From Candidatus Peribacteria bacterium RIFCSPHIGHO2_01_FULL_55_13 (lineage in GTDB: Bacteria; Patescibacteriota; Gracilibacteria; Peribacterales; Peribacteraceae), in assembly GCA_001788925.1 (NCBI GenBank), contig MFXS01000007.1:16078-67019 (forward strand): a stretch of DNA of 50,942 nucleotides, given 5' to 3'. This document shows positions 1-50,942 of this stretch, in pieces (position 1 is the first letter of the stretch; the number at the start of each line of letters is the position of its first letter). A model generated the notes under the pieces. That model was not told where the DNA came from. It made no database searches and saw nothing but the letters and a program-made list of their open reading frames with translations. A program made the position numbers and the translations under genes.

Positions 1-972
1 TTCGTCTGCAGTCCGCGCGGTGAAGCGGCTTTTTTGGATAAGGAACATCTCCCGCACACGGTTCTCGATGCTCCGCGCCTCTCGTGGAATTTTCCCTGGA
101 AGTTTTTCCTGGCCTATCAAAAATCCCGAGTACTGCTGCAATCCCTCAAACCCGATCTCATTTTCAGTAAAGGAGGATACGTCTCTGTGCCTGTCTGTCT
201 TGTGGCAAAGCGCATGAAGATCCCCATCATTCTTCATGAATCCGATGCCGTGATGGGCCGCGCCAATCGTCTCATCGCAAAGCTGGCAACGCATGTATGC
301 CTAGGATTTCCAGCGCATAAATCGCAAATCGCAAATGACAAATGGCAAATGTCATTCACAGGCAACCCCCTCCGCCCCGAAATCACCCGCGGCTCCCGTG
401 AAGAGGGCCTTCGTCTGACCGGCTTCTCCGGCTCACGCCCGATTCTCCTGATCATGGGCGGCAGTCAGGGGGCTCAAGCGATCAATGAATGGACCGCTGC
501 GCACCTATCAGAATTAACCTCAATGTGTGACGTCATCCATCTCACAGGCTCGGGAAAAGGGCCAAATGGCAAATTGCAAATGGCCAATGGCAAATACTTC
601 CAGCTCGACTTTGCTCACAAAGAACTACCAGATCTGTATGCGTGTAGTGATATAGGAATCAGTCGAGCCGGCGCCGGCTCCATCGCCGAACTCGCAGCCA
701 ACGGCATCGCTTCCATCCTTATTCCGCTGCGTGGAGTCGCCCACGATCATCAGCAAGCGAACGCCGTGTCATTACGAGAACGGGAAGCGGCGCTCCTCGT
801 TACCCAGAATGACATGGACAATATGCTTATGAATGTGGTGAAACAACTGATCGATGATCCTGCGGCGAGAGAGAAGCTGCGACAGCAAATTCGCGGGTTG
901 TGTACAGGAGACAGTACTGGACAAATCGTAAAGGTTATTTCTCATGCTCTTGTCGGGAGGGGCAGAGCATGA
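1..972 (+). CDS. murG: MurG, UDP-GlcNAc:undecaprenyl-PP-MurNAc-pentapeptide GlcNAc transferase (5' truncated by window edge)
   Basis: Frame open from base 1; motifs SKGGYVSVPV, HESDAVMGRANR, GGSQGAQAIN, ISRAGAGSIAELAA; stop TGA 970-972. Confidence 0.95.
   Translation, partial: FVCSPRGEAAFLDKEHLPHTVLDAPRLSWNFPWKFFLAYQKSRVLLQSLKPDLIFSKGGYVSVPVCLVAKRMKIPIILHESDAVMGRANRLIAKLATHVCLGFPAHKSQIANDKWQMSFTGNPLRPEITRGSREEGLRLTGFSGSRPILLIMGGSQGAQAINEWTAAHLSELTSMCDVIHLTGSGKGPNGKLQMANGKYFQLDFAHKELPDLYACSDIGISRAGAGSIAELAANGIASILIPLRGVAHDHQQANAVSLREREAALLVTQNDMDNMLMNVVKQLIDDPAAREKLRQQIRGLCTGDSTGQIVKVISHALVGRGRA
319..351 (+). repeat. CAAATNG heptanucleotide repeat inside murG (copy 1)
   Basis: aaatcgcaaatcgcaaatgacaaatggcaaatg encodes KSQIANDKWQM. 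Confidence 0.9.
561..596 (+). repeat. CAAATNG heptanucleotide repeat inside murG (copy 2)
   Basis: gccaaatggcaaattgcaaatggccaatggcaaata encodes NGKLQMANGKY. Confidence 0.9.
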
Positions 973-1640
973 CTACTCTCCCCCGACTTATGAAGAACTT
1001 CAGTAACTTGTGGAAATTCATCGTTCCGCTCTTCGCCTTGGCGCTCCTTGTCGGTTGCACGCCCCAGAGCGCTGAAAATACCACGGAGAACACGGTGACT
1101 CCTCCCGCTCCTGCACCTTCCTCTTCAGACACTATGAAAGGCTTCGATGGAAAATTCCTGAGCGGCAAACACACGGTTGTCCTCAAAACGAGCGAGGGTG
1201 ATATCACTGTGGAACTGGATGCAGATGCCGCACCGAAGACCGTGACGAACTTCGTGGTGCTTGCACAGAGCGGCTACTACGAAGGCCTCACATTCCACCG
1301 CATCATCCCGGGCTTCATGATCCAAGGAGGAGACCCGAACGGCAACGGCACAGGCGGCGAGAGCGTCTACGGCGACACCTTTGAGGATGAGACGGATGGT
1401 GCAAACGCCCTCATGGCCGTGGGCTACAAGGCCGGCGTGATGGCGATGGCCAACCGCGGACCGGACACGAACGGTTCGCAGTTCTTTATCATGGATACGG
1501 ATTACGCTCTTCCCCCAAACTACACGATCTTCGGAAAGGTGACCGATGGTCAGAAAGTGGTAAACGCCATCGCACGCGTGGAACGCGACAGCAATGACAG
1601 ACCGGCGGAGCCGGTGACGTTCACCGTCGAGGTGAAATAG
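969..1640 (+). CDS. Peptidyl-prolyl cis-trans isomerase, cyclophilin type, lipoprotein
   Basis: ATGA overlap with murG; lipobox LVGC; FHRIIPGFMIQGGDPNGNGTGG and NGSQFFI cyclophilin motifs. Confidence 0.93.
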   Translation: MTTLPRLMKNFSNLWKFIVPLFALALLVGCTPQSAENTTENTVTPPAPAPSSSDTMKGFDGKFLSGKHTVVLKTSEGDITVELDADAAPKTVTNFVVLAQSGYYEGLTFHRIIPGFMIQGGDPNGNGTGGESVYGDTFEDETDGANALMAVGYKAGVMAMANRGPDTNGSQFFIMDTDYALPPNYTIFGKVTDGQKVVNAIARVERDSNDRPAEPVTFTVEVK

Positions 1641-1662
1641 ATGTTGGAATAATCGAGGTGAA

Positions 1663-1715
1663 AACCCGAATACGGGATTACGCGAATACGCGTACTCGCG
1701 TACTCGCGTATTCGA
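1663..1715. repeat. 8-nt-period repeat array (GCGTACTC-like units)
   Basis: gcgaatac/gcgtactc/gcgtactc/gcgtattc between the PPIase stop and the gltX -10 box. Confidence 0.75.
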
Positions 1716-1721
1716 TACACT
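1716..1721 (+). promoter_or_regulatory. -10 box TACACT, 6 nt before gltX GTG (leaderless)
   Basis: TACACT-attcct-GTG. Confidence 0.5.
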
Positions 1722-1727
1722 ATTCCT

Positions 1728-3188
1728 GTGCGCACGCGCTTCCCCCCCTCCCCCACTGGCTTTCTTCATGTCGGGGGCCTGAGGACCGCGCTGTACTGCT
1801 ACCTGGTCGCCAAGCAGACGAAAGGATCGTTTCTGCTGCGGATCGAGGACACGGACAGAGAACGACTCGTCGAAGGCGCGATCGAGAACATCATCCGCAC
1901 GCTCCATTGGGCCGGGCTCGACCCCGATGAAGGTGTGATGATGGAAAAGGGCGTGGTGATTCAAAAGGGCGAGCACGGACCCTACATCCAGTCCGAGCGT
2001 CTGCCGCTGTATCAGAAATACGCCAAGGAACTGCTGGATGCCGGCAGGGCATACCCGTGCTTCTGCACGCCCGACCGGCTCGACCAGATGCGCAAGGAAC
2101 AACAGGAGGCAAAGCAGGCGCCGATGTACGACCGCAAATGCCTGAAAATGCCGAAGGAAGAATCCGCCCGCCGCATCGCCGCAGGAGAAAAGCACGTGAT
2201 CCGCATGGAGATCCCGCGGTCCACCACGGTGACATTCACCGATGACATCCGCGGCAATCTTTCTTTTGAGGGAAAAACGATCGACGATCAGGTCCTTCTG
2301 AAGAGCGACGGATTCCCCACGTACCACCTCGCGCACGTCGTAGATGATCATCTGATGGATACCGATCTCGTGATCCGCGGCGAGGAATGGCTGAGCTCTC
2401 TACCCAAGCATTTGCTGTTGTTTGAGTACCTGGGCTGGAAAGCCCCACGCTATGCGCACGTTCCGCTGCTACTGAATCCGGACCGCAGTAAATTAAGTAA
2501 GCGACAGGGCGATGTGGCCGCAGAAGATTACAAAGAGAAGGGATATTTGCCGGAGGCTCTCCTGAATTTCCTTGCGCTTCTTGGCTGGAACCCGGGCACG
2601 GAGGAAGAGATCTTTACCCTCAAGGAGTTGATCGACCGGTTCTCCATCGAACGCGTGCAGAAGGCCGGCGCAGTGTTCGATCATGAGAAGCTGGATTGGC
2701 TCCAGGGCCAGTGGATCCGGAAACTCACGCCGGAGGAATTCGTGAATCGTCTGAAACCGTTTTTGGAGAAGCATCTCGCCGCAGCACTCCGTGATCCCGA
2801 GCTGACGACAAGAGCAACCTTGATACAAGACCGCCTGACGCTTCTCTCTGAAGGACCGGACATGCTGCGCTTCTTCTATGAAGAACCGGGCGTGACGATG
2901 GAACTGCTCGCAAACCCGAAGCAGAAGCTCACGCCGGAGCTGGTGAAAGAAATCCTTCCGCAGATCCGTACGACACTGGAGGGCATTGCGGAGAAAGATT
3001 GGAATCGGGAAATTCTTGAGGAACGGCTTCGTGCGCTGATGGAATCCAAGGGCTATAAGCTGGGTCAGGTCCTCTGGCCGCTGCGTGCAGCACTGACCGG
3101 AAAACCCTATAGCCCTGGGGCGTTTGAGGTGGCTGAAGCGTTGGGCAGAGAAAAAGCCCTCACACGTATTGACAATATATCATTATAG
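1728..3188 (+). CDS. gltX: Glutamyl-tRNA synthetase
   Basis: VRTRFPPSPTGFLHVGGLRTALY, KLSKRQGDV; GTG start. Confidence 0.97.
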   Translation: MRTRFPPSPTGFLHVGGLRTALYCYLVAKQTKGSFLLRIEDTDRERLVEGAIENIIRTLHWAGLDPDEGVMMEKGVVIQKGEHGPYIQSERLPLYQKYAKELLDAGRAYPCFCTPDRLDQMRKEQQEAKQAPMYDRKCLKMPKEESARRIAAGEKHVIRMEIPRSTTVTFTDDIRGNLSFEGKTIDDQVLLKSDGFPTYHLAHVVDDHLMDTDLVIRGEEWLSSLPKHLLLFEYLGWKAPRYAHVPLLLNPDRSKLSKRQGDVAAEDYKEKGYLPEALLNFLALLGWNPGTEEEIFTLKELIDRFSIERVQKAGAVFDHEKLDWLQGQWIRKLTPEEFVNRLKPFLEKHLAAALRDPELTTRATLIQDRLTLLSEGPDMLRFFYEEPGVTMELLANPKQKLTPELVKEILPQIRTTLEGIAEKDWNREILEERLRALMESKGYKLGQVLWPLRAALTGKPYSPGAFEVAEALGREKALTRIDNISL

Positions 3189-3197
3189 ACCTATAGT
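3169..3197 (+). promoter_or_regulatory. Sigma70-type promoter TTGACA-N17-TATAGT
   Basis: -35 3169-3174, -10 3192-3197, predicted +1 at the ATG at 3204. Confidence 0.75.
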
Positions 3198-3203
3198 ATC
3201 CTT

Positions 3204-3419
3204 ATGAGTGGAGGAAACACCATTCGGGCAAACTGGAAACACGCTGGTGATGGCCTAGAGCTACCTGACGTCGCCAGGACAATTGGCTCGATGGGGCAGA
3301 ACTGGGGAGAGTTTCATAGTGTGGATAGCGATGTTGAAGTAACACTCAACGCAGAAGGAGAGAAAAATCGTCAAACAATTGAAGATCTGCTAGAAAGAGC
3401 GGGTTGTGTCATTCAATAA
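3204..3419 (+). CDS. Hypothetical 71-aa protein
   Basis: ORF directly downstream of a consensus promoter. Confidence 0.65.
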   Translation: MSGGNTIRANWKHAGDGLELPDVARTIGSMGQNWGEFHSVDSDVEVTLNAEGEKNRQTIEDLLERAGCVIQ

Positions 3420-3458
3420 CGCTTCTGAAGAACGCTAGCTATAGGAAAAAGGACGACA

Positions 3459-3464
3459 TACAAT
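3459..3464 (+). promoter_or_regulatory. -10 box TACAAT, 6 nt before ATG 3471
   Basis: TACAAT-cgatgt-ATG. Confidence 0.5.
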
Positions 3465-3470
3465 CGATGT

Positions 3471-3953
3471 ATGGCGCTTTCAGTCACCTCCCCTATCCGT
3501 CACGACGTTGAAGTTTCCCTCCGCTCGGACGGAACCAAAGCAGTGATTGAGGGAAAGACGGTTGTCCCGTTCAAAACATTCGTGATGCTCGTGATCCAAC
3601 GCAAAGTCACAGCACTCTTTAAGGACTGGGGAACTGCCCCGGTGGTAATCGACGCGGAACTGCTCACAAGCCTCGCAGGCGCTCCGCAGGACAATCAGGA
3701 GAATAAGATAAATCTCGTTCTCGTCACACTCGGCATCGGCGTGATTATAGGCGTGCTGGCATTCGCCGTTCTGCAATTCGCTTTGCTCACGATCAATATT
3801 TCGATGGGCCAACAGGAACTTGCCATTCTTGCAGGAGGACTCATCGGTGTCGGCATCATCGGCTGGCTGCTCGGGAAAGTGCAGGTACGAGGAGGAGGCC
3901 AGAGGGTGTTGGATAGCATGGAAAGGGCTGCTGCACTGCTTTCAAAAAAGTAA
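3471..3953 (+). CDS. Hypothetical membrane protein (two predicted TM segments)
   Basis: INLVLVTLGIGVIIGVLAFAVLQFALL and ELAILAGGLIGVGIIGWLLG hydrophobic stretches. Confidence 0.8.
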   Translation: MALSVTSPIRHDVEVSLRSDGTKAVIEGKTVVPFKTFVMLVIQRKVTALFKDWGTAPVVIDAELLTSLAGAPQDNQENKINLVLVTLGIGVIIGVLAFAVLQFALLTINISMGQQELAILAGGLIGVGIIGWLLGKVQVRGGGQRVLDSMERAAALLSKK

Positions 3954-4019
3954 GTTTGCTCGTTTTCTTGTTTGCTTGTTTGCAGATTCAACCCGCAACC
4001 TAGCAAACCAGCAAACTAT
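3951..4019. repeat. 8-nt-period inverted repeat array (TGTTTGCT / AGCAAACC)
   Basis: agtttgct/cgttttct/tgtttgct/tgtttgca ... tagcaaac/cagcaaac; begins at the stop codon of the preceding CDS. Confidence 0.7.
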
Positions 4020-4055
4020 TTCCCAAATGCTGGGATAACCCTGCACAATATTCCC

Positions 4056-4979
4056 ATGTTGATAAAGGAGCACGAACCCCTCGGCCCAAAAACCACAATG
4101 CGCATCGGCGGCACTGCACGCTATTTTGCGGAACTTGGGACAAAGCAGGATCTAGAGGAAGCTTGGGCATTCGCTGAAAAAAATACATTGCCGCTGATTG
4201 TCCTTGGATCCGGAAGCAATACGATTTTTGCAGATGATGAAATCCAAGCCCTTGTCGTCCGTATTGCCGCCTCCAAAGTCGACCTTCCTCAAATGGCAAA
4301 TCGCAAATCGCAAATGGCAAATGTCATTGTTGAATCCGGCAAAAACCTCCCCATGCTTATCAACGAACTCGCAAAAGAAGGCCTCGACCTCTCCCCTCTC
4401 ACCGGAATCCCCGGCACCCTCGGTGGCGCGATTTTCGGCAATGCCGGCCAAGGGCCTAAAGGCATCTGGATCGACCACTTCGTGGAATCCGTAACGATCT
4501 ATGACGGAGCATGGAAGACGCTTACGAAAGAAGAATGTAACTTCCGCTATCGCGAGAGCAAATGGAAAGATGCACCGCCAGTCGTAGCGGAAGATCGCGA
4601 TCTTCCGCTACGACTGGCACCCATTATTTGGTCGATCGTAATGAAGATTCCTCAAGGTAATCCTTCAGCCATAACACAAGAAATCGAATGCCTCCTCCAG
4701 CGCCGCATTGAAACCCAGCCGCACCAGCGCACAGCCGGTTCCTGCTTCAAAGCGGTCGGCGAAACGCCCGCTTGGCAATTGATCGATGCCGTGGGACTAC
4801 GCGGATACAAAGCCGGCGGCGTGATGGTCTCGGAAAAGCACGCGAACTTTTTGATCGGCGAAAAAGGCGCGAAGTTTGAAGATGCTGTGAATGTCGTGAA
4901 TGCGGTGAAAGAGAAGATCCCTGAAAAGCTGGAGGTGGAGATGCGGTTTGTGAAGCCTGATGGTTTATTGGAATTCTAG
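4056..4979 (+). CDS. murB: UDP-N-acetylenolpyruvoylglucosamine reductase (MurB)
   Basis: NTIFADDEIQALVV, SPLTGIPGTLGGAIFGNAG, TAGSCFKAVGE; start MLIKEHEPLGPKTTMRIGG. Confidence 0.95.
   Translation: MLIKEHEPLGPKTTMRIGGTARYFAELGTKQDLEEAWAFAEKNTLPLIVLGSGSNTIFADDEIQALVVRIAASKVDLPQMANRKSQMANVIVESGKNLPMLINELAKEGLDLSPLTGIPGTLGGAIFGNAGQGPKGIWIDHFVESVTIYDGAWKTLTKEECNFRYRESKWKDAPPVVAEDRDLPLRLAPIIWSIVMKIPQGNPSAITQEIECLLQRRIETQPHQRTAGSCFKAVGETPAWQLIDAVGLRGYKAGGVMVSEKHANFLIGEKGAKFEDAVNVVNAVKEKIPEKLEVEMRFVKPDGLLEF
4291..4325 (+). repeat. Heptanucleotide repeat CAAATNG inside murB
   Basis: caaatggcaaatcgcaaatcgcaaatggcaaatg encodes QMANRKSQMAN. Confidence 0.9.
4577..4618. repeat. Perfect 42-bp palindrome inside murB
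   Basis: gccagtcgtagcggaagatcgcgatcttccgctacgactggc equals its own reverse complement. Confidence 0.97.
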
Positions 4980-5004
4980 GAAGCTGGTGTTAGAGTTTTT
5001 AGGC

Positions 5005-5238
5005 ATGGTAGAGCAGTTTTCCCGGCCCGAAGAGCGCTACATTGATGAGCGGTACATACGATTTCTCCGTGAACAACCGGCAACACGGAAACAATTCCAT
5101 ATCCGCCATCTGCTCTGGGCAATGCTCATGACGGGAATTTTTTCCGGCACTGCAAAACTTATTGCCGATGAAATCCGGCGTGACGCGGAGGAGAATCATC
5201 GCATTACTGCAAAGGAGTCGGGATACCTGCCGGCGTGA
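5005..5238 (+). CDS. Hypothetical small protein with one TM segment
   Basis: MVEQFSRPEERYIDERY...; hydrophobic HLLWAMLMTGIFSGTAKLI. Confidence 0.6.
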   Translation: MVEQFSRPEERYIDERYIRFLREQPATRKQFHIRHLLWAMLMTGIFSGTAKLIADEIRRDAEENHRITAKESGYLPA

Positions 5239-5396
5239 TGCTGCATACCAAAATCCGTAGCGGAATTTTATGACCCACCGCTTAGGTATGGACCAAATAA
5301 GAACAAGAGATAGCCCAGTATGAAACCAACCGATAAGCAGATTGTTATAAGAAGAAAGAGAGAGAAAGCTTTCATATATATTAAGCATAACAAAAT

Positions 5397-5424
5397 GTAG
5401 CGGAGAGTCGCGACCCTCCGCTAC
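5397..5424. repeat. GTAGCGG...CCGCTAC palindrome at the 3' side of ssb
   Basis: gtagcggagagtcgcgaccctccgctac, one mismatched pair; same arms as the murB palindrome. Confidence 0.85.
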
Positions 5425-5441
5425 GGATTTGAATGATGTTG

Positions 5442-6311
5442 TTAAAAAGGCAAATCTTCTACCTTCACCTCCGACTGATACTGCACCTCCGGAATAGATG
5501 CAGCTTCTACTCCAACCGGCGCCTCTTCGCGCTGCTCACGGGCAGCCCCGCCTTCTGGACGTGCCGGCGCTGCTCCGCGCGAAGAGACGGTTTCCTCGGC
5601 GATAGCATTGGCGACACCAAGCATGCTGAATTGATCGGCGACGATCTCCGTCGTCGTGCGCTTCGAACCGGTTTTCGTCTCCCACTGGCGGGACTGGACA
5701 CGGCCGGAGACAAAGACCTTGTAGCCTTTCTTCACCTGCTTGGCGACATCCTGGGCCAATGCGCCCCAAAGGACGACGTTGTGAAATTCTGTGCGCTCTT
5801 TCATTTCGCCGCTCTGGCGGTCCTTCCACTTTTCATTGCTGGCCACGCCGATGGAAAGGACGCTCTGTCCGCTCGTGGTGGTGCGCATCTCCGGGTCTTT
5901 CGTCACATTGCCGATAATTTCCGCGCGGTTCAGGCATTTGCCGAGTTCCATTCCTGCAGGGATGGCGCGCTGCCCATCTTTGGGGTCGAGCAAAATCATA
6001 TCCTGCGCGACAAGCTTGGTTTTGCTTTTCTTTTCGCCACTTTTTTCATCGTCCCAGGTGTCCGTCTGAAGGCGGCCACTGACGAATATCTGTCCGCCGG
6101 CGCGCAAATACTGCGAAGCGACTTCGGCCATGGCTCCCCACACGGTAACCGTGAAGAAGCCTTTGCCGGTGAGTTGCTCGCCCGTACCCGAGGTGAAGGA
6201 ATTAGGAACGACCAGGTTAAGATCGGTGACGGCCGTGCCGCCGGGAGTCTGACGGAGCTCTACCGGCTGCGTCTGGTATCCGATGAGGGATACGCGATTG
6301 AGAGAGAACAT
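5442..6311 (-). CDS. ssb: Single-stranded DNA-binding protein with two tandem OB folds
   Basis: MFSLNRVSLIGYQTQPVELRQTPGG...VTVWGAMAE...VSGRLQTDTW and CLNRAEIIGNVTKDPEMRTTTSG...NVVLWGALAQ...VSGRVQSRQW; acidic tail EVKVEDLPF. Confidence 0.93.
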   Translation of the reverse strand: MFSLNRVSLIGYQTQPVELRQTPGGTAVTDLNLVVPNSFTSGTGEQLTGKGFFTVTVWGAMAEVASQYLRAGGQIFVSGRLQTDTWDDEKSGEKKSKTKLVAQDMILLDPKDGQRAIPAGMELGKCLNRAEIIGNVTKDPEMRTTTSGQSVLSIGVASNEKWKDRQSGEMKERTEFHNVVLWGALAQDVAKQVKKGYKVFVSGRVQSRQWETKTGSKRTTTEIVADQFSMLGVANAIAEETVSSRGAAPARPEGGAAREQREEAPVGVEAASIPEVQYQSEVKVEDLPF

Positions 6312-6382
6312 GGAATGAGGGGGAAAGGAATCGGAGGGAAGTGAGGACAGCGGAGCCTATAGATCACCCCCGAAGAATCAAC

Positions 6383-6397
6383 GTGTACAAACGTACA
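6383..6397. promoter_or_regulatory. Dyad GTGTACAAACGTACA upstream of ssb
   Basis: Identical 15-mer at 35440-35454 upstream of the ComEC-like gene. Confidence 0.55.
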
Positions 6398-6482
6398 CCC
6401 AATTTTTAAAAGGAACAATAGACAACGAATAATAAGTGAGTGAAGCAATTTGAATTCTTACAATTTTCTTTTTCAATCCAAA

Positions 6483-6564
6483 ATTTGCGATTTACGATTG
6501 ATGATTTACGATTTTTTGCACACGGCAGCAAATCGTAAATACAAAAATTGTAAATTGTAAATCC
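6483..6564. repeat. 7-nt-period AAATCGT/AAATTGT inverted repeat array, intergenic
   Basis: gatttacgattgatgatttacgatt ... aaatcgtaaatac...attgtaaattgtaaatc. Confidence 0.75.
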
Positions 6565-6633
6565 GTTTCAGCGTTGTCAACTCCCCTTCACCATCCCCTA
6601 CACATAAACACGGTACAATCGGCGAAACGCGTC

Positions 6634-9600
6634 ATGCCCACTCCGTATTTTCTCAATCGCACATCTGCGATCCTCCTCGGCAGCGCTCTGATGCTCCTCA
6701 GTGCATCGGCCGCGGCCGCGCCACGGGCCACGGAAAATCTTCCCGAGCCGTACCGCATCCCGACAGCCTATCCTTCAAACATCGGCGAGATCCGCGATGT
6801 TACGGGAGATGCACTGCAGGGATGGGAAGGCGAAATCCATCAGGATCTTTCAGAGCGCGCGGTCTGCGGCGGATGGGACATGAGCGATACAGTGCAGGGT
6901 AAAATTCCCGTGGTGTCCGGAGTGCCGGGCCGCAAAGGTATTCCCTTGGGAAATATTCCTTCTGGCATGGCAGCGCGCGATGAAAGTAGTGGAGCGCTCG
7001 GAGACGGGTATCTCTACCCCGATGTCAGCGAGGTGAAAGGGTGGAGCACGGCATGCCAGGCGGGATTTCCTCCGTATCTGGATGACGGCCCGCCGTGCAA
7101 AGACCCCAACAATAAGAACTACGGCACCCCGAAACAATGTGAGGATTTGTGTCCGCGGATCAATGCCTGGCAGTTTCCGATTTGGGTAGTCATCTGGGTA
7201 CGGCCTGCACCCCTTGCTGATATGTCTATATGCGTGCAGCAGGGCAAGGGGGGGAAAGAGCTGAACTATGACTCCTTCAATGGAGACTGCTGTGAACGTA
7301 ATGGAACAGACGAAGAAACGGTATCTCCCGCCTACACACAATGCATGACAGAAGTGGGAGACGAGGCGTACTGCAGAGGTCTGTACCCTCCACAACCCGG
7401 AGTAAGTTGTGCAGGTAAATATGGGAGTGATGCAGACGACCCACGGCACGACCCCGGTCTTCCTGCAGATGCTAAATGCAACGAATCACCAGGTTTAGGT
7501 TATATACAAACCGCCGTGATCTTTTCTGGTTGGTATTACTGCTGCACGGGAGCAATTGTGAGAGAGTTGAATTACGATGATTGCAAGCTTGAAGATCCGG
7601 CTGCATGTGTAGCGCACAGCGATCCTCGGCGAAACTGTGTGCGGTGCGAGGGGGACGGTCTGCCAGTCCCCAATGGAGCGTCTCCGGCAAGGGATACTAA
7701 TGGTGATCTGATTCCGCGGGGGCCTGCGCCTCTCCGTCAAGAAACCGGTTGCCGCGCCGGGTACGACGCGACGATCGACGGCAATGTGATGAACCCGGGG
7801 AGATTCGTCTCCTACTACCGCGAATATCCCGTTGCGGGATACAGCCGCGATGCAGTGGATCAAGCTCCGAAAGATGTCACTGCCCGCCAGGGCGTTCCTG
7901 TCTCGTGTTACGGTTTTTACCGCGAATTTGATCCGAAGACCACCCGTACTGCCGATGCGGACTCGCGGTGTGTGATCGCCGCGTATCAATCGAACAATGA
8001 ATTCCGCCTCTTCTACAAAACCCAGCTCGGGCACGGCAGCTTCGGCGAGACGAGCGTATACCCCGACCCCGATCCGACGGCCGATACGGAAATCCGCGAT
8101 CCCGGCTTCAATGCCGACGAAGACCTCTGGTACCAGAACCTGGGAGGAGCCTTCAGTCTGCTGAATGGAAAAAAGTTTAAAGAGGCCGGACAGGACATCA
8201 CGTTCGCGCTGCTTTCGCTCGATTCCACGCTGGAGCGTGTGCGCGGTCCGATGCTCGCGCCCTCGGGCGCCTCGGCTGGTTCCGTTTCGTCCGGAAGAGG
8301 GCCGGATCCTTATGAAAGCATGCGTTCTCCCGGAGCGTTGCGCCGCGCGTTCGACGATTCCGTGAGCAACCAGCGCGGCCCCGCCCGTACGATCGCCGAG
8401 TGGTGGCAGAAACAGGAAACCGCCATGCAGGACGTGGTGCATCCCGCGGTCGCGCACATCATCTTTCCTTCTGCATGGAGCGCGAATCTCAATCTGCAGC
8501 ACCACTTCCCGAGCCCTGTTTTGCCCGAACCTCCCACAACGCCGGTTCCCCCGGGCAACTATGACCCGCGCAGAGACACGATCGAAGTGCAGACGGAATT
8601 GCGCGACGATCTTCTCGGGGAAGTCGCCTCATTTCTGGAAGAAGCTCTCATCGCTCCGGTGGAAGAGCGCAGTGTGACCATCGTGGTGCCCTTCGGTTCC
8701 GCGACGGACTTCCGCGCATACAAGGAGGGATGGGTGCGGTGGCAAAAGATGCGTGAAGACGCGGGGAAGCCGGTGCCCCCGGAGACGCAGCCGTTCATCG
8801 ACCGCCTGGAGGAATATGCCGTACAGATTGATGGAGCGCGGGCACTGCGGGGGCAACTGGCACGATCGCTGGCCGCATCACTGGAGCGCCAGGCGGATGC
8901 GGCGCAGGCGGTGCACGACTGGCTGGAAACGAATCTCGACGACTTCCGCGATTTCCAGCAGGAACGCCAGCAGAGGCAGCAACTCATCTACCGCTGGCGC
9001 GATCTTCAGACGGCGTACCGCAACTTCCACGACAAGACCAATATGCCTTGGTGCAAGAATGACGCGTTTACGACGCCCATCTACTCTCTGCTCGACTCCT
9101 GGATGCTGGGACGCCCGGATCTCAACGGACAGTCGCTTCCGCAGATCTCGTACCCTCGTCCGGAAGATGTGTACATCGATCTCTCCGTGTTCCAGACAGA
9201 CCAGGTTCCACTCGTTGTCCCTGTCTTAAAACCCGTGCAGATCCTGGTATCGCATGACATGTTAAGCCCGCCTTTCGTGTTCCAGGAAGAGGTCAGTATC
9301 CCCGTGCTTCCTCCACTCCCTCCTCTGCCGGATGCCGCTTCCAGCATGGTCGCGGCGATTCCCGACCTGGAAGTCGGTCCTGCGCTTTCCATCACCTTCC
9401 CCGATGTATCACTCGTCTTGAATGCCTACTCTCAATGTATGGAGGATGTGGGGGATGAGTCATACTGCCGCGCGCTCTATGGAGACAGCGACCCGTTGAT
9501 CTCGATGGAAAAACTTGTGGGTGGTATGAATGCCAAGTACAAACAATTCTGGGATGCTGTGACCAAACCACGCTGCGACACGGCGGAAGCCGCCAAGCGC

Positions 9601-10080
9601 TGCGCGGGAGCGGACCCGGCGGAAGGCGACTGCTGCGTGCAACCGGGAGAGGAGAAATACTGCAGGAGAGGATGGAATTCCGATACCTGCGTCCATGTGG
9701 AAATGGATCTCCTGGAACGCTTCACGCGAATCGGCGCACGGCCGGCCGTGCAACTTCTGGAAGATTTCCTGGTGATCGGCTCCTGGCGAACTCCTGGTAA
9801 CGCGAACGCGGATTTCCCGCCGTGTGACCCGCAAGACTGGGCCTGCTTGAACCTGCACGCCGTCCGCATGGAGCCCCGCTACGGATGGGGCGCGGAAATG
9901 AGCACGAGCAGCGCGGACGCCGCCATCGATGCCCTGCGCGCCCGGATGTTCCAGGAAACATTGCAATCGCCGCAGTTCCCCTATCAGGCCCCCTCCGAAA
10001 CCATTGTCCCATCGTTTGATGTCCGCCCGCCGCTTGATCTGTCGCCCCTCTCGCCTTCCCCCTCCATAATTTCTCCGTGA
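6634..10080 (+). CDS. Large secreted Cys-rich protein of unknown function, gene 1 of a coupled block
   Basis: Signal peptide MPTPYFLNRTSAILLGSALMLLSASAAAA; two copies of YxQCMxxVGDExYCRxLY. Confidence 0.88.
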   Translation: MPTPYFLNRTSAILLGSALMLLSASAAAAPRATENLPEPYRIPTAYPSNIGEIRDVTGDALQGWEGEIHQDLSERAVCGGWDMSDTVQGKIPVVSGVPGRKGIPLGNIPSGMAARDESSGALGDGYLYPDVSEVKGWSTACQAGFPPYLDDGPPCKDPNNKNYGTPKQCEDLCPRINAWQFPIWVVIWVRPAPLADMSICVQQGKGGKELNYDSFNGDCCERNGTDEETVSPAYTQCMTEVGDEAYCRGLYPPQPGVSCAGKYGSDADDPRHDPGLPADAKCNESPGLGYIQTAVIFSGWYYCCTGAIVRELNYDDCKLEDPAACVAHSDPRRNCVRCEGDGLPVPNGASPARDTNGDLIPRGPAPLRQETGCRAGYDATIDGNVMNPGRFVSYYREYPVAGYSRDAVDQAPKDVTARQGVPVSCYGFYREFDPKTTRTADADSRCVIAAYQSNNEFRLFYKTQLGHGSFGETSVYPDPDPTADTEIRDPGFNADEDLWYQNLGGAFSLLNGKKFKEAGQDITFALLSLDSTLERVRGPMLAPSGASAGSVSSGRGPDPYESMRSPGALRRAFDDSVSNQRGPARTIAEWWQKQETAMQDVVHPAVAHIIFPSAWSANLNLQHHFPSPVLPEPPTTPVPPGNYDPRRDTIEVQTELRDDLLGEVASFLEEALIAPVEERSVTIVVPFGSATDFRAYKEGWVRWQKMREDAGKPVPPETQPFIDRLEEYAVQIDGARALRGQLARSLAASLERQADAAQAVHDWLETNLDDFRDFQQERQQRQQLIYRWRDLQTAYRNFHDKTNMPWCKNDAFTTPIYSLLDSWMLGRPDLNGQSLPQISYPRPEDVYIDLSVFQTDQVPLVVPVLKPVQILVSHDMLSPPFVFQEEVSIPVLPPLPPLPDAASSMVAAIPDLEVGPALSITFPDVSLVLNAYSQCMEDVGDESYCRALYGDSDPLISMEKLVGGMNAKYKQFWDAVTKPRCDTAEAAKRCAGADPAEGDCCVQPGEEKYCRRGWNSDTCVHVEMDLLERFTRIGARPAVQLLEDFLVIGSWRTPGNANADFPPCDPQDWACLNLHAVRMEPRYGWGAEMSTSSADAAIDALRARMFQETLQSPQFPYQAPSETIVPSFDVRPPLDLSPLSPSPSIISP

Positions 10081-10952
10081 GCCGCCCTCTCTTTTTCCGC
10101 CGGCTTCCCGCGGGGTTCTGCGCCTTGCTTCTGGTATGCGCGCTTCTGCCGCGGCAAGCCGGAGCAAGTCATACGTCGGACTACCCGGCATGCCGCGACG
10201 CCCTGGATTGGCAGGGCTGGAAGGAGCAGCGCCTCTGGCGCGCCACACTCTTCGGCGTCAAGCGGGCGCGTGAGGCGGAAGCATCTGAAGTGCGGTTTTC
10301 AAAAGACCGCAGCATCTGGATCAAGTCTCACATCAGCGCCGGCGGCACCTCCGCCGTGGATGAGTGGCGCTCGCTCTCTCCAGGATACGAAAGCGTCACG
10401 TGGTACAACTCCCTCATCGACAGCCAGACCGATATCACCCCGCGCCGCGGCATCTTCGACACACGCCAGCGGATGTCCTCAGAATTGGTCCCCTACATCA
10501 CGCAGTCGTACCGCAGTTTGGAATGCCGCCTTGAGGCGATCTGTGAACTACTTGCGCTTTCGGAGCCCCACAAAGAGCACTCCCCGCAGACGGTGACCGT
10601 GAAAGTTTTTGGCTGTGGGGATATGCCTGCAAAGACCCTCCCGGAATGTCATCTGGAAAGTAACCCCACCCAGCTCACCACCCAGGGCGACATCCACCAG
10701 TACTGCCAGACGATGATCGCGACGATCCGGAAGCGGGAGACGCAGATCGCAAAACTCGTGATGGAGTACGACGCCGGATACCGTTCGATCCTGCAGCTTT
10801 CCGGCATTATGCGGGGATTCCTCGGCGAAATGCGCGGAACAGTGCTTGGGTCGCTGCGCGGAGCGACGGACCTGATTACCACCTTCAGCCGCGTACCGTG
10901 CTTCATCGGTTCCTGCGACGATGCTCCCGCCACAATGATGACTTCCCCATAA
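10077..10952 (+). CDS. Secreted protein of unknown function, gene 2 of the block
   Basis: GTGA overlap; signal peptide LPAGFCALLLVCALLPRQAGA. Confidence 0.85.
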   Translation: MSRPLFFRRLPAGFCALLLVCALLPRQAGASHTSDYPACRDALDWQGWKEQRLWRATLFGVKRAREAEASEVRFSKDRSIWIKSHISAGGTSAVDEWRSLSPGYESVTWYNSLIDSQTDITPRRGIFDTRQRMSSELVPYITQSYRSLECRLEAICELLALSEPHKEHSPQTVTVKVFGCGDMPAKTLPECHLESNPTQLTTQGDIHQYCQTMIATIRKRETQIAKLVMEYDAGYRSILQLSGIMRGFLGEMRGTVLGSLRGATDLITTFSRVPCFIGSCDDAPATMMTSP

Positions 10953-11863
10953 TGCCCATGCCATGGCGACTGCTTCTCATCGGCATGACACTGACCGCCG
11001 GCCTCGCGCACGCCGCGGAGTGGGAACAGCCGTACCCGAAGCTCGGGTCATGCACCAAGAAAGATACGATCGCCTTTTTTGACCCCCGGTACGCGCAGTG
11101 CATGGAAGACACGGGCGACGAGGCCTATTGCTCTTCGTTGTATCCGGTCACGTCGCTGCCGTTTGATCAATGGGCGACCACGTATCACGGGAACATCAAC
11201 CGCGTTGTGGAGGATTTTCTGGGGCAGACCGAAGAGGACCACCTGGCGCTACGGAGGCGGGGATCGGGCCCGGTATCCTGCACACAGCAAAGCGACCGCG
11301 CCTCCCCGCTGATTGCCGCAATCGCCCACACGCTCGAGCCGTGGGAAAACGGACCGGCAACCTTTTACCAATCGGACACCGCGCCCGTGCTTCTGGAATA
11401 TCTGCGCGTCTATGAGTGCAGCCTCATCGAGAGATCACTGTCTCTCCCCATAGAAATCTGGCGGGAGGAAGACGCGCGCGGACGGTTGCTGCCGGCAGGA
11501 CTCCCGGGCAATCCCCTCTTTTTCATGAACATTTGGGTGCTATGGGCGGGGCAATCGGAGCATATCCGCAGGGAAATGGCCATCGCCCGTCCCACGCTGG
11601 AACGGGCGCTGTCATTTATGGGCACCGTGCACATGACACGGATGCTGGAACGCGATACCGAGTGCATCCAGCGCGCCTCGCTCGACATCCGCAATGCCTT
11701 CGCGCTTTCCGCGGATACCGCGGCGTGCATGCCCAGAATCTGGAACGCGAAGGATCCTCTTCGCAACACCCCCGCGTGCGCCGACAATCTCGACAATGAC
11801 AATGACGGAGCCACGGATCTCGATGACACCGGCTGCGACTCTCTTACCGACATGACCGAATGA
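10952..11863 (+). CDS. Secreted Cys-rich protein, gene 3 of the block, with C-terminal Asn/Asp calcium-binding-like motif
   Basis: TAATG overlap; signal peptide MPMPWRLLLIGMTLTAGLAHA; YAQCMEDTGDEAYCSSLYP; CADNLDNDNDGATDLDDTGCDS. Confidence 0.85.
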   Translation: MPMPWRLLLIGMTLTAGLAHAAEWEQPYPKLGSCTKKDTIAFFDPRYAQCMEDTGDEAYCSSLYPVTSLPFDQWATTYHGNINRVVEDFLGQTEEDHLALRRRGSGPVSCTQQSDRASPLIAAIAHTLEPWENGPATFYQSDTAPVLLEYLRVYECSLIERSLSLPIEIWREEDARGRLLPAGLPGNPLFFMNIWVLWAGQSEHIRREMAIARPTLERALSFMGTVHMTRMLERDTECIQRASLDIRNAFALSADTAACMPRIWNAKDPLRNTPACADNLDNDNDGATDLDDTGCDSLTDMTE

Positions 11864-14388
11864 GACGCTCTTCTTTTATCAGCGGCATAGCCCTCGCGTT
11901 GCTACTCTCCTTTGGAGCGGTCCCCGCAGATTCCGCCCGCGCCGCCGATTTGACGCTCTACATGCGCCTGAAGACGATCTCGGAAAAGCAGGTGCTGGGA
12001 GATGTGGAGCCCGACATCGCGGCGTACGTGCAGTCGCTCGTGCAGTCGCAGTACGACGACACTCTTGCTCTGGACGACATCAGCGTCGCTGCGCGCGCGC
12101 CGGGCGCATTTCAGGGGCGCTGCGGCGCCCGGGGAATCCAGGCGAGCAAATGCGCGGATCTGGAACGGCAGATCCGCCGCCTGGTGGAACGTGAAGAGCG
12201 GGTGCGAAAACTGGGAAGAGATCTCTTCCTCACAACCGGGAGCTATGAGGTCCCACTCAGCGAATCTCTTGGGAAATTTGCGGCGGTAAGCCCCCCCTTG
12301 GGAAGCCTGCTCACTATCTGGGAATCGGGGAGCGACCGTGCGGTGAATCCCGATGCGTTCGTCCATACCACTGCGGCGCCCCTCCCCGATCCCGACGGCA
12401 AGACGGAAGACGCCTACACGGAGTTGAAGGATGCACTGGACGCGTTGGTAGAAGATGCCGGCGGCCCGAAGGAGGACTTGAGTGAGCTTGCCGCGGCGGT
12501 GGCGCGCTACCGGTTCGGCTATACAGCGGTGCGCAGCGAGGGATCCTGCGACGCCGCGATCGGCGGGATTGGTGAACTGAGCCAGCTCACGCAGCGTTGG
12601 TGCGCGCTCGAAGACGAACTGCACGACGTCTGGAACCATCTTCATGCCAGTCTTACCGCGCGGCCGCTGCCCCCGGACAGCAGCGAAGTCGTCTTCTTCC
12701 CTACCTGGCTCTTCAAGGACATCAACGTGGTGGTCTGGGCCACCAACCGCGACGTGGGAATAGAGTGGGAGATCCCGCTCGAGCCCGTCCTGCCGTGGTT
12801 GATGGATGACCGCGAGTATCAGACCTGCATGGAGGAAAATAATGACGACGAAGCCTATTGCTCCTCCCGTTTCCCGCCTGTCCCTATTCCGGGCGGTGCG
12901 CTTTTGAATCCGCCCGATCCTCCCCCCTTCGCAACGGGAGTCTGCGGCATGCCCCTGGGAAGCCGGGGATTTCTCTGCCAGCCCATCGAACAACATGAAT
13001 GCGCCATCGCACTGGCGCCGAACGGCTCCAGTAATGCAACGGGTACGGGCCTCTATCTCACTTCCTGCAAGGAACCCATCTTACAAACGCCCGTCCGGAT
13101 GAGCTTTGCGGGACCGGATGTCTGCGGCGTGGGTGGTTGGCGCATGCAGACGGAGCCGGCATCCGAGCCCGACAATCCTGGGGTGCAGACGGGATTGCTT
13201 CCGACTCAATGCAGTAATTGCTCGGTGGACATCTACTGCTCATCCTCATGTCCTGAAGGTGGAGCATATACCGATGCGCGCGACGCAAGCGGCCGCATTG
13301 GGATTTGTATTCCGGAAACGATCCAGGGAAGCACAGCAATTTTTCAGACTCTTATTCTCCACGAACTTGTCCACGCACAGCAGACCTGCAGCAACCCGCG
13401 CGAGATTCTGACCGGCGACCTCAACTACTGCTGCAGCAGCGAATACCAGGCGTACCTCGTGCAGTGCATCGCGTTCGCCGAAGACGGCATTCTTCAGGAC
13501 ATGCAGGTGACGCATCAGGGAAAGCGCATCAATGTCACGCCGGAGCTCTGCGCGGCCACGCTGAGCACCCTAAGTTGTTCCTCGCTCGGACAGTGCAGCG
13601 AGTCGCCCATTCCGCCGGCGGAGATGAAACAGGCAATGCTTGAGGCAGTGGAGCGCAGCAAGAGCCGCCTGAATCTTCCCGTCAGCTGCGCCGATGCCGT
13701 GAACAGAATGGATACGCGCTCGAAGGCGATCCTCGCCTCCCTGCCAAAGGCATGCACGCCCGAATGCCGCAGCGAATTTGAAAACACCATCGGCAACAAT
13801 CTCTGCTTCATCGGACAGTGCATTGAGCAGTCATGGGAGGAAGAACGGATTGTGCCGGGAAGAATGTCTCTAAATGTGGGCGACGAAGCGTTCCCGTGGG
13901 ACAGCTGCATCGGCGCGGAGCCCGCCGCCAATACCGATCTTCCCGCATCGTCGCTTTTGATGCTTCCCACCCTAGCGTTCCCCCCCCTTCCCGACTACCG
14001 GCCGTGGGACATCGCCAATAGCACAGACATTGCGCTCTGCCAGCTGCTGGGGCTGCCCGCACGCACACCACCGACTCTCTGCGCTGCTGAAGTCTCACGC
14101 CAGCTCAGCCGGCCCCTCAGTGATCCACTGGACATGATGATCAACCTTGCGGCGTCCGTGGAAGACCAGCTCGATCCGGCGGTGGAACTGGAGCGCATGG
14201 CTCCGAACGTCGGCACGCGGTATGCCACCTCCCTCTACCGCACCCAGCTCGGGGCTTTGCGCCGCGCATTCGCCGAAATCTTTGACGGTGCCGCGGTGAT
14301 GCTGGAGGAAATCAGCAAGACCTCTTTCCCCGAGCAGGCCTGTTCCCGCGTGGATGGCACGTGCCCCTTCCTCCCCTCTGCGCCGTGA
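11860..14388 (+). CDS. Secreted Cys-rich protein with HExxH (putative zinc metalloprotease), gene 4 of the block
   Basis: ATGA overlap; signal peptide; LILHELVHAQQ; YQTCMEENNDDEAYCSSRFP. Confidence 0.85.
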   Translation: MRRSSFISGIALALLLSFGAVPADSARAADLTLYMRLKTISEKQVLGDVEPDIAAYVQSLVQSQYDDTLALDDISVAARAPGAFQGRCGARGIQASKCADLERQIRRLVEREERVRKLGRDLFLTTGSYEVPLSESLGKFAAVSPPLGSLLTIWESGSDRAVNPDAFVHTTAAPLPDPDGKTEDAYTELKDALDALVEDAGGPKEDLSELAAAVARYRFGYTAVRSEGSCDAAIGGIGELSQLTQRWCALEDELHDVWNHLHASLTARPLPPDSSEVVFFPTWLFKDINVVVWATNRDVGIEWEIPLEPVLPWLMDDREYQTCMEENNDDEAYCSSRFPPVPIPGGALLNPPDPPPFATGVCGMPLGSRGFLCQPIEQHECAIALAPNGSSNATGTGLYLTSCKEPILQTPVRMSFAGPDVCGVGGWRMQTEPASEPDNPGVQTGLLPTQCSNCSVDIYCSSSCPEGGAYTDARDASGRIGICIPETIQGSTAIFQTLILHELVHAQQTCSNPREILTGDLNYCCSSEYQAYLVQCIAFAEDGILQDMQVTHQGKRINVTPELCAATLSTLSCSSLGQCSESPIPPAEMKQAMLEAVERSKSRLNLPVSCADAVNRMDTRSKAILASLPKACTPECRSEFENTIGNNLCFIGQCIEQSWEEERIVPGRMSLNVGDEAFPWDSCIGAEPAANTDLPASSLLMLPTLAFPPLPDYRPWDIANSTDIALCQLLGLPARTPPTLCAAEVSRQLSRPLSDPLDMMINLAASVEDQLDPAVELERMAPNVGTRYATSLYRTQLGALRRAFAEIFDGAAVMLEEISKTSFPEQACSRVDGTCPFLPSAP

Positions 14389-16004
14389 TGCGTCTACTCA
14401 GACATCTGACGGCAGGAATGGCAGGAAGGTTAGGAAAGGTCTTTTTTGTTCTGGTAATCATTCCTGGAAACGCCTCTGCGCTCACAGTCGACGAGATCGT
14501 CGCGATCCCCCCCGTCTCCGACCACTACGTGCAGCGCGTGCTCGACCGAGCAAATGCGGGAATCGCCCAGGCCGACACCATGTCTGCGCCGGGCGGTCCC
14601 ATTTTCGATATGTTCAAGCCGTGGTTTATCTTCTTCGCCACAAGCGCGATGCTCAGCACGGTGGATACGCGCATGCAGGTTACGAATATGCAGCGCGACC
14701 TCATGGAGGCCACGCCGTGCCTGCATCTGGATGTCGTCATCCTGCAGTCGAAGGTGGAAAAGGTGCGCCAGGAAATGCACACCGCCCTCGACGCCGGACA
14801 GCCGTATAAAATGGTGTATCTGCAGCAGCTCATCCGTTTTCTTAACGCCCGCACGGATCAACTGATGCGCGGAGCTAGGGATCCGCTGTATGAGGACACG
14901 ACCTGGGCGAAGGGACAGGTATTCGATCCGCCCAACCCCGTTTGGTGCTGCCCCGCGGGCATTCCGGGAAACACCTGCACGTTCACGGACGATGCGGTCT
15001 GCATCGCGGATGGGGGAAATCCCTTCACGACCCCCCGGGCATGTCAGGAGTACGGGTGCCTTTTGCCGGATTCCCAAAATCCGCTCGAGGGAAAGCTCTG
15101 CCCGTTCCATTCCGATTACCTGCCCCCCGCGGTCTCGGGATACGGATGTGATCTTGATGCGTTACCCGGTGAAGCATTGGGCCATACGCCGACCGCAGCG
15201 GAGATGGGTGCGCTCGCCGAACTCATTCTGCAGCGCGATGTGTTCGTAACGCGCCTGCAGAACTTTGCGCCGCTCGCGGAGGAGATCGACGCGATGAGCG
15301 GCGTGGACCCGGACTATGCGTCGCTCGGCAGCGGCCTCTCACGTGAGCACGGAGAAGCGTTCGGATGCCTGCAGGACATGGACCTGGCTCGACAGATCGG
15401 GGCCACGTCGCTGCTGCAGGCGATGCCCGCGGGATCCGCGGAAACCCGGGGCGCTTTTTCCATCCCCAAAAACGAACCCTGGATCATGGTTCGGCTCTCG
15501 GCGCTCCTGCAGCAATGGGGACAACGCCGGCCGCAGGCGAAAGATCTGCGTTACCCGCCGGAATTCCCGCCGGGACCCGAACGCGACGATGCCGAGGTGC
15601 GCGAGGAAGCCAAGCCCACACTCTTCAAGGCGCGCGACTGGTACGTGCGCACGGTCTTCCAGTCCTGGAACACCTATCATGGAAAAAAGGAGGCGATCTC
15701 GCTGGCGGCTTCTCAGGACAATATCCTCCAGATACAGGAGGCCTCGCCGCAGATGAACGCGGTCACGCAGCGTCTGCGCGCGCTCACACAGAATCACGCG
15801 CAGGGGGTGCGTTCTTTTGCAAAAGGCTTCGCCTACTACCTGCGCCGCTCCTGCATCTACCGCCCCTGTAACGCCAAGCTCGACCAGGTGCTCCGGATCG
15901 TCTTTCAGAATTCCTGTTTCCCCTATGCAAGCGGGCTCTATTTCGGCAATGAGGATGCGCATGAGGATTGCCGGGAGGACGCGGAAATCACTGTCAGCCC
16001 CTGA
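14388..16004 (+). CDS. Secreted Cys-containing protein of unknown function, gene 5 of the block
   Basis: TGATG overlap; signal peptide LGKVFFVLVIIPGNASA; CCPAGIPGNTCTFTDDAVC. Confidence 0.85.
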   Translation: MRLLRHLTAGMAGRLGKVFFVLVIIPGNASALTVDEIVAIPPVSDHYVQRVLDRANAGIAQADTMSAPGGPIFDMFKPWFIFFATSAMLSTVDTRMQVTNMQRDLMEATPCLHLDVVILQSKVEKVRQEMHTALDAGQPYKMVYLQQLIRFLNARTDQLMRGARDPLYEDTTWAKGQVFDPPNPVWCCPAGIPGNTCTFTDDAVCIADGGNPFTTPRACQEYGCLLPDSQNPLEGKLCPFHSDYLPPAVSGYGCDLDALPGEALGHTPTAAEMGALAELILQRDVFVTRLQNFAPLAEEIDAMSGVDPDYASLGSGLSREHGEAFGCLQDMDLARQIGATSLLQAMPAGSAETRGAFSIPKNEPWIMVRLSALLQQWGQRRPQAKDLRYPPEFPPGPERDDAEVREEAKPTLFKARDWYVRTVFQSWNTYHGKKEAISLAASQDNILQIQEASPQMNAVTQRLRALTQNHAQGVRSFAKGFAYYLRRSCIYRPCNAKLDQVLRIVFQNSCFPYASGLYFGNEDAHEDCREDAEITVSP

Positions 16005-16064
16005 TCTGGATATCCAGGGATTCGAGTACTCGCCGCCCCGAAGAAGCGATAAGATTTCTGGGAC

Positions 16065-19000
16065 ATGAAGCCCTCCGACTTCGTCCATCTCCACTGTCAC
16101 TCCACCTATTCCCTCCTCGAGGCGCTGCCTTCGCCAGAAGAAATCGCGGAGCGCGCAAAAGAACTGGGGCAGAGCGCGGCGGGCATCGGCGACAAGGGAT
16201 TCGGGTACGGGCTCGTGGAATTCTATAAAGCCTGCAAGGCCCACAGCATCAAGCCTGTGCTCGGCATAGAAGTTTTCGTCGCCGCACGGACGCGCAACGA
16301 CAAAGAGAGTGGCGTGGATACGAAGCGTTCCCCTCTGTATCTGATCGCCGAGAATAATGAGGGATATGAAAATCTTCTGGAGTTGATCACGAAGGCCGCC
16401 GTCGAAGGCATGTACTACAAGCCGCGGGTGGATAAAGAACTTCTCAAGCAATATGGAAAGGGACTGATCGCGCTCTCGGGCTCTATCAGCGGCGCGATTC
16501 CACAGGCCGCTCTCGCGGAAGATGCCGAGCGGCTGAAAGCGCTTGTGGAGGAATATCGCGGATACTTCGGCAAAGACAATGTGTATTTTGAGTTGATGGA
16601 CCTGCCGAGCGTGCCGGGCCAGAGCGAGGCAAATCAGCAGCTGATCCACTGGGGAAAAGAGTTGGGCGTTCCGGTCGTGGCCACCTGCAACGCGCACTAC
16701 TGCAGGCCCGGGGACGCCGAGGCCCATGATGTGCTTCTCTGTATCCAGAAAAACGCGCAGGTCGGCGACCCGAGCAGGTTTTCCATGCGCGATACCGACT
16801 ATTCGATGCGCCCGTTTGAAGAAATGGAAAAAGCTTTCGCGCACGCGCCCGAGGCGTTGAGCAACACGCGGGTGATTGCGGACCGCTGCAACATCGAACT
16901 GCAATTTTCCTCGTACCACATCCCCCGCTTTCCCGTCCCCAAGGGAACCACGGAAGCCAAGGAACTCCGCAGACTGACCGAGGAGGGATTTGCGAAGAAG
17001 TATCCCAAGCCCACGAAGGAACATCAGGAACGGATGGACTACGAACTCAAAATCATCGAGCAGGTCGGCTTCGCCGGATACTTCCTCATCGTCGCGGACT
17101 TCGTGAATGAAGCGAAGCGCCGGGAGATCACGGTAGGGCCAGGCCGTGGCAGCGCCGCCGGATCGATGGTCTCGTATTGCCTCGGTATCACGGGCTTGGA
17201 CCCGATTGAGCACGGCCTCCTCTTTGAGCGCTTCCTCAACCCCGAACGCATCACCATGCCTGATGTGGATATCGACTTTGCCGATACGCGGCGTGACGAA
17301 GTGCTGGAGTACGTTCGCCAGAAGTACGGGCAGGACAGAGTGGTCCAGATCTGCACATTCGGAACACTCGCCGCGCGCGCCGCGGTGAAAGATGTCGGCC
17401 GCGCCTACGGTGTCCCCTTCCTGGAGATGAACGCGCTCGTGAAGCTGATCCCGGACAGGCCGGGGACGACGCTTGAAGAAGCCCTGAATACGCACGAATT
17501 AAAATCGATCTACCAGGAAAACGAAATTTATCGCCGTATTTTTGACGCAGCCAAGAAGCTCGAAGGCAAAGCACGCCACGTTTCGGTGCATGCCTGCGGC
17601 GTCATCATCACACCGGAGCCCGCGGTGCATTACACCGCACTCCAGCGTGCTCCCAAAGATGAAAACATCATCATCACGCAGACCTCGGCGAAGCCTCTGG
17701 AGTCGCTGGGACTCCTTAAGATGGACTTCCTCGGGCTCATGAACCTCACGGTGATCCAGACGACACTGGAGATTATCGAGCGCCTGAGCGGGGAGAAGAT
17801 CGACATCACGAAAATCCCGATGGATGACCAGAAGTCCTTTGCGTTGCTGCAGCGCGGAGACACCACCGGAGTGTTTCAGCTGGAATCCGCGGGCATGCGG
17901 CGATATCTGAAACAACTGAAACCCACCGCCTTCAATGACATTGTCGCGATGGTGGCTTTATACCGCCCGGGCCCCATGGACTGGATCCCGCAGTATATCA
18001 AACGCAAGCACGGCCACGAAAAAGTGGAGTACGTCCACGACGACTTGAGGACGATCCTCGAGCCCACCTACGGCATCGGCGTGTATCAGGAACAGATCCT
18101 TGAGATCGCGCGCACATTCGCGGGATTCAGCCTCGGTGAAGCCGATATCCTGCGTCGCGCCATCGGAAAGAAGATCAAGGAGGAGCTTGCGTCCCAGCGC
18201 GAGAAGTTCCTCGCGGGATCGGTGAAAAAGGGATACAAGCGCCAGCTCGCCGAGCGGATTTTTGACGACGTCGTGACGCCCTTCGCCGGCTACGGCTTCA
18301 ACAAGTCACATGCCGCCGGGTACGCCAAGATCGCCTACGAGACGGCGTACTTGAAAGCGAACTACCCGACGGAGTTCATGGCTGCGCTTTTAAGTAGTGA
18401 TGCCGCCGATACGGACCGCGTGATGATCGAGATCGAGGAATGCCGCGCAATGGGGATTGATGTCCTTCCTCCTGATATCAATGAGTCTTTGCGTCATTTC
18501 ACCGCCATACCGGCAAATGGAAAATTGCAAATGGCAAATGGCAAATCCTTGGGTTCCATCCGCTTTGGTCTTTCAGCGGTGAAAGGAATCGGCAACAGTT
18601 CCGTGGAGCAGATCATCACCGCGCGCGGAGAGAAAAAATTCGAAAGCCTGGATGATTTTGCGCGCCGCGTGCCCACGAAGGCACTCAATAAAAAGCTCCT
18701 CGAGTCGCTCGCCAAATCCGGAGCGCTCGATTCCCTCGGCGAACGCGGAACGCTGGTGGAGCACTACAATCTGATCGTCGATTACGCGAAGGCTGCGGGC
18801 GACGTGAGCCGTTCTCAGGGGGATCTCTTTGGGGCGGCAAGTATGGAGGAAGCACGGATCACCTTCCCGAAGTCCGTGCCTGCCTCCTTGCAGCAAATGC
18901 TTCAGTGGGAAAAGGAAACACTTGGGATGTACGTGAGCAGCCACCCGCTTGCGGGCCTCAAGAAATACATCGGCAAAAAGGCGCAGCTCATCGCCAATCT

Positions 19001-19844
19001 CACACGCGAGGATGCTGGCAAGAAGATCACCCTCGCTGGCATCGTGGAGGGCGTCAAACGCATCACCACAAAGAAAGGAGAAACGATGGCGATTGTATTT
19101 CTGGAAGATCCCACCGGGAAAATTGAAGTAACACTCTTCCCGCGCACGTTTGCAGAAGCCGCGGCATTCATCGAGCAGCCCGATACTGTTTTGGTAGTCG
19201 CGGGCATTCTGGATGTGCGCGCCGGAATGCTCCAGATGCGCGTGGACGCCGTAAAGCGCGCCTCGCTCACAACGATGATTACAAAAGCCCGCGAAGCCGG
19301 ATTCTTCGACGAAGAGGAGGCCAAACAGGGCATCCGCCTGGTGCGGCCGCAAGTGGAAGCAGAAGCCATCGACGCGGTGGATGAAGAAGGTAATGTCATC
19401 GCCGGTGAAGTCGTGACGCTCGGAAATGAAGTGGTGGAAAATGGTAATGACGCGGACGATTTCTTCGGCCCCATCGGCAAATGGATTCTCCAGGGTATGC
19501 CTACCGAAAAAGAGCTGGCGTCTTTGGGATTGGTGGATGGGACATCTTCTCTTGTGGGGCAGGATAGTGATCCTCTCGCGACAAATCGCAAATCGCAAAT
19601 CGCAAATAGTAAATCGTCTCCCTCCTCTTCAAGTCCGATCCGCATTTATACGATTGATCTTCCCGAGCGCGCCCCGAAGAAACTCCTGCTCGATCTTAAG
19701 CGTGTCTTGGAAATGTTCCCCGGAAGCGAAAAAGTGCAGCTTAAAATCGGCGAGCAAAAGATTGATCTCCCCCTCACGGTGACCACGTCGACGATCCTGG
19801 AGAAGAAAGTGGAGGAAGCCATCGCGGAGCATATGGTCACCTAA
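16065..19844 (+). CDS. dnaE: DNA polymerase III subunit alpha
   Basis: PHP N-terminus DFVHLHCHSTYSLLEA; GPGRGSAAGS; PDVDIDFAD; GYGFNKSHAAGYA. Confidence 0.97.
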   Translation: MKPSDFVHLHCHSTYSLLEALPSPEEIAERAKELGQSAAGIGDKGFGYGLVEFYKACKAHSIKPVLGIEVFVAARTRNDKESGVDTKRSPLYLIAENNEGYENLLELITKAAVEGMYYKPRVDKELLKQYGKGLIALSGSISGAIPQAALAEDAERLKALVEEYRGYFGKDNVYFELMDLPSVPGQSEANQQLIHWGKELGVPVVATCNAHYCRPGDAEAHDVLLCIQKNAQVGDPSRFSMRDTDYSMRPFEEMEKAFAHAPEALSNTRVIADRCNIELQFSSYHIPRFPVPKGTTEAKELRRLTEEGFAKKYPKPTKEHQERMDYELKIIEQVGFAGYFLIVADFVNEAKRREITVGPGRGSAAGSMVSYCLGITGLDPIEHGLLFERFLNPERITMPDVDIDFADTRRDEVLEYVRQKYGQDRVVQICTFGTLAARAAVKDVGRAYGVPFLEMNALVKLIPDRPGTTLEEALNTHELKSIYQENEIYRRIFDAAKKLEGKARHVSVHACGVIITPEPAVHYTALQRAPKDENIIITQTSAKPLESLGLLKMDFLGLMNLTVIQTTLEIIERLSGEKIDITKIPMDDQKSFALLQRGDTTGVFQLESAGMRRYLKQLKPTAFNDIVAMVALYRPGPMDWIPQYIKRKHGHEKVEYVHDDLRTILEPTYGIGVYQEQILEIARTFAGFSLGEADILRRAIGKKIKEELASQREKFLAGSVKKGYKRQLAERIFDDVVTPFAGYGFNKSHAAGYAKIAYETAYLKANYPTEFMAALLSSDAADTDRVMIEIEECRAMGIDVLPPDINESLRHFTAIPANGKLQMANGKSLGSIRFGLSAVKGIGNSSVEQIITARGEKKFESLDDFARRVPTKALNKKLLESLAKSGALDSLGERGTLVEHYNLIVDYAKAAGDVSRSQGDLFGAASMEEARITFPKSVPASLQQMLQWEKETLGMYVSSHPLAGLKKYIGKKAQLIANLTREDAGKKITLAGIVEGVKRITTKKGETMAIVFLEDPTGKIEVTLFPRTFAEAAAFIEQPDTVLVVAGILDVRAGMLQMRVDAVKRASLTTMITKAREAGFFDEEEAKQGIRLVRPQVEAEAIDAVDEEGNVIAGEVVTLGNEVVENGNDADDFFGPIGKWILQGMPTEKELASLGLVDGTSSLVGQDSDPLATNRKSQIANSKSSPSSSSPIRIYTIDLPERAPKKLLLDLKRVLEMFPGSEKVQLKIGEQKIDLPLTVTTSTILEKKVEEAIAEHMVT
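18513..18549 (+). repeat. CAAATNG heptanucleotide repeat inside dnaE (copy 1)
   Basis: gcaaatggaaaattgcaaatggcaaatggcaaatc encodes ANGKLQMANGKS. Confidence 0.9.
19581..19617 (+). repeat. CAAATNG heptanucleotide repeat inside dnaE (copy 2)
   Basis: acaaatcgcaaatcgcaaatcgcaaatagtaaatcg encodes TNRKSQIANSKS. Confidence 0.9.
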
Positions 19845-19911
19845 AACATCACGGCAGACGGGCGATCGCCTTTACCTCTGCCTCAGCAGGGGGGAAAATG
19901 GCGTATCCATA

Positions 19912-20130
19912 GTGATTACCACACTGATCTGCATCGGCATTCTGATCCTTGTCGGGGAAGTGTGCCTCTGGCGCCTCTTCTATACGAAAATCGTGGATAT
20001 GCATTTCCCCCCATCGCTGGATTGCTCAAGCATCCGGTTCTTTTCCATACGCCGCATGCACATCGCGGTGATCGTCCATGCGGTGCTGCTGCTCATCTCG
20101 ACACTCTTCCCCCTCTGGTTACTGTGGTGA
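19912..20130 (+). CDS. Hypothetical small membrane protein (two TM)
   Basis: LICIGILILVGEVCLWRLF and IAVIVHAVLLLISTLFPLWLLW; overlaps next CDS by GTGA. Confidence 0.6.
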   Translation: MITTLICIGILILVGEVCLWRLFYTKIVDMHFPPSLDCSSIRFFSIRRMHIAVIVHAVLLLISTLFPLWLLW

Positions 20131-20678
20131 AATATACGCACGCGCCGGCGGATATCGTCTTTCTTGGGAAAGACCCAGAGGAGCGGTGCCACTTTTATTT
20201 CCGGCAGCACTGGATCCGGCTCTTCTGGCCGCTCATACGTGTGATCGCATGGTCCGCATTCGTAGGCATGGCACTGTGGCTCTTTGTTGGCATTTTCGGC
20301 ATACAGGACGCCTCTCTCCGCCGTATCACCCTGATATTCCTCGCGATGACATGGCTGCTCGCTCATTTTCTCTTTCTCACGTCGGTCTATCGGCATTTTC
20401 TCTATATCGTCGTTGTCACCGATCAGCGCGTGCACCGCATCAAGAGAACGCTGGTCACGCACAACGATCACCAGACGATCGGGCTGCAGATGCTCCAAGA
20501 CATCTATAAAAGCCAGCACGGTCTCGTGCAGAACCTGCTCGGGTTCGGCACGCTTACATTGGAGGCGCAGGAAACCGTCCTCAAAATCCATTTCACCCCC
20601 CGCATCGCGGAGAAATACGAACGGATTCTCCACATAAAAGAGGTGGAACGCTCACGCAATAAGCACAATGTCCCGTAG
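20127..20678 (+). CDS. Membrane protein with bacterial PH-like domain
   Basis: Two TM segments then YIVVVTDQRVHRIKRTLVTHNDHQTIGLQMLQDIYKSQHGLVQNLLGFGTLTLEA. Confidence 0.7.
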   Translation: MKYTHAPADIVFLGKDPEERCHFYFRQHWIRLFWPLIRVIAWSAFVGMALWLFVGIFGIQDASLRRITLIFLAMTWLLAHFLFLTSVYRHFLYIVVVTDQRVHRIKRTLVTHNDHQTIGLQMLQDIYKSQHGLVQNLLGFGTLTLEAQETVLKIHFTPRIAEKYERILHIKEVERSRNKHNVP

Positions 20679-20683
20679 ACCCC

Positions 20684-21298
20684 ATGCGCATCCTGCCAGC
20701 ATCCACCGAAGGAATTGAGGCCGCTCTTGCGGTTCTCGCGAGGGGAGAAACTGTCATGCATGCGACGGAAACCTGCTACGGCTTTGCATGTGATCTCACG
20801 AATCCCGAAGCGGTTGCTCGACTATTCAAAATTAAGCAGCGTTCGCCTGATCAGCCTGTGAGCGCACTTTTCTCTTCCATCGAAGAGGCTAAAAAATATG
20901 TGGAATGGAATGACCGCGCAGAGAAATTGGCGCAGGAGTTTCTCCCTGGAAGGCTTATGATCATCCTTCGATTAAAATCAGATGTGCCTTATTTCCTTTT
21001 CCCAACTCCCAACTCACCATCCACCATCCACCATCCACCATCCCCAACTCTCGGCATCCGCGTTTCCTCCCATCCCCTTGCGATGGAACTCGTCACCCGT
21101 TTCGGCCGCCCCATCTCTACCACCTCTGCCAATATCCACGCCAAACCCGCTCCCTACTCTGTTGCCGAAATCCTGGCGCAATACAAGAATGCCGCCGGAA
21201 AGCCGGACCTGATTCTGGATTCCGGAACCCTTCCTTTCCGCAAGCCTTCGCGGATAATCGATTGCAGTGGATCTTCAGAAACTATTCTGCGATCGTAA
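20684..21298 (+). CDS. tsaC: Threonylcarbamoyl-AMP synthase (Sua5/YciO/YrdC)
   Basis: ETCYGFACDLTNPEAVARLFKIKQRSPDQPVS; LGIRVSSHPLAMELVTRFGRPISTTSAN; SRIIDCSG. Confidence 0.92.
   Translation: MRILPASTEGIEAALAVLARGETVMHATETCYGFACDLTNPEAVARLFKIKQRSPDQPVSALFSSIEEAKKYVEWNDRAEKLAQEFLPGRLMIILRLKSDVPYFLFPTPNSPSTIHHPPSPTLGIRVSSHPLAMELVTRFGRPISTTSANIHAKPAPYSVAEILAQYKNAAGKPDLILDSGTLPFRKPSRIIDCSGSSETILRS
20999..21052 (+). repeat. 7-nt-period repeat (CCCAACT, ACCATCC) inside tsaC
   Basis: cccaactcccaactcaccatccaccatccaccatccaccatccccaactc. Confidence 0.9.
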
Positions 21299-21358
21299 AT
21301 CTTGCAATCAACGGAATGTATGTTACGATTGATATCGTATTCTTTTCCCCAAATTCCC

Positions 21359-21499
21359 ATGCCAGAAGCATACGAGACACCTGATATGCAGCCGGTTGCC
21401 CCTGTAGAATCCGGAGCTGTACAAGGTATGTTGGAAAAAATTCGCGCAAAATTCCAAAGAAAGGATGGTCAAGGCGACATATCGGAAGGCGCGATGTAG
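21359..21499 (+). CDS. Hypothetical 46-aa protein
   Basis: MPEAYETPDMQPVAPVESGAVQGMLEKIRAKFQRKDGQGDISEGAM followed by terminator. Confidence 0.5.
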   Translation: MPEAYETPDMQPVAPVESGAVQGMLEKIRAKFQRKDGQGDISEGAM

Positions 21500-21516
21500 T
21501 TTTGGAATATCGAAAC

Positions 21517-21551
21517 AGCCCGCTCCAAAAGAGACGGGCTTGTTTTTTTGT
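21517..21551 (+). terminator. Rho-independent terminator
   Basis: agcccgctccaaaagagacgggcttgttttttt. Confidence 0.8.
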
Positions 21552-21624
21552 CAATATTTTTTGTTCACCTCTTGATTCGAAAGCATTTTAACGATAGAAA
21601 ATATCTACATTTCCCAATATTTTT

Positions 21625-21831
21625 ATGATTGGCAAATCATCAGAAACATCTCCTATAACTCACGTACCTCCCGTCATAGATTCTCCTGTTGTACGTGAGG
21701 GCTTCAGTCCACTGGTTGATATAGCCACAACCAAGGGCGAAGTCGGGGAATTGATAACAAGAAGTGTGCTAAATGAAACGGCAAGCTCTCTGCACAACCT
21801 CGAGCGACACCCGGATCATACTGGTTTGTAG
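21625..21831 (+). CDS. Hypothetical 68-aa protein
   Basis: ORF between two hairpins; no homology recognised. Confidence 0.45.
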   Translation: MIGKSSETSPITHVPPVIDSPVVREGFSPLVDIATTKGEVGELITRSVLNETASSLHNLERHPDHTGL

Positions 21832-21848
21832 ACACCGTACGTCACAAG

Positions 21849-21879
21849 CAAAAGCTGGAACGTCTGTATCCGGCTTTTG
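21849..21879 (+). terminator. Hairpin / probable terminator
   Basis: caaaagctgg-aacgtctgtat-ccggcttttg. Confidence 0.6.
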
Positions 21880-21917
21880 TGTGGTTTCTTAAGGATTTCC
21901 TATGTTCAATTCCCTAC

Positions 21918-21936
21918 CCTTGAGCAATGCTCAAGG
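21918..21936. promoter_or_regulatory. 19-bp perfect dyad immediately upstream of nrdR ATG
   Basis: ccttgagca-a-tgctcaagg, ending 1 nt before ATG 21938. Confidence 0.6.
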
Positions 21937-21937
21937 T

Positions 21938-22384
21938 ATGAATTGCCCAAGATGCAAACACGAAGATACGGCCGTCGTGGATTCAAGAATCGCTGAAGAA
22001 GGACGTGCAATCCGCAGGCGCAGAGAGTGCCCGAAGTGCAATCATCGATTCACGACGTTTGAGCGTCAGGAATTGAATAACCTGATCGTGGTGAAGCGCG
22101 ACGGGACACGGGAACCCTATAGCCGAAGCAAGATCGAACGCGGCATTTGGATTGCCTGCACAAAGCGCCCGGTCACCCAGGAGAATATCGACAGCCTGCT
22201 CGATAAACTCGAAGAGAAATGGGGCGGGAACAAAGGAGAGGTGGGAAGCGCAACGATCGGCAACGACGTCATGAAGGCACTGCATAAAATCGACAAAGTG
22301 GCATATATCCGCTTTGCATCGGTGCATCGCGAATTTAAAGATGTGGAGGAATTCAAAGAAGAACTGGGAAAGTTGTTCCGCTAA
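21938..22384 (+). CDS. nrdR: Transcriptional repressor NrdR
   Basis: MNCPRCKHEDTAVVDSRIAEEGRAIRRRRECPKCNHRFTTFER; ATP-cone region. Confidence 0.96.
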   Translation: MNCPRCKHEDTAVVDSRIAEEGRAIRRRRECPKCNHRFTTFERQELNNLIVVKRDGTREPYSRSKIERGIWIACTKRPVTQENIDSLLDKLEEKWGGNKGEVGSATIGNDVMKALHKIDKVAYIRFASVHREFKDVEEFKEELGKLFR

Positions 22385-22402
22385 TCCCTATACTTCCCCC
22401 CG

Positions 22403-24169
22403 ATGCTTCGTACCCACACCTGTGGCCAACTCCGGGAAACAGACGCCAAAGCCACCGTCACCCTTGCAGGCTGGGTCCACCGCCGCCGCGACCATGGCGG
22501 ACTGATCTTCGTGGATCTCCGCGACCGCTACGGCTTCACGCAGGTGGTCTTTGACCCGAAGGACAAAGCGCTCTTCACGAAAGCCGAGCACATCCGCCCG
22601 GAATGGGTCATCCAGATCATAGGAACCGTTACGAAAAGACTGGAGGGCGCCGCACGCGAGGATAACCCTACGGGCGCGATCGAAATCCGCGTGAGTGACA
22701 TCACCGTGCTCAATGAAGCCAAGACTCCCCCATTTGAGATCGACCAGGATAAAGATGTTTCCGAAGAGTTGCGCCTCGAATTCCGCTATCTCGACCTGCG
22801 TAAGGAACGGATGCGCAAGAACATCATCACACGCCACAAGATCGTGCAATCGATCCGGAAGTTCTTCTACGACCGCGATTTCTTGGAAGTGGAAACGCCG
22901 ATTTTGATCAAAGGTACGCCGGAAGGATCGCGCGAATATCTTGTCCCCTCTCGTCTCTACCACGGGGAATTCTACGTGCTCCCACAATCGCCGCAGCAGC
23001 TGAAGCAGCTCACGATGGTGGCTGGTCTCGACCGCTACATGCAAATCGCCCGCTGTTTCCGCGACGAAGACCAGCGCGGCGACAGGCAACCCGAATTCAC
23101 GCAGGTGGACGTGGAAATGTCCTTCGCCGAGCCGGAGGATGTGATGCAGCTCACAGAGCAATCCCTGATCGAACTGACCAAAGAGATTCGCCCGGATGTG
23201 AAAATCCTCAAGACTCCCTTCCCCCGCTTTACGTATCACGATGCGATGAACACATACGGCTCGGATAAGCCTGATTTGCGCTTCGATCTCACATTCACGG
23301 ACGTCTCGGATCTCTGCAAAGGCGCAGGCTTCGGGATCTTCGCCAAAGCGGTCGAATCTGGAGGCGTTGTGAAATGCCTGCGCGTTCCCGGCGGCGCCAA
23401 GTTCTCGCGCAAAGAGATTGATGACCTGACGGAGACCGCAAAAATCTACGGCGCAAAGGGACTTGCGTGGATCAAGGTGAATGACGGCGGTTGTGAAGGA
23501 GTACCTGTAGAAAAATTGGGAGCGGATCTCACAAAAAAGATCGCATCGGCTGCCAAAGGCGCAGCAGGAGACATCCTCTTCTTCACCGCAGATCAGTTTG
23601 ATACTGCTTGTACCAGCCTCGGCGCAGTGCGCACGGAACTGGCAAAGCGCATGAACCTCGCGGATCCGAAAGTGTTTGCCTACTGCTGGGTGAACGACTT
23701 CCCGATGTTCGAAAAAGACAAAGATACGGGCGCAGTTGCCGCCGTGCACCATCCGTTTACACGCCCTAAGAACGAAGACAAAGATCTTCTGGATACTGAT
23801 CCGCTCAAAGCCCGCGCTGCCGCCTATGACATCGTCCTCAACGGCTCCGAAATCGGCGGAGGTTCCATCCGTATCCATGAATCCGATCTCCAGTCGAAGA
23901 TCTTCGAGATTCTGAAGATCAGCAAAGAGGATGCCGAGCGTCGCTTTGGCCATCTGCTTCGCGCCTTCCAATACGGCGCCCCTCCACACGGCGGCATCGC
24001 CTGGGGCGTGGACCGCATCGTGATGCTTTTTTGCAACGAACCGAACATCCGCGAAGTGATTGCCTATCCGAAGGATCAGAAGGCAAAGGATCTGATGCTG
24101 GGATCACCGAGTCCTATGCCGAAGGAACAGATCGCGGAATTGGGGATCAAGATCATGGAAGAAAAATGA
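22403..24169 (+). CDS. aspS: Aspartyl-tRNA synthetase
   Basis: WVHRRRDHGGLIFVDLRDRYG; FRDEDQRGDRQPEFTQVDVEMSF; GGIAWGVDRIVMLF. Confidence 0.97.
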   Translation: MLRTHTCGQLRETDAKATVTLAGWVHRRRDHGGLIFVDLRDRYGFTQVVFDPKDKALFTKAEHIRPEWVIQIIGTVTKRLEGAAREDNPTGAIEIRVSDITVLNEAKTPPFEIDQDKDVSEELRLEFRYLDLRKERMRKNIITRHKIVQSIRKFFYDRDFLEVETPILIKGTPEGSREYLVPSRLYHGEFYVLPQSPQQLKQLTMVAGLDRYMQIARCFRDEDQRGDRQPEFTQVDVEMSFAEPEDVMQLTEQSLIELTKEIRPDVKILKTPFPRFTYHDAMNTYGSDKPDLRFDLTFTDVSDLCKGAGFGIFAKAVESGGVVKCLRVPGGAKFSRKEIDDLTETAKIYGAKGLAWIKVNDGGCEGVPVEKLGADLTKKIASAAKGAAGDILFFTADQFDTACTSLGAVRTELAKRMNLADPKVFAYCWVNDFPMFEKDKDTGAVAAVHHPFTRPKNEDKDLLDTDPLKARAAAYDIVLNGSEIGGGSIRIHESDLQSKIFEILKISKEDAERRFGHLLRAFQYGAPPHGGIAWGVDRIVMLFCNEPNIREVIAYPKDQKAKDLMLGSPSPMPKEQIAELGIKIMEEK

Positions 24170-24367
24170 CCAATGACCAAGAACCAATGACCAGGCAGGG
24201 GAAATGACCAAAAATACAATGACCAGGCAATAACCAAACGCCAAGAATACATCCTTAGTCATTGTTTGGTCATTGGTTCTTGGTCATTGGTCATTCGCAT
24301 TGTTTGGTCATTGTCTTGTTGGTCATTGGTCATTTTCCGCGCCATTGGTTCTTGGTCATTGGTCATT
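24165..24367. repeat. Long inverted array of TGACCAA/TTGGTCA 7-nt-period repeats
   Basis: aaatgaccaatgaccaagaaccaatgaccagg ... ttggtcattggttcttggtcattggtcatt; aspS stop TGA lies in the first unit. Confidence 0.92.
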
Positions 24368-24373
24368 TACGAT
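24368..24373 (+). promoter_or_regulatory. -10 box TACGAT, 6 nt before GTG 24380
   Basis: TACGAT-atcccc-GTG. Confidence 0.5.
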
Positions 24374-24379
24374 ATCCCC

Positions 24380-25378
24380 GTGCCCCTCCAGCCCGACCCC
24401 AAGCAGGCCCAGGACGACGTGAATGAATTTCTGAACAAGAAGACAAAGGAACGCCGGTCGCTTGAAAAGCGCAGGAAAGAGAAATCAAAGCGCTCGGAGG
24501 AAGATACGAAGAAAAAAGAGGAGACTGTGCGTGGCGGCGTGGCGCAGGAGGAAAAGTTTGCCGAGGAGCACGAAAACCGGCTGCGGGATTTTAAGAAAAA
24601 GGAGGACCAGCGCAAGAAAGAGGTGGAGGAGCATCAGCGCAAAAAGCGCACAGAAGAAGCTCACATGCTTGAGCGCAAGGAAGAGGAAAAGAAAGAGCAT
24701 AAGCAGCACGAGGAATACATGAAAGACATGCGCCGTGCCTCCGTGCTCAAGGTGCGCGTGGAAGCCCGCAAGAAAAAATCGGCGGATACGGAACGGGAGA
24801 TGCGCAGCCAGGCCGAAGCGGAAGGATTTCGGAACAAACAGCAGGCAGAGCTCTTGGAACACCGTGAACTGCGGAAGGTAGAAGAAACATCCCGCAAACG
24901 CCGCGGGGAGATCGATACTCGCGAAAGAATGGAAAAGAACGAGGCCAGTGAAGAGGCGCGCAAACACCGCGCGAAGATCGACGCGGAGGAACGCACGGCC
25001 ATCCAGATGATGGAACAGGGGCTCAATCAGGTCCGCATGCAGATCAATTCCCTTCCCCCAGGCGTACGAAATTCCGAAACAATGCGGTTATCCGCCGAGG
25101 AACGCCAGCGCAAAGAAAAAATTGAGGGTGACTTCATGCGCAAGCGGACACAGGTGGAGGTGGATCTGCAAAAAGAACTCTCTGCCATCGCGCAACGCGC
25201 CAAACGTGAGCGCGACGCCATCGGAGCGGAGGAGCGCCAAGATAAGACACAGGCGGAAACTTTTATGCGCCAGAAAAAGACGGATGCCGACCGCACCGTG
25301 AAACGCAAAATCGATCAGGCGGCGAGAACCGCAGAGGAGATTCTGCACGACATCAATACGGGCGAAGAGATTAAATGA
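24380..25378 (+). CDS. Highly charged coiled-coil protein
   Basis: Lys/Glu/Arg-rich heptad-like KKKEETVRGGVAQEEKFAEEHENRLRDFKKKEDQRKKEVEEHQRKK. Confidence 0.8.
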   Translation: MPLQPDPKQAQDDVNEFLNKKTKERRSLEKRRKEKSKRSEEDTKKKEETVRGGVAQEEKFAEEHENRLRDFKKKEDQRKKEVEEHQRKKRTEEAHMLERKEEEKKEHKQHEEYMKDMRRASVLKVRVEARKKKSADTEREMRSQAEAEGFRNKQQAELLEHRELRKVEETSRKRRGEIDTRERMEKNEASEEARKHRAKIDAEERTAIQMMEQGLNQVRMQINSLPPGVRNSETMRLSAEERQRKEKIEGDFMRKRTQVEVDLQKELSAIAQRAKRERDAIGAEERQDKTQAETFMRQKKTDADRTVKRKIDQAARTAEEILHDINTGEEIK

Positions 25379-25385
25379 CGCCGTA

Positions 25386-25408
25386 GAGACGCACTCGCAG
25401 TGCGTCTC
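25386..25408. repeat. GAGACG...CGTCTC palindrome (GTAGAGAC family)
   Basis: gagacgcactcgcagtgcgtctc, preceded by ccgta. Confidence 0.85.
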
Positions 25409-25425
25409 CTATAGAATAGCCCCAT

Positions 25426-25511
25426 GCCGAGGTGGCGAAATGGCAGACGCACCAGCCTTAGGAGCTGGCGGGAGCAATCCCATGAGAGTTCAAGTCTCTC
25501 CCTCGGCACCA
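25426..25511 (+). tRNA. tRNA-Leu (anticodon TAG), CCA encoded
   Basis: GCCGAGG...CCTCGGC acceptor; anticodon stem-loop ccagc-cttagga-gctgg; long variable arm; GTTCAAGTC T loop; ACCA end. Confidence 0.95.
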
Positions 25512-25521
25512 AATATTCCTC

Positions 25522-27876
25522 TTAGCTCTGGGGCGCCGCTCTCGCACCCTGCTCGTACATTGTGGCAAGAGAGTTCAGGAATTCGCGCGTATCCGGATTG
25601 AGCCCTTCTTTGTTAATACCGTATTCCCCAAGCGCCCTCACTGCTGCCTCGGGGCTGGTCATGAGGAAATTGGCAAAATCGTTGTTGGCGATCTGGGTGT
25701 CCGGATTCAACCGGTCTCCGACGTTGATTAGTGGGATTGCTGCGTTAATGACAGTTGCACCAGCCACTTTCTCCTTTGCGTACAGGGATCCGTTCTTACC
25801 GATGTATATGGGGTATTTCTGCGTTTTCAACCCTTCAACGATAATGCTCGCGATTGCCTTGGCGTCGCCGTTTGCCTGAAGACTGTTCATCACCCTGTCG
25901 TTGCTGGCACCTGGGAACAATGAAGCAACGCGCGCGAGTCCCTTGGAAACCTTGAGCTGATCCGGAGAGATGTCGCCCTTTTCTTTGGACTTGGGCGGGG
26001 CAGGCGGAGCCTCTGGAGGCTTGGAGCCCCCATCAGGTGCGCTAGGTGTGCTGGAGGGAGATTTTGATGCATTATCCGCGATATCGAGAATGGTTTTTGC
26101 AAGGGCTGCCCCTTCGCCGCCCATAGTCTTAAGGAGTTCCCTTGCCCCCTCCGAAAGCGTGATGACGATATCCATTTTGTTTTCGTCCACAGAGATGGAA
26201 ATGCCTTTAAGTAAATCCTGGGCGCCCGGAATCTTTGTCACATCAGGACTGTTTGCAATTGCATTGAGACTTTTCGTAAGGTCTTCGACCTGCTTTTTGG
26301 CGTCTGCAATCATGTCGTCGACCGCCTGCACGTCTTCCGAAAGGCCCTTCTGTTCGTCAGTGTGTTCTTGAATGTCTTTCTTATTGTTATCGATACGCAG
26401 CTTATTGGCGTCGATATCCACTTTGAGATCGCGAATTTGGTCCTCCAGTTGGGTTTTTTGTTTCTGTTGATCGGGCGTCAGCTTGTCGCCTGTGGGAATT
26501 GTTCTTTCCAGAGTACGCACCTGGCGCTCCATGCCATCGTTTACATCGTCCAGTCTCTGGACTTCATCTTCTTCTTTTTGGATGGTCCCTTCCAAGTCCT
26601 GCTTCTGCTGTTCCTTGCCCTCTTTGAACTTCTGAACAGAACCGGCTTCCTGCACTTCTGTGCGTAGACGGTCCTTTTGTTCCGGCTCTTGTTCGCCATT
26701 GGTTTCAGGAGGTTTCTCGCCATTCACTGGCGGTGTTCCCGGATCATTTTCTCCGGGTGCTTTTGGCCCGGCTGGAGGCTGATCTTTGCCCTTCGCCGCC
26801 TCCGGCTTGAAGATGGCTTTTATGGAGGCCAAGAGCTCCGCAATAGCTGCTAAACAATTCCCGATTTTCGCCGGTACGGTTCGAAGAGAATTTGTAAGAT
26901 TTGTAATAGCCTTATTCACGCGGTCAGCGTTCGGGTCGCCGGATTCCGGAGCTCGTTGAGCTGCTTCCCGCAACAGACTGGCATAACCTTCGGGGGTTTG
27001 CGTTTTCTGTAGGTCTATTGGATTCTCAGGAGTTCCATAATCCAGAGGCAAAAGCGGGAGAGTCTTTAAAAAGTTAAACTCTGGTCCTGTAAGAGAGGTC
27101 ACAACATCTGCGACTTGGGTTAAGTCCTGAGGAGAAAGTTGTGTGCCATTGGCTGAAGCCTGTAAAGCCCCCTCAGGCATCTTGCCTACAAAGAAAGCAA
27201 TTGTAAGTGCTGCGCTGGGGCTTGTTGGGAGTTTCATGAATTTCTCAAACGCCTGCTGTTTGATGGGACTCATTTTAGCCACCTCTGCCGCCACGCTCGC
27301 ATCCATCTCTTCTTTGGTTGCTGGGCGCAAAGTCCCATTACTCTCTGGGGCCGCTGCGGGGCTTGTGGCCGGAGCTTCTGGTGTTGCTGGTGAAGCGGGC
27401 TGAGGCGCTTCGGGGGCTGCGACAGCCGGCTCTTCTGCTGCCGCGGTAAGTGGCGAGCTCTTTCTCTCATCCCATTCCCCGTTTATATATGTGCGAGGAC
27501 CCATATTTATGCCACTGTATGTACCCCCCTCCCAATAAACAGAACCATTGGCTTGGGTAAAGAACTTTCCTGTATACCCTTCGCGGGTGAAATGGCTGCC
27601 GTCTGGCGACTGCTTTAATCCTAGTTCATTGACTGCTGGAGGAGAGGTCGGTCCTGTTGTGGCAGTATCTATGACTGCACCGCGCTGCCCTACGGCATTT
27701 TGCGTCGCTTTATCTGCGGTGTCTGTCGTCTCTCCATCTTTCACAGGGTCAGTTGCTTCCGGGGTTCTAGGTGGAGCTTCCGCCGTCTGAGAAGCTTCTG
27801 ACGGCTTCGGTACCTCTGTGTCGTTACACAGACGCGCCTCGCGCATGAGCCGGAAATGGAAATTATTGAATGCCAT
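25522..27876 (-). CDS. Hypothetical 784-aa protein, low-complexity Pro/Ala linkers plus coiled coil
   Basis: Long ORF; central coiled coil LEGTIQKEEDEVQRLDDVNDGMERQVRTLERTI. Confidence 0.8.
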   Translation of the reverse strand: MAFNNFHFRLMREARLCNDTEVPKPSEASQTAEAPPRTPEATDPVKDGETTDTADKATQNAVGQRGAVIDTATTGPTSPPAVNELGLKQSPDGSHFTREGYTGKFFTQANGSVYWEGGTYSGINMGPRTYINGEWDERKSSPLTAAAEEPAVAAPEAPQPASPATPEAPATSPAAAPESNGTLRPATKEEMDASVAAEVAKMSPIKQQAFEKFMKLPTSPSAALTIAFFVGKMPEGALQASANGTQLSPQDLTQVADVVTSLTGPEFNFLKTLPLLPLDYGTPENPIDLQKTQTPEGYASLLREAAQRAPESGDPNADRVNKAITNLTNSLRTVPAKIGNCLAAIAELLASIKAIFKPEAAKGKDQPPAGPKAPGENDPGTPPVNGEKPPETNGEQEPEQKDRLRTEVQEAGSVQKFKEGKEQQKQDLEGTIQKEEDEVQRLDDVNDGMERQVRTLERTIPTGDKLTPDQQKQKTQLEDQIRDLKVDIDANKLRIDNNKKDIQEHTDEQKGLSEDVQAVDDMIADAKKQVEDLTKSLNAIANSPDVTKIPGAQDLLKGISISVDENKMDIVITLSEGARELLKTMGGEGAALAKTILDIADNASKSPSSTPSAPDGGSKPPEAPPAPPKSKEKGDISPDQLKVSKGLARVASLFPGASNDRVMNSLQANGDAKAIASIIVEGLKTQKYPIYIGKNGSLYAKEKVAGATVINAAIPLINVGDRLNPDTQIANNDFANFLMTSPEAAVRALGEYGINKEGLNPDTREFLNSLATMYEQGARAAPQS

Positions 27877-27881
27877 ATAGA

Positions 27882-28268
27882 TTAAGAGAATTGGGATTCA
27901 AGTTGTTGTAGTTGAGCAGCCTCTCTTATTTTTTCCTCAATTTCTGCCGATGCCATCGCTTGTTTACGCTGCACATTTTTCTGTGTGTTGAGGCCTTTTA
28001 GGTATTCAGCCGCAGCAACATCGAATTGTGCGAAGTCTTTGTTATACCTCTCCAAACGCTTGATGCGGTCCCCCTTGCTCTCGTCTTTATATTGCTCTTT
28101 GAGATGTGGAACCTGGTCGCTGCAGAGTTCAGGATTTATCGGCCTCATAATCTGGTCATACATCACCGGACCCACATTCGGGACAGTCACTGTCGCCTGT
28201 GAAGATGTGGTCGTCATGGGTGTTTGTGAAATCTCATTATTGTACACGAAAACGCTGTTTTGCGCCAT
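27882..28268 (-). CDS. Hypothetical protein
   Basis: MAQNSVFVYNNEISQ..., 5 nt upstream of the next CDS. Confidence 0.65.
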   Translation of the reverse strand: MAQNSVFVYNNEISQTPMTTTSSQATVTVPNVGPVMYDQIMRPINPELCSDQVPHLKEQYKDESKGDRIKRLERYNKDFAQFDVAAAEYLKGLNTQKNVQRKQAMASAEIEEKIREAAQLQQLESQFS

Positions 28269-28306
28269 ATCCAAGGAAGGGCCAACGCAAGCCGTGGACG
28301 AGGGGA

Positions 28307-31300
28307 TTATTTGGCTTCTTTGGCTTTTTTCGTGTCCTTCTGCAGCAACGCCACCTGCCCTGTCAGCCCTTTGAGCCACTGCGTATCCTCGCTCCCTTCT
28401 TCTTTTTTCAGCGCATCAAAATGGATGCGTAGTTGCGCACCCGTGATCCGCCATTGTGGATACTTTGCCACGAGCTGCATGATTTCTTTTGCTGTGACTC
28501 TTTTATTTAGAGTGACGACAACTTCTTCCTGATTCTTCGTCCCGGTCTCCATCTTCACGCGCTGCACTCCGCTGCGGCGGGCTGCGAGCTTGAGGCGGAG
28601 AATGAGGAACAGATTTTCCACCTGCTTTGGGGCATGTCCGTACTCTTCCAAAAGATCCTGCTCGAATTCTTTGAGGATCGCTTCGTCTTCGCTGCCCGCA
28701 AGTTTTTGGTACACGGAGATGCGTTCCCCTTCGTCGGGAATGTAGAACGACGGAAGTAATGCCGGGACTGGCAGAAGAATTTCGACGGCCACTTCGTCCT
28801 CAGCCTCCGGAGTTCCTCCGGATTGCAGTTCTTCAACGGCGCTTTTTAGCATCCGCAGATAATGCGAGACGCCAACGGTCTGCATTGTTCCGGATTGCTC
28901 GGCGCCAAGAATTTCTCCAGCGCCGCGGATTTCCAAATCACGCATGGCCACCTGGAATCCGCTTCCCAGTTCACAGGCTTCCACAATCGCACGCAGGCGC
29001 TTTTTGGCATCCTCATGTAGTTTCTGGCCGTGGTACAGGAAGTACGCATAGGCCTGTAATTTCGACCGACCGACACGCCCGCGCAGCTGATAGAGCTGCG
29101 AGAGACCGAAATGTTCGGCTTCATTCACAATGAGCGTATTGGCGCGGGGGAGGTCGATGCCATTTTCGATGATGGTTGAACTTACCAGCACATCAAACTC
29201 ACCATTCTTAAAGCCCAGGATGCGCTCTTCGAGCACCTCCGGCTTCAATTGCCCGTGGCCCACTACAAACTTCGCCTTGGGGCACAGAAGTCTGAGCTTG
29301 TCCGCGAAGGCGTCAATGGTCTCCACACGATTATGCAGGACGTAGATCTGTCCGCCACGCTTCACTTCTGCCGTGATCGCCTCGCGAATAAGAATGTCGC
29401 TGTACTTGCGGACTTCGGTGATGATCGGCAATCGTCCTGGGGGAGGAGTGGTGATCGTCGTGATGTCGCGGAGCTTGTGAAGACCCAGGTTGAGCGTGCG
29501 CGGGATCGGCGTCGCCGTGAGTGTGAGAATATCGATCGACGCGCGCATCTCTTTAAACTTCTCTTTCTGCTTCACGCCGAAGCGCTGCTCTTCATCGATG
29601 ATGAGGAGTCCCAAATTCAGGAATTTGACGTCATCCTGTAAAAGACGGTGGGTGCCGATAACGATGTCGATATCGCCTTTGCGGGCCTTTTCCAACGTTA
29701 CCTTTTGCTGAGCGGCCGTGCGGAACCGCGAGAGCATGTCGATCTTCACGCCGAAGCCTTCCATGCGTTTGCGGAAGCTTTCGTAGTGCTGCTGCGCAAG
29801 GATCGTTATCGGTGCGAGCACAGCGACCTGCTTGCCTCCCTGCACAGCCTTGAATGCTGCGCGCATCGCCACTTCGGTCTTTCCGAATCCCACGTCTCCA
29901 CACACGAGACGGTCCATAGGGTGCACGTCCTCCATATCTTTCTTGATGTCTTCGATCGCCTTCGTCTGCCCTGGAGTTTCCTGATACGGGAATTCTTCCT
30001 CGAACTTTTTCATCATCGGGCCGTCGCCTCCGAAGGAATGCCCGCGGGCCTTCGCACGCAGCGCATAGATCTTCAGAAGTTCTCCTGCGATCTTTGCCGT
30101 CTCTTCTTTGAGTTTGCTCTGCACTTTCTTCCAATCGTTGGTACCAAGACGAGTGAGCACGGGTTCATTCCCCTCTTCGTAAACGTATTTACTCAATTTA
30201 TCGGCTTGATCCACAGGCACGAAAAGCTTGTCGCCTTCGGCGTAGGTCAGCTCCAGATATTCACGATCGGTTCCATCCACCTCCTTCTGCGTCATGCCTT
30301 CGAAATGCCCGATGCCGTGTTCCATGTGCACCACGTAGTCGCCCGGAACGAGGGAGGTGATGAAATCGAGCGCGAGCTTTTGGACCGATCGTTCACGGCC
30401 CGCTTTGCGCAAGGAGAAGATTTCACGGTCGGTAAGAAGCGCGATGCGGAGATCGGGGTTTTGCAGTGAGTGCGGAAGAAGATCGTCCCTTCCTGCGGGA
30501 ACGAGAGTGATGGCCCCCGGGCGGCGCTCCAGTCCATGCGTGAAAGGAACATGCTCCTCCGTGCAGATGCCTTTGAGCTCGTCGATACGTTTGGTGACCA
30601 CAAAGAGCGTCCAGTCCTGCTGCAACTTGTCGCGGACATCGTTCAGGAAATCCGTGAGCGTGTAGAACTTAAGTACGGAGAGGTAGCGAAGGTGAACGTG
30701 CGTCGTTGCTCCTTCCGGGAATGCCGTGAAGCGCAGAATGTCTGCGTTTTCTGGCACGGTGATGTCGTCTTGATCGTCGATGACGAGAACGTGGGACTCC
30801 GGAAGTTGTTCGGAAAGCGGCAGCATGCGCTCGTAGACGATCGGGCAGATATCCACACTGTCTTTTGTTTTGAGCGTCTTCCCGAGGTCTTCGGGATCCG
30901 TCTCTGCGATGGATTCCACGCGGTCGAATTCCAGAGCAATACGGTGCGGATACTTTTCCTGAATCGGCCAAACATCGAACGTGTCACCGACTCTGCGATA
31001 CTGGCCGGGAAGCAGGAAGCGATCATCGCCGTGCATGTAGCCCATGGCGATGAGGGATTCAATGACCTGTGTGAAGGCGATCTCCTTGCCCTTCTTGAGC
31101 GCCAGGATGCCATCGGCAAAGTCGGAGAAGACGGGAAAATCCCGCTCCCAAACTTCGCGCGCAATGATCGTGCAGGGGATGTCTTTACCTTCCATGGAAA
31201 GTAGATAATTTCGCAATGCATCCGGGACAATTTCGCCGTCCTCGTTTTCCGTGGGATGAAGCTGGCGTGAAGGGACATCGAAAAATTGCAGCCAATGCTG

Positions 31301-31492
31301 CAGCGCCTCCGCATGGTTCTCGTCATTGGTGACCAGAAACGCCGGCCGCGGGCGATGGCGCAGGATGGTACCAAGAAGAAGCGCCTTTGCCGTTTCGTTG
31401 GAGGCGCCGCTTAATGTGAGGGTGTGTTTCGCCGCAAGGGCGTCGGCAAGATCGCGATGTGTCTTCTCACCGAGAAAAATCAGGGGGTCCAC
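28307..31492 (-). CDS. mfd: Transcription-repair coupling factor Mfd
   Basis: DRLVCGDVGFGKTEVAMRAAFKAV; LTATPIPRTLNLGLHKLRDITTI; YQLRGRVGRS. Confidence 0.97.
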   Translation of the reverse strand: MDPLIFLGEKTHRDLADALAAKHTLTLSGASNETAKALLLGTILRHRPRPAFLVTNDENHAEALQHWLQFFDVPSRQLHPTENEDGEIVPDALRNYLLSMEGKDIPCTIIAREVWERDFPVFSDFADGILALKKGKEIAFTQVIESLIAMGYMHGDDRFLLPGQYRRVGDTFDVWPIQEKYPHRIALEFDRVESIAETDPEDLGKTLKTKDSVDICPIVYERMLPLSEQLPESHVLVIDDQDDITVPENADILRFTAFPEGATTHVHLRYLSVLKFYTLTDFLNDVRDKLQQDWTLFVVTKRIDELKGICTEEHVPFTHGLERRPGAITLVPAGRDDLLPHSLQNPDLRIALLTDREIFSLRKAGRERSVQKLALDFITSLVPGDYVVHMEHGIGHFEGMTQKEVDGTDREYLELTYAEGDKLFVPVDQADKLSKYVYEEGNEPVLTRLGTNDWKKVQSKLKEETAKIAGELLKIYALRAKARGHSFGGDGPMMKKFEEEFPYQETPGQTKAIEDIKKDMEDVHPMDRLVCGDVGFGKTEVAMRAAFKAVQGGKQVAVLAPITILAQQHYESFRKRMEGFGVKIDMLSRFRTAAQQKVTLEKARKGDIDIVIGTHRLLQDDVKFLNLGLLIIDEEQRFGVKQKEKFKEMRASIDILTLTATPIPRTLNLGLHKLRDITTITTPPPGRLPIITEVRKYSDILIREAITAEVKRGGQIYVLHNRVETIDAFADKLRLLCPKAKFVVGHGQLKPEVLEERILGFKNGEFDVLVSSTIIENGIDLPRANTLIVNEAEHFGLSQLYQLRGRVGRSKLQAYAYFLYHGQKLHEDAKKRLRAIVEACELGSGFQVAMRDLEIRGAGEILGAEQSGTMQTVGVSHYLRMLKSAVEELQSGGTPEAEDEVAVEILLPVPALLPSFYIPDEGERISVYQKLAGSEDEAILKEFEQDLLEEYGHAPKQVENLFLILRLKLAARRSGVQRVKMETGTKNQEEVVVTLNKRVTAKEIMQLVAKYPQWRITGAQLRIHFDALKKEEGSEDTQWLKGLTGQVALLQKDTKKAKEAK

Positions 31493-31583
31493 GGAACGAA
31501 AAAATAAAAAGGATGATATGAAACATTCTACGGAGACGCCTACGCACCTCTCCCCGTAGCCAAAATCTGCGTCTATTGTACGC

Positions 31584-32792
31584 TTACTCTTCCTGCAGGC
31601 GCAAGGGCATGATCAGATGCAATAATGCGTCCATCCCCGCGACCCGAAAAAGCGCCGGATGCTGGCTGTCGGTGATCTCCATCTCGATCTCCTCCCCCGG
31701 CACGCGGCTGAGGAAATCCAGAAGATAGGACGAGCTCAACGCGATCTTGTTTTCCGATCCGGTCATCTCGATGGGGAGCACGGCTTCATCGCGGCCGGCC
31801 TGCGTACTCGGGGTGATGATGCGCATGTCGCTCTTGCCGATATGGAACGTGAGATTGTTATTAATCTCCTTCGCGAAGTAATGCATGCGCCGCACAGCGG
31901 GGAGTAATTCTTTTACGGAAATCTTGACAGTGGTCTTCGGCGACTTCGGAATGATCTGCTGGTAATCCGGAAACTTTCCGTCGATAAGACGGGAGAGTAA
32001 CTGCGTGGACCCGGCCTGCAGCTCGATCTGCTGCGAACTTAAAGTGACATCGACACTGGACTCTGTTTTTTTCTTTTTCTTCTCCCCGTCTTCACCCTCC
32101 TGCCCGCCGGCCGAAGCCTTGGCGGAGGCTGGCCCTTCCTCACTTTTCTGCCCTTCATTATCACCCTTCTGTGACCCAAGTACCGACTGCAACTCATCAA
32201 ATACCTTCGTCGGGATAATGCAGGAGATATCCGCCGCCTTCGCTCCCGTGATGGTGTACTCCGAAAGGCGATAGCTATCGGTTGCGACAAACACAAGCTT
32301 TCCCTTCTCGGAACGCACATACACGCCGGAAAGCACCGGGCGCAGCGTCGTCTTTGCCGCAGCAAAGGTGACGGTATGCAGGGCTTCCAGAAGCGGTCCT
32401 GCGGCAATCGGGAATGTCGTCTCTTTTTCTATGGGAGTGATGGTGGGGTATTCCGAAGCCGCCTCCCCAGAAATAAGGGTCTTTGCTTTTTTCGACGTAC
32501 ACTTCAATTGTGTTCCCTCACTCGTCTCCAAAAGAACTTCATGATCGGTGTTATATTGTGCAAAGTTTAAAAATGCTTTTGCAGGAATAGTGATTGCTCC
32601 TTCATTTTCAATTTCCGCGGGAAAACTTGTCACGATACTCAACTCCAAATCTGTCGCACTCGCGGTACACCGTTTTCCTTCCGCATGAAGTAAGATATTT
32701 CCCAAAATTGGAAGTGCCTGCTGATTGCTGATTGCCCTACTCACTAAGTGGAGTGCCTGTTGGAGATCGGTAGTTTTGCACAGAAGTTTCAT
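31584..32792 (-). CDS. dnaN: DNA polymerase III subunit beta
   Basis: MKLLCKTTDLQQALHLVSRAISNQQALPILGNILL; C-terminal HLIMPLRLQEE. Confidence 0.95.
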   Translation of the reverse strand: MKLLCKTTDLQQALHLVSRAISNQQALPILGNILLHAEGKRCTASATDLELSIVTSFPAEIENEGAITIPAKAFLNFAQYNTDHEVLLETSEGTQLKCTSKKAKTLISGEAASEYPTITPIEKETTFPIAAGPLLEALHTVTFAAAKTTLRPVLSGVYVRSEKGKLVFVATDSYRLSEYTITGAKAADISCIIPTKVFDELQSVLGSQKGDNEGQKSEEGPASAKASAGGQEGEDGEKKKKKTESSVDVTLSSQQIELQAGSTQLLSRLIDGKFPDYQQIIPKSPKTTVKISVKELLPAVRRMHYFAKEINNNLTFHIGKSDMRIITPSTQAGRDEAVLPIEMTGSENKIALSSSYLLDFLSRVPGEEIEMEITDSQHPALFRVAGMDALLHLIMPLRLQEE

Positions 32793-32798
32793 GGTTCT

Positions 32799-32804
32799 AT
32801 AATA
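32799..32804 (-). promoter_or_regulatory. -10 box TATTAT, 6 nt before dnaN ATG
   Basis: TATTAT-agaacc-ATG on the minus strand. Confidence 0.5.
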
Positions 32805-32976
32805 ATAGAAATAAGGTATTCAATACATTAGTCATAATCGTAACCCCTTCCGAAGAGTACACAACTGGGGCCTGATCCTGTGGAAATCTCTCATAATCTT
32901 TAGGGGTGTTGGACATTATATTTGTATAAATGGCTTATAGACGCGACAGGCCAGGAATATAGGGATGTGTAATGAA

Positions 32977-33133
32977 TGTGGAAAACTCGTGGATATCCTG
33001 ACCTACCCTTTCGTGTCCTCCTTGATGGTCTTGTTTTTGGCTTGCGTCAAACAAAATATAGTATTCCCTGTGGATATCCTGCCTCCACGGTGGGGAGTGG
33101 GGTTTCCGACATATCCACATCCACTGTGGATAA
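32977..33133. promoter_or_regulatory. Cluster of DnaA-box-like 9-mers (candidate oriC)
   Basis: TGTGGAAAA 32977, CGTGGATAT 32988, TGTGGATAT 33069, ATATCCACA 33111, TGTGGATAA 33125 (exact match to the TTATCCACA complement). Confidence 0.65.
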
Positions 33134-33166
33134 CTTTTTTGAACAAAATATGCCAATCGCCCTGCG

Positions 33167-33227
33167 GTAGAGACGGCATTCTATGCCGTCTTTCTTGTCC
33201 GGAGACGGCATAGAATGCCGTCTCTAC
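33167..33227. repeat. Nested inverted repeat with perfect 25-bp arms (GTAGAGACGGCATTCTATGCCGTCT)
   Basis: Left arm 33167-33191, right arm 33203-33227; each arm is itself a hairpin. Confidence 0.95.
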
Positions 33228-33235
33228 GGATACAT

Positions 33236-34528
33236 TTATAATCGTTTTTTATATTTCCCACGTTCCTCTGGGTCGATCGCGGATGTCCGATTTTCGCGCA
33301 CTTCCACCTCGCCGTTCTTCATCGACACATATTTCCCTTCCGGAATGTCTCCACCGACGACTACTGCGGAATTAATGAACGTTCCAGCGCCGATTTTAGT
33401 TCCCGGGTGAAGGCTCACATGGATTCCGAGCCGGCAACCGTCGCCGATGGCCGCGCCGAACTTGGTGAGACCCGTGTCGATGCGCTCTTCGCCGACCGTA
33501 GAGAGGATTGTGCCTTCATCCAGCCGGAGATTTCCCGTCATACATCCGCCACCAAAGGAGACGTTTCTGCCGATCACGCTTTCTCCAAGGTAGGTCATAT
33601 GCGTCCAGACGTGATCGGCAAGGACAGAAGACTTCACTTCCGTGTTGTATCCCACCACACAGTCGCGGCCGACACTGCTCCCACGCACGAGCGCATTATT
33701 ACCGATGATTGTTCTTGCGCCAATCACACAAGGGCCGACGATCGTGGCGTGTGCAAGGACGCGGACGCCCTCGCCAAGGACCACAGAACCTTCAATAGCC
33801 GCTGTTTTGTGGATTGTTACATTCTTGCCCTTTATAGGCTTCTTAACGTCTTTTAAGAGCAATTCCAGAAGTGGAATCATGTGCCACGGATACTTCACCG
33901 CCTGCCAGTCGCCTTCATAGGAGGCCGCGAGATAACGATGGGATTGGAAGAGCTTTCCCAGTGCTTGCTCGTATCCGTCATCGCGGCTCTCATCCACGCC
34001 ATTCAGCGCCTCAAGCAGAGCAGTGGGGTCGTTGTGTGCATGCGCGACGATCGTCACGAAATTGCTCGGCTCTTCTCCGGGCTTGGGCTTCTCCACAATT
34101 CCTGCGACGGAGGTTCCTTTCATGGTGAGGTAGCCGCCCGGAAAATATGCGTGCATTTTCTTCGCAAGGATTGCGCCGTCACCCTGGGCGGCCTTCGCGA
34201 CGACAGATCGATACGCATCAGCCTCAACGACATCGTTCCCGCTGACAATAAGTACCGGTTCATTTTTGATCTTCGGAAGTGCGGAAAGAAGCGCGCCGCG
34301 CATACCAAGGTCGAGGTTCTTCTGTTCGATTGCAGGAAGCCCGGTGAGTTTTTTTGCGTCTTTGAGATTATGCGCGCCGCCGACGAGCGTAATTTTTTTG
34401 AGTCCGGCCTCATGCAATCGATCAATCTGATGTTCCAGAAGCGTCTTCCCGCAGATGGGGAACAGAGTCTTTTCTGAGAGCGGCCAGAAGCGGCGAGAGC
34501 GGCCGGCGAGAAGCAGTAAAACCTGCAT
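33236..34528 (-). CDS. GlmU-like bifunctional NDP-sugar nucleotidyltransferase / left-handed beta-helix protein
   Basis: MQVLLLLAGRSRRFWPLSEKTLFPICGKTLLEHQID; hexapeptide repeats. Confidence 0.85.
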   Translation of the reverse strand: MQVLLLLAGRSRRFWPLSEKTLFPICGKTLLEHQIDRLHEAGLKKITLVGGAHNLKDAKKLTGLPAIEQKNLDLGMRGALLSALPKIKNEPVLIVSGNDVVEADAYRSVVAKAAQGDGAILAKKMHAYFPGGYLTMKGTSVAGIVEKPKPGEEPSNFVTIVAHAHNDPTALLEALNGVDESRDDGYEQALGKLFQSHRYLAASYEGDWQAVKYPWHMIPLLELLLKDVKKPIKGKNVTIHKTAAIEGSVVLGEGVRVLAHATIVGPCVIGARTIIGNNALVRGSSVGRDCVVGYNTEVKSSVLADHVWTHMTYLGESVIGRNVSFGGGCMTGNLRLDEGTILSTVGEERIDTGLTKFGAAIGDGCRLGIHVSLHPGTKIGAGTFINSAVVVGGDIPEGKYVSMKNGEVEVRENRTSAIDPEERGKYKKRL

Positions 34529-34538
34529 ATCTCCTCAA

Positions 34539-34566
34539 TCGTAGCGGAAGATTCCAATCCTGCGCT
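34539..34566. repeat. GTAGCGG-family inverted repeat
   Basis: gtagcggaagattccaatcctgcgctac; contains the TAG stop of the ComEC-like CDS. Confidence 0.65.
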
Positions 34567-35404
34567 ACTCAAGAATCAGTGAAATTTCGCCTTCCTGGTC
34601 GGTTCTGCGGATGGTGATCCCGGCGTCCCGGAGGCGGTTCAAGACACCCCAATGCGGATGCCCGAATGGATTGTCCTTACCCGCGGAAATCACGGCCAGA
34701 TCAGGAGCAACAGCGAGCAAAAATCCGGTCGACGTCGAAGTTTTGCTTCCGTGGTGCGCCACTTTCAAAATGTCTGATCGTATGTCGGCACCGGTTTTTA
34801 AAATCCCCTCCTCTGCTTTTTCCTCGATGTCGCCCGTGAGAATCATCGACGCTTCTTTATACAAAACACGGATGACGATCGATGCGTCATTGGTTTTCTT
34901 CGGAAGCGGTCCTGATGGCCAGACAACGTCGAGCGTGAGTCCGTCATCAAATACAATGTCCTGTTTCGGATCAGCAATAATTACAGGAATATTGTTCTCA
35001 GCGATACGCGCCAAAAGCTTTTGGTACTGCGGTTGCTGCGTATCGATCCCACTCAGCAGGATCGCGCCGATGCGGTAGCGTTCCATGATCTCCGGGAATG
35101 CTGCGATATGGTCAAGATCCGAATGGGAGAGAACAAGGAGGTCGATGGTCCGATCGAAAAAGGACATATGTCCGGCGATCCCCTCAAGCGCGGAAAAATC
35201 CGGGCCGCCATCCATCACAATCTGTTTACCGGATGGTGATACGAGGAGGATCGAATCCCCCTGACCAACATCGAGAATATGAGCATGAAGGCGGCCGTCG
35301 GGAAGCTTGACGATCTCTTTGGTCAGGAGACCAAAGAAACCAAGGAAACCAATGAGACCGAGGATTATTCTCTGTCGGTGTTCGTGGCGCTCGCGTTTGG
35401 TCAT
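34565..35404 (-). CDS. ComEC/Rec2-like metallo-beta-lactamase domain protein
   Basis: HAHILDVGQGDSILLVSPSGKQIVMDGG; LVLSHSDLDHIAAF; VAHHGSKTSTS. Confidence 0.88.
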   Translation of the reverse strand: MTKRERHEHRQRIILGLIGFLGFFGLLTKEIVKLPDGRLHAHILDVGQGDSILLVSPSGKQIVMDGGPDFSALEGIAGHMSFFDRTIDLLVLSHSDLDHIAAFPEIMERYRIGAILLSGIDTQQPQYQKLLARIAENNIPVIIADPKQDIVFDDGLTLDVVWPSGPLPKKTNDASIVIRVLYKEASMILTGDIEEKAEEGILKTGADIRSDILKVAHHGSKTSTSTGFLLAVAPDLAVISAGKDNPFGHPHWGVLNRLRDAGITIRRTDQEGEISLILE

Positions 35405-35410
35405 CCCTCC

Positions 35411-35416
35411 AAACTA
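35411..35416 (-). promoter_or_regulatory. -10 box TAGTTT, 6 nt before ATG 35404
   Basis: TAGTTT-ggaggg-ATG. Confidence 0.4.
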
Positions 35417-35439
35417 CACATCTTCAAGCCAAAAAACAG

Positions 35440-35454
35440 GTGTACAAACGTACA
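35440..35454. promoter_or_regulatory. Dyad GTGTACAAACGTACA
   Basis: Same 15-mer as upstream of ssb; located near the expected -35 region. Confidence 0.55.
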
Positions 35455-35465
35455 GCCGGCAAGAG

Positions 35466-35607
35466 AAATGACCAATGACCAAAAAACAATGATCAGGCAG
35501 GGAAAATGACCAAAACCCGATAACGCAATGACTAGGCAATACTCAATGATTTAATGTCATTGGTCTTTGGTTATTGTTTGGTCATTGGTTCCTGGTCATT
35601 GGTCATT
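35466..35607. repeat. TGACCAA/TTGGTCA inverted repeat array, second copy
   Basis: aaatgaccaatgaccaaaaaacaatgatcaggcagggaaaatgaccaaaa ... ggtcattggtcattt; contains the stop of the FN3 CDS. Confidence 0.92.
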
Positions 35608-37030
35608 TCTTTGTTCCCTTCTTCATTTTCCTCCATCCTGCATACGCCCCGATGCACGAGGAGCCGACGGCGAAGAGGCCAAATCCGGAATTCGCAAGAT
35701 TGCGCGCGCGGATCTCCGCAAGGATCCGCTGCTCTGTAAGAACGTCCACGCTCGGAACCACGCTTCCAACGGGCGGCATTGTGGGCCACACCGGAGGCGT
35801 CACCGATCCCTGAACTGGCGGCATCGTGGGGACAGCGCCGTTTCCAGCGAGAGTAACAGAGTCAAAGACTCCGGTCGAGGTTGCTCCGTACACATTTACC
35901 ACCTGCAGCGAGATGCCGAACATTCCGGGCTGCACGCCGGCGAATTCCACACCCGCAATATCCATCGGCACCATCTGCGGTTGGCCGAAGGTCTGGCCAC
36001 CATCCAGACTCTGGCGCACCGCATAGTGCGCGATGTCGCCGCGGGTGATATCCGCCTGCCACTGCGCCACGACCGTGTATGTTCCGCCGAGTTCCGGAAC
36101 GGCGTGCAGGCTGAAGCCCATGACGTCCGCCGGCTTCGTCGGGTCTGTCACCACCGGAGCGGTGGGCACAACAGGTGCAGTTTGATCGGTACCGAGTTCA
36201 TGTCCTGTAAAGAATGCCGTGCGGTCCGTGGCATCCAGCGGCTGGCTGTTTGTTCCCTGCAAGGGCTCGCTCAGTTTGACGTTATACACGGCGCCTTTCT
36301 GCTGGGTCTGCGTGTCCGCCACAACGACGGTATCGCTCACGAGAATCTGCGTAATCGGAAGTGGCGCTCCGCCCGGGCCAACAATCATAAAGGCCTGCGG
36401 TGCGGCCTGCGGATCCACGGTCACAGGACCGGAGAATGTGAGCTTCACCTGGATCGGCGAGAGCGCTTCGGCAAGAAGCAGATGCACGCGGCCGTCATCC
36501 ACGGGTTCGGTATACGTGGGGATGGACTGAACGCTCGCAGAAGAACTCGAAGAAGAGGGCACCATGAGGACGGAAGCCGCGCTCGAGGACTGCGCCTGCA
36601 TCGAACGAGAAGACTGTTCCAGGCGCGGAGCCTCTGAAGAGGCGGCTGCCTGCGCGAGATCGATGTGAACTTCCTCTACGAAGGACTCGCTCTCCTCTCC
36701 TACATTGTTTACCGCGAGCACCGTAACGTAGAGAGATCCCATTACCGGGGGCGTGGTGAAGACAAAAACGTTTTCCGTTCCCTGCGTCTCCTCGAAGTCA
36801 TCGTAGACTCCCCCACTTTCCAGGATGGATTCCGAACTGTAGTAGAGGCGGTAGCGTACGACTGAAGAGTCCGTGGAAGGCTGCCACTCGATCCGCACCT
36901 CACCATTCGCCTCCTGCGTTCCAGAAAGGCCCGTCACGGCTGGCGGAGGCGCGGCAAGCGTGATCGTCGGGATCAAAAATCCAAGCACGATGGCGAGAGA
37001 TCTGAGGCGGGACATGGTTTTTGTGTTCAT
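35603..37030 (-). CDS. Secreted/membrane-anchored protein with fibronectin type III-like domain(s)
   Basis: Signal peptide; PAVTGLSGTQEANGEVRIEWQPSTDSSVVRYRLYYS; Ser-rich linkers; C-terminal TM and basic tail. Confidence 0.8.
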   Translation of the reverse strand: MNTKTMSRLRSLAIVLGFLIPTITLAAPPPAVTGLSGTQEANGEVRIEWQPSTDSSVVRYRLYYSSESILESGGVYDDFEETQGTENVFVFTTPPVMGSLYVTVLAVNNVGEESESFVEEVHIDLAQAAASSEAPRLEQSSRSMQAQSSSAASVLMVPSSSSSSASVQSIPTYTEPVDDGRVHLLLAEALSPIQVKLTFSGPVTVDPQAAPQAFMIVGPGGAPLPITQILVSDTVVVADTQTQQKGAVYNVKLSEPLQGTNSQPLDATDRTAFFTGHELGTDQTAPVVPTAPVVTDPTKPADVMGFSLHAVPELGGTYTVVAQWQADITRGDIAHYAVRQSLDGGQTFGQPQMVPMDIAGVEFAGVQPGMFGISLQVVNVYGATSTGVFDSVTLAGNGAVPTMPPVQGSVTPPVWPTMPPVGSVVPSVDVLTEQRILAEIRARNLANSGFGLFAVGSSCIGAYAGWRKMKKGTKK

Positions 37031-37082
37031 CAGTATTTTAGCAGATTTTCCTCTGTCCGGCAATTATCGTTTTGAGCCCTGC

Positions 37083-38543
37083 CTATAGCTCCTTTTTCAT
37101 AAACAATGTGTGTATCCCCAGCGCCCATCCCCCAATGATCATTCCTACTGATGCCACCGCCAATCCCACAACCGAAGAGACTTCATTGTGCAGTACCGGG
37201 GCAAACCTCCAGAGTCCCGCTCCAAGTGCGATGGCGTAGAGAATGATCTTCCCGATTCCCGACACAGGTATCGAGACACGCATAGCTTGGAGAGCTGCGA
37301 ACACCAAAACAGTCGCGAGGAAGATATGCACGACGTTGCTCGTGACCGTCGCACCGATATAACCGTACTGCGGGATCAATGTGTAGTTGAGCGCGATCGA
37401 AAGTACAGCGCCGCAACCGAGCATCGCGATCAGCGGTTTTGATTTTCCACGGTTGAGAAGCACGTAGAACCCGTACTGCACGAGGCCATTCAGAAATACC
37501 GGAAGTCCCATGAGCATCAGCGCCGTGTCCGATCCATGTCGTATCGGTGTACTCAAGTACGCATCAGTCGTCAGGAGCTGTACCAGCGGCCGCGACCAGA
37601 ACGCACAGAAAAGTCCGGCGGTGATTCCAAGGAGCAGCAAGATCATCAGTGTTTTTCCAAGCAGAACGGCAGTGTCCTCCCCTCTTCCGTCGCGCTCACT
37701 CAGGGTTGGCAGAACAGAGTTCAGTAGGAATGTTGGGATGATGTACCCCATCTCTACCATCCGCAGTACGAAGCCATATTCAGCGTTCTGGATTTCAAAA
37801 TCAGGTCGCAGAAGCGCGATCATCGTCACGTCCAACTGGCGGTAGAGCGCCATGCAAAGGAAGGCGGCCCCGAACGGAATCGACTGTCGCAAAATCGAAA
37901 CCATCACCGCCCGGTCGGACCGCAGCCGGATCGTTTCAAAGCGCGCCGCCGTGATCCAGGAGATCAAAAAAAGCACAAAAGCGCCGATGCCGCCGATGAG
38001 AAGAAAGGCGTAGAGGATGTCGGTGCTGTTCGAGGTGTGGACGCCCGCAACAATGAAAAGTCCGATGAGCCCCGTGGTGATCACCCGTTGGGTCACCTCC
38101 GCGAGAAACACAAACTGCATCCGGTAGTGGACCTGGAAGACCGTCCGGAGAATTCCCGCGAGCAATGTGAAAAGCGGCACGAGCGAAGCGATGGTTACCG
38201 AAAGTGGCAGCGGAGTTCCGCGCCACTGCGGCATCATCCAGATCAATGCGATCGCGAGGCCGAGCGAGAGAAGCAGAATCACAGAGCGGATAATGATCAA
38301 TGCTCCAAGCACGGTTGCACGGTCCTTCGCGCGGGCCATTTCGCGTACTCCTACAGCGTATAGCCCGAAGTCCGCGAGGATCCCGAAGAGCTGCAGGAAG
38401 CCGTAGGCCGAGTTGTAGTTTCCCGCGAGTTCTTTACTGAGCCCGATCGCGACGAACTTAACGGTCAGAATCGAAAGTGCGGCCATCACGATCTGGCTGC
38501 CTAATTGCCATAGCGTTGACGAAGCGATCTGTTTTGTAGGCAC
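37083..38543 (-). CDS. Wzx-type polysaccharide flippase (MATE/MOP superfamily)
   Basis: ASSTLWQLGSQIVMAALSILTVKFVAIGLSKELAGNYNSAYGFLQLFGILADFGL; 12-14 hydrophobic segments. Confidence 0.88.
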   Translation of the reverse strand: MPTKQIASSTLWQLGSQIVMAALSILTVKFVAIGLSKELAGNYNSAYGFLQLFGILADFGLYAVGVREMARAKDRATVLGALIIIRSVILLLSLGLAIALIWMMPQWRGTPLPLSVTIASLVPLFTLLAGILRTVFQVHYRMQFVFLAEVTQRVITTGLIGLFIVAGVHTSNSTDILYAFLLIGGIGAFVLFLISWITAARFETIRLRSDRAVMVSILRQSIPFGAAFLCMALYRQLDVTMIALLRPDFEIQNAEYGFVLRMVEMGYIIPTFLLNSVLPTLSERDGRGEDTAVLLGKTLMILLLLGITAGLFCAFWSRPLVQLLTTDAYLSTPIRHGSDTALMLMGLPVFLNGLVQYGFYVLLNRGKSKPLIAMLGCGAVLSIALNYTLIPQYGYIGATVTSNVVHIFLATVLVFAALQAMRVSIPVSGIGKIILYAIALGAGLWRFAPVLHNEVSSVVGLAVASVGMIIGGWALGIHTLFMKKEL

Positions 38544-38549
38544 CCCCAG

Positions 38550-38555
38550 AGTCTA
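38550..38555 (-). promoter_or_regulatory. -10 box TAGACT, 6 nt before GTG 38543
   Basis: TAGACT-ctgggg-GTG. Confidence 0.45.
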
Positions 38556-38595
38556 TTGCAAAATCGCTTAAATGCCATAGAATCACAACCGACGC

Positions 38596-39513
38596 ATGTC
38601 CCTGCCCTTCACCCACCTCACATCCACAAAGCAGCTCACACGGAGCGACACGGATGCTATTTTGGCGGTTGCGAAGGAGATGGAGGGAGTTCTCAAGAAG
38701 GGCGGATCAGATCTTCTCAAGGGAAAAATTCTCGCGAGCCTTTTTTACGAGCCGAGCACGCGCACACGGTTGAGCTTCGAGTCCGCGATGCAACGCTTGG
38801 GAGGAGAGGTGGTCACGGCAGACGGCATCCAGTTCAGCTCGCTGTATAAAGGAGAATCCATCGAGGACACGATTGTGGTTGCCGGCCAATACTGTGACAT
38901 CATCGCCATGCGCCATCCGGAAGTAGGAAGCGCGGATCGTGCTGCGGCGGTTTCTCCAGTTCCCTTCATCAATGCCGGCGATGGACCGGGCCAACACCCC
39001 ACACAGGCGCTTCTGGATCTCTTCACCATTCAGAAGGAATGCAAAAAGATCGACGGGCTCAACGTCGCGATGGTCGGAGACCTGCGGTATGGCCGCACGG
39101 TGCATTCCCTCAGCTTCCTCCTCGGGCTCTATGACAACATCGAACTCACCTTCGTCTCGCCAAAAGAACTCACGATGCCGGAAAAAGTAACAAGTTTCTG
39201 CAAAGAGAAAAACATTACGTTTTCCGAAGCCAGCGATCTCGAAGCCGCACTCGATTCCGATGTGCTCTACATGACGCGAATCCAGCAGGAGCGCTTTGCC
39301 GACAAGAGCGAATACGAACGGCTCCGCAACGTCTACACACTCAAGGCGGCGCATCTCAAAAGCAAAAAGACAGTGGTGATGCATCCTCTTCCCCGCCTTT
39401 CTGAAATCAGCACTGATGTCGACACACTTCCGAACGCCGCCTACTTCCGCCAGGTCCGTAACGGCGTCCCGGTCCGCATGGCGCTGCTTGCCATGCTTCT
39501 TCAGAAAGCATGA
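38596..39513 (+). CDS. pyrB: Aspartate carbamoyltransferase catalytic subunit
   Basis: FYEPSTRTRLSFESAMQRLGG; GDGPGQHPTQALLDL; MHPLPR. Confidence 0.97.
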   Translation: MSLPFTHLTSTKQLTRSDTDAILAVAKEMEGVLKKGGSDLLKGKILASLFYEPSTRTRLSFESAMQRLGGEVVTADGIQFSSLYKGESIEDTIVVAGQYCDIIAMRHPEVGSADRAAAVSPVPFINAGDGPGQHPTQALLDLFTIQKECKKIDGLNVAMVGDLRYGRTVHSLSFLLGLYDNIELTFVSPKELTMPEKVTSFCKEKNITFSEASDLEAALDSDVLYMTRIQQERFADKSEYERLRNVYTLKAAHLKSKKTVVMHPLPRLSEISTDVDTLPNAAYFRQVRNGVPVRMALLAMLLQKA

Positions 39514-40235
39514 TGCCCCCACTTATCATTCTTCTCCCGCTCCTTCTGGTCGGGAGTGTTGCTTCCACGATTGCTGGTGGAGGTCTGGGGATTCTTCTGA
39601 CGGTCGTCGCGAGCATGTTCCTCGATATCCGCACGAGCGTCGTTCTCGTGGGCTTGCTTGGATTCATCATCCAACTCGCAAAAATCTCGCATTTTCGCAA
39701 AGACATCCAGTGGCAGATGGTAGGGTGGTACGTCGCCCTCGGGATTCCGACGAGCATCGTGGGTGCAGTCCTTCTCTTTGTACTTCCTGAACGTTGGGTG
39801 GAAGTCGGATTGGGGACGGTGTGTCTGATCTTTGTCTTCATGCAGATGCGCAGACAGAAGATTCGCATCCCGCCAACGCGCACCAATCTTCTTCTTGCCG
39901 GTGCCGGTAACGGTCTTCTTTCAGGGATGATCGGCAATGGCGTTCTTCTACGCTCTCAGGCACTTCTTGCCTTTGGCCTTACCAAAGAACAATTCGTCGG
40001 TACCTCTTCGCTTCTGGCCTTCATCCTGAATCTCAGCAGGAACACCGTGTACTTACAGCAATTTCCCTGGACGCAAGAAACCGTCGTCCTTCTGCTTCTC
40101 TCGATCCCCGTAGTCATGATCGGCGTGCGGCTCGGGCGGTACATCCTCCAATTCGTCAGTCCGAATACATTTGAGCTTCTGATGTCTTTCGTTATCGTTG
40201 CAGGGGCGATCAAGCTTCTCTTCTTCCCGTCATGA
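39510..40235 (+). CDS. TauE/SafE-family membrane transporter
   Basis: Polytopic; VGSVASTIAGGGLGILLTVVAS and GNGLLSGMIGNGVLLRS repeats; overlaps pyrB and pyrC. Confidence 0.8.
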   Translation: MMPPLIILLPLLLVGSVASTIAGGGLGILLTVVASMFLDIRTSVVLVGLLGFIIQLAKISHFRKDIQWQMVGWYVALGIPTSIVGAVLLFVLPERWVEVGLGTVCLIFVFMQMRRQKIRIPPTRTNLLLAGAGNGLLSGMIGNGVLLRSQALLAFGLTKEQFVGTSSLLAFILNLSRNTVYLQQFPWTQETVVLLLLSIPVVMIGVRLGRYILQFVSPNTFELLMSFVIVAGAIKLLFFPS

Positions 40236-41425
40236 GCAATCTCATCACCCTCCCCGGCCTCATCGACTGCCACGTGCACTTCCGCGAACCGGGGCTGACG
40301 CATAAGGCGGATATGGTTTCGGAATCGGCAGCAGCCGCTGCAGGCGGAGTCACGACGGTATGTGAAATGCCGAATACGGTCCCCGCGACAGTCACGGTGG
40401 AGGCGCTCATGGATAAAGTACGTAGAGCGGAGAAAATTCGGAATTCAGAATTCAGAATTCAGAATTTTGACATGCGATTCTTTATGGGTGCCACTGAAAA
40501 AAAACATCTACTCGCCTTACGAGATATCTGGCGAGGATCTTCTCCTGCGCTTCAGCAACTTAAAAAAAGGTGTTGTGGGTTAAAAGTATTTTTCGACCAC
40601 TCCACGGGCAATCAAGGAGCGGATCAGGAGACGATCACGGAAGCGTTCAGGATGTGCGGCGAGATGGGGATACCGTTGGTGGCGCATTGTGAAGATGCAG
40701 AAATAAATTCAGTTACGGGTTACGGGTTACGGGTTACGAGTGACGATGTTTCGATCCACTCAAAAATGCGTCCGCCGGAATCTGAAGTTGCTGCGATCAA
40801 GCGAGCGATTGATCTTGCGCGGGAATACGGAACACAATTCCACGTCGCGCATCTTTCTACAACAGGGGGATTGCAATTGGTTCGTGAAGCCAAAAAAGAA
40901 GGATTGCCCGTTACCTGCGAAGTCACGCCGCATCATTTGTTTTTAACGGTCGAAGATTACGAAACCCTTGGAACACTCGGAAAGATGAATCCCCCGCTCC
41001 GGTCTAAAGAAGATCAGGCCGCGCTCTGGGGCGGCATTGCAGACGGCACTGTGGATTGTGTTTCCACTGATCACGCGCCGCACACGCTCGACGAAAAAAA
41101 ATCAGGTGATCCCTTAAAGGCGCCAAGCGGCGTGCCGGGAGTGGAGACGATGGTACCGCTTCTTCTGACGGTGGCGGCGGGGAAATGGCCGCATCCGAAT
41201 CCGAATGCAAAAAGCATAAAGGAAAAAGCAAAAATACAGATTTCAGATATCGTGAGATTGTGTTTTGAAAATCCGAACCGGATCTTTCAGTTAGGAAGGA
41301 CAAAAACAGACCGGACGATTACGGTGGATCTTGATCAGGAATGGGTTATCCATGGCAAGGAGCTGCATAGCAAATGCGGGTGGACGCCGTTTGAGGGATG
41401 GAAGGTGTGCGGCGCAATACTATGA
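40232..41425 (+). CDS. pyrC: Dihydroorotase
   Basis: LPGLIDCHVHFREPGLTHKADM; VAHCED; STDHAPHTLDEK. Confidence 0.95.
   Translation: MSNLITLPGLIDCHVHFREPGLTHKADMVSESAAAAAGGVTTVCEMPNTVPATVTVEALMDKVRRAEKIRNSEFRIQNFDMRFFMGATEKKHLLALRDIWRGSSPALQQLKKRCCGLKVFFDHSTGNQGADQETITEAFRMCGEMGIPLVAHCEDAEINSVTGYGLRVTSDDVSIHSKMRPPESEVAAIKRAIDLAREYGTQFHVAHLSTTGGLQLVREAKKEGLPVTCEVTPHHLFLTVEDYETLGTLGKMNPPLRSKEDQAALWGGIADGTVDCVSTDHAPHTLDEKKSGDPLKAPSGVPGVETMVPLLLTVAAGKWPHPNPNAKSIKEKAKIQISDIVRLCFENPNRIFQLGRTKTDRTITVDLDQEWVIHGKELHSKCGWTPFEGWKVCGAIL
40433..40468 (+). repeat. ATTCAGA 7-nt-period repeat inside pyrC
   Basis: aaaattcggaattcagaattcagaattcagaatttt encodes KIRNSEFRIQNF. Confidence 0.9.
40712..40744 (+). repeat. 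GTTACGG 7-nt-period repeat inside pyrC
   Basis: gttacgggttacgggttacgggttacgagtgac encodes VTGYGLRVTSD. Confidence 0.92.
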
Positions 41426-41449
41426 TTGCATTCCATGAATTCTGCGGAG

Positions 41450-41455
41450 TAGCAT
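41450..41455 (+). promoter_or_regulatory. -10 box TAGCAT, 6 nt before ATG 41462
   Basis: TAGCAT-ttgtgt-ATG. Confidence 0.45.
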
Positions 41456-41461
41456 TTGTGT

Positions 41462-41665
41462 ATGGCTTTTGAACAGGAAGCGACAGTGCCGGATGGAAAT
41501 GAGAGAGACAAAGTCGAACCACGCAGGCTTGGGGCAGAAACAGTTCCGGCTGCTCCTGCTCAAGCTCCTGAACGTGCGCCCGCTATATCTGCAATGAGTG
41601 AGAGGGAAATAATCACAGCAGCGAAGCGTGAGATGGCTCACTTAATGCCATCACAATTAAGGTAG
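41462..41665 (+). CDS. Hypothetical 67-aa protein
   Basis: ORF with precisely spaced -10 box. Confidence 0.55.
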   Translation: MAFEQEATVPDGNERDKVEPRRLGAETVPAAPAQAPERAPAISAMSEREIITAAKREMAHLMPSQLR

Positions 41666-41689
41666 AGTTGTCCGCCTGGGTGGACGTCT

Positions 41690-42325
41690 TTACAGAAATT
41701 TCAACGCTTCTTCCAAGGCGTCGAATCTTTTCTGCGGTTTCACGTGAAATTTCTCGGGTGCGAAGGGCCGTCGCACTATCCAGCACTCCATTCCCGCATT
41801 CTTCGCTGCTTCTGCATCAAACGGCTGGTCACCGATGTACACGCATTCTCTGGGGTCAACGTTTAATTTCTGCGCCGCCATCAGGAGCCCATCCGGTCGC
41901 GGTTTGGATTTGCCTTCGAGATCCGTTTCATCCAAGAGCACCTTCACCAGTGACCGCAGCGGAATGCGGTGTTCGATCGCATCGATGTAGGTTTTATGCG
42001 ATCCTGTCACGATGCCCGTGGGGTACTTCTTCGCAACGGTTTTGAAGCAGGTTTCCGCGTCGTCATGCCAGACGATTTCGTTTCGGAGCATCTCTTCATA
42101 AAGTTCATCGCGTTTGGTGCGCAAAGCTGCGTAGTGCGATTGCTCGATACCGAGCTCCGTGAGCCAATCGCGCATCGGTTTTCCGGATGGGTACAGAAGC
42201 GCGAAGTCTTCATCGCGAAAAGCATGGCCAATATCTTTCAAGACCCGGCGGTACGCCTCACGCCACAGCTTCGGTGAGTCGATGAGGGTGCCGTCGAGGT
42301 CGAAGAGGATGGCGGAAAAGGGCAT
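41690..42325 (-). CDS. HAD-superfamily hydrolase
   Basis: FSAILFDLDGTLIDSPKLW; GIVTGSHK; CVYIGDQPFDAEAAKNAGME. Confidence 0.92.
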   Translation of the reverse strand: MPFSAILFDLDGTLIDSPKLWREAYRRVLKDIGHAFRDEDFALLYPSGKPMRDWLTELGIEQSHYAALRTKRDELYEEMLRNEIVWHDDAETCFKTVAKKYPTGIVTGSHKTYIDAIEHRIPLRSLVKVLLDETDLEGKSKPRPDGLLMAAQKLNVDPRECVYIGDQPFDAEAAKNAGMECWIVRRPFAPEKFHVKPQKRFDALEEALKFL

Positions 42326-42331
42326 GGGACA

Positions 42332-42337
42332 ATTTTA
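42332..42337 (-). promoter_or_regulatory. -10 box TAAAAT, 6 nt before ATG 42325
   Basis: TAAAAT-tgtccc-ATG. Confidence 0.5.
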
Positions 42338-42344
42338 CAGGCAT

Positions 42345-42410
42345 CCGTAGAGACGGACCTGTGGTCCGTCTCCTTTGTATCGGAGACGCACCCGAGGTGC
42401 GTCTCTACGG
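42345..42410. repeat. Double-hairpin GTAGAGAC-family element
   Basis: ccgta-[gagacggacc tgt ggtccgtctc]-ctttgtatcg-[gagacgcacc cga ggtgcgtctc]-tacgg. Confidence 0.95.
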
Positions 42411-42416
42411 TAGATG

Positions 42417-44318
42417 TTAAACCTCGACAATAATCGGTATCACCATCGGTTCCCTATCCAGGGCCCGATCGAAATACCGGTACAAGGCGCCGGTGACGGC
42501 GCGCTTGAGGGCTTTGCGGTCTGTCTCCCCGCGATTCACGGCTTCCTCGTATGCTTTCTTGCTCGCGTGGATGACTTCGGCGGTGATGGTCTGTTGCTCG
42601 GAGCCGTAGATGAGTCCGCGGCTCAGGACATCAGGGTCGCCGACGAGACGTTTGCTTTCGCTGTAGGCCCGGAGGATCACCATGACCACGCCGGATTCAC
42701 TCATGATCTTGCGATCCAGAAGAACCCGCTGGCCTTCGCCGGCAGATCCGCGGCCGTCGATGATGACGTCCTGGACCGTGAGCTTGTGCTTGCTCTTGCG
42801 AGCCGCGCCGTTGCGTTCGAATTCCAGGATCTCGCCGTTACTGAGAAGGTGGATCTGGTTATCCGGATAGCCGATGCTCTTTGCGATATCCGCGTGCGCG
42901 GCGCGCATGTGCGGTTCGCCGTGTTCGGGGATGATGTGGCGGGCGCGTACGAGGCGGTGCATCAGAAGGATGTCGCCGCGGTGGCCGTGGCCGGTCACAT
43001 GCAGTGCCAATTCCTGGTTTGTCTTCACGATAGCTCCGCGCAGGTGCAGGTTATTGATCACCTTCGCGACAGCACGCTCGTTGCCGATAATCGGATTGCT
43101 GCTGAGGATCACCGTGTCCCCTTTCTTCACTTCGATGTGGCGGTGCGTGCCGAGACCCATGCGGGCAAGGCCTGCAGCCTCTTCACCCTGGCTTCCCGTA
43201 GTGATGATGAGCGCTTCGCGGTCGGGAACCTTGTCCATGCCCGGGCCCACTTTGCGTATCAGCCCGCGTGGGGCTTTCAGGTAGCCCAGATTCTGGGCGA
43301 TCTCGGTATTGGTCTCCATGCTTCTGCCGGAGATAAACACTTTGCGGTTATAAGTCTTGGCGTGCTCCACGACCTGCTGGATGCGGTTCAAAAGCGACGA
43401 GAATGTCGAGATGATCACGCGGCCTTTGGCATCGCGGATCAGGTCTTCGAGCGTCGCGGAGATTTCGCTCTCGCTCTTGCTGAAGCCGGGCTTCGTGGCG
43501 TTTGTCGAGTCCGCGATGATCGCGAGCACTCCTTCTTTGCCGAGCTCCGCCAGGCGCTGGAAATCTGCAGGAGGTTCATCTCCCGCGGGGGTAAGGTCGA
43601 ATTTGAAGTCGCCCGTATGGACGATCTTTCCGTACGGCGTATGGAGAACGATCGCGGCGGAATCCGGAATACTGTGCGTGACCCGCAGATACTCCACTTC
43701 CACTTTGCCGATGCGTATCTTCTGGCCGTAGGGAACGACGTTCAGCTTCGCCTGGCTCGTCAGGCGCTCCTCATCCAGGCGTTTCTTCACGAAGGCGATG
43801 GTGAGCTTGGTGCCATAGCTCGGCGGATAGTGCAGCTGCGGGAGCAGATGCTGCACCGCGCCGATGTGGTCTAAGTGCGCGTGGGTAAAGAGTACCGCTT
43901 TGATGCGGTTCTCGCGGCCCTTGAGTGACGTCATGTCCGGGATCAGGTAATCGATACCGAGCATGTCCTCGTCCGGGAACTGGAGTCCCAGATCGATGAT
44001 GTAGAGGTCGCCGTCCACGTCGATGACGCAGCAGTTACGGCCGACCTGGTCGAATCCTCCCAGAGGATAAATGCGCAGTCCGCCCTTGCTCAGGACAGGT
44101 TGCGGAGGTGGGGCGGCGGCCGGCATGGGCCGTCCGTCATTCTGTACTCCGGGGCGTACCCCGGGTTGAGCCGGCTGTTGCTGGCCTTGCCGATGATGGT
44201 GCGGGGAATGTCCCCGGTTGTCCCGTTGATTCCCACGGGAAGGATGAGGAGCACCTTTTTGGGGGTGACCCTCTTTAGTATTCAGGTGCCTCTGCACCCA
44301 TTGTCCGACGGTTTTCAT
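42417..44318 (-). CDS. rnj: Ribonuclease J with disordered N-terminal extension
   Basis: GGFDQVGRNCCVIDVDGDLYIIDLG; FTHAHLDHIGAV; TTGSQGEEAAGL; HVTGHGHRGDI; IPEHGEPHMR. Confidence 0.94.
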   Translation of the reverse strand: MKTVGQWVQRHLNTKEGHPQKGAPHPSRGNQRDNRGHSPHHHRQGQQQPAQPGVRPGVQNDGRPMPAAAPPPQPVLSKGGLRIYPLGGFDQVGRNCCVIDVDGDLYIIDLGLQFPDEDMLGIDYLIPDMTSLKGRENRIKAVLFTHAHLDHIGAVQHLLPQLHYPPSYGTKLTIAFVKKRLDEERLTSQAKLNVVPYGQKIRIGKVEVEYLRVTHSIPDSAAIVLHTPYGKIVHTGDFKFDLTPAGDEPPADFQRLAELGKEGVLAIIADSTNATKPGFSKSESEISATLEDLIRDAKGRVIISTFSSLLNRIQQVVEHAKTYNRKVFISGRSMETNTEIAQNLGYLKAPRGLIRKVGPGMDKVPDREALIITTGSQGEEAAGLARMGLGTHRHIEVKKGDTVILSSNPIIGNERAVAKVINNLHLRGAIVKTNQELALHVTGHGHRGDILLMHRLVRARHIIPEHGEPHMRAAHADIAKSIGYPDNQIHLLSNGEILEFERNGAARKSKHKLTVQDVIIDGRGSAGEGQRVLLDRKIMSESGVVMVILRAYSESKRLVGDPDVLSRGLIYGSEQQTITAEVIHASKKAYEEAVNRGETDRKALKRAVTGALYRYFDRALDREPMVIPIIVEV

Positions 44319-44361
44319 TAAACGGTCTTGGAATAAATCGCTGCAATTGCAGTTCGTCTCT

Positions 44362-44390
44362 AGTGTATGCTCCTTTGCCTTTTGCGTCAA
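44362..44390 (-). promoter_or_regulatory. Promoter TTGACG-N17-TACACT upstream of rnj
   Basis: -35 44390-44385, -10 44367-44362, leader about 37 nt. Confidence 0.6.
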
Positions 44391-44459
44391 TAGACTAATG
44401 TTGATAGTTCCTTTTTTTGGCTTATGATAAACGAATTTTCATTTTCAAAAAATGATTTT

Positions 44460-44540
44460 AGGATCGGGAGTCGGGAGTTCGGGAGGTCGGGAAGTCGATT
44501 TTCCCACTCCCCATCTCCCCACTCCCAATTCCCCAAGCCA
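44460..44540. repeat. 7/8-nt-period TCGGGAG / CTCCCCAC imperfect inverted repeat
   Basis: tcgggagtcgggagttcgggaggtcgggaag ... cccactccccatctccccactcccaattcccc. Confidence 0.75.
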
Positions 44541-44580
44541 CTTGCCCCTGCCTCCCCCACCCGGTAGCCTTCCCTACCGT

Positions 44581-46551
44581 ATGGACATTACGGTCCAATC
44601 GGGCCAGACCAAGGCGGGAAACAGAAGCGTTCTCTCGACGCTTTCCATGGAATCCGCGCACGGCGAACAGGTACTGCTGCTTCTTCAGATGGATGCGGAC
44701 TCCTCCGACGCCAAGGCATTGGAAAAGGAGATGGCGAGTGTGGTGCGGCACAGCCTTCTGGAAACCGAAGGCGACGCCTCTGCCCGGCTCGATGGCACGC
44801 TCAAAGAACTCAACGGGCTTCTTAAGGGGCTTCTGCTTTCGGCGACCATCCAGGACGTGCATGCCATCATCAGCATCGTCGACCAGAAGGGTAATCTCCA
44901 TGTGTCCCATGCCGGGCGCGCCGAGGCGTATGTGGTGCGCGGCGCTTCGGCAAGCCAAATTACCGAGTACTCGAAGGGCAAGTCCACGCCCGCGTTCGTC
45001 TACATCGCAAGCGGTTCCCTGGAGCCACGCGATATGGTCGTCTTCTCCACGCAGCGGCTTTTGAGGGCGCTCACACCGGCGCAGCTGGTGCAGGTGGCGC
45101 AACGCTCGGGCCATGTGGTGGATGAGATCATCCATACGCTTGACGGAGAGAAGGAGGAGGCGGCAGTTGCCGTCCTTGGCGTAGGGGGCAAGCATCAGAT
45201 GGCGCTCGAGGACTCCCCCGCTCCGGCTAAAGAGCGGCGCGGCACTTCACCCATCCGTAACCGCGGCAATCGCAGAAGTGCGGGCGCGATGCAGAAGGTC
45301 ACAGCATTCCTGCCCGTGGTCACAGACAAAGCCCAGGACATCATCAAAGGACTCGATCTTCCTGCCTTTGCGGCTTCGGCCAAAAAATGGACGGCGAGAT
45401 TCCGCAAGGATCTCAAAGACCCTGCACACAAGCGTCGGGCGCATCTTCTACTTCTGGCAGGCACTATCGCAGCGTTCATCGTCATCTGGGCACTTTTGCA
45501 ACTCACGATGAACAGTGAGAAGAGCAAGACGCGTGAGGAGCTCGGTGTGCTTGTGGAACAGATCGGCACGGAGATCCGCACGGCGGAGAACCGGCGCATC
45601 GCGGGCGACGTGGACGCCGCAAACGCAATCCTCCAACGCGCTGAGGAGCGGGCGAAGCAGGTCATGGATAACGAGCTCGGGCTCTACCGCATGGAGGCGC
45701 TCGATCTTCTCGATCGTATCCGCAGCAAGCGTGAAGAGATCAACAACATCGTTCGTCTGGCGCCGCGCATTGTGGCCAACCTCGCCGCGAAGAACCCCGA
45801 CATCACCGCCCAGGGCTTCATCGGGCTCGCGGACGGCGAATTCGTCGCCTACGACCGCCAGGATCTGTACCGCGTGCTTCTCAACTCCGTTGAAAATCCC
45901 ACACATCTCACGGATGAAGAGCTGATCGTTTCGGGTATCAACTTCCCGCGCTATCAGACGCTGGTGTTCCAGACGACGGGAAACACCGTGGTGGAGCAGA
46001 TCGCGGGCCAGCCTACGGTCATGAAGACCGAAGACCCGGCCGGATGGATCACGGGACAGAGCATGGAGGCCTATCTGCGGTTCCTCTATGTCCTCTCCCC
46101 CGAGAACAACCAGATCTACAAGTACGAGCGCCTCAGCAACCGCTACGGCCCCCCGTCGCAATATAACGTGAACGGCGAAATCCAAAACGCTCTCGATATG
46201 GCCATCGACGGGAACGTCTTCATTCTCAAGGATGACGGCACGGTGGTGAAGCTTCTGCGCGGCGAAGTGAAGCCGTTTGTGGTCCGCCATGCCCCGGAGA
46301 ACCTGCTCCAGGATGCCACGCGCATCTACAAAGTCTCGGACGGAAGCATCTACTTCCTGGACCCCGTGGGAGCCCGCGTCATCGTCGTTACTGATGGCGG
46401 CGCCACAGGAGAATCCTCCTATGTGAAGCAGTACGTGCTTGAGGGCGACCAGATCGGAAAGCTGATCGATCTCTACGTCGATCCGGATGAAACACGCGTC
46501 TACGTCATCGATGAGAAGCGTATTTATGCTGTTGATCTAGGGACGAAGTAA
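44581..46551 (+). CDS. PP2C-like domain membrane protein with C-terminal repeat/propeller-like region
   Basis: MDITVQSGQTKAGNRSVLSTLSMESAHGEQVLLLLQMD...; central TM LLLLAGTIAAFIVIWALLQL. Confidence 0.65.
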   Translation: MDITVQSGQTKAGNRSVLSTLSMESAHGEQVLLLLQMDADSSDAKALEKEMASVVRHSLLETEGDASARLDGTLKELNGLLKGLLLSATIQDVHAIISIVDQKGNLHVSHAGRAEAYVVRGASASQITEYSKGKSTPAFVYIASGSLEPRDMVVFSTQRLLRALTPAQLVQVAQRSGHVVDEIIHTLDGEKEEAAVAVLGVGGKHQMALEDSPAPAKERRGTSPIRNRGNRRSAGAMQKVTAFLPVVTDKAQDIIKGLDLPAFAASAKKWTARFRKDLKDPAHKRRAHLLLLAGTIAAFIVIWALLQLTMNSEKSKTREELGVLVEQIGTEIRTAENRRIAGDVDAANAILQRAEERAKQVMDNELGLYRMEALDLLDRIRSKREEINNIVRLAPRIVANLAAKNPDITAQGFIGLADGEFVAYDRQDLYRVLLNSVENPTHLTDEELIVSGINFPRYQTLVFQTTGNTVVEQIAGQPTVMKTEDPAGWITGQSMEAYLRFLYVLSPENNQIYKYERLSNRYGPPSQYNVNGEIQNALDMAIDGNVFILKDDGTVVKLLRGEVKPFVVRHAPENLLQDATRIYKVSDGSIYFLDPVGARVIVVTDGGATGESSYVKQYVLEGDQIGKLIDLYVDPDETRVYVIDEKRIYAVDLGTK

Positions 46552-46622
46552 TTTGCCATTGTCCATTTGCGATTTACCATTTGCGATTTTTAAATGGCAA
46601 ATTGCAAATGGACAATGGCAAA
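46552..46622. repeat. Inverted repeat of CAAATNG family, perfect 19-bp outer arms
   Basis: tttgccattgtccatttgc ... gcaaatggacaatggcaaa, starts directly after the stop TAA. Confidence 0.95.
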
Positions 46623-46626
46623 TCGC

Positions 46627-46632
46627 TATGCT
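46627..46632 (+). promoter_or_regulatory. -10 box TATGCT, 6 nt before ATG 46639
   Basis: TATGCT-ggcagc-ATG. Confidence 0.5.
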
Positions 46633-46638
46633 GGCAGC

Positions 46639-47025
46639 ATGCGCGTCCTTGTCTTCGGCACCTTCGACCACCTCCACCCCGGCCATGAATTTGTTCTAGG
46701 GGAAGGATCAAAGCGTGGCGCACTTCACGTTGTTGTTGCGCAGGATCTTACCGTCGAGCGCATCAAGGGACATCGGGCGGATCAATCGGAACAAGAGCGG
46801 ATGCAAGCCATCAGCGACCGCTTTCCCGAAGCGAAGGTTGTGTTGGGGGATCATGAGAACTATCTCGCGCCGGTGAAAGCCATCGCCCCGGATCTGATTT
46901 TGCTTGGATATGATCAAAAGCTGCCGCCGGGGGTCGATCTGGGCGATCTCCAGTGTACGGTAGAACGGCTGCCTCCTTTTAAGCCGGAAAGGTTTAAGAG
47001 CAGCCTGAAGAGAGGACAGAAATAA
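46639..47025 (+). CDS. Cytidylyltransferase-like nucleotidyltransferase
   Basis: MRVLVFGTFDHLHPGHEFVL (HxGH). Confidence 0.88.
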   Translation: MRVLVFGTFDHLHPGHEFVLGEGSKRGALHVVVAQDLTVERIKGHRADQSEQERMQAISDRFPEAKVVLGDHENYLAPVKAIAPDLILLGYDQKLPPGVDLGDLQCTVERLPPFKPERFKSSLKRGQK

Positions 47026-47083
47026 TAGGAAAGGCAGAAAGGCAAACAATCCTACCTTTCCTGCCCTCGGTAGACCTTCCTGC
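47026..47083. repeat. 8-nt-period GGAAAGGC/CTTTCCTG inverted repeat
   Basis: aggaaaggcagaaaggcaaacaatcctacctttcctgccctcggtagaccttcctgc. Confidence 0.65.
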
Positions 47084-47126
47084 GTAATGGCAATTCTGCT
47101 ATACTATCCCGATACCCACACAAACC

Positions 47127-47723
47127 ATGTCCAACCATCCTTCCCTCTGGAAACAACTCGCTGGTGCCGTCATTGGCGGCTCACTCGGGCTTCTGGTCTA
47201 TACCGCCTACGAGCACTCGTCACCGACCGTGATCGCATGGCTCACGATCCCACAGAAGGATCTTGCCAGTAACGGCGAAGGATCGCGTATGGCGGACAAT
47301 GATCCCAACAACAAAGAGAATATCCGCTTTGAAGCCCGCGCACGCGAGATCGCTCAGGAATTTGGTGCTGCCTACAAAAATTATCAGGTGAAGGAAGCAG
47401 CTCCGGCATCTTCCGCCGCAAGTTCGGAGAGTGTTTCTTCCGAGGCCAATGCATCGGGAGTCGCTCCTTTCGAGGGCGCTATGGAGGAAGAGGCAGCTTC
47501 GTCTGCGGATGCGGGCGCATCGTCCTCTGGCGATTCTTCCGCAGAGACGGAGGAAGGCCGCGCGCAGGCTGTGCGGGAAATGTGGAACGATGAGAGTATC
47601 GAAAAGGCTCCCGGACCGGATACCGATGCGCTTCCGGATTCAGGACTCGGAGTGCTTGGAGCTCTTGTAGCCGCGGGTGTGGGTGCAGGAGGGCTGAGGG
47701 CCAGACGTACAAAGAGGGCGTAG
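47127..47723 (+). CDS. Hypothetical membrane-anchored protein, Ala/Ser/Glu-rich
   Basis: N-terminal TM AGAVIGGSLGLLVYTAY; low-complexity central region; C-terminal TM-like and RRTKRA. Confidence 0.7.
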   Translation: MSNHPSLWKQLAGAVIGGSLGLLVYTAYEHSSPTVIAWLTIPQKDLASNGEGSRMADNDPNNKENIRFEARAREIAQEFGAAYKNYQVKEAAPASSAASSESVSSEANASGVAPFEGAMEEEAASSADAGASSSGDSSAETEEGRAQAVREMWNDESIEKAPGPDTDALPDSGLGVLGALVAAGVGAGGLRARRTKRA

Positions 47724-47740
47724 GGCGTAGGGCGTAGGGG
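47717..47740. repeat. GGCGTAG heptanucleotide tandem repeat; supplies upstream stop codon
   Basis: ggcgtagggcgtagggcgtagggg; TAG 47721-47723 is the CDS stop. Confidence 0.88.
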
Positions 47741-47743
47741 TGC

Positions 47744-47749
47744 TACTCT
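47744..47749 (+). promoter_or_regulatory. -10 box TACTCT (extended TGC), 6 nt before GTG 47756
   Basis: TGCTACTCT-gcgcac-GTG. Confidence 0.5.
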
Positions 47750-47755
47750 GCGCAC

Positions 47756-48502
47756 GTGACCTTATCTGTTTTCAGCGTAGGACTTTTATTATTGTTCGGT
47801 TTGGCGTTCGGTAGCTTCGGGTCTGTCCTCGTTACCCGTGTTCCCAAAGGCAAAAACATCGGAGGGCGTTCGAAGTGTCCCGGATGCAAGACGCAGATCC
47901 AAAACAGAGATCTGATTCCCGTCGTCAGCTATCTCCTTCTCCGTGGCAAGTGCCGCAACTGCAAACGAAAGATTTCTCTGCGCTATCCCCTTCTCGAGCT
48001 CGGGAGCGCTGCCGTCATCGTTCTGCCATCCATCCTTGAAGGCTACATCGATCCGTTTACCGTAACACTTGGGCTTACGTTGTGGATATTCCTCCTCCTT
48101 GCGGTGATCGATCATGACTCCCAGGGAATCCCGGATGTGCTGACGCTGCCGCTGATTGCTGTCTCCTTTTTTTCCTCTTACTTTCGCGGAAATCTCTTAT
48201 GGGAAGGTCCGATTCTTGGAGGGGTGTTTTTCGGCGTGCAGTGGCTTCTTTCCCGGGGCCGCGTTCTCGGGTCAGGCGATATCCTCATTGGCATTGCGAT
48301 GGGATTCATCCTCGGCAGCTGGCTTCCGACACTCATCGGCATCGGGCTTTCCTATGTCATCGGTGCAATCGCAGCAGGGGCGCTTTTGATCACAGGAAAA
48401 TATAATCGAAAGAGCAGAATCGCGTTCGTGCCGTATTTGTTTGCGGGGACAATGGCGGGATTATTACTGGGTGATCGGATGATAATGTTTTTTATTTTTT
48501 GA
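47756..48502 (+). CDS. Prepilin peptidase (type IV leader peptidase, PilD/ComC family)
   Basis: FGSFGSVLVTRVPKGKNIGGRSKCPGCKTQIQNRDLIPVVSYLLLRGKCRNCKRKIS; aspartates in DHDSQGIPD and LGSGDILIG. Confidence 0.93.
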   Translation: MTLSVFSVGLLLLFGLAFGSFGSVLVTRVPKGKNIGGRSKCPGCKTQIQNRDLIPVVSYLLLRGKCRNCKRKISLRYPLLELGSAAVIVLPSILEGYIDPFTVTLGLTLWIFLLLAVIDHDSQGIPDVLTLPLIAVSFFSSYFRGNLLWEGPILGGVFFGVQWLLSRGRVLGSGDILIGIAMGFILGSWLPTLIGIGLSYVIGAIAAGALLITGKYNRKSRIAFVPYLFAGTMAGLLLGDRMIMFFIF

Positions 48503-48514
48503 GCATATGAAATT

Positions 48515-48555
48515 GGGACTTGCGTCATCAATCTAGTAGATGAGGGACAAGTCCC
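48515..48555. terminator. Hairpin downstream of prepilin peptidase
   Basis: gggacttg-cg-tcatc-...-gatga-...-caagtccc. Confidence 0.5.
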
Positions 48556-48602
48556 AGAATATCTACGATCGACATTTTACGATAAGCAATAGCTTTCGCC
48601 GC

Positions 48603-48670
48603 CCCCGCACCTTTTTTCACAGAACCTGGTACTTCCAGTTCATACCCCAGCTATGGAAAAAGGTGCGGGG
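48603..48670. repeat. Long stem-loop (14-bp perfect outer arms, inner hairpin), possible ncRNA
   Basis: ccccgcaccttttt ... aaaaaggtgcgggg; inner gaacctgg-tactt-ccagttc. Confidence 0.6.
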
Positions 48671-48787
48671 AGGATGTCTATGCAGACGTACCCATAATAT
48701 GCTCTTTTGATAATTTGTCAAATGTCACTTTTAGCCATTTGGTGAGCTATTCCTAAGAGAATTCAGTATTCTAGAGGTGCATTGTCT

Positions 48788-49228
48788 ATGAAAGTTGTCG
48801 CCCAAAACCGCCGCGCACGTTTTGATTACGAGATCGTCGAAACCCTGGAAGCCGGCATGATGCTGACCGGTCCGGAAGTGAAATCCTGTAGAGAAGGGCA
48901 CGTCAGTCTCACGGGAGCCTACGTTCTTCTGCAAAAGGGAAAAGCGATCCTCCGCAATGTCACCATCGCCCGGTATCGTTATGCGGCCGGAACACAGGCC
49001 AATGAACCCGACCGCGAGCGCGAACTTCTTCTCAAAAAAACCGAACTCCATCACCTTACTTCAGCCACGGATCAAAAAGGCATGACGATTGTCCCTCTGG
49101 AAATACGCGCCGGGAAATATATCAAGATCTTGATCGGCTTGGGGCGAGGCAAAAAGAAGTTTGATAAGAGATCCAGCATCAAAAAGCGTGATGTAGAGAG
49201 GAGGCTGAGGGAAGGACGAGAGTATTAG
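48788..49228 (+). CDS. smpB: SsrA-binding protein
   Basis: VVAQNRRARFDYEIVETLEAGMMLTGPEVKSCREGHVSLTGAYV; GLGRGKKKFDKRSSIKKRDVERRL. Confidence 0.96.
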   Translation: MKVVAQNRRARFDYEIVETLEAGMMLTGPEVKSCREGHVSLTGAYVLLQKGKAILRNVTIARYRYAAGTQANEPDRERELLLKKTELHHLTSATDQKGMTIVPLEIRAGKYIKILIGLGRGKKKFDKRSSIKKRDVERRLREGREY

Positions 49229-49335
49229 TGTATGAGTATACGAGTATATGAGTATATGAGTATATCAGTGTATTAGGGTGCCATGTTATCAAAGCGGCTC
49301 CCTCATATACTGATATACTCATATACTTATATACT
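49222..49335. repeat. 8-nt-period GTATATGA/TCATATAC inverted repeat array filling the smpB-recR spacer
   Basis: gtattagtgtatgagtatacgagtatatgagtatatgagtatatcagtgtatta ... ctcatatactgatatactcatatacttatatact. Confidence 0.92.
49330..49335 (+). promoter_or_regulatory. -10 box TATACT, 6 nt before recR GTG
   Basis: TATACT-tccatt-GTG; lies at the end of the repeat array. Confidence 0.5.
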
Positions 49336-49341
49336 TCCATT

Positions 49342-49938
49342 GTGTCCCTCCTCCCCCAACCCCTTCAGCGTGCCATCGAGGAGTTTTCCAAACTTCCGGG
49401 GATCGGACATAAGTCCGCGGAGCGCCTGACGTTTCATCTTCTTCGAAGTTCCAAAGCATCGCCCGAAGCGCTCGGAAATGCGCTTTTGAATCTCCGGGTG
49501 GAACTTAACTATTGCAGCGAGTGCCAGATGGTCACTCTCCAGAAAAAATGTTCTGTGTGCGAAGACAGGTCCCGCGACCAAGCAACCATTCTCGTCGTCG
49601 AGTCACCACTCGAAGTGATTGCATTTGAGAAGACAGGATACAAAGGTTTGTATCATGTGCTTCATGGTGTCCTCTCTCCTATCGACGGCATGGGGCCGGA
49701 GCAATTGAAACTTAAGGAACTGGTCGATCGCTGCGGTAAAGGTGGCATCGGAGAATTAATCATCGCCACCAATCCGGATATCGAAGGCGAAGCGACGGCC
49801 ACCTATATCCGGCAGAAATTAGGGCAGCAGGTAGCCAAAATTACGCGTCTCGCGCACGGGCTTCCCATGGGTGCGGACATTGAATTTGCGGATCAGGTGA
49901 CGCTGAAAGAAGCGATAGCGGGGAGGAGGGTGTTGTAG
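49342..49938 (+). CDS. recR: Recombination protein RecR
   Basis: LQRAIEEFSKLPGIGHKSAERLTFHLL; CSECQMVTLQKKCSVCED; Toprim region. Confidence 0.96.
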   Translation: MSLLPQPLQRAIEEFSKLPGIGHKSAERLTFHLLRSSKASPEALGNALLNLRVELNYCSECQMVTLQKKCSVCEDRSRDQATILVVESPLEVIAFEKTGYKGLYHVLHGVLSPIDGMGPEQLKLKELVDRCGKGGIGELIIATNPDIEGEATATYIRQKLGQQVAKITRLAHGLPMGADIEFADQVTLKEAIAGRRVL

Positions 49939-49964
49939 GTCGTCGGCATGTATTCACGCATAAT

Positions 49965-49995
49965 CTAGCCGCACCCCTGCAGGCGATGCGGCTAG
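49965..49995. terminator. Hairpin
   Basis: ctagccgca ... tgcggctag. Confidence 0.5.
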
Positions 49996-50014
49996 GAATT
50001 TTCCACATAAAAAT

Positions 50015-50042
50015 GCTGGCTGTCCTTGTGGGGACAGCCAGC
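50015..50042. terminator. Strong hairpin between convergent genes
   Basis: gctggctgtcc-ttgtg-gggacagccagc. Confidence 0.65.
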
Positions 50043-50078
50043 GGGTCTTTCGTTCGGATTCCCTCCTTACTTTCTTGT

Positions 50079-50942
50079 TCACGATTGGTAGGACGTGCTC
50101 TTTACGGTGGTATCTGGATACTCAATCCAACTGAATTGAGTTGAGCCACCATTGTCTCGATCGAGCCACCGGATGAACCCCGGATCATCCAATTGCAGAG
50201 AAACCTGCAGAGATGATACTTGTGTTGACGTGTTGGGGTTCGTCACATTCACCTGGAGAACAAACGTTTTATCTTCGCCCTGGCTGATTTCCGTATCAAC
50301 CAACGAGGCATCTAGCCCCGTGAAGATAACCCGGAATGATCCGGTAATCGTTCCACTGGCAGCAGTCGCCGTGCCGTCCAACCGCTCCAAGCGGTACGTA
50401 CTGGATGAAACGGTTGCATCCGCCTTATTGATGAAGCGGAATGCTCCAGCATCCATGGCCACGTTCACGGCATTCACCGTAAACGTGAGCTGGTCCACAA
50501 CGACCTTATTCAGGCCGTTCTGTGTGTTCGTGTTCGCCGCTGCGGCGAATTTGAACTGGCCAACATTGCTGGGCCCCGTCGGAACGGCAGTGCCGTTCGC
50601 GTCGGGGTTGACGTTCACTATCGAACTAATCTTCGACATCACCACGGTGTGGTAGGGTCCCACAATATCCGCGGCGATATCCGCGGCGATATCATTTGAT
50701 GAGATACCTCCTTGAGCGAACACCGCATCGACGTCCGCGGCAAACGTGTCACCACGAACTCCTCCGTTTGTGTCAGCATTGACTCGAACCTTGATAATTA
50801 CATCTTGGTTCGAGCCTTTACCAACAACCAATTCTCGATTCGGCATACGGAAACCGTAGTTGTCACCAGTGATGGCTCCAGCTTTGGTCCCCACCGCGAA
50901 CGGTGTTGTAGCTCCCGGTAGGAAAGCTTCCAGCCGGTCGAT
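50079..50942 (-). CDS. Surface/secreted beta-rich repeat protein, N-terminus beyond window
   Basis: Frame open to window end (...RLEAFLPGATTPFAVGTKAGAITGDNYGFRM); Thr/Val/Asn-rich. Confidence 0.7.
   Translation of the reverse strand: MDRLEAFLPGATTPFAVGTKAGAITGDNYGFRMPNRELVVGKGSNQDVIIKVRVNADTNGGVRGDTFAADVDAVFAQGGISSNDIAADIAADIVGPYHTVVMSKISSIVNVNPDANGTAVPTGPSNVGQFKFAAAANTNTQNGLNKVVVDQLTFTVNAVNVAMDAGAFRFINKADATVSSSTYRLERLDGTATAASGTITGSFRVIFTGLDASLVDTEISQGEDKTFVLQVNVTNPNTSTQVSSLQVSLQLDDPGFIRWLDRDNGGSTQFSWIEYPDTTVKSTSYQS

Follow-up and report, generated by a model that had tools for sequence, protein, structure and literature searches.

Giant exported proteins with integrin/FG-GAP, DUF11 or SLH domains have been reported from the same broad group of bacteria as the locus described here, in Vampirococcus and other Absconditabacteria (PMC8080830, PMC13059738) and in Peregrinibacteria (PMC11573180). 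Vampirococcus is a predator, and its giant surface proteins, which reach 4163 amino acids and contain integrin and DUF11 domains, have been proposed to build the fibrous surface through which it binds its host (PMC8080830). The Peregrinibacteria are enriched in huge proteins of more than 5000 amino acids (PMC11573180), and the Peribacteria are rich in large Cys-rich exported proteins; the set reported for Candidatus Peribacter riflensis centres on a 14-gene cluster encoding proteins with 7.2% Cys (PMC4736985).

The DNA analysed here, referred to as the window, is a stretch of 50 942 nucleotides (contig C7, positions 16078–67019) of the 1.17 Mb genome of an uncultured Candidatus Peribacteria bacterium. 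It contains a block of five genes, p1–p5, that resembles the C. Peribacter riflensis set in lineage, export, the presence of Cys and the lack of an assigned function. The block differs from that set in its moderate Cys content (2.7–3.9%), and no repeats of the riflensis kind occur in the window. Like SLH-anchored giant adhesins, the homologues of p1 elsewhere in the class contain SLH, Ig-like, FG-GAP and TSP3 domains, whereas the Peribacteria p1 lacks such domains and is accompanied by four co-conserved partner proteins. The longest Vampirococcus protein, at 4163 amino acids, is close to the giants of about 4.0–4.2 kaa found here in recoded genomes, a likeness in size. The reports on Absconditabacteria and Peregrinibacteria list giants singly, without a conserved core, four accessory genes or a short form in Peribacteria, and no earlier description of the five-gene set was found among open-licence papers. 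The p1–p5 protein families are new; giant surface proteins accompanied by partners are, as a kind, already known in part, and there is a real chance that the set represents a new machine.

The five-gene block and its conservation in Peribacteria

The five genes (Table 1) together encode about 3.1 kaa. The first-pass annotation had described five consecutive ORFs of these sizes between ssb and dnaE in a CPR organism, with stop/start overlaps of 1–4 nt and a signal peptide in each product, and this description holds: all five lie on the same strand and the junctions are, in order, CCGTGA (4 nt overlap), TAATG (1 nt), ATGA (4 nt) and TGATG (1 nt). By a hydropathy heuristic, which was used for the export call in place of SignalP, each protein begins with a hydrophobic signal-type segment and has almost no transmembrane-like segment beyond it; the same arrangement is seen in 38–48 of the 45–49 orthologues of each gene. 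Scans for promoters and terminators gave results at chance level. At the edge of the window, an ORF on the opposite strand (50079–50894) resembles a repetitive surface or S-layer-type protein.

Table 1. Features of the five-gene block and its surroundings (window coordinates).
Feature	Position	Strand	Description
ssb	5442–6311	-	Upstream flank of block
p1	6634–10080	+	1148 aa with 32 Cys, predicted exported protein; putative core subunit and homologue of class giants; alternative upstream TTG start possible at 6574
p1, Cys-hairpin module copy 1	7333–7386	+	YTQCMTEVGDEAYCRGLY
p1 core, about aa 584–1000	8383–9633 (3' boundary approximate)	+	Helical region followed by an extended segment rich in Cys and proline; homologous to the core of the giants
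p1, Cys-hairpin module copy 2	9427–9480	+	YSQCMEDVGDESYCRALY
p2	10077–10952	+	291 aa, predicted exported protein, 10 Cys
p3	10952–11863	+	303 aa, predicted exported protein, 10 Cys; upstream GTG at 10898
p3, Cys-hairpin module	11090–11143	+	YAQCMEDTGDEAYCSSLY
p4	11860–14388	+	842 aa, predicted exported protein, 33 Cys
p4, Cys-hairpin module	12817–12873	+	YQTCMEENNDDEAYCSSRF
p4, metallopeptidase-like domain, aa 427–580	13138–13599	+	HELVH at 13360–13374, then CCxxE
p5	14388–16004	+	538 aa, predicted exported protein, 15 Cys; upstream GTG at 14361
dnaE	16065–19844	+	Downstream flank of block

A 20-residue Cys hairpin with the pattern YxxCMxxxGDEAYCxxLY occurs four times in the genome of the window, each time within the block. 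Congeneric relatives have the module at the p3 and p4 sites, and both p1 copies are seen in the window alone. The CM..GDEAYC module was considered as a mobile insert, a reading that was set aside because the copies are diverged at the DNA level and confined to this block. The module seems to spread among the partners of one block, and its presence in several of them, in copies that differ in DNA sequence, may point to a role in docking or cross-linking.

When p4 was used as the query of a protein search, 32 of 59 related genomes gave relatives, and all five genes are found in the same order and place in some 30 genera (gltX ... murB–ssb–p1–p5–dnaE), with the short overlaps between genes likewise kept. 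The p1 profile is positive in 48 of the 56 genomes of the family and a 49th (G195) has a strongly diverged version of the block; the synteny survey supports inheritance of the five genes as one unit. In Peribacteria p1 is mostly 920–1350 residues long, with a maximum of 1570. Divergence is greatest at third codon positions (32, 22 and 59% at positions 1, 2 and 3, respectively, for p4 compared with locus L043), and the block is under protein-level selection and is not a product of chance. The rate of evolution of p1–p5 is two to three times that of dnaE, and identities between genera are 30–40% compared with about 72% for dnaE. The most conserved alignment columns are mainly Cys, Gly, Trp and Arg, and eight Cys of p2 are kept throughout the family. 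The p4 position of the diverged G195 block (L174, 9005–16876) is occupied by a protein of 2623 residues, 259 of them Cys, that contains no fewer than 11 myxo_disulf_rpt repeats.

Four genomes (G009, G012, G028 and G248; loci L175–L178) have an intact empty site in which murB, an ssb-like ORF and dnaE stand side by side. The five genes are thus gained or lost together, and the flanking replication genes do not depend on them. The negatives in G254, G230 and G237 may not reflect true absence, as dnaE lies there at or near a contig end.

The absence of a recognizable family, which was part of the original description, was confirmed in that none of the five proteins matched a Pfam or NCBIfam model above the cut-off and profile searches of the PDB gave nothing beyond coiled-coil or chance matches; the one partial exception is an HExxH domain of p4 that resembles Peptidase_M76 below the threshold. 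Against the NCBIfam myxo/acidic disulfide-repeat model, p3 scores 19.1 bits for a cut-off of 41, which is reached solely by the protein at the p4 position of G195. The AlphaFold2 model of p1 (42 sequences, mean pLDDT 69.1, pTM 0.66) contains an 85-residue helix (residues 718–802) followed by a proline-rich part. The model of p4 has a mean pLDDT of 69.7, with values near 90 in the metallopeptidase-like part. Fold searches with these whole models gave no match with E < 0.1; both models are of medium confidence and new folds are not thereby proven. The best fold match of p4, a zinc-peptidase structure (PDB entry 4l7a), has an E value of 0.23 and is not significant.

Relation to the giant proteins of the class

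In other families of the class, the p1 profile also matched the middle part of very long ORFs. Alignment of p1 with the whole giants using hhalign covers 370 columns with a probability of 99.6 and an E value of 4.3e-24. A profile of the shared giant/p1 core (A8, 357 positions) is found in 179 of the 244 genomes of the class. Of these, 169 lie outside the Peribacteria family, and the giants occur in most of the other families, recoded ones among them. The open frames that carry this core are mostly 3,000–5,800 residues long; one open frame of 7,874 residues also contains the giant core (G037, contig C6, near 105399–106496). Across the phylum, A8 matches 27 of 384 genomes, all of the same class except for two marginal matches, and there is next to no sign of the core elsewhere in the phylum. 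The p5 profile (A5) matches the Peribacteria family alone across the phylum. Single-sequence or within-family searches taken by themselves therefore make the block look restricted to the family.

In many genomes the frame of the giant is interrupted by TGA alone. At the corresponding positions Gly predominates in the non-recoded giants (312 columns, compared with 14 for the next residue and a background of 149 in 1037), which indicates that the recoded genomes read TGA as glycine. This is the code used by BD1-5/Gracilibacteria and Absconditabacteria.

The giants contain FG-GAP repeats together with Ig-like and TSP3 domains, and SLH domains were found near the C-terminus in two of the class giants. 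The p1 of the window, being a shortened form, has neither the giant size nor the SLH and FG-GAP domains of the class system, and it matched no Pfam domain and no SLH or adhesin domain. The giants have a conserved N-terminal domain of their own (alignment A9; for example L075, 1727–2470) with the motifs IGDVPLPVV...PYTDF...IWHGVI, for which no relative was found in Pfam or the PDB. A C25/caspase-like reading of this domain, suggested by the order of its motifs, is not supported by either database. Profile searches of the PDB with the giant core and with the N-terminal domain gave coiled-coil or chance matches only.

Downstream of the giant, the non-recoded families have four exported ORFs of about 180–280, 220–350, 380–920 and 340–515 residues. 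When p1–p5 were compared with positions 1–5 of these giant operons using hhalign, the probabilities along the diagonal were 99.3, 94.9, 95.9, 62.1 and 89.2, where the values for positions 4 and 5 come from alignments of short segments and p4 (62–68) is the weakest. All 20 off-diagonal cells remain at or below 3.3, and reversed or column-shuffled controls at or below 1.4. This clean diagonal, with its low off-diagonal and control values, indicates that the five-gene systems are ancestral to the class. On the basis of these alignments, the Peribacteria block is best read as a version, diverged and reduced in length, of a five-gene set that centres on a giant surface protein and occurs across the class.

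A profile of the position-4 protein matches 165 of the 244 class genomes, all of them outside the Peribacteria family. In recoded genomes the position-4-like gene is often on another contig than the giant, so the set persists where the operon has been broken up. In some families, for example L166, no adjacent partner genes were seen beside the giant. Five position-4 proteins (L078, L072, L113, L157 and L158) contain a CxxCH motif; binding of a c-type heme was considered and dropped, as the His is replaced in about half of the position-4 proteins.

The metallopeptidase-like domain of p4

The p4 protein of the window contains the pattern HELVHAQQTC ... CCSSE, in which an HExxH motif is followed by a downstream Cys and Glu as in Peptidase M76 (ATP23; PF09768). 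The two share the Cys-rich metallopeptidase pattern HELVHA..C...CCxxE. Unlike Peptidase M76, the domain of p4 scores below the Pfam cut-off, is placed within a larger exported protein and does not occur in all members. In the Pfam search, Peptidase_M76 was the family matched most often, below the cut-off and by five of 29 members (best E value 4.9e-4; best individual scores 18.9 and 14.3 for a gathering cut-off of 25.2) and was not detected in the p4 of the window. DUF6782 is a second match below the cut-off, in further members. The fold of the domain is likely to be that of a zincin-type peptidase, judging from its motifs and model, with a putative activity.

The HExxH..CCxxE pattern is intact in 32 domains, of which 29 are in p4, two in p1 and one in a lone protein. 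HExxH is lost in six p4 proteins, and the domain was not detected in the p4 of about 10–12 otherwise complete blocks. In L035 and L082 the domain is in p1 instead of p4, which shows that it moves between neighbouring genes. Being eroded, lost or moved to p1 in this way, the domain is an accessory feature, and catalytic activity of p4 cannot be general across the system. In G009, which has lost the block, an HExxH..CCxxE domain is found in a separate protein of 1076 residues and 66 Cys (L039, 9229–12459).

Possible function of the five-gene set

The reading that we prefer, and to which we give an even chance, is that the block encodes a Sec-exported, disulfide-stabilized cell-surface complex of five subunits for cell-surface contact, the shortened Peribacteria form of a class-ancestral system. 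The five precursors would cross the membrane by Sec and p1–p5 would become cross-linked by disulfides, assembling around the helical, proline-rich core of p1 with the smaller p2, p3 and p5 bracing this core. The finished structure would stand on or in the S-layer and contact other cells or surfaces, and in most Peribacteria the zinc-peptidase-like domain of p4 may trim surface proteins belonging either to the partner or to the complex. An extracellular, disulfide-braced assembly is suggested by the SLH anchor, FG-GAP and Ig-like domains of the giants together with the lack of transmembrane segments and the Cys pattern, while the contact role is argued from the biology of the lineage, as the broader group includes the predator Vampirococcus. 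Co-inheritance and fixed gene order in about 48 genomes, the coupling overlaps, the signal-type N-termini, the homology to the giant operons position by position and the 25 SLH matches elsewhere in the genome are consistent with such a complex. On the other side, several Peribacteria have a clean site without the block, which is thus not needed by all, the Peribacteria p1 itself is without an adhesin or SLH domain, and the whole-model fold searches give no functional hint. Of the stoichiometric extracellular or envelope complex first proposed for this block, export, co-inheritance and the lack of a known counterpart stand, and the proposal widens to a class-wide set; physical association of the proteins, their stoichiometry and a role in attachment or uptake are proposals.

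A purely structural envelope lattice, in which p1–p5 form part of the S-layer or outer coat with no specific contact role, is doubtful but is the strongest of the alternatives. It would suit a class-wide, single-copy system with SLH domains in its giants and a disulfide-rich sequence that changes as fast as the identities between genera indicate. Five distinct subunits with a central giant and a peptidase-like domain would be unusual for a lattice, however, and the block is cleanly lost in some genera. The genome of the window also has many other SLH proteins, with 25 SLH matches spread over many genes. It is less probable that p2–p5 are extracytoplasmic assembly factors, acting as chaperones or in the processing of p1 and further Cys-rich exported proteins without belonging to the final structure. 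The largely helical appearance of p2, p3 and p5, two of which are short, would fit such a role, as would the protease-like domain of p4 in many species and the separation of the giant from p4-like genes in recoded genomes. Yet no enzyme active site is common to all members, the four accessory genes adjoin p1 in most families and not general folding genes, and no VKOR was found in the genome of the window.

The intact HExxH..CCxxE in the p4 of 29 loci and the p1 of two more could also point to an extracellular digestive or nutrient-uptake complex around the p4 peptidase. We regard this as improbable, given that the domain is eroded in six and absent from about ten otherwise complete blocks and that no sign of it was found at position 4 of the giant operons. 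A captured structural module of a prophage or plasmid, or a known secretion or pilus system in disguise, is scarcely credible. A block of exported proteins without a family name might raise this thought, but its chromosomal place between murB/ssb and dnaE is fixed across the family, a search of viral contigs and plasmids with p4 and of a viral fold library with the p1 model gave no relative, and neither an ATPase nor an inner-membrane gene is present. F-type conjugation includes Cys-rich exported sets (TraN/TraU/TraH), and these were dropped as candidates for lack of a Pfam hit and of an ATPase or membrane partner in the block. The first-pass annotation had looked to strong matches with a known secretion or pilus system as the sign of a described system; Pfam and transmembrane scans of the block found no type IV pilus protein, no type II or type IV secretion ATPase and no inner-membrane platform protein.

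Tentatively, and with less confidence than in the cell-surface complex itself, the set may be a class-ancestral surface machine of several subunits, kept through genome reduction and a change of code, that grips and feeds on hosts, with the Peribacteria block as its minimal and experimentally tractable form. This compact form can be expressed and imaged, and the four natural deletions of the block are useful as controls. The set also joins the uncharacterized giants of the class in a single orthologous system, which has a defined core and four proteins as partners. The candidate is present in most genomes of one class of small, probably host-dependent bacteria, which seems to include lineages of known predators (from published phylogeny and the members with TGA as glycine), and the remainder of the phylum has almost no trace of it. 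The means by which CPR bacteria hold on to other cells and exploit them have long been sought, and a five-part candidate can now be named.
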